From positions 1 to 28,661 of IMG/VR virus record IMGVR_UViG_3300000101_000107: 28,661 bases of DNA; one strand, written 5' to 3'. Shown piece by piece: positions 1 through 28,661 of the stretch; position 1 is the first letter of the stretch, and the number at the start of each line of letters is the position of its first letter. The DNA comes from a virus. A model generated the notes under the pieces. The model made no database searches, was not told where the DNA came from, and saw only the letters and a program-made list of their open reading frames with translations. The position numbers and the translations under genes are program-made.

Positions 1-1
1 C

Positions 2-169
2 TTAACCAAAAGCCTTTTTGCGCTCCCCGTGGGTGTTGCAGTTTGGGCTTGGCAAAAACTTCAGGTGGTGGACACTCTAAACACGCGCGTTGCTGTATTG
101 GAAGTGCAGATACAAGGGCTTGAAAATAAGATTGACTTAATCCTAGAAAATGTTGTTAAGAAAAAATAG
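2..169 (+). CDS. small membrane/coiled-coil protein, 5' end cut off
   Basis: The open frame enters from the left edge and stops at TAG 167-169, leaving 55 residues. A hydrophobic segment (SLFALPVGVAVWAW) is followed by a heptad-like helix with repeated L, V and I (RVAVLEVQIQGLENKI) and a lysine tail. One membrane span plus a cytoplasmic or periplasmic coiled coil is common among small phage lysis accessory proteins. The gene lies 57 bases before the endolysin, which fits a lysis role, but no family is recognised. The start is outside the window. Confidence 0.6.
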   Translation, partial: LTKSLFALPVGVAVWAWQKLQVVDTLNTRVAVLEVQIQGLENKIDLILENVVKKK

Positions 170-226
170 TGCTTGCACAACATATAGTATGTGTGTTGCA
201 CTAAGTAAACAACGAAGGAACAAGAT

Positions 227-649
227 GTGGGAAAATACCAATTTGGCGCATCATCTCAAGCACGCCTATCAGAGCTTCACCCTCATTTAATACATATCCT
301 TAGTAAAGCGCTCGACAAAAGCATAATCGACTTCACCGTTATCGAAGGACACCGAACCGTTGAGAGACAAAATGAGCTTTACCGTATGGGCAAAAGCAAG
401 ATTGACGGATATACACGCAAGGGCAAACATAACTATTCGCCATCTCTTGCTGTAGATATTGCCCCTTATCCAATTGATTGGACAGATGTTAACAGGTTTT
501 ATTTTTTGGGGGGTGTTATTAAAGCTACTGCAAAAGAGCTTGGCTATGATTTGCGCTGGGGATATGACTGGGATGGTGACGGAGATTTTAAAGACCAGAC
601 GTTTAATGATGGTCCGCATTTTGAATTAAAGGGAGCGCAATATGAGTAA
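227..649 (+). CDS. M15-family endolysin (VanY/L-Ala-D-Glu peptidase-like)
   Basis: This 140-residue protein is a zinc peptidase of the M15 (VanY/D-Ala-D-Ala carboxypeptidase-like) type that phages use to cut cell-wall peptides. The likely zinc ligands are H68 and D77 in KHNYSPSLAVDIAPY and H131 in DGPHFEL. The conserved EGHRT...RQ stretch lies at residues 40-49. The H-to-D spacing is two residues longer than in the classic HxxGxAxD form. This is the known HNxxPSxAVD variant. The start is GTG at 227, preceded by AAGGA at 215-219; the ATG at 225 is in another frame. There is no signal peptide, so it depends on a holin such as that at 1747. The next gene overlaps by 8 bases. Confidence 0.9.
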   Translation: MGKYQFGASSQARLSELHPHLIHILSKALDKSIIDFTVIEGHRTVERQNELYRMGKSKIDGYTRKGKHNYSPSLAVDIAPYPIDWTDVNRFYFLGGVIKATAKELGYDLRWGYDWDGDGDFKDQTFNDGPHFELKGAQYE

Positions 650-842
650 CTTGTACGAAGCAGCAGACGTTATTGCAGATAAGGCTGATTTAGGGGCTAC
701 CAACTTGGTGGCCTTTGTTTTTAACGAAAATGGCATGGTTGAAGTGGTTTACGGCAGCGCCAACGGCAGCCTTAGCTACGAGCAAACGCGTTGGTTCTTA
801 GGGCAAGCTCAAGAAGAGTGCGAAACACTTTTAGACGAATAA
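642..842 (+). CDS. hypothetical small acidic protein
   Basis: This 66-residue acidic protein begins at an ATG inside the last codons of the endolysin gene, so the two are probably translationally coupled. The GGGAG at 630-634 is a good ribosome site. The sequence (SNLYEAADVIADKADLG...) suggests a small alpha/beta fold with a final helix. No membrane span, cysteine pair or known motif is visible. It lies among lysis genes, but nothing shows its function. Confidence 0.65.
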   Translation: MSNLYEAADVIADKADLGATNLVAFVFNENGMVEVVYGSANGSLSYEQTRWFLGQAQEECETLLDE

Positions 843-856
843 CGAAAGCTAGTGCT

Positions 857-1690
857 ATGGCGCTATTTACTTGCACCTGTTGTCAGGCAATCAAGGGAAC
901 AGAAGAATTTCTATATAAAGACAAAGAGAAGGGTCGCCGCTCAAGGGTATGTAAGGGCTGTGAAAATGCAAGGCGTAGGCAGAAAGCAAAGAAAACAAAG
1001 TATGGCGACCGAATTCTTGTTGTGTCGTGCACGCACTTCCCATTTGACCAGTCGGATTTTTTAGAGTGGATATATAGTAAATGGAAAGAATTTAATTGCA
1101 ATCAATTTATACACCTAGGAGATTTGTATGATGTAGCAGGGTGTAATAGATTCTTTCGTGACCCTCATATGCCAAGTATAGATGAAGAGTTTGACCGAGC
1201 CCGCGTACAATGCCAGCGGCTTTTTACTTTATTTCCTAACGCTCATTACATTGTAGGAAACCACTGCGCGCGTATATCTCGCGCCTTTATAGAAAGTGGA
1301 TTGCCAGAATTGTTAATGCCAGATCCAAGACAAGCGTTTGGCATCCCTGATGGCTGGGAGATTCATAAAGACCACATAGAAATGGGTGACAAGCTATTTG
1401 TGCATGGGGACAACAAGCCTTCGGATGCGTTGGGCTTTGCCAAGATGGTAGGGAAAAAAGTTGTTATGGGAGACAAGCACACCAAGCTAAAAGTAGAGCA
1501 TATAAATAATGATTACAATACCCTGTGGGCTGTAAATGTTGGCTGCGGCATTTCCAGAGAGCGCAAAGCGTTCGACTATACCAAAAAACACATTTCAAAG
1601 CCTATTGTGGGCTGCGCTGTTATTATCAACGACACCCCTCATGTTTTCAATATGCCTTTAGATGAAAACGGAAGGTGGACTGGCAAATAG
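857..1690 (+). CDS. metallophosphoesterase with N-terminal zinc ribbon
   Basis: The 277-residue protein has two parts. Residues 1-45 carry two CxxC pairs (C6/C9 and C32/C35), typical of a zinc ribbon, followed by a basic stretch. Residues 52-260 look like a calcineurin-type phosphoesterase: SCTH (H60), LGDLYD (D89), GNH (N135-H136), FVHGD (H183) and GDKH (H208) match the metal-ligand order of that superfamily. A longer frame starts at 791, but it would run 52 bases into the preceding gene with an unusual basic N-terminus. The ATG at 857 gives a protein starting MALFTC and has AACGAAAG upstream, a leader seen before several genes here. The substrate (nucleic acid, nucleotide or protein) cannot be told. 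Confidence 0.8.
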   Translation: MALFTCTCCQAIKGTEEFLYKDKEKGRRSRVCKGCENARRRQKAKKTKYGDRILVVSCTHFPFDQSDFLEWIYSKWKEFNCNQFIHLGDLYDVAGCNRFFRDPHMPSIDEEFDRARVQCQRLFTLFPNAHYIVGNHCARISRAFIESGLPELLMPDPRQAFGIPDGWEIHKDHIEMGDKLFVHGDNKPSDALGFAKMVGKKVVMGDKHTKLKVEHINNDYNTLWAVNVGCGISRERKAFDYTKKHISKPIVGCAVIINDTPHVFNMPLDENGRWTGK

Positions 1691-1732
1691 CGAGGGCGCT
1701 TGTTAAGAACTCTGGCGGTCATGAGATTTAAT

Positions 1733-1741
1733 TGGTATAAT
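1733..1741 (+). promoter_or_regulatory. extended -10 promoter of the holin gene
   Basis: TGGTATAAT is a textbook extended -10 element (TGn plus TATAAT); no convincing -35 box lies 16-18 bases upstream. TGGTATAATAC also occurs at 2441-2451 (minus strand) and 22165-22175. A start 5-7 bases downstream would fall at the ATG at 1747. Confidence 0.55.
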
Positions 1742-1746
1742 ACGAT

Positions 1747-2112
1747 ATGACAATTCCACTTCTCGACGTAGGCTTAAAGCTTCTAGACAAACTTATTAAA
1801 GACCCTGAGCAGCTTGCAAAGGCTAAATTTGACCTCGTAGAGCTTCAGCAGAGCGGCGCGATTAAAGAGCTTGAGGCAGAGCTGGCGGATGTTGCCAGCG
1901 CTCGTGAGCATGACAAGGCAAGCTATGGGAACTCTGCCGTAGACTTCCTCAGAGGGATTGTGAGGCCTGTTATTACGCTTTCCGCATTCTCTTTCTACGT
2001 GTACGCCAAAGTTGAAGCTGTCGGCCTTACAGCGGAGGACTACGGTATAATTGGCATGGTTCTGGCATTCTGGTTTGGCGGGAAGTTTATTGGTAAAGAC
2101 GTTCAGAAATAA
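1747..2112 (+). CDS. holin, 3TM/GTA-holin-like family
   Basis: This 121-residue protein resembles the phage and gene-transfer-agent holins annotated as GTA_holin_3TM. The N-terminal half is amphipathic and charged (residues 1-58: LLDKLIKDPEQLAKAKFDL and an acidic helix). It is followed by hydrophobic segments at about 66-86 (FLRGIVRPVITLSAFSFYVY) and 98-115 (YGIIGMVLAFWFGGKFIG). RGIVRPVIT and WFGGKF are characteristic of the family. It would permeabilise the inner membrane to release the endolysin encoded at 227. No Shine-Dalgarno sequence precedes the ATG, and an extended -10 element ends only five bases upstream. Confidence 0.8.
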   Translation: MTIPLLDVGLKLLDKLIKDPEQLAKAKFDLVELQQSGAIKELEAELADVASAREHDKASYGNSAVDFLRGIVRPVITLSAFSFYVYAKVEAVGLTAEDYGIIGMVLAFWFGGKFIGKDVQK

Positions 2113-2114
2113 GT

Positions 2115-2132
2115 GCCCCTCTTTCAAGGGGC
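2115..2132. terminator. hairpin between convergent transcripts, possible terminator
   Basis: GCCCCT-CTTTCA-AGGGGC is a perfect 6-bp stem with a 6-base loop, starting two bases after the holin stop codon. The holin gene and the leftward operon ending at 2227 converge here. No real T tract follows on the plus strand; on the minus strand only ACTTATTTC follows. Position supports a terminator more than sequence does. Confidence 0.4.
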
Positions 2133-2181
2133 TGGCCGATTAACACAACGGCTGCGAGATAAGTCACCTTCCTTTCAAACG

Positions 2182-2223
2182 GTTACAAATTGTAACGGGT
2201 TCAAATGTACGATTTTGCCGTAC
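2182..2223. promoter_or_regulatory. palindrome plus hairpin after the leftward operon
   Basis: GTTACAA-A-TTGTAAC (2182-2196) is a perfect 7+7 palindrome around one base. GTACG-ATTTTGC-CGTAC (2207-2223) is a second inverted repeat, four bases from the stop of the minus-strand gene at 2227. The pair could be an operator, a transcript-end structure or both. No T tract is present. Confidence 0.35.
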
Positions 2224-2226
2224 GCT

Positions 2227-2406
2227 TTATTGCCCTTCTATACAGCGCAAGCGGTTGGCAGGGTTGGTGTGTACGCTGCCGCACACAAAGCAGTGCATAA
2301 AGGATACGCGGGGCTTGGTCAATTCGTCTGCAACAGGGTGGTGCATCCGTTCGGAAAGCTCTGTGTCCTCCCAGCCTTTGTCTTGTGGTGTGTCATGTTC
2401 TTTCAT
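2227..2406 (-). CDS. 59-residue CxxC mini-protein
   Basis: A minus-strand frame runs from ATG 2406 to TAA 2227 and encodes 59 residues, starting MKEHDTPQDKGWEDTELSER. The C-terminal half carries HCFVCG (C39, C42) and a third cysteine at C55, suggesting a half zinc knuckle or metal-binding hairpin. CGGAGC lies about 9 bases before the ATG, and an exact extended -10 element lies at 2441-2452 in the right orientation. It is the last gene of the leftward operon. No family is recognised; promoter, ribosome site and natural composition support a real gene. Confidence 0.6.
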   Translation of the reverse strand: MKEHDTPQDKGWEDTELSERMHHPVADELTKPRVSFMHCFVCGSVHTNPANRLRCIEGQ

Positions 2407-2440
2407 AGAAAAAGCTCCGATGTAGCTGTGAACTGTAAAA

Positions 2441-2452
2441 GTATTATACCAC
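2441..2452 (-). promoter_or_regulatory. extended -10 promoter for the mini-protein gene
   Basis: Read leftward this is GTGGTATAATAC, identical over 12 bases to 22164-22175. It begins at the stop codon of the gene at 2452 and would start a transcript with a leader of about 28 bases to the ATG at 2406. No good -35 box is present. Confidence 0.5.
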
Positions 2453-2859
2453 TATTTGAAAGTTTCTAAAATAGCCAAACGCTCTTGGCTTGAGGATGTG
2501 CCCGACATAGCCATGGCTTGATTATAGCTTAGACTAAATATAACGCGGCATGGAGGCATTTTGCCGCTCTTTCCGTATGTTGGATCATAATACCAGCCGT
2601 TATGCTTTACAATGGCGTGTCCGCCTTGCTGGTTTTCGCAAATAACTAGGCGTGACTGGCTGCCTAACTTTTGCATCATGCAAAGTGATATATCCTCGCA
2701 ATCTCCTACCTTGCAATTCTTTTGCCATACGTCTGGCTTGCCATGTTGGCGCTGGTCACTGATGTAAGTGTGATTGATGAAAAGGCTGTTGTTAAGTTCG
2801 TGGTGTGGCGCAAAGCCGCTAGAACACCCAGTCAGTAGCAGGAGGATTAAAGCTCTCAC
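2452..2859 (-). CDS. lipoprotein with transglutaminase-like cysteine protease fold
   Basis: This 135-residue protein begins with a short lipoprotein signal (MRALILLLLTGCSSG) whose lipobox LLTGC places the lipidated cysteine at C12. The mature part has KVGDCEDISL (C54) and GGHAIV...GWYYDPTYG (H81, D92). That order matches the Cys-His-Asp triad of bacterial transglutaminase-like cysteine proteinases (BTLCP type). It would sit in the periplasm, anchored to a membrane. The start is GTG at 2859 with GGAAG seven bases upstream; it overlaps the upstream gene by 41 bases. In an early operon it might modify the envelope or exclude other phages, but that is a guess. Confidence 0.7.
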   Translation of the reverse strand: MRALILLLLTGCSSGFAPHHELNNSLFINHTYISDQRQHGKPDVWQKNCKVGDCEDISLCMMQKLGSQSRLVICENQQGGHAIVKHNGWYYDPTYGKSGKMPPCRVIFSLSYNQAMAMSGTSSSQERLAILETFK

Positions 2860-3205
2860 CGTATAGCTTCCGTATTGTTTCTTTTAGCATCTGTTCTTGA
2901 GTCTTGTAGTTTTTCTCAAACTCGCGCGTCCCATTGTGAACGCAATGACCATAATCTCCGTGACGGTGGCATTTTAAGCAAAGTGGTATCACATGAAAGT
3001 GGCTCGAGCGCTTGCCCATGCCGCTGCCAAACCTGCCGCCTATGCAATGATGCACTTCTACTGGCATTGCGCTACAAGCCGCGCAGGGCAGCTCTGCAAC
3101 GGCTGCTAGGTGCGCCCGCTCTACTTTAGTGCGTGACTTAGCTATTCTTAATACTATCTTCAGCAAGCTTTGAATAGCCTGCGATATCGTGCCAGCTGTC
3201 AGCAT
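2819..3205 (-). CDS. Ref-like / DUF968-type HNH nuclease
   Basis: The core from residue 29 on reads ERAHLAAVAELPCAAC (C41, C44), EVHH (H52, H53), GMGKRSSHFHVIPLC, then LKCHRHGDYG (C79, H80) and H90 with REFEKNY. This resembles the phage Ref family (a RecA-dependent HNH-fold nuclease of phage P1) and the related DUF968 group, with a zinc site and an HH catalytic pair. The ATG at 3205 gives 128 residues but overlaps the upstream gene by 68 bases. The true start may be a weak codon nearer 3150, since residues 1-25 look unlike the family. A role in recombination or host-DNA damage is inferred. Confidence 0.7.
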   Translation of the reverse strand: MLTAGTISQAIQSLLKIVLRIAKSRTKVERAHLAAVAELPCAACSAMPVEVHHCIGGRFGSGMGKRSSHFHVIPLCLKCHRHGDYGHCVHNGTREFEKNYKTQEQMLKETIRKLYGESFNPPATDWVF

Positions 3206-3416
3206 GGTTAGGGTCGCCGTTTACAATGCGGCCAATCTTGTGGCAAATCATGTCGAGGGACTCTTTTTGTGCAGGGCTTAGCTTTGTGTAGCTCTTGCCA
3301 GTGGTGCAGGCGTGCTTCATTTGTTGCGTTACCGCAGAGTGTTCCAAAAAGTCACCATAGCGCTCCCCACGTTCTTTAAGGGTTTGTGTGATATCAGTCA
3401 TAATATGAGCTTTCAT
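3138..3416 (-). CDS. DUF6378-type phage protein
   Basis: This protein of up to 92 residues carries ERGERYGDFLEHS near the N-terminus and then LSPAQKESLDMICHKIGRIVNGDPNHADSWHDIAGY (read in parts). This pattern is recurrent in phage proteins annotated DUF6378. The mostly helical fold with conserved acidic residues recalls all-alpha NTP pyrophosphohydrolases, but that link is inference. Two in-frame ATGs (3416 and 3401) are possible starts; GAAAG before the second makes it plausible. The 3' end overlaps the next gene. Confidence 0.75.
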   Translation of the reverse strand: MKAHIMTDITQTLKERGERYGDFLEHSAVTQQMKHACTTGKSYTKLSPAQKESLDMICHKIGRIVNGDPNHADSWHDIAGYSKLAEDSIKNS

Positions 3417-3423
3417 TTAATTG

Positions 3424-3738
3424 TTATACAAACGCGAGTATTGCCATAATGTCATATTCATCATGAGAACCTTTTGCGCTATTGCAGTCCTTACATAGTA
3501 GCTGTAAATTGTTAATCTTATTTGAGCCATGCTTTGACTTTGGTATTATGTGGTCTACCGTCAAATCTTTTACTGATCCACAATACCCACAATGCTGACC
3601 GTCTCTTTTTAAAAGTTGATTTAAATACCTGCTCTTAAAAGATTTATTCTTAAAGGAAGGCCTGACTTTTGCTTTAGGCCGCTCTTTCCAAGCCTTCATA
3701 AGTTCAGCGTTATTTTTTCTTTGCTGCTCACAAATCAT
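3424..3738 (-). CDS. HNH endonuclease
   Basis: This 104-residue HNH nuclease has a basic N-terminal arm (1-45) and a classic domain: CGYCG (C50, C53), DHIIPKSKHG (D62-H63), N77 in INNLQLLC, and CKDCNSAKG (C82, C85). The two CxxC pairs hold structural zinc, and DH plus N form the beta-beta-alpha metal active site. GAAGG lies seven bases before the ATG. It follows the 590-base non-coding stretch and starts the run of nuclease-type genes. It could be a free-standing homing nuclease or a packaging-type HNH; nothing here distinguishes these. Confidence 0.88.
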   Translation of the reverse strand: MICEQQRKNNAELMKAWKERPKAKVRPSFKNKSFKSRYLNQLLKRDGQHCGYCGSVKDLTVDHIIPKSKHGSNKINNLQLLCKDCNSAKGSHDEYDIMAILAFV

Positions 3739-3759
3739 CTTAAGACCTTCATTTAATTA

Positions 3760-4290
3760 GTGCGCCTTAACCCAAGCGCGGGGGCTACCATACAAAGTTC
3801 CCTTTATACTTTAACCGACTAGAAATCGGGGTCACTGCTCACCAGAGTTAGTTATTTTCATAACCTCAATCAGCTGGAATTGAACCAACCTCCCTCCGCA
3901 CCAGCCCTCGACCAGCGAGTGAGAATCGAACTCACCCTTTGACATGCCACTCAACATCTCAAAGAATGGCCAGACACGCTCTGGCGGGCGACTAACCCCC
4001 ATTTGACTAGGGTGATGCAAAACACTGGCGAGTGTTAAGCGGTTCTTGTTAATTCTGTGCCAGATACGCTCTGACGGGCGATTGAACCGATGCAACCGTC
4101 CAAGACGATTTCGTTGGCAAGCCCAGACTTTCGTCCTTTTTAACATCCGTCATTCAATTTTGTGCCCCGTAAGGTGGAACATTCCTTTTGCGGGCAGGGT
4201 CATCCTACCGTAGCGTCACGAGTCACACTTCCTAAGCTATTGCACATCTAGGTCGCGCCTAGCCGCCGCAAAACTTTTATGTATAAATAC
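3760..4290 (-). ncRNA. candidate structured non-coding RNA (leftward)
   Basis: The stretch 3739-4329 has no convincing gene but is dense in stem-loops, more GC-rich than its flanks. Read leftward: a hairpin at 4163-4196 (TGCCC/GGGCA outer, GGAA/TTCC inner); GGAC-GAAA-GTCT at 4125-4136 (GNRA loop); two copies of a 17-base hairpin (4059-4075, 3969-3985); AACACT-CGCC-AGTGTT (4021-4036); T-arm-like GTGAG-TTCGATT-CTCAC (3919-3935) and GTTGG-TTCAATT-CCAGC (3873-3889); and GTTAT-GAAA-ATAAC (3851-3864). The T-loops fit the tRNA TTCRANY pattern, yet no complete cloverleaf can be drawn. Large phage RNAs such as GOLLD or ROOL, or decayed tRNA genes, are alternatives. Ends are approximate. Confidence 0.45.
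3969..4080 (-). repeat. two copies of a 22-bp hairpin repeat, 90 bp apart
   Basis: Copies at 3969-3990 and 4059-4080 differ at two positions. In each, the first 17 bases fold into a 6-bp stem with a 5-base loop. One difference lies in the loop; the other turns a C-G pair into U-G in leftward RNA, but would give a C-A mismatch in rightward RNA. Confidence 0.7.
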
Positions 4291-4303
4291 AAACATATTT
4301 TAT

Positions 4304-4337
4304 ACTATACTTCATATATAAGTATAGTTCTATACTT
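4304..4337. promoter_or_regulatory. AT-rich inverted repeat, operator-like or terminator-like
   Basis: ACTATACTT (4304-4312) and AAGTATAGT (4320-4328) are perfect 9-bp inverted repeats 7 bases apart; TATACTT recurs at 4331-4337, inside the last codons of the pseudogene. It separates the leftward small genes from the RNA-like region, so it may be an operator, a weak terminator, or part of a promoter (TATAAA follows leftward). Confidence 0.4.
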
Positions 4338-4596
4338 CTTTCATTTTGTTTATTTTTGCAAGGGCTTGTTTTGCGTAAAAGCGGGCTTTACGGTATCTTT
4401 CTGTGTAACAGCCAAACGATATAGGGGCTGCCACTTCTTTAAGACCTAATTCAGCCACCGCCAGGATTTCCTTAGTGCGGGATAACTCGGCGGCTAGGGC
4501 TTCTTAAATAGGGCGCTTGTTCCATTTAAGCCCTTCAACTTCTAAAATAAACCCCGCTTCATGATGCCACTTTGGTACTAATTTAAATTCACTCAT
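4330..4596 (-). pseudogene. broken paralogue of the gene at 12424
   Basis: An 89-codon frame runs from ATG 4596 to TAG 4330 but is interrupted by TAA at 4504-4506 (codon 31). After the stop, the frame continues as AAELSRTKEILAVAELGL, then FGCYTERYRKARFYAKQAL. This is nearly the same as residues 40-90 of the intact gene at 12424-12705. The N-terminal parts differ apart from MSE. The start regions share a 27-bp exact repeat (4586-4612 and 12408-12434). One base change (for example GAA or AAA to TAA) would explain the break. A truncated 30-residue product, readthrough or sequencing error are alternatives. Confidence 0.7.
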
Positions 4597-4612
4597 GGTT
4601 ATTTATCCTTTA
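4586..4612 (-). repeat. junction repeat A, copy 1
   Basis: 27 bases, spanning the ribosome site and start of the broken gene (core AAAGGATAAATAACCATGAG), match 12408-12434 exactly. Confidence 0.85.
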
Positions 4613-4799
4613 TTTTGAATTTTCGTGCATCTCTAGAATGTTGCGTGCCATTTGTGTTGTAATGACAGTAATACTTTTCGCCATCTATAAAAATTTCACC
4701 TGTAAAATCCCAAGGCATTGGTGAAAAAACACCCTCCTCATGTGTAATTCGCATTTCGTTACCGCAAACAGTTTTGTATGTGCCAATCTGTATATCCAT
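4599..4799 (-). CDS. hypothetical 66-residue protein
   Basis: The protein starts MDIQIGTYKTVCGNEMR and ends KFKIKDK. It is rich in aromatic residues and likely beta-sheet (GEIFIDGEKYYCHYN), with two cysteines. A longer in-frame start at 4916 is rejected because the ATG at 4799 follows GGAGGGGG directly. That ribosome site and start are part of a 26-bp sequence found exactly before the gene at 12245. The gene therefore occupies the slot that an unrelated small membrane protein fills in the other operon. Function unknown. Confidence 0.65.
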   Translation of the reverse strand: MDIQIGTYKTVCGNEMRITHEEGVFSPMPWDFTGEIFIDGEKYYCHYNTNGTQHSRDARKFKIKDK

Positions 4800-4822
4800 C
4801 ACTCCCCCTCCTTTGTTGTGTG
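4797..4822 (-). repeat. junction repeat B, copy 1
   Basis: 26 bases holding ACAAAGGAGGGGGAGTGATG match 12222-12247 exactly. A 10-codon frame here (MSNHTTKEGE) ends in the same HTTKEGE tail that closes the protein encoded at 11904-12245, suggesting a remnant of a lost upstream gene. Confidence 0.85.
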
Positions 4823-4833
4823 GTTGCTCATAT

Positions 4834-4965
4834 CTATTTACCCCCCATAAGCTTAAAGGCAAGGGAAGGCGCAAACACACGCAGCGCAAGAAGACCAACA
4901 ATCCATGCAGCGGCAATAGCTGCCATACAAAGAATTACGGCTAAAGTATCGGGTTGTGAGTACAT
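4834..4965 (-). CDS. 43-residue single-span membrane protein
   Basis: ATG 4965 to TAG 4834 encodes a 43-residue protein (starts MYSQPDTLAVILCMAAI, ends AFKLMGGK). One long hydrophobic helix spans about residues 8-32, followed by a short basic tail, so it is likely an inner-membrane protein. GGAAG sits eight bases before the start, and the ATG directly follows the upstream gene's TAA. No family is recognised. Phage early operons often carry such small membrane proteins, some involved in superinfection exclusion or host takeover, but nothing here shows that. Confidence 0.6.
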   Translation of the reverse strand: MYSQPDTLAVILCMAAIAAAWIVGLLALRVFAPSLAFKLMGGK

Positions 4966-5229
4966 TTATTTAGCTTCCAGTTTAGTGCGCACTGCTTCGT
5001 ACTGGTAAATGTGACAGTCCCGTGCCTCAATTCTAACCGTGGTTTCTAGCTGGCGCTGGCGCAAGTGAACATATCCAGCCTCATACGCTTTATAATAAAG
5101 AGCTGGTATTGCGCTTTTATTGTCCATTTGGTCGCCTGCCAAGTCAGCGCTTACATAGTAAGTCCACTTTTCGCCAGCAGGTTGCGATTTAATAAGTTCA
5201 AGCGTGTTAATTTTTGTAGGGGAAGCCAT
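4966..5229 (-). CDS. hypothetical protein, first gene of the leftward operon
   Basis: This 87-residue soluble protein (MASPTKINTLELIKSQPAGEK...) has mixed charge, a Tyr-rich middle and a lysine-rich end. No motif is recognised. It is the promoter-proximal gene of the leftward early operon. Its leader carries AAACGAAAGAC, the same ribosome-site context as the first gene of the rightward operon at 11125, and a TTGACG-17-AATACT promoter lies 33 bases upstream. Confidence 0.65.
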   Translation of the reverse strand: MASPTKINTLELIKSQPAGEKWTYYVSADLAGDQMDNKSAIPALYYKAYEAGYVHLRQRQLETTVRIEARDCHIYQYEAVRTKLEAK

Positions 5230-5261
5230 AAAGGTGTCTTTCGTTTATTATTTATATTTGA

Positions 5262-5290
5262 AGTATTGCCCAAGCCAGGCATGGCGTCAA
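5262..5290 (-). promoter_or_regulatory. leftward early promoter
   Basis: Reading leftward, TTGACG (5285-5290), a 17-bp spacer, then AATACT (5262-5267). The downstream leader contains AATATAAATAATAAA, which is also present after the leftward promoter at 11012-11040. It drives the operon starting at 5229. Confidence 0.6.
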
Positions 5291-5325
5291 GCAATTTTTT
5301 TATTTATTTTTATTTTTTATTGGGG

Positions 5326-5354
5326 TTGCATTGGGATGCTGGCTGTGGTTTAAT
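5326..5354 (+). promoter_or_regulatory. rightward replication-operon promoter
   Basis: TTGCAT (5326-5331), 17-bp spacer, TTTAAT (5349-5354). It faces away from the leftward promoter, with a very AT-rich stretch (5295-5320) between the two -35 boxes. It would give a leader of about 108 bases before the initiator gene. Confidence 0.5.
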
Positions 5355-5468
5355 ACTTATGGGCGGAAGTGATTTTCGCTGTAGGGTTTTCTTTTTGTAC
5401 CCCCGCCCCTCCATATTTTGGAGAAACAATAAAGTGGAGAGTATTTAAACAAAAATGGAGGCGTTATT

Positions 5469-6239
5469 ATGCGCGCAAGGAATATAAAACCCAATTTTTT
5501 CAATAATGATGACTTAGCGGAATGTACGCCGCTAGCTAGACTGCTTTTTGCGGGTCTTTGGTGTTATTGTGACCGAGAAGGTCGAGCCGAATACAAGCCA
5601 AAAAGAATTAAAAAAGAAATTCTAGGCTATGATGATTGTGACATTTTTGAACTTCTTACAGAGCTAGAAAACAAGAATTTTATAGTTCGTTATGATTTCG
5701 ATGGCATGATGTATTTTTACATACCAAATTTCATTAAGCACCAAAAACCACACCACCAAGAAAAAGAGAGCGCTCTGCCTTGCCCAGCTGAAGCCAAAAA
5801 CGAACCACTTCGCACCAAGGTACGAACCACTTCGCACCAAGGTGCGTGTGATAACGCCCTGATTGCTGATAGAGGATTGCTGATTGCTGATAGAGGAAAG
5901 AGGAAAGAGGAAGAGCCGTCAAAATTTGCTTTTGAGGGAGATGTCATAAAGCTAACTCATAAAGATTTTGAAAAGTGGTCTAGCAGCTTCTCAGCTATTT
6001 ATGATTTAAAGGCGGAGTTACAGGCTCTTGAAGATTGGTTCTCTAAGCCAGAAAATGAATCAAATCGCAAATCATGGTTTCACATGGTTTCAGGCATCTT
6101 GAAGAAAGAGCACGTGAAGCAGCAAAAGATTTTGGATGAAACAAAGGTGCATTACACCCCTGAAGAGAAAGCAAAGGCCAGAGCCTATGAAGAAAAGATT
6201 AAGGCTGGATATGACCCTAACGAAAAATGGGACTTATAA
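5469..6239 (+). CDS. phage replication initiator / replisome organiser
   Basis: This 256-residue protein has an N-terminal winged-helix-like domain (about 5-95), with the phage initiator pattern IKPNFFNNDDLAEC, PLARLLFAGLWCYCDREGR and ...IKKEILGYD. A variable charged linker (96-155) contains the repeat pair LIADRGL/LIADRGK. The C-terminal part (165-215: FEKW...AELQALEDWFSKP...SWFHMVSGIL) resembles helicase-loader regions of DnaT/O/DnaD-like proteins. It probably binds the iterons within its own gene and recruits the helicase at 6242. TGGAGG lies seven bases before the ATG. The next start follows the stop by two bases. Confidence 0.82.
   Translation: MRARNIKPNFFNNDDLAECTPLARLLFAGLWCYCDREGRAEYKPKRIKKEILGYDDCDIFELLTELENKNFIVRYDFDGMMYFYIPNFIKHQKPHHQEKESALPCPAEAKNEPLRTKVRTTSHQGACDNALIADRGLLIADRGKRKEEEPSKFAFEGDVIKLTHKDFEKWSSSFSAIYDLKAELQALEDWFSKPENESNRKSWFHMVSGILKKEHVKQQKILDETKVHYTPEEKAKARAYEEKIKAGYDPNEKWDL
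5801..5907. repeat. iteron-like repeats, candidate replication origin
   Basis: Two tandem 22-bp units (5801-5822, 5823-5844; 21 of 22 identical, starting CGAACCACTT) are followed by two 16-bp units GATTGCTGATAGAGGA (5861-5876, 5882-5897) and then AAGAGGA-type repeats. The 22-bp period is not a multiple of three, so the copies are translated in different frames. That points to selection on DNA. Placement inside the initiator gene mirrors the lambda O/ori arrangement. Confidence 0.65.
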
Positions 6240-6241
6240 TC

Positions 6242-7477
6242 ATGCTTACAGAAAAACAAATCACAAGTATTGAACAGCAGTTTCTTATTGAACTTCTTTA
6301 CAATGACAAAGTACGCCACCGCTTTTCTGGCATCGTATCTCCTGAATGTTTCTTTGTAGGCGTTTACGGGGACATCCTAAAAACCATGCAAGACCTTATT
6401 GGTAAGGGCGAAGATATTAACCCATTCTCCCTGTCAAAGGGGAAAGACGAAATATCAGCGCACGTTATGGAGCTTGTAGAGGCGGGGGATAGCGTTGTTG
6501 AATATGAAACACATTACCTAGCCTATCAAATTTGGCAGTGCTACAACCAGCGCCGTATGGTTGCGCTTGCGGATGAGGTAAAGCTGAGGCTAAAAACCGA
6601 GCCGCCCGCCGCCGTCATGGCGTGGAGCGCGGAACAGACATCTAGCATTGTAAACCCGTTGGATGTGGTGGACAACGTGGATGAGGACATAAAACAAGCC
6701 TCAGAAGCCGCTATGTCCGACCAGAATCGAGTTACGCCAACAGGGCTTGAGTGTTTTGATGCTGAAATGGGAGGCTTAGACAAGGGCGCAATGACATTGC
6801 TTGCAGCACACCCCGCAGCAGGTAAGACCGCGCTTGCCTTAAACATATCTTGGCGCGTTGCTACTAAGCATGGGAAAGTACTATTCTTCTCAGCGGAAGA
6901 AGCCAAAGCCCCGCTATGGTGGCGCATATTTTCAATGCAAACTGGCATACCTATCACGGCTTTTCGAAAAGGGCTAAGCGATAGCCAGCGCCAAGAGTTT
7001 TCAGAGAAAAAGGGGAGCTTTAATAGCCGCCCGTTGAAAATTATTGACAGCATAAGCGGACTTGATGACATCCGCGCCAAGGCAACCGCAGAGCACGCAC
7101 AAGAAGAAATAAAGCTGCTTGTGATTGACAGCGCCAGCATGATTGACGCCTTGCGCGGCGAGAGTGAGGTTGAGAAAGCTAACCGCATTGGATGGCAAAC
7201 AACGAGGCTTGCCAAAGAGCTAGATATACCAGTGCTGTTACTCGCTCACGTAAACAATGAGGGCATCAAATCCAAAGCTGGAGGCTTGACCAATGTTTAT
7301 GGCGGGCAAGGCTTAGTGAAGCCAGCTCAGGTTGTATTAGAATTAAGACAAAACAAAGAAGACGTAGGGAAAGGGGTTATCGTTGATGCTCACATTGCAA
7401 AAAACAGATACGGAGAAACAGGGAAAAGATTGCAGTTCGACTTTATCGGAGAGCTCATGCGCTTCATGCCCAAATAA
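6242..7477 (+). CDS. replicative DNA helicase, DnaB type
   Basis: This 411-residue protein has a DnaB N-terminal helical domain (about 8-110: EQQFLIELLYNDKVRHRF...) and a RecA-like ATPase domain (165-410). Walker A is AHPAAGKT (189-196), with alanines replacing the usual first and middle glycines. Walker B ends at D296 (LLVID). The motif near 310-335 (LAKELDIPVLLLAHVN) and the final R-rich strand (HIAKNRYGETGKR) fit DnaB motifs H3/H4. A frame from 6227 exists, but the ATG at 6242, just after the initiator stop, gives the usual N-terminus. It unwinds DNA ahead of the host polymerase. Confidence 0.92.
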   Translation: MLTEKQITSIEQQFLIELLYNDKVRHRFSGIVSPECFFVGVYGDILKTMQDLIGKGEDINPFSLSKGKDEISAHVMELVEAGDSVVEYETHYLAYQIWQCYNQRRMVALADEVKLRLKTEPPAAVMAWSAEQTSSIVNPLDVVDNVDEDIKQASEAAMSDQNRVTPTGLECFDAEMGGLDKGAMTLLAAHPAAGKTALALNISWRVATKHGKVLFFSAEEAKAPLWWRIFSMQTGIPITAFRKGLSDSQRQEFSEKKGSFNSRPLKIIDSISGLDDIRAKATAEHAQEEIKLLVIDSASMIDALRGESEVEKANRIGWQTTRLAKELDIPVLLLAHVNNEGIKSKAGGLTNVYGGQGLVKPAQVVLELRQNKEDVGKGVIVDAHIAKNRYGETGKRLQFDFIGELMRFMPK

Positions 7478-7556
7478 AAGATACTGCGAAACAAAACATA
7501 TAAGTGACATATTACCAAAAGTGTTGCATGATATTAAAATAAAGAAAGATAAGTAA

Positions 7557-8006
7557 ATGAAACCGATTATAGGCGCACAAGGAGAGTTTGTCACCCTGCC
7601 AGCGTGTGACGCTGTTGTGTTTTACCCTCAAAGTTATAGAGGTGGCTGGTCTGTAAAAATCGACCAAGCAAAATATTTGTATGAGGATGGGATAGAGTCA
7701 GATGACTTAGCGGTTTTAGACTATTACGCCACACGCGAAGCAGCAGAGATGGCTTTAATCCGTGCCAAGGCTTTGCAGCGGCTAAAGGCTATGGCTTATG
7801 GTAAAGGTTGGTTGCCACCAGAAATAGACGCAGGTCATGGGATATGCACTTTGCGTGGGGTGGCAAGTTCAGACTTTGAGTATGATTATAACTTAGGTAA
7901 TATACGATTCAATCATTACGATGATGCAAGCGAAGCACTCGAAACAATAACCCCCGCCGAACGCGCCGCCTTTCTTTATGTTTATAAACCAACGGAGGGG
8001 GAATAA
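7557..8006 (+). CDS. hypothetical 149-residue protein
   Basis: An acidic soluble protein starting MKPIIGAQGEFVTLPACD. The first half looks like beta-strands with many tyrosines; a long helix follows (REAAEMALIRAKALQRLKAM). No known motif was recognised. GAAAG lies before the start, after a 79-base gap that follows the helicase gene. The C-terminus ends PTEGE because the next gene's GGAGGGGG ribosome site is built into its last codons. The stop overlaps the next ATG by one base. It belongs to the replication operon. Confidence 0.65.
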   Translation: MKPIIGAQGEFVTLPACDAVVFYPQSYRGGWSVKIDQAKYLYEDGIESDDLAVLDYYATREAAEMALIRAKALQRLKAMAYGKGWLPPEIDAGHGICTLRGVASSDFEYDYNLGNIRFNHYDDASEALETITPAERAAFLYVYKPTEGE

Positions 8007-8233
8007 TGATAGACGTATCCGCAGCAAAGTTTTTAGACAAAGGATTTAAGACGATGCAAGTCTTAGAGCATGGGTTTATAGACACCCCAACAAGTATTTA
8101 CAGAGAAACTGCTGAAAAAGGGAAGTCTGGTGAATATCATGTCATTGAAGCGGAGGGGCGTAAGTACCGCGTATGGGGACGAGCGCACCGACCTGAAGTA
8201 GTGAAATTTGAAACACCAATGGAGAAAGAGTGA
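8006..8233 (+). CDS. hypothetical 75-residue protein
   Basis: A small protein (MIDVSAAKFLDKGFKTMQ...) whose second half reads like a beta-rich domain (GEYHVIEAEGRKYRVWGRAH). It has a strong ribosome site, GGAGGGGG, inside the previous gene, and is coupled to that gene by a one-base stop/start overlap. No family is recognised. It ends one base before the next ATG. Confidence 0.65.
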   Translation: MIDVSAAKFLDKGFKTMQVLEHGFIDTPTSIYRETAEKGKSGEYHVIEAEGRKYRVWGRAHRPEVVKFETPMEKE

Positions 8234-8234
8234 T

Positions 8235-8519
8235 ATGGAAGAAATAGAACAAACACTAAAGCCGTTAAACGATTATGAAAGAGGCATGCAAGACGCCGTT
8301 CCTAAAATGGCAAGAGTAATCGAAGCCTTGATGAGAAGTCAAAAAACGATTGAAAATCAAAAACATGAAATAGAGAAGATTAGTCTTGTTGCCAGTAAAC
8401 TTAAAAACGCATTGCTTGATATACGTCAAATTGATTTGGCGGATTGCGAAAAATTCGTTCGCAAAGCAGATTCGATTTGCTGCGAAGCTTTAACAATCAA
8501 ACAGACTGACGACAAATAA
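8235..8519 (+). CDS. hypothetical coiled-coil protein
   Basis: The protein (94 residues from ATG 8235) is almost wholly helical and charged, with a likely coiled coil at about residues 25-65 (RSQKTIENQKHEIEKISLV). GAGAAAGAG precedes this start. An in-frame start at 8208 lies inside the previous gene and is less likely. Its TAA stop (8517-8519) overlaps the first possible codon of the RuvC-like frame, so it may feed ribosomes to that gene by coupling or by a -1 slip. Confidence 0.65.
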   Translation: MEEIEQTLKPLNDYERGMQDAVPKMARVIEALMRSQKTIENQKHEIEKISLVASKLKNALLDIRQIDLADCEKFVRKADSICCEALTIKQTDDK

Positions 8520-8977
8520 AAGACACTACGCCCGTTATACTAGGAATAGACCCAGCCACCAAGTGTGGCTTTGCTCTGGTCGATTTTGACGGCGCTCTGG
8601 TGTACTGGGGCACAAAAACCTTTAAAAGCTCCCTGAGGGGGAGGACAAGCGGCGTACGGCACGCCTTACACACCCTGACCAGCCAATACAACATAAAGAA
8701 GGCAGGAACTGAGAAGCCTAACAGGTTTTATAACGCCATTGCGTGCGGGTGGTCAATCATTGCGGTTGCAGACACCATCCTGTCAGACCAAGGCATCCCA
8801 CCAGCAACCATGCTTACAGCAACGCAACTTAAAAAGTTCGCCACTGGCAAGGGCAACGCCAAAAAAGAAGATATGATTGCAGCCGTGAAAGCAAAATATC
8901 CCCAATTTGATGGGGATGATAATGCTGCCGATGCGGTTATGATTGCGCTTTATGCGCTTAAAGAATCGCGTAGCTGA
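8516..8977 (+). CDS. RuvC-like Holliday junction resolvase, non-canonical start
   Basis: The frame reads VILGIDPATKCGFALVDFDG from 8534: RuvC motif I with the catalytic Asp. It continues through KKAGTEKPNRFYNA (candidate Glu) and ends with FDGDDNAADAVMIALYA (acidic motif with D135 and D139). This is the fold of phage RuvC-like resolvases, which cut branched DNA before packaging. There is no ATG, GTG or TTG upstream of the motif; the frame is closed by TGA at 8507-8509. The first ATG (8600) would delete motif I. I placed the start at ATA 8516, which overlaps the preceding stop as ATAA. A -1 slip from the upstream gene at AAA-TAA would produce a fusion instead. About 153 residues. Confidence 0.75.
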   Translation: MKDTTPVILGIDPATKCGFALVDFDGALVYWGTKTFKSSLRGRTSGVRHALHTLTSQYNIKKAGTEKPNRFYNAIACGWSIIAVADTILSDQGIPPATMLTATQLKKFATGKGNAKKEDMIAAVKAKYPQFDGDDNAADAVMIALYALKESRS

Positions 8978-9234
8978 TACACTTTATATGTTTTATTCTC
9001 AGCCTTCTTAGATACTAACTGGCCAGCCTCACGCATCTTGCGAAGCTCACGCCCTACGGTACTGCTAAAACATACTTTCCCATACCTCCGCGCTAAATAA
9101 GCCGCAACCTGCGCCTCATTAAACCAACCGCAAGGGCGAGCCATGAATAGATTCATAGCCCCCATGTTTACAGTGATAGACTTCTTGTTTTTCTTTGGCT
9201 CTATAGACCATTTGTTTTTAAGTGCATTTAACAT
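8950..9234 (-). CDS. winged-helix-like small protein
   Basis: This 94-residue basic protein contains WFNEAQVAAYLARRYGK, then SSTVGRELRKMREAGQLVSKK and a final strand pair (NKTYKVYQLR). This is the usual spacing of a winged helix-turn-helix, with the recognition helix around residues 57-68. It may be a regulator or a DNA-binding accessory of recombination. AAGAAGG before the ATG makes a good ribosome site. It ends inside the 3' end of the convergent resolvase gene (28-bp overlap). Confidence 0.6.
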   Translation of the reverse strand: MLNALKNKWSIEPKKNKKSITVNMGAMNLFMARPCGWFNEAQVAAYLARRYGKVCFSSTVGRELRKMREAGQLVSKKAENKTYKVYQLRDSLSA

Positions 9235-9235
9235 G

Positions 9236-9448
9236 TTATGCCTTCTTTTTTGGTTCTGTTTCTAAACCCTTGCGCACCTTAAACAAAGTGTCGAATCTAG
9301 GTTTTTTTGTTTGCCCTTTTCTCCAAAGTTCAATCGTCACATGGTCAACACCAAAATGCGTTTTAATATCCTTTGAAGTTTGCAAGCCGTGGTTAAAACA
9401 AAACGTTATAACCAGTTCGGCAAGCTGTTGTGGTGATAAGTCTTTCAT
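9236..9448 (-). CDS. small HTH DNA-binding protein
   Basis: This 70-residue protein carries a helix-turn-helix of Cro/XRE or terminase-regulator type: TSKDIKTHFGVDHVTIELWRKG (read in two halves, residues about 24-46), followed by RFDTLFKVRKGLE. A basic tail (EPKKKA) follows. It starts two bases after the SSB stop codon, so it is translationally coupled. It could be a Cro-like regulator of the divergent promoters, but an operon position distal to them is unusual for a main repressor. Confidence 0.6.
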   Translation of the reverse strand: MKDLSPQQLAELVITFCFNHGLQTSKDIKTHFGVDHVTIELWRKGQTKKPRFDTLFKVRKGLETEPKKKA

Positions 9449-9450
9449 GA

Positions 9451-9882
9451 CTAAAAAGGGATATCTTCGTCTACGACTAGGTTTGCAGCAGGTGCAGTCT
9501 TAGGCGTAGCCACCTGAGGAGCGGCTTGCGTATCGCCTTTGCTACCCACCAGCACAATCTTGCCGCCAAAGTTCTCGACAACAACCTCTGTGGTGTATTT
9601 CTCAACGCCCTGTGCGTCAGTCCACTTGCGGGTTGTTAGCTTGCCCTGTACGAGCACCTGCGAGCCTTTTGTAAGGTACTTAGACGCAATATCCGCAGCA
9701 TGGCCAAAACAGACCACACGATGCCATTCTGACTTCTCTTGACGCTCTCCAGTGGCTTTATCCTTCCACGTTTCAGTTGTCGCAATGTTTAGGTTCGCAA
9801 TAGCGTTGCCGTTGTTAGTGTTACGCACTTCAGGGTCACGACCCATCCGCCCTAGAATTGTTACTTGGTTTAATGAACTCAT
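9451..9882 (-). CDS. ssb: single-stranded DNA-binding protein
   Basis: This 143-residue protein has the bacterial SSB OB-fold pattern: LNQVTILGRMGRDPEVR, then NLNIATTETW, EKSEWHRVVCFG and a long strand GSQVLVQGKLTTRKW. A Pro/Ala-rich linker leads to the acidic tip DEDIPF, which in this family docks partner proteins. It would coat single strands during replication and Erf-driven annealing. Its ribosome site AACGAAAG lies in the last codons of the Erf gene upstream. Confidence 0.95.
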   Translation of the reverse strand: MSSLNQVTILGRMGRDPEVRNTNNGNAIANLNIATTETWKDKATGERQEKSEWHRVVCFGHAADIASKYLTKGSQVLVQGKLTTRKWTDAQGVEKYTTEVVVENFGGKIVLVGSKGDTQAAPQVATPKTAPAANLVVDEDIPF

Positions 9883-9883
9883 T

Positions 9884-10438
9884 TTAGTTACTTTCGTTTA
9901 ATTGTTTAGTTTTAGTTTTCGCATGACTGATTACAGATGCGTTTTCACTGTGACCAGCAGCCACAATATCTTGCCAAATGTCCCCGCGCAGGTTTTCAAC
10001 CGTTACAGCTTCATCAATCCACAGCTTACAATCTGCAATGGTTGCCGTTTGGTGATGGTTGGTTGCGTCCGCATCCTTTGTATCATCAATGCAGAACAAA
10101 CCGTTCAGGGCGTACTTACGGGCGTAGCTGGAAGATGTGCCAGTAATTTGGCTGTCGTCCATACCCTTTTTAGTCACTGCCTCACGAGCAAGCGCAGACA
10201 CAGCAATAGCATCACCTTTATAAAAAAGGCTTGCCGTTGCTTTAATGTAATTGTGAGCGCCAACATTTACAACATCATCACTAAGCGTGAGCGTTGCCTT
10301 GCCGTTCAATAACGGCTTAACATTTTCTAGGATGTCTTCACAGTTACGGTATTTGTATTTCCCAAACGTGTTTACGTTTGACTTTGGTACTTTTAACTTG
10401 TGCTGAACATCAGCCAAGAAGTCTTGAATAGTTTCCAA
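9884..10438 (-). CDS. erf: Erf-family single-strand annealing protein
   Basis: This 184-residue protein matches the ERF family: an N-terminal helix (IQDFLADVQHKL), NTFGKYKYRNCEDIL (24-37), a conserved core with SYARKYALNG (104-113) and DDTKDAD (118-124), then a helical tail. Erf of phage P22 anneals complementary single strands and circularises incoming DNA. Its pairing with SSB just downstream is typical. AAAGAAAAGGAA precedes the ATG. Confidence 0.9.
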   Translation of the reverse strand: METIQDFLADVQHKLKVPKSNVNTFGKYKYRNCEDILENVKPLLNGKATLTLSDDVVNVGAHNYIKATASLFYKGDAIAVSALAREAVTKKGMDDSQITGTSSSYARKYALNGLFCIDDTKDADATNHHQTATIADCKLWIDEAVTVENLRGDIWQDIVAAGHSENASVISHAKTKTKQLNESN

Positions 10439-10458
10439 TTCCTTTTCTTTCTAGTTGT

Positions 10459-10733
10459 TTATTCTTCGTGTTTTGGATAGGGGGATTCACACACTGGCAT
10501 ATTGTCAGGCGGTACAATGAATAGGTCATTGCCGCTCAATTCACCCAAATCACACCAATGCTCCCAGTCACCTCTAAACCACGCCTCTTTTCCTTTCTCT
10601 GACTCGTCTTGGCATTCCGTTAAAACGCCTTTTTGAAGCAAAAAAACCCGCTCCCGTCCGAGTGAAGACCAATAATTTTTCTTGGCAAGTCAGCATAAGA
10701 CAGTTTGTTTAGTTTATGCATATATTCCCACAT
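10459..10733 (-). CDS. small gene with an internal -1 frameshift
   Basis: The ATG at 10733, one base after the stop of the upstream gene and with AGAAGGGGG before it, opens a frame reading MWEYMHKLNKLSYADLPRK that would soon end at TAA. The adjacent frame continues without a start as NYWSSLGRERVFLLQKGVL, then the soluble acidic stretch ending PYPKHEE. Switching at the AAAAA run (10676-10680) gives one continuous 91-residue protein. The site fits a -1 slip on AAA, a one-base indel, or a sequencing error. Conserved-looking WFRGDWEHWCDLG suggests a real domain of unknown function, as in many small early phage proteins. Confidence 0.6.
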
Positions 10734-10734
10734 A

Positions 10735-10983
10735 TTACTGACCCCCTTCTGGAAAACCACCGCCCATAGACGCAAAGTGTGCCGCGCCCTCTAGGTTGGC
10801 AAACTCTTCTTCAGTCAAAACCGTAAGCCCTAAGCGGCGACAAATGCCTGCAAGCTCCTCAAGACTAATAGACCGACTGGCAATTTGATTAGACAAGCCA
10901 TATTCAATAAGAGCAACTTGACTGCTAACTGGCTCGGCGACTTCCTTCATTTGATTAACAAGATTATTCATATTATCTAGCAT
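10735..10983 (-). CDS. hypothetical protein, first gene of the leftward recombination operon
   Basis: This 82-residue acidic protein (MLDNMNNLVNQMKEVAEP...) has two likely helices and a Gly-rich end (ASMGGGFPEGG). EELAGICRRLGLTVLTEEEF could be part of a small helical DNA-binding or adaptor fold, but no family is clear. AAAGGAAA six bases before the ATG is a strong ribosome site, and a sigma70 promoter lies at 11012-11040. Confidence 0.6.
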   Translation of the reverse strand: MLDNMNNLVNQMKEVAEPVSSQVALIEYGLSNQIASRSISLEELAGICRRLGLTVLTEEEFANLEGAAHFASMGGGFPEGGQ

Positions 10984-11011
10984 AGCGGTTTCCTTTATTA
11001 TTTATATTAGG

Positions 11012-11040
11012 AATATAACCCACCTTTTATATTGCGTCAA
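11012..11040 (-). promoter_or_regulatory. leftward promoter of the recombination operon
   Basis: Reading leftward: TTGACG (11035-11040), exactly 17 bp, TATATT (11012-11017). It is close to the sigma70 consensus. The leader AATATAAATAATAAA is shared with the leftward promoter at 5262-5290. Confidence 0.7.
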
Positions 11041-11062
11041 TAAAAAATAATAATAAAAGTAC

Positions 11063-11091
11063 TTGCGCCCTTGTTATAGTTATATTATATT
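11063..11091 (+). promoter_or_regulatory. rightward promoter of the small-gene operon
   Basis: TTGCGC (11063-11068), 17 bp, TATATT (11086-11091). It lies back to back with the leftward promoter, with 22 bases between the -35 boxes, so one regulator could control both. Transcription leads to the gene at 11125 through an AAACGAAAGAC ribosome-site leader. Confidence 0.6.
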
Positions 11092-11124
11092 AACTTTATA
11101 AATAACAAACGAAAGACATTTTAA

Positions 11125-11406
11125 ATGGGTTTTAATTCACAGGCAGTAATTAGAGATAACGCTAGCCGTCATGATGATGCAATCGAAGTTGATTCAGAAG
11201 TTACATACCACGCTGTTTATTGTTGCAACCATGTAGGCGAAGGCTTTGAGAGTGTTGAAGCGCTATTAGAGGCAGAGGACGTTATTATGGTTAGAGATGA
11301 GGAAGGTGGCTCTATTAAAGTTATCTCCCGCGCTGATGGCCATAATGATAGCTTAGAAGGCGTTTATTACATCAACGGCGCAAATGAATTAGTAAAGGAA
11401 AAATAA
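11125..11406 (+). CDS. hypothetical acidic early protein
   Basis: This 93-residue, strongly acidic protein (MGFNSQAVIRDNASRHDD...) has a pair of cysteines (YCCNH) and a beta-rich second half. No motif is recognised. It is the first gene of the rightward operon, with the AAACGAAAGACA leader in common with 5229. Acidic promoter-proximal early proteins are often host-takeover or DNA-mimic proteins, but this is only context. Confidence 0.65.
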   Translation: MGFNSQAVIRDNASRHDDAIEVDSEVTYHAVYCCNHVGEGFESVEALLEAEDVIMVRDEEGGSIKVISRADGHNDSLEGVYYINGANELVKEK

Positions 11407-11407
11407 A

Positions 11408-11596
11408 ATGAATAAAGACGACCCTAATATGAAAAACGAAGAAATTGACGATGTTTTTGTAGCCTTTATAGCGTTTTTATTTATATCGTTGTTCGCTTCT
11501 ATAACTATGGTGGCAACATCTAAATTGCTAGCCTCTTTAGGATGGGAAAGAAACGCAATGTACATTGATAAACTAGGAGAAATACAATGCCAGTAA
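11408..11596 (+). CDS. single-span membrane protein
   Basis: This 62-residue protein has an acidic N-terminus (MNKDDPNMKNEEIDD), a strongly hydrophobic span at about residues 16-42 (VFVAFIAFLFISLFASITMV) and a short C-terminal tail. It starts one base after the previous stop. Its stop overlaps the next start by 10 bases. Unknown function; likely inner membrane. Confidence 0.65.
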   Translation: MNKDDPNMKNEEIDDVFVAFIAFLFISLFASITMVATSKLLASLGWERNAMYIDKLGEIQCQ

Positions 11597-11901
11597 CAAA
11601 TAAAGACCGCGAGTTGGCGGAGTGGATTGTGGAGAGCGTGCATGATTCTGAGCATGTCGCTGATTTGATTGCAGCCCACCGCGAGAGCCAATGGCAGGAT
11701 ATAGACCACACAAAACATCATGATTATCTGAGTGGGCTTTATGCAGTTCAACTTGAGGGCGGGCAATGGGATTATTTCTTAGGTGGGATTGATGATGAGG
11801 ACGCGAGTATGAGAGATAGTGATGGATACGACTCTGCCAATTTTGAGTTTCGTGATTACACACATTTTAAGCGAATAGCCCCACCAAAGGAAAGTAAATA
11901 G
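11587..11901 (+). CDS. hypothetical protein
   Basis: This 104-residue soluble acidic protein begins MPVTNKDRELAEWIVESVHD, with a helical first third (LAEWIVESVHDSEHVADLI) and an aromatic, beta-rich centre (YAVQLEGGQWDYFLGGIDDED). Its start lies within the previous gene (ribosome site CTAGGAG at 11573-11579). No family is recognised. Confidence 0.6.
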   Translation: MPVTNKDRELAEWIVESVHDSEHVADLIAAHRESQWQDIDHTKHHDYLSGLYAVQLEGGQWDYFLGGIDDEDASMRDSDGYDSANFEFRDYTHFKRIAPPKESK

Positions 11902-11903
11902 AT

Positions 11904-12245
11904 ATGACTGAATTAAAACACTTTAATGCAATAAACAATGATATTTGGGCAAAGCGTGGATTTGCTAACGTGAAAATTTTTGAAGGAGTGTATGAAGAAA
12001 ATCTTGCTGCTCATTTCGTTAAATGCGTAACCGAGCACGAAGCCCTAAATAGAAGTGTAATAGAGTATGCTTACTATATATCGGAACTTCACGACCAAGA
12101 GAAAGCCCTAAAACAACAGGTGGCGGAGTTGGTGAAGGCTTTGGATGCGGTAGGAAAAGCAGGCACATGGCATGAGGTTTGTCGCGCTTGGGACGAAAAA
12201 GCAAAAGATGTCTTAGCCAAACACACAACAAAGGAGGGGGAGTGA
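11904..12245 (+). CDS. hypothetical coiled-coil protein
   Basis: This 113-residue protein is helical in its C-terminal two thirds, with a coiled coil at about 65-90 (DQEKALKQQVAELVKALD). It ends HTTKEGE, a tail encoded by the next gene's ribosome site. The same tail remains as a 10-codon frame at 4797-4830 in the leftward operon. The stop overlaps the next ATG by one base. Function unknown. Confidence 0.6.
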   Translation: MTELKHFNAINNDIWAKRGFANVKIFEGVYEENLAAHFVKCVTEHEALNRSVIEYAYYISELHDQEKALKQQVAELVKALDAVGKAGTWHEVCRAWDEKAKDVLAKHTTKEGE

Positions 12246-12247
12246 TG
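12222..12247 (+). repeat. junction repeat B, copy 2
   Basis: Exact 26-bp match to 4797-4822 on the other strand, covering the end of one gene and the ribosome site and ATG of the next. Confidence 0.85.
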
Positions 12248-12406
12248 TTTATTTTAATAATTCTATATATAGGAGCATACAAGGCTTCGATGCAAGCGCC
12301 TGAATTTGATACGCTTCAAACATGTCAAGAAGCTAAAGCTGCTGTAGTAGAAGGCATCGGGAGTGGTTTTAGTGCTACCGTGAAGGCTTTCTGCGTTAAG
12401 AAATAA
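12245..12406 (+). CDS. 53-residue membrane or secreted protein
   Basis: The protein starts MFILIILYIGAYKASMQ, a short hydrophobic N-terminus that could be a signal peptide or anchor. It is followed by a small domain with two cysteines (TCQEAKAAV...AFCVKK) that could form a disulfide outside the cytoplasm. An in-frame start at 12179 lies within the upstream gene and lacks the ribosome site, whereas GGAGGGGG precedes 12245. It occupies the same junction-bounded slot as the unrelated gene at 4599-4799. Confidence 0.6.
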   Translation: MFILIILYIGAYKASMQAPEFDTLQTCQEAKAAVVEGIGSGFSATVKAFCVKK

Positions 12407-12407
12407 G

Positions 12408-12434
12408 TAAAGGATAAATAACCATGAGTGAATT
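12408..12434 (+). repeat. junction repeat A, copy 2
   Basis: Exact 27-bp match to 4586-4612 on the other strand, spanning the ribosome site AAAGGA, the ATG and the first codons of the gene at 12424. Confidence 0.85.
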
Positions 12435-12705
12435 AAAGCGCTGGATGTTTTGCAGTATGACATACCCGCAAGGTGAGGCAGGGATGCGCATTCACCCTGA
12501 CGGTCAATATGTTAAATATCAAGAATATGAAGTTCTAACCGCCGAGTTAGCCCGCACTAAGGAAATGCTGGCTGTGGCTGAGACAGGATTGTTGGAAATA
12601 AGAAATCCCATTCACTTCGGTTGCTATACCGAGAGATATAGAAAAGCCAGATTTATGGCAAAACAAGCACTTTGCAAACTAAACAAAATGAAAGAAACAA
12701 AATGA
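12424..12705 (+). CDS. hypothetical protein with conserved FGCYTERYRKARF motif
   Basis: This 93-residue protein has a variable N-terminal half. The conserved C-terminal half is a helix (LTAELARTKEMLAVAETGL), FGCYTERYRKARF and another helix (MAKQALCKLNKMKE). The C-terminal half is nearly the same as that of the broken copy at 4330-4596, so the family exists in two copies in this phage. AAAGGA eight bases before the ATG is a good ribosome site. Function unknown; the stop overlaps the next start (ATGA). Confidence 0.7.
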   Translation: MSELKRWMFCSMTYPQGEAGMRIHPDGQYVKYQEYEVLTAELARTKEMLAVAETGLLEIRNPIHFGCYTERYRKARFMAKQALCKLNKMKETK

Positions 12706-12827
12706 AAAACATATACTTTGCAGCGGGTCTGTTTGTATTAATCGCAGCGCTCTTGGCTGTATCGAGTAACGAAGATAAATCGTACCTGTACGAAGGCATT
12801 GCAAAAAACGAAGGGCTGGGCAAATGA
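12702..12827 (+). CDS. 41-residue single-span membrane protein
   Basis: ATG 12702 to TGA 12825-12827 encodes MKNIYFAAGLFVLIAALLAV followed by a hydrophilic tail (SSNEDKSYLYEGIAKNEGLGK). The N-terminus is a signal-anchor type span, so the tail is likely periplasmic. Both ends use ATGA stop/start overlaps with neighbouring genes, which strongly supports real translation. Function unknown. Confidence 0.6.
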   Translation: MKNIYFAAGLFVLIAALLAVSSNEDKSYLYEGIAKNEGLGK

Positions 12828-13042
12828 ATGAGCTTGAGATTGAAGAATACAAGGAAATAGCGTTAAGACTTGAATCGTGTAAAGAAAATGAATCTTGGGT
12901 AAGTATTTTGGTAGGAAGTAAGTTTACACCAAGCGGGTTTGTGCAGTCCTTAAAAAATGGCTGGCTAACTATTGGAGACGAGCGCCGCAATGTGATGGTA
13001 CATGTGCGCAGTATTAAAACATTAACAATTATGGATAATTAA
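12824..13042 (+). CDS. hypothetical 72-residue protein
   Basis: A small protein (MNELEIEEYKEIALRLESCK...) with a helix followed by a beta-rich part (ESWVSILVGSKFTPSGF... GDERRNVMVHVRSIKTL). It starts in an ATGA overlap with the upstream membrane protein and stops two bases before the next gene. No known family. Confidence 0.6.
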   Translation: MNELEIEEYKEIALRLESCKENESWVSILVGSKFTPSGFVQSLKNGWLTIGDERRNVMVHVRSIKTLTIMDN

Positions 13043-13044
13043 AA

Positions 13045-13410
13045 ATGGACAAACAACTTTTAGAGGAGCGGGTAGCTGAATTGGTAATGGGCTTTTTCCC
13101 GTACAATGGGCGCAAGTTGCCAAAAGGCTTTAACAAACCAATTATGGACAGTGTCGAAAAAGCGCTTATCGTGTTTGTGCTGGAACGGCTAGGCGGGAAT
13201 CAAGTGCGCGCGGCTGAGATTTTGGGGATGAATCGTAACACTTTGCGCAAAAAGATTATGCTTTATGGCATTAATGTGCGCAGCTATGTAACGCGAGATT
13301 CTGGCACGGTAAGGCTTGCTAAACAACGGGTTAAGGAGCAGCAGCGCAGGGAAAACATGGAAATGGCCTATGTGTCTGCAAACAACTTGGCGGTAGGTGG
13401 CCGAGCATGA
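13045..13410 (+). CDS. Fis-like HTH transcription regulator
   Basis: The central part (residues 34-77) reads MDSVEKALIVFVLERLGGNQVRAAEILG then MNRNTLRKKI, the pattern of the Fis/NtrC-type helix-turn-helix (HTH_8). Its recognition helix is NRNTLRKK. The N-terminal 33 residues and a basic C-terminal tail (LAKQRVKEQQRR) extend the domain to 121 residues. As the only clear activator-like protein before the late block, it could control late promoters, perhaps through the palindromes at 17826. That is inference. The stop overlaps the next start (ATGA). Confidence 0.8.
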   Translation: MDKQLLEERVAELVMGFFPYNGRKLPKGFNKPIMDSVEKALIVFVLERLGGNQVRAAEILGMNRNTLRKKIMLYGINVRSYVTRDSGTVRLAKQRVKEQQRRENMEMAYVSANNLAVGGRA

Positions 13411-13643
13411 GCAAGTTCCACATAAGAATTGCAGGAGACAAGCTTTATGGATGGGAGCTATGGGAGGGCACAAGAATGGTGTGCGAAGGCTCTGAGAAGT
13501 CTGCTTGCCCTGAATTTACGGCCATTCTTGCCAAGGGTACGTTAAGTGCCATAGTTCTTGCTGGCCATGACGTTCCTGTTGAGATGCCAAAAGATGAGTT
13601 GCCAGAAAACGTGGTACGTTTAAATGATTTCCGCAACGGCTAA
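13407..13643 (+). CDS. hypothetical 78-residue protein
   Basis: A compact alpha/beta-like protein (MSKFHIRIAGDKLYGWELWEG... ) with a final acidic, proline-containing tail (DELPENVVRLNDFRNG). It begins in an ATGA overlap with the Fis-like gene, so the two are co-translated. No family is recognised. Confidence 0.6.
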   Translation: MSKFHIRIAGDKLYGWELWEGTRMVCEGSEKSACPEFTAILAKGTLSAIVLAGHDVPVEMPKDELPENVVRLNDFRNG

Positions 13644-13662
13644 TGAAGGATAATTAAAGCTA

Positions 13663-14046
13663 ATGAACTTATGGAAAGTCAACGCTCAGACGCGCCCCAG
13701 AATACTTGAGGTGATATCACAGCTACCAGAGGGCACTACAGTGGACTTGGACGTGCAGATAAAGCGTTCAAACCTTCAGAATAATTACTATATGGGGGTA
13801 GTGTGTGTGGCTGCGGCTGAAAATACAAGCGCAACACAGCTACAATGGCACGCATATTTTAAAAAAATGTTTGGCAAGCTTGAGCGATTTGAAATAAACG
13901 GAGTTGAGCTTGAGGGCGATATAAGCACTGCAAGAATGGGCACTAAAGAGTTTGGCACATACTTGGACAACGTAATTATGCATTGCGGAGAGCTTGGCAT
14001 AGATGTCCCCCCGCCGACCTATTTTGGCTTAGACAAAGGGCGTTAA
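13663..14046 (+). CDS. NinB/Orf-like recombination protein
   Basis: This 127-residue protein follows the layout of lambda NinB (Orf): KRSNLQNNYYMGVV (compare the NRSLDQNRKLWACL type), then a WHAYFKKMFG segment, ISTARMGTKEFGTYLDNVI and a final helix ending LGIDVPPP. Orf assists single-strand annealing recombination, bridging SSB and the annealing protein. That agrees with SSB and Erf being encoded nearby. The similarity is at motif level, so confidence is moderate. A late promoter overlaps the last codons. Confidence 0.65.
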   Translation: MNLWKVNAQTRPRILEVISQLPEGTTVDLDVQIKRSNLQNNYYMGVVCVAAAENTSATQLQWHAYFKKMFGKLERFEINGVELEGDISTARMGTKEFGTYLDNVIMHCGELGIDVPPPTYFGLDKGR

Positions 14047-14058
14047 GTAAGTTATAAT
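14030..14058 (+). promoter_or_regulatory. late promoter before the tail and terminase genes
   Basis: TAGACA (14030-14035), 17-bp spacer, TATAAT (14053-14058), the best -10 box in this part of the window. It overlaps the end of the NinB-like gene and lies about 30 bases before the first late gene at 14090. Confidence 0.65.
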
Positions 14059-14089
14059 GGCGCTACGATTAAAAATTTAGGTATTTATT

Positions 14090-14404
14090 ATGGCTATCAC
14101 AGTAATTGACAAGACAAGCACTGAAATCCCAAACAAGTTTGAGCAAACAGGATTGACGGATGACTTTATTTTTCGCGCAGACCCTCGTCAGGCGTACAAG
14201 TTGAGCGGCGTAGTTACATCTGCGGGTAGTGCAGCCGCCATCTCTTCTGACAGCAAGGAAACGCCAACAGATATTTCAGGTTTCGCAGTTGACCCTAGTG
14301 GTCTTTCTGCGGTTAACTTCAGCACGGTTATTAGCGCTGGCAGTGAATGGGTTGGAGCTCAAATTGACAGTGGTACTTGGACTATTATTATCACTGAGCT
14401 TTAA
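14090..14404 (+). CDS. hypothetical late protein, likely structural
   Basis: This 104-residue protein is rich in Ser, Thr, Ala and short beta-strands (KLSGVVTSAGSAAAISS... VNFSTVISAGSEWVGAQ), with no cysteine and no membrane span. This composition is common in small virion, decoration or fibre-associated proteins. It is the first gene after the late promoter and ends two bases before the tailspike-like gene. No family is recognised. Confidence 0.6.
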   Translation: MAITVIDKTSTEIPNKFEQTGLTDDFIFRADPRQAYKLSGVVTSAGSAAAISSDSKETPTDISGFAVDPSGLSAVNFSTVISAGSEWVGAQIDSGTWTIIITEL

Positions 14405-14406
14405 TC

Positions 14407-15753
14407 ATGAATTTTGAGCCTACGTTTTCTTCTGCTTTTGGCCTAGGGATTAAAGGTTCGTTTTTCCTAGACAACACTTTTTTGGTGTCTGCTCCTGTTG
14501 GTTACGGCGGCACACTCCCATTCCCTATTCTCAAGAATGCCTCTTTTTTTAAGGCCGCATTCGATATTACAAGCCGCAAGATAACGCCGACTAACACTTA
14601 TTACCTAGACGCTGATTATGTAGGCACAGAAACGGGCAGTGAAAGCCAGCCGTTTAATGACCTTAAGTCAGCCGTAGATGCAGCCAACGCTGCTGGCGAC
14701 CCTTGCGAGTTCCGTGTGCGCGGGAAGTTTAACCGCCTGCGTAGTTTTGGAGCTAGTAACAGGATTGTGCCATCATTTAACATGCTAAGCTGGGATGGGG
14801 ATAAATACGTTTTTTCTGCTGAGGACGCTGACGGTCAAACATACACCAAAACGAGCGGCCACACTAACGTTTACCAGCGCAGCCGTAGCGTTACTGATTA
14901 CGCCATTGATTATTCATCACTTGATGCTAAGGGGTTTCCCACGATGTATGAAAAACTTACTGGCATTGCAGCGGTAGACGCACAGGCGGGAAGTGTCTTT
15001 ATTTCAGGCAGTACAGTTTACATCCACGCTCTAGACAGCCGCGACATGGCAGCATCAGACAGCGGGATTCACCTGGTGCTAAAAGTAAACGGCTTATCTT
15101 TCCGCCCTGACGCATCACAGCAAGCCTACATTGAGGACTTGCAGGTTATCGGGCACCAAAGCGGCTTTATTGAAATAAACGGCGCTGCGGCTAACACAGG
15201 CAAGGTCACTTATAACCGCGTGCAAGGTAAATACGGAAGCGTAACCAACGGCTTTGTTATGAATGACGTGCCAGATATTATGAGCTTTGACCTTTATGCA
15301 GGGTATGCTTGGCGTGACGGAATTAACTACCATGATAACGACGGCATAGGCATGAACGTAGTTGAGGTGGACTGTGAGTCAGAATACAACGGGCGCGAGG
15401 GTGGGGACAGTCAAAACGGCTCTAGTATCCATGAAGATGTAAACATCACCCGCTTAAGTGGAGCTTACCACCACAACGCAGGTCGCAATATTCATGATAT
15501 TGGAACAGGTGTTAGTATGAATTGCGGAGTAGCGGCATATGCAAGCCAAGCACCAACATCAGCGGGCAGCGTTAACTTCTGCTCAGGCACAGGCTCAGAC
15601 AGCCCTACAATGTACCTTAGCGAGTGCAGAGGATCTGATAGCATTGTAAACGTAAAGGCCGCAACAGGCTCAACCATCTATATTGATAACTCACTATTTA
15701 ACGATGCCACCAACGTAGCAGACGGAACTATAACTGAAACAAGAATCTTCTAA
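14407..15753 (+). CDS. beta-helix tailspike-like protein
   Basis: This 448-residue protein has a short N-terminal adaptor (1-62), then the pectate-lyase-type opening TNTYYLDADYVGTETGSESQPFNDLKSAV (read in parts, residues 62-90). Many Asn/Gly/Ser-rich strands follow and end in YIDNSLFND. The DAD-x-G-x-x-Q-P-F-x-x-L pattern and the strand repeats indicate a right-handed parallel beta-helix, as in phage tailspikes and polysaccharide lyases. It probably binds or degrades host surface glycan. No catalytic residues can be assigned. Its place upstream of the terminase genes, apart from the tail genes, is notable. Confidence 0.75.
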   Translation: MNFEPTFSSAFGLGIKGSFFLDNTFLVSAPVGYGGTLPFPILKNASFFKAAFDITSRKITPTNTYYLDADYVGTETGSESQPFNDLKSAVDAANAAGDPCEFRVRGKFNRLRSFGASNRIVPSFNMLSWDGDKYVFSAEDADGQTYTKTSGHTNVYQRSRSVTDYAIDYSSLDAKGFPTMYEKLTGIAAVDAQAGSVFISGSTVYIHALDSRDMAASDSGIHLVLKVNGLSFRPDASQQAYIEDLQVIGHQSGFIEINGAAANTGKVTYNRVQGKYGSVTNGFVMNDVPDIMSFDLYAGYAWRDGINYHDNDGIGMNVVEVDCESEYNGREGGDSQNGSSIHEDVNITRLSGAYHHNAGRNIHDIGTGVSMNCGVAAYASQAPTSAGSVNFCSGTGSDSPTMYLSECRGSDSIVNVKAATGSTIYIDNSLFNDATNVADGTITETRIF

Positions 15754-16167
15754 ATGGCTCTTACCCCAAAGCAAGAGAAGTTCGCGGTACTGGTAGCAGA
15801 AGGCAACACACAAGCTGACGCATACCGAGAGGCTTACGACCCTATTGGGTCGGAAGATAAAACAATCCATGAGAATGCATCACGCCTAGCAAACGATAGC
15901 AAGGTATCAGCAAGGATAAAAGAGATACAAGAAAAGGCCGCTAAAAGCGCCGAAGTAACGCTTGAGGAGATAGTACAGGGCATTAGAGAGGCTGCGGGTA
16001 TAGCAAGTACGAAAAAGGAGTCAAACGCACTCACAACGGCTTACATGGCGCTTGCAAAGGTAACGGGTCAAATCGTGGATAAGAAAGAGCTATCTAACAA
16101 GGACGGCAAACCTTTCCATATTATTGTTGAGAAAGAAAAACACAAAGAAATGCTTGAGAATCTTTAG
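15754..16167 (+). CDS. terS: terminase small subunit
   Basis: This 137-residue protein matches the Terminase_2 small-subunit family. An N-terminal helix-turn-helix region comes first (LTPKQEKFAVLVAEGNTQADAYREAY, in two parts), then ENASRLANDSKVSARI, VTLEEIVQGIREAAG and a C-terminal basic tail. It recognises the packaging site and feeds DNA to the large subunit at 16591. The start codon directly follows the tailspike stop. Two small genes separate it from the large subunit. Confidence 0.88.
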   Translation: MALTPKQEKFAVLVAEGNTQADAYREAYDPIGSEDKTIHENASRLANDSKVSARIKEIQEKAAKSAEVTLEEIVQGIREAAGIASTKKESNALTTAYMALAKVTGQIVDKKELSNKDGKPFHIIVEKEKHKEMLENL

Positions 16168-16209
16168 TGGGCGTTGTATAGTTTTTCTATAAACAAGAAA
16201 GAATATGTT

Positions 16210-16368
16210 ATGAGTTTGAATAAAGTTTCAGATGGCCACCCCGTTTATGAAAAATACAAACGCCACTATTATTTAGCTAAGGCAGCGTATATGAAAGAAG
16301 GTTTTGACGAGAGGTCTGCGGGGACAAACGCAAATCAATTGTGGTTTATGGGGGTTGTTTATGAATAA
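16210..16368 (+). CDS. hypothetical 52-residue protein
   Basis: The ATG at 16210 is preceded by AAGAAAGAA; an in-frame ATG at 16174 lacks a site. The protein (MSLNKVSDGHPVYEKYKRHY...) is basic and aromatic, with a helix and a C-terminal LWFMGVVYE. It is inserted between the terminase genes and overlaps the next gene by 8 bases. Function unknown. Confidence 0.55.
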   Translation: MSLNKVSDGHPVYEKYKRHYYLAKAAYMKEGFDERSAGTNANQLWFMGVVYE

Positions 16369-16540
16369 AGAGCAAATTTTAAAAGACATTTTGGATAATG
16401 ATATTGAAGTGAGTAAAGATAGATTCGTTGATGTTGTTAAGCTTATAATTACGCCAAAGCGCCCGCATTCAACAGAACATGAGCTATTTGAGTTTAAGCT
16501 GCGAGACACTAGAGGCAAGCCATTTTGGAAATTCTGGTAA
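16361..16540 (+). CDS. hypothetical 59-residue protein
   Basis: The ATG at 16361, preceded by TGGGGG, gives MNKEQILKDILDNDIEVSKD and a beta-rich end (ELFEFKLRDTRGKPFWKFW). An in-frame start at 16304 lies inside the previous gene. No family is recognised. It sits between the terminase genes, where small HNH or accessory genes are common, but no HNH motif is present. Confidence 0.55.
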   Translation: MNKEQILKDILDNDIEVSKDRFVDVVKLIITPKRPHSTEHELFEFKLRDTRGKPFWKFW

Positions 16541-16590
16541 AGTGTTTTAGTAGTGGCGCATGTTAACTAACGTATTGAATTGTATGAGTT

Positions 16591-17829
16591 TTGAGTAACC
16601 CAAAATTATCTCTAACCACGGTATTTGAAAAGAACTACGAAGCTTATACGGCTATGAATGGCGGTGAGCGTAAGTACCGTAACATCATTAACTCTGGCGG
16701 CAGTAGTGCGGGAAAGACGTTTTCAATTCTCCAGCTATTGGTGGCCATATGCAACAAGAGCAAGAAGCAGATTGATATTGTTGGATTGACTGTGCCACAC
16801 CTAAAGGGCGGGGTTATTAACGACATCCCCAGAGTGTTTGAAGGTTACGGCCTAGACTTCAGCAAGATGTACAACGTATCAGACAAGCGCATAGACTTTG
16901 AGAACGGCAGCGTGATTAACTTCATTGCTATTGATAAGGTTGGCAAGGCACACGGTGGACGGCGTGACATCCTGTTTATTAACGAGGCCAACTATATTCA
17001 CTATAACATTGTAGAGCAGCTTATCATCCGTACACGGGAAACTGTGTTTATTGACTTTAACCCTACTAATGAGTTTTGGGTGCATAGCAAGATGCTGGCT
17101 AACGAGGCTGACAAGACCCTCATGATTAAGTCAACGTACAAAGACAATCACTTGCTAGAGGATAGCATTGTAAAAGCCCTTGAGAGCAAGCGCGGCGATG
17201 GCACAAATAACTTCTGGCGTGTGTATGGCTTGGGTGAGCTTGGTATTACCGAGGGGCTTATCTTTAAGAACTGGGAAGAAAAAGAGTTTGATATCTACCA
17301 GTTTGAACAGTACCGCAACGGCCTTGACTGGGGATTTAGCAACGATCCATTTGCGTTTGTGCGTGTAGCCTTGGAAAGGAATTGCTTGTATATATGCGAG
17401 GAGATATACCAAAAAGAAATGCTCAACAAGACTAGCGCTCCTATGGTTAAGGCTATCACCCGTGGCGAGCCTGTGTATTGTGATAGCGCCGAGCCGAAGA
17501 GCATTGCAGAGTATAACGAGCTTGGAGTAAACGCCTATTCCGTTAAGAAGGGCGCAGGAAGTATTGAGAGCGGGATTAAGAAGCTACAGAGCTTTGACAA
17601 GATATATGTTCACCCTAGCTGTAAGAACGCGCTGATTGAGCTCAAAAACTACCAATGGAAGCGTGACAAGAACGATACGGCCATGCCTACGCCAGAGGAT
17701 AACTTTAACCACCTGATTGATGCTATCCGTTATGCTGTGTCTCAAGACAGCGTGCATGTTCCTGATATTATTGAGGCTAAGTTAAATGGCGGACGTAGAC
17801 GGCGTGGCGGTGGGTGGATGGGTGCGTAA
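16591..17829 (+). CDS. terL: terminase large subunit
   Basis: This 412-residue motor of DNA packaging has an ATPase domain with Walker A GGSSAGKT (36-43) and Walker B DILFINEAN (catalytic E132). The C-terminal RNase H-like nuclease domain has acidic residues D246 (LDWGFSND), D298 (YCDSAEP) and D377 (HLIDAIRYA). The pattern is of the PBSX/Terminase_3 type. The start is TTG at 16591: TGA closes the frame just upstream (16585-16587), so no other start is possible. A five-codon ATG frame (16584-16598) overlaps it. The C-terminus is Arg/Gly-rich (GGRRRRGGGW). Its stop codon lies in the first palindrome at 17826. Confidence 0.93.
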   Translation: MSNPKLSLTTVFEKNYEAYTAMNGGERKYRNIINSGGSSAGKTFSILQLLVAICNKSKKQIDIVGLTVPHLKGGVINDIPRVFEGYGLDFSKMYNVSDKRIDFENGSVINFIAIDKVGKAHGGRRDILFINEANYIHYNIVEQLIIRTRETVFIDFNPTNEFWVHSKMLANEADKTLMIKSTYKDNHLLEDSIVKALESKRGDGTNNFWRVYGLGELGITEGLIFKNWEEKEFDIYQFEQYRNGLDWGFSNDPFAFVRVALERNCLYICEEIYQKEMLNKTSAPMVKAITRGEPVYCDSAEPKSIAEYNELGVNAYSVKKGAGSIESGIKKLQSFDKIYVHPSCKNALIELKNYQWKRDKNDTAMPTPEDNFNHLIDAIRYAVSQDSVHVPDIIEAKLNGGRRRRGGGWMGA

Positions 17830-17865
17830 GTAAACGTTCACTTACGTAAGTAAATGGTTATTTAC
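17826..17865. promoter_or_regulatory. two tandem 20-bp palindromes, candidate operators
   Basis: GTAAGTAAACGTTCACTTAC (17826-17845) is palindromic except for one symmetric pair. GTAAGTAAATGGTTATTTAC (17846-17865) is a weaker version with matching arms GTAARTAA/TTAYTTAC. They abut without a gap, two helical turns apart. The second overlaps the -35 box of the promoter at 17861-17889, and the first covers the terL stop codon. Confidence 0.65.
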
Positions 17866-17889
17866 ATGTGCGCAATCCTTTGTTACAAT
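17861..17889 (+). promoter_or_regulatory. late promoter of the head gene block
   Basis: TTTACA (17861-17866), 17-bp spacer, TACAAT (17884-17889), each 5 of 6 to consensus. It lies about 25 bases before the portal start; the palindromes overlap its -35 box, so binding would repress or regulate it. Confidence 0.65.
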
Positions 17890-17914
17890 AGGCCTCTAAC
17901 AAGGGGTTTTTATT

Positions 17915-20089
17915 TTGGCTAAAAAAGACAAGAGCGCGGATTTACTTAAGCAGGCCTTAGAACGCCACCAGCAAGCATCTGATTTTTATAGTGACGAGTA
18001 CCAGCGCGGCGAAGATGACACTAACTTTGCTTTAGGTAAGAACCAGTGGAGTGACCGCAACGGTAAAGACATAAGCATTGAGCGGGAGCGTGATGGCCGC
18101 CCTTGTTTGGTTGAGAACCGTATGCTCCCATTTGTTAATCACCTTATGAACCAAATCCGTCAAGCTAAGCCTTCTATTAAGGTTCTGCCCGTAGACGATG
18201 GCAGCGACCCGCAGGTGGCAGATATTTACCGTGGCATTATTCGCAACATTGAGTATTGTAGCGATGCAGAGACGGCTTATGATACAGCCGCCTACAATGC
18301 TATTGCGGGTGGCTATGGATATATTCGTATTCGCACTGAATACGCAGACTACAACAGCTTTGAACAAGAGATTAAGATTGAGCGCGTTCTTAACCCCCGC
18401 GCAGTTATGTTTGACCCAGCGCACACCCGCCTTGACGGCGCAGATGCTGAGTACGCATTTATTGTGGATGACTTAGAGAAGCAAGAATTTGAACGCCTTT
18501 ACCCTGACGCTGAGAGCAGTGGTTTTGAGAGTTCGGAATGGTGCTCCGATAATACAGTCCGCGTTGCTGAGTATTTCTATAAGGACTACGAAGAAAAAAC
18601 GCTAGTTGAATATGTTGTGCAAACCCTAGCAGGCGGCCAAACCGTTCAGGGCTACTTGGAAGACGTTCCAGAGGACGCCCAAGTGTTGCGCCAACGGTCT
18701 ACGCAAGTTTGCACGATTAAGTACGCCAAGATGAGTGGCGGCGATATTTTAGAGGAAGGCGAGTTCGCTGGTCAGTATATCCCCATTGTTCCTGTTATCG
18801 GCATGGAAACATGGCTGGACGGCAAGCGTCAGGTGTTCTCCCTTATTCACCAAGCTAAAGACAGCCAGCGTATGCTTAACTATTGGAAAAGCGCCGCGGT
18901 TGAGCTTATTGCATTGCAGCCTAAAGCTCCTTACGTTGGTGCTGTTGGTGCATTCAATAGCCGTGTTGAGGACTGGGAGTCTGCCAACAACAAGAACTAT
19001 CCATTTTTAGAATATGACCCCGTTGCTGTTACATTAAAGGACGGCACAAGCGCACTTGCTCCTATGCCTCAGCGCCAGCCAGCCCCTCAAGGCAGCCCTG
19101 CTATGATGCAGGAAGCTATGATGGCGGTAGATGGAATTAAAGCATCACTAGGCATGTACGATGCAGCTATGGGAATGCAGACGGCAGACCAAAGCGGTGT
19201 TGCTATTATGGGCCGCCAAGGTCAAGCTGATGACACCAACTACCACTTTGTAGATAACCTTAGTACTGCCATTGCACAGGTAGGTCGCATTCTGGTTGGT
19301 CTTATCCCCCTCGTTTATTCTAACGCCTCTATTCTCCGCATTATGGGAGAGGACGGCACAGAAAAAATGATGCCTGTTAACCAGCCTGTACAGAAAGTAG
19401 GAAAAGATGAATATAAACCCGCAAACGGCGTTTCTGGTGAGTTTTTTGACCTCCGCAACGGTAAGTATGATGTGGTTGTTGATGTAGGCCAGAGCTATGC
19501 AACTCGCCGCAAAGAGAACGTGGCGTCAATGATGGAGCTTGGCCGCCTTGTTCCTTCTTTTGCGCAGCAGAACTTAGACCTGATTGTTCAGGACTTGGAT
19601 ATGCCGCGCAGTCAGGAGATGGCCGAGCGCATAAGAGCCACTATGCCGCCTGAGTTGCTCGGTGAGGACTTAGAGGCCAAACGCTTGCAAGAGGTAACAC
19701 AGGCCGTACAGCAGCTTCAAGGGCAGCTAGAACAGGCTCAGTTAGCTTTGCAGACTAAAGAAGATGACCAGAAGTTCAAGAACAAGATTGACCTTGGCAA
19801 GCTGGAGAATGACCGCGCAGAGATTGAAATCAAGGCTGCTAAAACGGAAGCTGAGATTCTCAAGATGCAGGCCGAAACGCAGAAGCAAATACCTGCCGAG
19901 GCTTTTAACGAAATTGGAACCACTGTTGCGCAATTGCGTGAACAGACTGCTGATATGCAGGAAGCGTTCAACATGCTTCTCTCCACTATGGAGGAAGATG
20001 CGACTGGCACGCCTAATATGCCTGTAACCCAAGAGAAGGAAACCGACAATGACGGAATCATTGCAAGCAACGGAATCGACGACGCCTGA
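17915..20089 (+). CDS. portal protein, P22 gp1-like
   Basis: This 724-residue protein has the length and motif order of P22-type portals: a charged N-terminus (ALERHQQASDFYSDEYQRGEDD), WSDRNGKDISIERERDGRPCL, VNHLMNQIRQAKPSIKV, AYNAIAGGYGYIRIRTEY and NPRAVMFDP. A long C-terminal coiled coil follows (about 590-690: QAVQQLQGQLEQAQLAL), probably a barrel-like extension. Twelve copies would form the DNA channel at one vertex. The start is TTG, with AAGGGG and a T-rich spacer upstream. The scaffold gene overlaps the last 41 bases in another frame. Confidence 0.93.
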   Translation: MAKKDKSADLLKQALERHQQASDFYSDEYQRGEDDTNFALGKNQWSDRNGKDISIERERDGRPCLVENRMLPFVNHLMNQIRQAKPSIKVLPVDDGSDPQVADIYRGIIRNIEYCSDAETAYDTAAYNAIAGGYGYIRIRTEYADYNSFEQEIKIERVLNPRAVMFDPAHTRLDGADAEYAFIVDDLEKQEFERLYPDAESSGFESSEWCSDNTVRVAEYFYKDYEEKTLVEYVVQTLAGGQTVQGYLEDVPEDAQVLRQRSTQVCTIKYAKMSGGDILEEGEFAGQYIPIVPVIGMETWLDGKRQVFSLIHQAKDSQRMLNYWKSAAVELIALQPKAPYVGAVGAFNSRVEDWESANNKNYPFLEYDPVAVTLKDGTSALAPMPQRQPAPQGSPAMMQEAMMAVDGIKASLGMYDAAMGMQTADQSGVAIMGRQGQADDTNYHFVDNLSTAIAQVGRILVGLIPLVYSNASILRIMGEDGTEKMMPVNQPVQKVGKDEYKPANGVSGEFFDLRNGKYDVVVDVGQSYATRRKENVASMMELGRLVPSFAQQNLDLIVQDLDMPRSQEMAERIRATMPPELLGEDLEAKRLQEVTQAVQQLQGQLEQAQLALQTKEDDQKFKNKIDLGKLENDRAEIEIKAAKTEAEILKMQAETQKQIPAEAFNEIGTTVAQLREQTADMQEAFNMLLSTMEEDATGTPNMPVTQEKETDNDGIIASNGIDDA

Positions 20090-20927
20090 GGCCGTAACGG
20101 CTGAAGCTGTAACTGAGGACGATGCGCAAGTATCCTCACCTGCTGAGGATGTAAAACAAGAAGCAGAGGAAGGTAGCGATACTGGAACAGAGACTGACGA
20201 TGAGGCAGAGAAGCCGAAGAAAGAGCCAACCGAAGCTGACAAGGTACGTCATGCAATGGAGAAGCGACTTGCTCGGAAGACCGCTTCACAAAAGGCTTCT
20301 GAAGAACGTGTAAAACAACTTGAGGCTCAGTTGGCAGAAGTGCCAAAACAAGCTGATACGAGTGACGCACCGCAAGAGGATGACTTCGATAGCTGGGCTG
20401 ATTTTAATCAAGCCACTATTAAATACGAGGCCAAGAAACTAGCACAGGCAGAAATGCGGGAGACTAAGGAAGCGGAATTAAACCGCCAACGTGAAGTCCA
20501 AAGCAAAGAACGCCAAAAGGCATTTGAGGCCAAGGAAAGCGCATTTGCGAAGGCGAACCCTGATTATCAGGATAAGTCTACAGTGTTGAATGAAGTGTTT
20601 GATAGTCACATGAAAGTGAATAACGGCACAACACCAACAATGCAAGCTGTTGCAACCTTACTTGCGGAAAGTGACGTATCCCCAGCCCTTATTCACAGCT
20701 TAGGCAGTGATGACGGAATGGCGGAGGACTTGCTTAACATGTCACCTATGGAAGCTATGCGAGAGTTGTTTAAGTTAGAAAGCGCCGTTTCTTCTAAGCC
20801 ACAACAAACAGGGAAAGAGCTACCCAAGCCTATTAAGACTTTGAATGGCAAATCTAATCCTAAAAAAGGACTAGACAATATGTCACCAAAAGAGGTTTTG
20901 GAGCATTTCGCTAAATTAACCAAATGA
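20049..20927 (+). CDS. scaffolding protein
   Basis: This 292-residue, very acidic and mostly helical protein lies between portal and coat, the usual place of the P22 gp8-type scaffold. An unstructured acidic N-terminus (1-60) is followed by coiled-coil helices (65-165: MEKRLARKTASQKASEERV...). The small basic helix-turn-helix at the C-terminus (NPKKGLDNMSPKEVLEHF) fits the coat-binding tail known in P22. It would template procapsid assembly and then leave. It has AAGGAAA before the ATG. Confidence 0.85.
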   Translation: MTESLQATESTTPEAVTAEAVTEDDAQVSSPAEDVKQEAEEGSDTGTETDDEAEKPKKEPTEADKVRHAMEKRLARKTASQKASEERVKQLEAQLAEVPKQADTSDAPQEDDFDSWADFNQATIKYEAKKLAQAEMRETKEAELNRQREVQSKERQKAFEAKESAFAKANPDYQDKSTVLNEVFDSHMKVNNGTTPTMQAVATLLAESDVSPALIHSLGSDDGMAEDLLNMSPMEAMRELFKLESAVSSKPQQTGKELPKPIKTLNGKSNPKKGLDNMSPKEVLEHFAKLTK

Positions 20928-20942
20928 TAAAGGAAAAACGAA

Positions 20943-22163
20943 ATGGCAAATAACATTTCTAATGTGAACAATGCAGGTAGTATCCTCGCTAAAGCGGCGG
21001 CTGGCTACCTTGCAGATAACTTGCAGTTTATTAAGTCTATTAGTAAGGCTGATGCAAGTGACTTCGCTGGTAAAAACGGATATAAATCTGGTGCTACCAT
21101 TGACATCAACGTACCTGCTCGCTTCTCTGCGACTGACGGCGCTACTCTTAGCAAGCAAGACGTAGAAGAGTCTCAAGTACCTCTAACAGTTAACCAGCAA
21201 AAGCACGTTGCCTTTGCATTTAGCTCTGCGGAACTTGCAACTGACATGGATATTGCTAAATACGCCGAGCGCGTTATTAAGCCTGCCATGATTACTCTAG
21301 GCAGCAGCGTTGAGCAAACCGTACTTGAGCAGGCTGTGAACTCTGTTTATAACCTAACTGGTACTGCTGGTTCAACTGCGTTTGATACTGACACAATTCT
21401 ACAGGCTGGTCAGAAGCTTGACGAGAATGGCTGTGCTGACTATGACAACCGTTGTGTTCTATTGAACCCTGCTGCTAACCGCTCTGCTGTTACTGAGCGT
21501 AAAGGTCTCTTCCAATCTAGCGAAGAAATCAGCAAGCAGTACAAATCAGGCGCTATGGGTATTGCTGACGGCTTTACGTTCCTACGTAACAACCTTCTGC
21601 CTACTCTAACTACTGGTACGCATGCAGGTACTACGCTTGTTAAGGGCGCGGCACAAACAGGCGCAAGCTTGATTGTTGACGGCTTTACGGCAGCAGCTCC
21701 AGTTATTAAAAAGGGCACGCGCTTTACACTTGCTGGTGTATTTGCAGTTCACCCTGTAACTAAGGCTACACTCGGCAACCTACAGCAGTTTGTTGTAACG
21801 GCTGACGTAACTGGTTCTACTAACCAAGCAACTCTAGCAATTAGCCCTGCTATTGTGACAACTGGTTCTAAGCAGAACGTATCTGCTGGCCCAGCTGACA
21901 ATGCCGCAACCACCTTTGTTGGTGCAAACTCTACCACTTACGGTCAGAACATTGCTTACCACAAAGATGCGTTCCGCTTTGTATCTCTACCGCTTATCAA
22001 GCCACAAGGCGAAGATATGGTTGGTCAGGAAACAGTGGACGGCATCACTGTCCGCCTCATTCGCTTCTACGATGGCGTGAATGACGAGATGACTATGCGT
22101 GCAGACGTGCTGTTTGGCATGGCTGAAGTACGCCCTGAATGGGCAAGCGTTATCACTGCATAA
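20943..22163 (+). CDS. major coat protein, P22 gp5-like
   Basis: This 406-residue protein matches P22_CoatProtein: N-terminal MANNISNVNN...ILAKAAAGYLADN, an HK97-fold core with VPLTVNQQKHVAFAFSSAEL and an inserted domain around 200-330 (repetitive Gly/Thr/Ala strands). A conserved end follows (FRFVSLPLIKPQGE... MTMRADVLFGMAEVRPEW). AAAGGA seven bases before the ATG is a strong ribosome site. Many CTA and CTG leucine codons in this gene differ from the TTA/TTG-rich early genes, as expected of a highly expressed gene. Confidence 0.93.
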   Translation: MANNISNVNNAGSILAKAAAGYLADNLQFIKSISKADASDFAGKNGYKSGATIDINVPARFSATDGATLSKQDVEESQVPLTVNQQKHVAFAFSSAELATDMDIAKYAERVIKPAMITLGSSVEQTVLEQAVNSVYNLTGTAGSTAFDTDTILQAGQKLDENGCADYDNRCVLLNPAANRSAVTERKGLFQSSEEISKQYKSGAMGIADGFTFLRNNLLPTLTTGTHAGTTLVKGAAQTGASLIVDGFTAAAPVIKKGTRFTLAGVFAVHPVTKATLGNLQQFVVTADVTGSTNQATLAISPAIVTTGSKQNVSAGPADNAATTFVGANSTTYGQNIAYHKDAFRFVSLPLIKPQGEDMVGQETVDGITVRLIRFYDGVNDEMTMRADVLFGMAEVRPEWASVITA

Positions 22164-22175
22164 GTGGTATAATAC
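22164..22175 (+). promoter_or_regulatory. extended -10 promoter before the gp4-like gene
   Basis: GTGGTATAATAC begins at the coat stop codon and is identical to the leftward copy at 2441-2452. A transcript would start near 22180 and begin with the hairpin at 22177-22196. No -35 box is visible. Confidence 0.5.
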
Positions 22176-22176
22176 A

Positions 22177-22205
22177 GGGGAGGGGAAACTCTCCCCCCTT
22201 ATTTA
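22177..22205 (+). terminator. GC-rich hairpin after the coat gene
   Basis: GGGGAG (22177-22182) pairs with CTCCCC (22191-22196), and CC-TTATTTAATT follows. It can act as a moderate intrinsic terminator that raises coat over tail-gene expression. It would also form the 5' end of a transcript from the promoter just upstream. Confidence 0.55.
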
Positions 22206-22219
22206 ATTAGAGGTAAAAC

Positions 22220-22909
22220 ATGACAACAGCACTAAGCATTATAAACCAAGCTCTGCGCAAGATTAACGTAGTAGGACGCGGGCAGGATTTACAGAATGAC
22301 GAGGCACAAGATGCGCTAACTGCGCTTAATAACTTGATGAGCGGCTGGTCTGCTGCTGGCGGCATGGTGTTTACCCAACAGCGGGAAGTCTTTGCGCTAA
22401 CAGGTGCGCAAAGCTACACAATAGGAAGCGGCGCTGACTTTGACACGGCGAGGCCAATAGAAATACAGTCTGCATTTATTCGCCAAGGCAGCACGGATTA
22501 TGAATTAAACCAGTACAGCGTGGATGAGTGGGCACGCATTGCAGATAAAAGCACGGGGGGCATTCCTGAAGGCTTTTACTATGACAACAACTCACCAACG
22601 GCCAAAATTTATATTTACCCTATAGGCTCTAGCTCTTACAGCTTGGTTATGTTTAGCAAGAAGGCTTTAACTAGCTTCACAAGCCTTACAGACGACATCT
22701 CGCTTCCTGAGGGCTATGAGAGGGCTTTAGTTTACAACTTGGCATGTGAAGTGGCCATTGAATTTGAAAAGCAACCTACGGGCATGTTGATAGCGGCCGC
22801 GGCGGAGAGCAAAAAAGATGTGTTTGTGGCTAACACACGGCATAACCGACCTGTGGCAAAGCTAGATATTGCATCAGGGGCTAGATACAACGCATATCGA
22901 GGTTTTTAA
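22220..22909 (+). CDS. tail accessory factor, P22 gp4-like
   Basis: This 229-residue protein has the P22 tail-accessory pattern: SIINQALRKINVVGRGQ, ALTALNNLMSGWSAAGGMVFTQQ (read in parts), YTIGSGADFDTARPIEI, then GIPEGFYYDNNSPTAKIYIYP and a conserved C-terminal helix region ending ARYNAYRGF. Copies of gp4 bind beneath the portal to close the head and mount the tail. AGAGG lies before the ATG, and its stop overlaps the next start by one base. Confidence 0.93.
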   Translation: MTTALSIINQALRKINVVGRGQDLQNDEAQDALTALNNLMSGWSAAGGMVFTQQREVFALTGAQSYTIGSGADFDTARPIEIQSAFIRQGSTDYELNQYSVDEWARIADKSTGGIPEGFYYDNNSPTAKIYIYPIGSSSYSLVMFSKKALTSFTSLTDDISLPEGYERALVYNLACEVAIEFEKQPTGMLIAAAAESKKDVFVANTRHNRPVAKLDIASGARYNAYRGF

Positions 22910-24324
22910 TGGAAATCCCTTTTGTTGGCCCATCCTACCAAATGCAGGCTCGGAGCTTTGATGCGCAGCGCAGCATTAACCTGTACCCTATCTTAAGCGA
23001 GAGCGGCACAAGTAAGAGCGTTGCTGCCTTGCGCGGGACTGCGGGGCTAAAGTTATACACTACATCCCAAGGCGGGCAGGTGCGGGGCTGCATCAGTTCA
23101 ACTAGTGGGCGCGGGTTTGTTGTGAGCGGAGATAAGTTTGAGGAAGTAACCCGTGACGGGAGCACGACTGTGCGGGGAACGATTAACACGCAATCTAGCC
23201 GCGTCACCTTTTCCGAGAGCGCGTTGGAGATTATGTTGGTGGATGGAACGGACGGCTGGATATTTAACAAAGACACAGACGCGTTTACGCAAATCACGGA
23301 TGCGGACTTCCCCCAGCCTTCCTATGTGACCTTTCAAGACGGTTATTTTATTGTAACCAAGGCAAATAGCCAGCAGTTCTTTATTAGCGGCATTAACAAC
23401 GGTCTAAGCTGGGATGCGTTGGATTTTACCAGCGTTGAAAGCTCCCCTGACGACCTGGTGTGCGCATTTAGTGATAACGGCAACTTGTGGCTTATGGGTA
23501 ACCGCTCGGTTGAGGTCTACGCTAACACGGGTGCGGCTGCGTTTCCTTTTGAGCGTATTGGCGGGGCAATTATTCAAACAGGCTGTGCAGCAGGGTTCAC
23601 GGTACAGAAGTTCAATAACTCTGTGATATGGCTCGGTATTGATGAACAGGGCAAGGGAACAGTTTTTCAGTCCAACGGTTACTCTGCAACAAAGGTAAGC
23701 ACGCAATCTATTGAGTGGAAAATTAGTCAAGCGGGCGATATAAGCGATAGCTATGCGTGGGTGTACCATGAACGCGGGCACGTGTTTTATATGCTACAAA
23801 TTCGCGGACTAGATACAACGCTTGTGCTGGATGGCACAACGGGGCTATGGCATGAGCGTTCTTACAAAAACCCTGCCACTAACCGTATGGAACTTCACCG
23901 TGGCTTTTGTTGCATGATGTTTAATAACCGCCTGATGGTAGGTGATAGAATTGATGGCCGAATTTATGAGATGAGTTTGGATTACTATACGGATGACGGG
24001 GACGAAATCATCCGCGAACGGACAAGCCCTCACTTGCAAGACGAAAAGCGCTTTGTATCGTACTCCAGTTTTGAACTAGATATGGAGCAGGCGACGGCCT
24101 TGGCTGTTGGTCAGGGCAGTGACCCGCAGGTTATGCTGCAGTACAGCGATGATGGCGGGAATAACTGGAGCAACGAGGTGTGGCGCACGTTTGGCAAGGT
24201 GGGGCAATACTGGCAGCGCCCTATATGGCGTCAGCTAGGCCGAGGGCGTGACCGCGTGTTTAGAGTGCGTGTGAGCGATCCTGTATTTGTTCAATTAAAT
24301 GCGGCGTATATCAATGCAACGTAG
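22909..24324 (+). CDS. packaged DNA stabilization protein, P22 gp10-like
   Basis: This 471-residue protein matches the Phage_stabilise family (P22 gp10). It opens with IPFVGPSYQMQARSFDAQRSINLYP and ALRGTAGLKLY, continues with propeller-like strands (WIFNKDTD, YFIVTKANSQQFFISG, RHxxxx-type repeats) and ends with SYSSFELDMEQ and SDPVFVQLNAAYIN. A gp10 hexamer plugs the channel below gp4. Coupled to gp4 by a TAATG overlap. Confidence 0.93.
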   Translation: MEIPFVGPSYQMQARSFDAQRSINLYPILSESGTSKSVAALRGTAGLKLYTTSQGGQVRGCISSTSGRGFVVSGDKFEEVTRDGSTTVRGTINTQSSRVTFSESALEIMLVDGTDGWIFNKDTDAFTQITDADFPQPSYVTFQDGYFIVTKANSQQFFISGINNGLSWDALDFTSVESSPDDLVCAFSDNGNLWLMGNRSVEVYANTGAAAFPFERIGGAIIQTGCAAGFTVQKFNNSVIWLGIDEQGKGTVFQSNGYSATKVSTQSIEWKISQAGDISDSYAWVYHERGHVFYMLQIRGLDTTLVLDGTTGLWHERSYKNPATNRMELHRGFCCMMFNNRLMVGDRIDGRIYEMSLDYYTDDGDEIIRERTSPHLQDEKRFVSYSSFELDMEQATALAVGQGSDPQVMLQYSDDGGNNWSNEVWRTFGKVGQYWQRPIWRQLGRGRDRVFRVRVSDPVFVQLNAAYINAT

Positions 24325-24589
24325 TACCCCGCCTTCACAGCAGCCTATAGTTAATCAAGGCGGTATTGTAAATCAGGTTTGGCACAGGTGGTTCGCCTCT
24401 TTGCCAATGGAAGGGCTTATTTCTGCTAGACGCGAGCCAAAGGTTTCTGCAAATCAGTCCATGCTTTGGATGGCTTCTGAGGGTGGTGTGAAAGACGGCG
24501 TTTCTTACGGTGCTGGGGATGTTTTGATTACTATAAATGTTTCGGGTGTGAGCAAAACTAAAATTCTTGCGGATTATAGCGCCTTGTAG
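24314..24589 (+). CDS. hypothetical small tail-region protein
   Basis: The protein has 91 residues from ATG 24314 (MQRSTPPSQQPIV...); an in-frame ATG at 24299 is also possible, and neither has a clear ribosome site. Both overlap the end of the gp10-like gene. NQVWHRWFASLP and a final beta-rich part (GDVLITINVSGVSKTKILADYSAL) are seen in small phage proteins between tail and ejection genes. Function unknown. Confidence 0.65.
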   Translation: MQRSTPPSQQPIVNQGGIVNQVWHRWFASLPMEGLISARREPKVSANQSMLWMASEGGVKDGVSYGAGDVLITINVSGVSKTKILADYSAL

Positions 24590-24615
24590 TAAAATGCTAA
24601 CAAGCTACTGTGGAG

Positions 24616-24668
24616 CTAAAACCGCTGGAAGGATACAATATCCAATCAATGCAACAAAAGGGTTTTAG
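24616..24668 (+). promoter_or_regulatory. nested stem-loop over a ribosome site
   Basis: CTAAAACC (24616-24623) pairs perfectly with GGTTTTAG (24661-24668), and GGATA-CAA-TATCC (24631-24643) forms an inner hairpin. The 3' arm covers the end of the AAAAGGG ribosome site used by the TTG start at 24671, so folding could limit translation. Confidence 0.5.
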
Positions 24669-24670
24669 TT

Positions 24671-25531
24671 TTGGGGATGTTTAGCGGATTATTTGGTGGT
24701 AAAGCTGGTTATACTGGCGATGCAGAGCGTCAAGAGCGTTTGGCGCGTGAGCGGTTACAAGCAGCCACAGGTTACGCACAAGAACAAGTACAGCCATATG
24801 CAGACGTAGGCCGTCAGGGTTTAACAGCAATGCAGCAAGCCATGGGCTTTGGTGGTGACGCTACAGCAGAGAATTACGGATTTCTAAACCAGCGCTTTGG
24901 CGCAGACCAGCTAGAGACAGACCCCTCTTACCAGTTCCGCCTAGACGAAGGCAATAAAGGCATTGAGCGTGCCATGGCAGCTACAGGCAAAACCTTTAGT
25001 CCAGAGGCTGTGAAGGCTTTGAGTAACTACGGCCAGCAATCGGCTAGCCAAGAATACGGCAACGCTTATAATCGATTTACAGGCGACCAAACGAATATGT
25101 ATAACCGTTTGGCGGGTATGACTGATATGGGGCAAGCACAGGCTGCTAATCTTGGTAACTTGGAGCTAGCTGAGGCTGGCGGTGTTAGTGACCTTGCGTC
25201 AAACTTAGTGAACTTCCAAGCGGCAGCACGTGAAGGCCGTGCGAACCGTTCTCAGGGTATGTTTAATACCTTGGTGAGCGCTGCCGCTACTGCAAGCGCC
25301 CCCGCTGCTGCAAGCGATAAACGCCTTAAGGAAAACATTGAAAAGGTCGGGGAAAAGAACGGCTTTAATATTTACGAGTTTAACTACATTGAAACGCCTG
25401 ACACTCGCTGGCGCGGTGTTATGGCGCAAGAGGTTCAGGACATTATGCCTGACGCTGTTGTGGAAATGCCGAATGGGTATCTTGCGGTTGACTATGGCAA
25501 GATAGGTGTTGAGTTTGTGGAGGTTGAATAA
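24671..25531 (+). CDS. ejection (DNA-transfer) protein with S74 chaperone domain
   Basis: This 286-residue protein has two parts. Residues 15-165 resemble phage DNA-transfer/injection proteins (YAQEQVQPYADVGRQGL, DPSYQFRLDEGNKGIERAMAATG, SNYGQQSASQEYGNAYNRF). Residues 215-285 are a Peptidase_S74-type chaperone end: SDKRLKENIEKVG, IYEFNYI, RGVMAQEVQDIMPDAV and YLAVDYGKIG. S74 ends usually trimerise tailspikes and fibres and cut themselves off at the Ser of SD. An Ala-rich linker joins the parts. Start TTG 24671 has AAAAGGG upstream; ATG 24677 is an alternative. The final A is shared with the next ATG. Confidence 0.82.
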   Translation: MGMFSGLFGGKAGYTGDAERQERLARERLQAATGYAQEQVQPYADVGRQGLTAMQQAMGFGGDATAENYGFLNQRFGADQLETDPSYQFRLDEGNKGIERAMAATGKTFSPEAVKALSNYGQQSASQEYGNAYNRFTGDQTNMYNRLAGMTDMGQAQAANLGNLELAEAGGVSDLASNLVNFQAAAREGRANRSQGMFNTLVSAAATASAPAAASDKRLKENIEKVGEKNGFNIYEFNYIETPDTRWRGVMAQEVQDIMPDAVVEMPNGYLAVDYGKIGVEFVEVE

Positions 25532-26688
25532 TGGCATTTGACCCAAACATTTTTTTAGAAGGCGCACGTCTGTCAAACCAAAACAGTCGCGACTTGACAG
25601 CCTCTCTTACAGGGGCAATACAAAGCTATCAACAGCGCAAAGACTTGCAGAACGCTCAAGCTAGGAAAGACAAAGAAAAGCTCGCCGCACAAGCTATGGA
25701 TATTGGCTTTATTCAGCAGCAAGTGGCTATGGGTGCAGAATTAACCCCCCAGCAGAAAGCTAAGCTAGATGTGTACTTGTCAGACAAGTCTGCTGCCGTT
25801 GCTGCCAACCCTGAGACGGGCAGCCTTTACCGTAAGTATCAGCCCACAGGCGTTCTAGGGCAAATGATGGGCGCTCAAGGTGACGTGCCGCAAGAAATTG
25901 GCGGAACTTACAACACATTGCAGCAAGCAGGCGCGGGGCAGTTGCTACCACCTCCTACGCAACAAGACATGGGCGACATGCCTACCCCTATTGGCGAGGA
26001 GGGTGTGACGGTATCTGACTTGACGAAGGGCATGGCTTTAACGCCTAAGCTAAGTCGTGTGGCTAATGAAAAGCTAATGGATGTTCGCGCTGAAGAAATG
26101 GCTGGAGAGCGCAAAGAACGTAAGGCAATGGCTAAAGAAGCGCGCACCTTTGTTAAGTCCTTGCCTAGCCAGATTAAACAGATTGATAGCCTTATGGGAA
26201 CGATTGACCGCGCAATTGGGCAAACGAATTGGTCAAATACGGGCGGTATCATTAGAGGGAAGCTAGTGCCAGCCACAAACTTAGATGCCAACTTGTTAAA
26301 AGTAAAAGCAAATGAGTTTATTGACCAAATCATTCAGGCAAAAGACCGTGGTGCAACCTTTGGCTCTTTGGATAGAAACGAAGGTGAAAAACTAGAAAGC
26401 CTTAGAGGTTCGTTAAATCGTGCGCAGCCGCAGGAGCAGCTAGACGCAACCCTTAACGAGCTAAAGAGCTTCCACCAAGACTACAGACAGCGCCTTATTG
26501 GTGACGCGGAGGACGCTGCCGCTCAAGGATTTATTGACCCTAAACAGGTTGAGATGATTAAAAAGAGTTTAGCGCCGACTGGCATTACTCAAAGCCCTAA
26601 AGCGCAAGAAATTAAAGCGCAATATCAGGCTGGCAAGATAACTAAAGAGCAGGCACGTGGAATGCTAAAAACGCTTGGAGGTCAGTAA
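25531..26688 (+). CDS. ejection protein (P22 gp20-like position)
   Basis: This 385-residue, mostly helical, Gln- and Ala-rich protein starts MAFDPNIFLEGARLSNQNS. It has a proline-rich linker near 140-150 (LLPPPTQQDMGDMP) and a long helical C-terminal half (about 190-330) with LPSQIKQIDSLMGTIDRAI. No enzyme motif is visible. Gene order (stabilization protein, DNA-transfer protein, this, then a larger internal protein) mirrors the P22 gp7/gp20/gp16 ejection set; the assignment rests on position and composition. Confidence 0.72.
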   Translation: MAFDPNIFLEGARLSNQNSRDLTASLTGAIQSYQQRKDLQNAQARKDKEKLAAQAMDIGFIQQQVAMGAELTPQQKAKLDVYLSDKSAAVAANPETGSLYRKYQPTGVLGQMMGAQGDVPQEIGGTYNTLQQAGAGQLLPPPTQQDMGDMPTPIGEEGVTVSDLTKGMALTPKLSRVANEKLMDVRAEEMAGERKERKAMAKEARTFVKSLPSQIKQIDSLMGTIDRAIGQTNWSNTGGIIRGKLVPATNLDANLLKVKANEFIDQIIQAKDRGATFGSLDRNEGEKLESLRGSLNRAQPQEQLDATLNELKSFHQDYRQRLIGDAEDAAAQGFIDPKQVEMIKKSLAPTGITQSPKAQEIKAQYQAGKITKEQARGMLKTLGGQ

Positions 26689-28661
26689 ATGGACGAGCTA
26701 GACAAGTTCCTTGGTGAGTCGCCTAAAGACGAATTAGATTCCTTTCTTGATGATGGGAAAGAAGATATATCTGGCGGCGAATATGTTTCAGGATTAGCTG
26801 GCAAGGCTTTGCAAGGCATGACGTTTGGCTTTAGTGACGAGCTTGCTGGTGCGGTAGCTGGAGATAATGTCAAAGCTCAGGAGCGTCAACGTATGGCGCA
26901 GATGTCTGAACAGCACCCTGCATCGTCTTTAGGCGCTGAGTTGGGCGGGGCAGTGTTAGGCGCGGCTTTGACGCGCGGCATGCTGCCTTATGGTAAGACA
27001 ATAACAGCAGGACTTGCTAACTATGCTTCACGAGGATTGCCACAAGCACTTACAACAGCCACTGGAGTTGGTGGATTATCAGGGGGTCTATATGGTGCTG
27101 GAACAAGCGAAGGAACTTTACAAGAAAGATTACCTGATGCCGCGCAGGGTGCTGGATTTGGTGTGCTGGGTGGCGGGCTTGGTGTTGGCATTTCTCGCGC
27201 TGTGCCATCAATAGCAAAAAGAATGTCGGCGATTTTAGGGCGCAAAAAACAAGTTCCTATTGTTCAGAAGAGCGTTGCTGAGTTAGCCGAAAGCGCGGAC
27301 GTCATTCCTTCTATTGATGAGGGCGTGCAACAAACAGCTGTAGGAAAAATAAAAGAAGCGGTGGCGCAAGACTTCCCAGAGGACGCGGCTCTTGAAACTT
27401 GGAAAGACACAGGCGGGGCTGCTTTAGTTGAGCTTGGTGGGGCTAAAAGCCGACAGCTAGCTAAGGGTTCGGCGCAATACGCTGGCGGCCAGAAGGTTGC
27501 GGAGAAATTCTTTCGTGAACGTATAGCAAAAGCTCCTGAGAAGCTAAAACAAAGCATTGCAACAAATATTGCTGGCGGTGATGCTTACTATGCACAAGTA
27601 GACGATATTTTAGATGCTGGCCGCTCTAAAGCAGCGCCGTTGTATAAGAAAGCCTACCAAGGCTCTGTGAATGTTGAATTGAAGCCAGAAGTCACTAAGG
27701 CTCTAAGTAAGGCCAGAGCGGACTATGCAAGCGAACTAGCTAATGTTCCTGACAACAGCATAAAAGCTCTGGACTATGCTAAAAAGGTTCTTGACGATGA
27801 CATTGGCGAAGCGATGCGTGCAGGTAAAAACAACTTGGCTCGCTCTCGTACTCAAATCAAGAATGAACTATTGTCTGCAATGGACGAAGCTAGCCCTGAC
27901 TATGCTCAAGCCAGAAAATCAAGTGGCGATTATTTATCGCTTACCAGCGCAATGGAATCAGGGAAAGACTTTATGAAGCTAGACCCTGAGATGGTGCAAA
28001 AGACCATTAAAGGAATGGGTGAGCCAGAAAAGCTAGCCTTTCGGTCTGGCGTTAGTAAGCAGCTTCGTGATTTGATTGACAAAACCCCAGAAGGTCAAAA
28101 TATGTATAACCGCGTATTTGGCCGCCCTGAACAGCAAAAGCGTCTGGCGTCTATTCTAACGCCGTCACAATACACAAACTTGGCGCAAGACATGAAAGCT
28201 CAAGACAGGCTGTTTAAGTTGCGTAATGAGGTTCTAGGTGGCAGCCCCACCACATCTAAAGCCGTTGCGGCGGCTGAGGTTGCCGCTATCAGCGCAGACA
28301 TTGCTACTCAGACACCTACTGCGACTAGCGCCATTGCTGGCGGCCTTAAAAGAATGTTTGACGGCCTTAATGACAAACGTGCGCAAGATGTTGCAAAGAT
28401 TTTGTTTGAGGAACGCCCTGCGCAAAAATTAAAGCTATACCAAGAGATGGTTAGTCAGAAAAGCTTAAGCAAAGCTGAAAAGCAGCTAGCAAGTAAAGCT
28501 TACTTTACCGTTGATAAGTTGATGAAAGAATCTAATCTTGCCGGCGCTCTTGGCGGCGGGGTTGGTGGTGCGTCTGTTGCTCCTGAGCGATATGTCCCCA
28601 AAGCAGATTCGCCTAAAGACGACATTGGCGACCTTATTAAAAACACACCTGAAAGCAAGCC
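26689..28661 (+). CDS. large ejection/internal virion protein, 3' end cut off
   Basis: From ATG 26689, one base after the previous stop, the frame stays open to the right edge (657 codons). The N-terminus has the repeated acidic motif ELDKFLGESPKDELDSFLDDG (shown in two overlapping halves of about ten residues each), common in internal virion proteins. Gly/Ala-rich amphipathic stretches follow (85-170: GAELGGAVLGAAL, GAGFGVLGGGLGVGI) that could insert into membranes, and then long helices. No lytic transglycosylase motif is visible in this part. It matches a P22 gp16-like role in DNA delivery across the inner membrane. ADSPKDDIGDL near the edge echoes the N-terminal motif. Confidence 0.78.
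   Translation, partial: MDELDKFLGESPKDELDSFLDDGKEDISGGEYVSGLAGKALQGMTFGFSDELAGAVAGDNVKAQERQRMAQMSEQHPASSLGAELGGAVLGAALTRGMLPYGKTITAGLANYASRGLPQALTTATGVGGLSGGLYGAGTSEGTLQERLPDAAQGAGFGVLGGGLGVGISRAVPSIAKRMSAILGRKKQVPIVQKSVAELAESADVIPSIDEGVQQTAVGKIKEAVAQDFPEDAALETWKDTGGAALVELGGAKSRQLAKGSAQYAGGQKVAEKFFRERIAKAPEKLKQSIATNIAGGDAYYAQVDDILDAGRSKAAPLYKKAYQGSVNVELKPEVTKALSKARADYASELANVPDNSIKALDYAKKVLDDDIGEAMRAGKNNLARSRTQIKNELLSAMDEASPDYAQARKSSGDYLSLTSAMESGKDFMKLDPEMVQKTIKGMGEPEKLAFRSGVSKQLRDLIDKTPEGQNMYNRVFGRPEQQKRLASILTPSQYTNLAQDMKAQDRLFKLRNEVLGGSPTTSKAVAAAEVAAISADIATQTPTATSAIAGGLKRMFDGLNDKRAQDVAKILFEERPAQKLKLYQEMVSQKSLSKAEKQLASKAYFTVDKLMKESNLAGALGGGVGGASVAPERYVPKADSPKDDIGDLIKNTPESK

What the first reader, a model, noticed from the sequence alone, without database searches (positions are those of the whole stretch)
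3760..4290. Candidate large structured RNA in a leftward early operon
About 590 bases (3739-4329) lack a credible gene in an otherwise gene-packed phage. The leftward strand holds at least eight perfect or near-perfect hairpins, including two 17-base T-arm look-alikes with TTCGATT and TTCAATT loops (3919-3935, 3873-3889), and two GAAA tetraloop hairpins (3851-3864, 4125-4136). T-loops and GNRA loops are hallmarks of compact RNAs. Known phage large RNAs (GOLLD, ROOL) have such features and often lie near tRNAs. No full tRNA cloverleaf can be drawn. A new RNA class, a divergent member of a known class, or decayed tRNA genes are the options.
Basis: partly seen in the sequence, partly recalled or inferred. 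Interest (0 to 1): 0.72.

Follow-up and report, generated by a model that had tools for sequence, protein, structure and literature searches.

The report
New phage RNA with two tRNA-like elbows
The gap holds a previously uncatalogued, intact phage RNA of about 160 bases, shared by about 40 diverse phages and related elements and often placed among their tRNA genes, whose fold contains two copies of the 'elbow' that gives transfer RNA its L shape; its function is unknown but testable.

Summary
The conserved RNA is 3938→3778 (minus strand), about 160 nt; the rest of the gap (3939-4329) shows no relatives and no unusual folding. A covariance model built without the window finds it at 129.6 bits, E 1.9e-35, and finds 40 further loci: IMG/VR phages, eight GenBank phages (Ebordelon, Holyagarpour, D6, Touem01, OBP, SXP01, FBKp24, SA002), a Vibrio record and a Clostridia MAG contig. 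Covariation is overwhelming: 35 of 43 pairs change on both sides (at most 18 when slid), including a long-range helix and a 3' pseudoknot. Each T-arm is followed by a GG-loop mini-hairpin, and T-loop positions 55 and 56 covary with loop positions 18 and 19 of their own module only (pooled Fisher P 3e-7 and 1e-7; crossed modules: none). That is the tRNA elbow contact, twice in tandem. It matches no Rfam family (GOLLD and ROOL included), is not decayed tRNA and is not coding. Eight loci abut tRNA genes within 3 nt, so the unit is stand-alone. Most likely a stable trans-acting tRNA-elbow mimic; that function is inferred. I regard it as a new RNA class.

The parts
3778..3938 (-). The conserved RNA (full model match, positions 1-171)
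   Evidence: R2, built from 26 relatives without the window and with a structure found by RNAalifold, scores 129.6 bits, E 1.9e-35, the only match in the window
3917..3937 (-). P1 = T-arm 1, loop UUCGAUU at 3930-3924 (positions 55 and 56 = U3929, C3928)
   Evidence: 5 of 7 pairs change on both sides in A3
3910..3913 (-). 5' strand of long-range helix PL (GGUC)
   Evidence: pairs with GACC 3833-3830; 4 of 4 pairs change on both sides, 100% of cells paired; eye-read UGUC/GACA in L029, UGUA/UACA in L033
3898..3905 (-). Mini-hairpin GC(UGGU)GC, D-loop-like partner of T-loop 1 (G18 = 3902, G19 = 3901)
   Evidence: closing pair columns 44-52 rank 19th of 14,057 column pairs; loop covaries with T-loop 1
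3873..3889 (-). P2 = T-arm 2, loop UUCAAUU (positions 55 and 56 = U3883, C3882)
   Evidence: 4 of 5 pairs change on both sides, 95.6% paired
3851..3864 (-). P3 hairpin with GAAA loop (optional; absent in L009, L026, L012)
   Evidence: 8 of 8 pairs change on both sides in relatives
3838..3847 (-). P4 CUC(UGGU)GAG, D-loop-like partner of T-loop 2 (G18 = 3843, G19 = 3842)
   Evidence: stem nearly invariant in A3 but replaced by CUU/AAG in L010 and GACUC/GAGUC in L052; loop covaries with T-loop 2
3830..3833 (-). 3' strand of long-range helix PL (GACC)
   Evidence: see PL 5' strand
3815..3829 (-). P5 hairpin, loop UUCUA
   Evidence: 4 of 5 pairs change on both sides
3790..3809 (-). P6 hairpin GUAUAAAG(GGAA)CUUUGUAU
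   Evidence: 7 of 7 pairs change on both sides
3785..3787 (-). 3' terminal UAG, pseudoknot with CUA 3822-3820 in the P5 loop
   Evidence: 3 of 4 pseudoknot pairs change on both sides, 95.8% paired; columns 163/199 rank 5th of 14,057

Best explanation
SHOWN by comparative evidence: window 3938→3778 (minus) encodes an intact member of a conserved structured RNA family of about 105-190 nt, spread over phages of very different kinds. Its core is two tandem modules, each a T-arm followed by a mini-hairpin with a GG loop, whose loops dock as the T- and D-loops of tRNA do (55-18 and 56-19 contacts). A 4-bp long-range helix and a 3' pseudoknot tie these into one fold. INFERRED: in phages with tRNA clusters it is cut out of the tRNA operon transcript (a tRNA begins or ends within 3 nt in eight loci), is stable, and acts in trans as a tRNA-elbow mimic, binding host or phage machinery that recognises elbows or T-arms (tRNA-processing, -modifying or -cleaving enzymes, or the ribosome), so shielding or adjusting the tRNA pool during infection. 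The partner is not identified.
For: Independent-model match in the window, 129.6 bits, E 1.9e-35. 41 loci match R2 at E<=0.01. Jumbo-phage members found by BLAST and not in the seed of R1 match it at E 4e-35 to 7e-47. 92.1% of cells paired against 34.5-48.0% when slid; 35 of 43 pairs with changes on both sides against at most 18. The 18 best-covarying column pairs of 14,057 are all structure pairs, pseudoknot and long-range helix included. Elbow contacts: A56-U19 in L014 and L044 (module 1) and L024 and L042 (module 2), G56-U19 in L045 (module 2), C56-G19 in all 63 other assignable cases; G55 always goes with non-G18; none of this across modules. In tRNA, residue 56 pairs with 19 and 55 with G18 (PMC4810234). 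tRNA genes within 3 nt in eight loci and within 600 nt in 14 of 41. One copy per genome in 14 of 14 records searched whole.
Against: No expression data. No protein partner and no consistently linked gene; no Ro/TROVE gene in 17 records. The window itself has no tRNA gene, and 27 of 41 loci have none within 600 nt in the DNA held. Many members sit 14-60 nt upstream of an ORF, which would also fit a leader role. The elbow pairs were noticed and tested on the same data, and related sequences were counted as independent.
Confidence: 0.5

Rival explanations
1. A cis-acting 5' leader: a tRNA-like fold in the mRNA that raises or switches translation of the next gene, as the yjdF riboswitch does.
For: The next ORF with a Shine-Dalgarno-like start lies 14-60 nt downstream in many members (window 39 nt, L001 50, L036 14, L019 23, L032 44, L043 43). 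tRNA-like leaders, including yjdF, can raise translation (PMC9142559).
Against: In L038 and L042 a tRNA gene begins within 3 nt of the 3' end, and tRNAs also follow in L010 and L012. The downstream genes differ: HNH endonuclease in the window, a 'tellurite resistance' protein in L001, an ankyrin protein in L005.
Confidence: 0.2
2. A processing or stability element of phage tRNA transcripts: the T-arms attract RNase P, RNase Z, TruB or TrmA and help neighbouring tRNAs mature, without a separate role.
For: Abuts tRNA genes within 3 nt in eight loci. T-arms and elbows are known recognition surfaces for such enzymes (PMC4810234).
Against: Many members, the window among them, have no tRNA nearby. 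The conserved P5/P6/pseudoknot part is not needed for T-arm recognition.
Confidence: 0.2
3. Divergent GOLLD or ROOL, or another catalogued RNA.
For: Phage RNAs found near tRNA islands, like GOLLD and ROOL (PMC12286853).
Against: No Rfam match in the core of the window or of 11 further loci at E<=5 beyond a 9.7-bit T-arm match to tmRNA in L010; no GOLLD or ROOL match in 8 records (no positive control rang). About 170 nt against models of 416 and 574 positions.
Confidence: 0.02
4. Decayed tRNA genes.
For: Two 17-nt T-arms with canonical loops; no cloverleaf.
Against: All helices, the pseudoknot and both elbow contacts are intact here and are maintained by compensatory changes in 40 other loci.
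Confidence: 0.01
5. A conserved protein frame across the region.
For: A 104-aa ORF at 3832-4146 (-) overlaps the RNA.
Against: No PHROGs match; among 35 cores of at least 140 nt only 1-3 are open in any given forward frame and at most 12 in any reverse frame; lengths are not multiples of three.
Confidence: 0.01

Closest known systems
tRNA elbow (D-loop/T-loop docking)
   Same: T-loop positions 55 and 56 contact positions 18 and 19 of a GG loop, with the same registers (PMC4810234)
   Different: Two elbows in tandem; each T-arm comes before its D-like hairpin; no anticodon arm, no acceptor-CCA; extra P5/P6 and a 3' pseudoknot
yjdF riboswitch (tRNA-like aptamer with D/T-loop association)
   Same: Non-tRNA bacterial RNA that uses an elbow-like contact (PMC9142559)
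   Different: No Rfam match to it; one elbow, mRNA leader; ours has two elbows and often follows or precedes tRNA genes
GOLLD and ROOL RNAs
   Same: Phage-encoded structured RNAs of unknown function, often near tRNA islands (PMC12286853)
   Different: Much larger, no model match
Phage T4 stable RNAs rnaC and rnaD (species 1 and 2)
   Same: Small stable RNAs of unknown function (from memory) next to phage tRNA genes; rnaC has a T-arm
   Different: No homology: best R1 score in the T4 tRNA region 9.5 bits, T-arm region only
Interdigitated double T-loop modules (T-box Stem I, RNase P, L1 stalk)
   Same: Two T-loops in one RNA, linked to tRNA biology (PMC4810234)
   Different: There the two T-loops dock with each other to bind a tRNA elbow; here covariation shows each T-loop docking with its own GG loop
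Y RNA-like YrlA
   Same: tRNA-like module in a bacterial ncRNA (from memory)
   Different: No YrlA match in our core; no Ro/TROVE gene in 17 records

Membership tests
New family (tandem-elbow phage RNA) | Covariance model match over all 171 positions | tested here: met
   129.6 bits, E 1.9e-35 with the window left out of the model
New family (tandem-elbow phage RNA) | Long-range helix PL and P5-loop/3' pseudoknot | tested here: met
   window GGUC/GACC and CUA/UAG; covariation in relatives
New family (tandem-elbow phage RNA) | Two T-loop/GG-loop contacts | tested here: met
   window has U55, C56, G18 and G19 in both modules; covariation within modules only
GOLLD (RF02032) | Match to the Rfam model | tested here: not met
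   no match at E<=5 in region 3400-4700; no match in 8 records (control genomes did not ring)
ROOL (RF03087) | Match to the Rfam model | tested here: not met
   control genomes did not ring
tRNA (RF00005) | Cloverleaf with acceptor, D, anticodon and T arms | tested here: not met
   ARAGORN 0 genes in the window; no tRNA match in the core (only tRNA-Sec 17.8 bits, E 2, over 3911-3985)
tmRNA (RF00023) | Match to the Rfam model, tag reading frame | tested here: not met
   only a 9.7-bit T-arm match in L010
yjdF riboswitch | Match to the Rfam model | tested here: not met
   all Rfam families searched, no match
Y RNA-like / Ro RNP | Ro (TROVE) protein in the same genome | tested here: not met
   0 of 17 records; one control genome rang
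T4 rnaC/rnaD | Homology beyond a T-arm | tested here: not met
   9.5 bits, T-arm region only
Stand-alone stable RNA | Discrete processed transcript | not testable with these tools
   no expression data held

The most novel reading that the evidence does not exclude
A widespread phage-encoded RNA class presents two tRNA elbows side by side as a decoy or scaffold that titrates elbow- or T-arm-recognising factors (for example host tRNA-cleaving defence enzymes, tRNA modification enzymes or RNase P), protecting or retuning the tRNA pool during infection.
Probability: 0.3. Interest if true: 0.92.

Novelty: categorically new. Interest (0 to 1): 0.8.

Why it matters
It is an uncatalogued RNA class with a well-determined fold, present in isolated phages (OBP, Ebordelon, D6 and others) where it can be deleted, probed and pulled down. 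Tandem tRNA elbows have, as far as my searches show, not been described in a bacterial or phage RNA. It gives a concrete handle on the old question of what the non-tRNA stable RNAs in phage tRNA clusters do, and its ~170-nt size makes structure determination realistic.

Tried and rejected
Folding energy as evidence: both strands of the 591 nt look better than shuffles, and the true core alone is only z -1.46, so it was dropped in favour of covariation. A weak MAFFT similarity of the 5' part to phages Ebordelon and Holyagarpour did not reach E 0.01 in blastn. CCA-binding by the UGGU loops (T-box-like): rejected because the loops vary (UUGC, UGUU, UAGG, UGUG), and mostly in step with the T-loops. 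CsrA-like GGA sponge: considered for the CGGAAU loop of P6, not pursued, single site. Search for close relatives of the window phage through its DnaB: none. RF01998 was searched by mistake for GOLLD (it is a group II intron domain). Bacterial genomes: strict pattern 0, looser pattern 1 contig; model R2 in 33 genomes of the order of that MAG: only the MAG itself, so the family looks phage-borne rather than chromosomal. Literature searches found no description, but only open-access full text was searched.

Full report
WHAT IS THERE. The gap 3739-4329 has no credible gene, no tRNA and no Rfam match at the gathering score or at E<=5 that means anything. A distant blastn search with the gap hit a stretch of unannotated DNA in Pseudomonas phages Ebordelon and Holyagarpour (81.5% over 65 nt, E 8e-7) and in a Vibrio parahaemolyticus record (E 3e-5). 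All three hits centre on the two T-arms.

COLLECTING THE FAMILY. Degenerate patterns read from those copies found more in IMG/VR, and BLAST with these found phages D6, Touem01, OBP, SXP01, FBKp24 and SA002. MAFFT alignment A3 of 18 members gave covariance model R1, which matched the non-seed jumbo phages at E 4e-35 to 7e-47. Model R2 was built from 26 members without the window, with the structure left to RNAalifold, which returned the same helices. R2 finds the window at 3938-3778 with 129.6 bits, E 1.9e-35, and nothing else in it. In all, 41 loci match R2 at E<=0.01: the window, eight GenBank phages, one Vibrio record, one Clostridia MAG contig and 30 IMG/VR contigs (a few near-identical to each other), lengths 104-192 nt, 50-71% identical to the window's copy. 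The 14 records searched whole carry one copy each.

STRUCTURE. Pair counting on A3: 92.1% of 751 cells form standard pairs (34.5-48.0% when the partners are slid), 35 of 43 pairs have changes on both sides (14-18 when slid), covariation score 0.666 against 0.075-0.134. An unbiased ranking of 14,057 column pairs by an APC-corrected G statistic puts structure pairs in all of the first 18 places. Order 5' to 3': P1 (T-arm 1), PL 5' strand, mini-hairpin NC(UGGU)GN, GAAGGGAG, P2 (T-arm 2), UGAU, optional P3, P4 CUC(UGGU)GAG, ACAAAU, PL 3' strand, P5, UUAAA, P6, AGGGGCA. PL is 4 bp and holds in all 18 sequences through GGUC/GACC, AACC/GGUU, AGCU/AGCU and others. The 3' end pairs with the P5 loop (GCCC/GGGC, GCAC/GUGC, GCUC/GAGC; CUA/UAG in the window).

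TWO ELBOWS. The 19th-ranked pair closes the mini-hairpin after T-arm 1, and columns 20 and 48 (second T-loop base and first G of the mini-hairpin loop) also stood out. Reading both modules in all members and tabulating 35 distinct lineages: the third T-loop base (56) is C with G19 in 63 cases and non-C with U19 in 5 (A56-U19 four times, G56-U19 once), with no exception; the second (55) is U in 62 cases, 60 of them with G18, and G in 6 cases, none with G18. The pooled Fisher P is 1e-7 (56-19) and 3e-7 (55-18). When T-loops are crossed with the other module's loop there is no association. These are exactly the tRNA elbow contacts, 56 with 19 and 55 with G18 (PMC4810234). The models contain no pairs between these loops, so they did not impose the result. 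Limits: the pattern was seen and tested on the same data; lineages are not fully independent; module 1 of L042 and L043 and three weak members (L006, L011, L040) were set aside, and a few loops of unusual length were assigned by eye.

CONTEXT. A tRNA gene ends 1-2 nt before the RNA in L010, L041, L048, L049, L050 and L053 and begins within 3 nt after it in L038 and L042; 14 of 41 loci have a tRNA within 600 nt on the same strand (annotated in D6, OBP and FBKp24). So the unit has sharp ends and no large domain. The downstream genes are unrelated to each other. In the window the RNA lies 39 nt upstream of an HNH gene (3424-3738) in a leftward run with DUF968 and DUF6378 genes, in a phage with a phrog_156 portal protein, DnaB and ERF.

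THE REST OF THE GAP. 3941-4275 folds like its shuffles (z -0.18) and is not similar to any relative's flank. It carries a 22-nt imperfect repeat.

WHAT IT DOES. Shown: an intact, selected RNA fold with two elbow contacts. Inferred: a stable trans-acting tRNA-elbow mimic. A leader or a tRNA-processing element remain possible. Viral tRNA mimics that copy the elbow and so engage tRNA-binding factors are precedented (TYMV; PMC4810234), as is a non-tRNA bacterial RNA with an elbow (yjdF; PMC9142559).

NOVELTY. No Rfam family matches the window or 11 other loci in the core. GOLLD, ROOL, Ro/Y RNA and T4 rnaC/rnaD were tested and not met; for GOLLD and ROOL no positive control rang. Open-access literature searches found nothing. 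I therefore call it a new RNA class, with the caveat that subscription papers and most preprints were not searched.

Noticed in passing
L012:1137-1220 (-): Directly downstream of this RNA lies an 84-nt unit that matches tmRNA above Rfam's cut-off (50.6 bits, gathering 47) at both ends but has no room for a tag reading frame; a tRNA-Arg follows.
   Followed up: no
window 3969-3990 and 4059-4080 (-): 22-nt repeat CGCCCGYCAGAGCGTRTCTGGC, two copies 90 nt apart, each a hairpin with a GCGTR loop; none expected by chance.
   Followed up: partly
L040:2560-2640 (+): In phage Touem01 a tRNA-like T-arm unit sits on top of a long helix (GGAAGCTCAAC/GTTGAGCTTCC) in the 945-nt gap upstream of the RNA.
   Followed up: no
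window 4303-4329: Palindrome ACTATACTT-ATATATG-AAGTATAGT, operator-like, at the head of the gap.
   Followed up: no
L050:7023-7246 (-): ARAGORN calls a phage tmRNA with a long putative tag in the same 108-kb phage contig.
   Followed up: no
L024 and L052, just 5' of the RNA: An additional non-cloverleaf T-arm unit (e.g. GGAGAC...GTCGGGTTCGATTCCCGAGCTTCTCC in L052) directly precedes the RNA.
   Followed up: no
L011, L052, L054: Compact subtype of 104-116 nt; L011 seems to lack the second T-arm altogether.
   Followed up: partly
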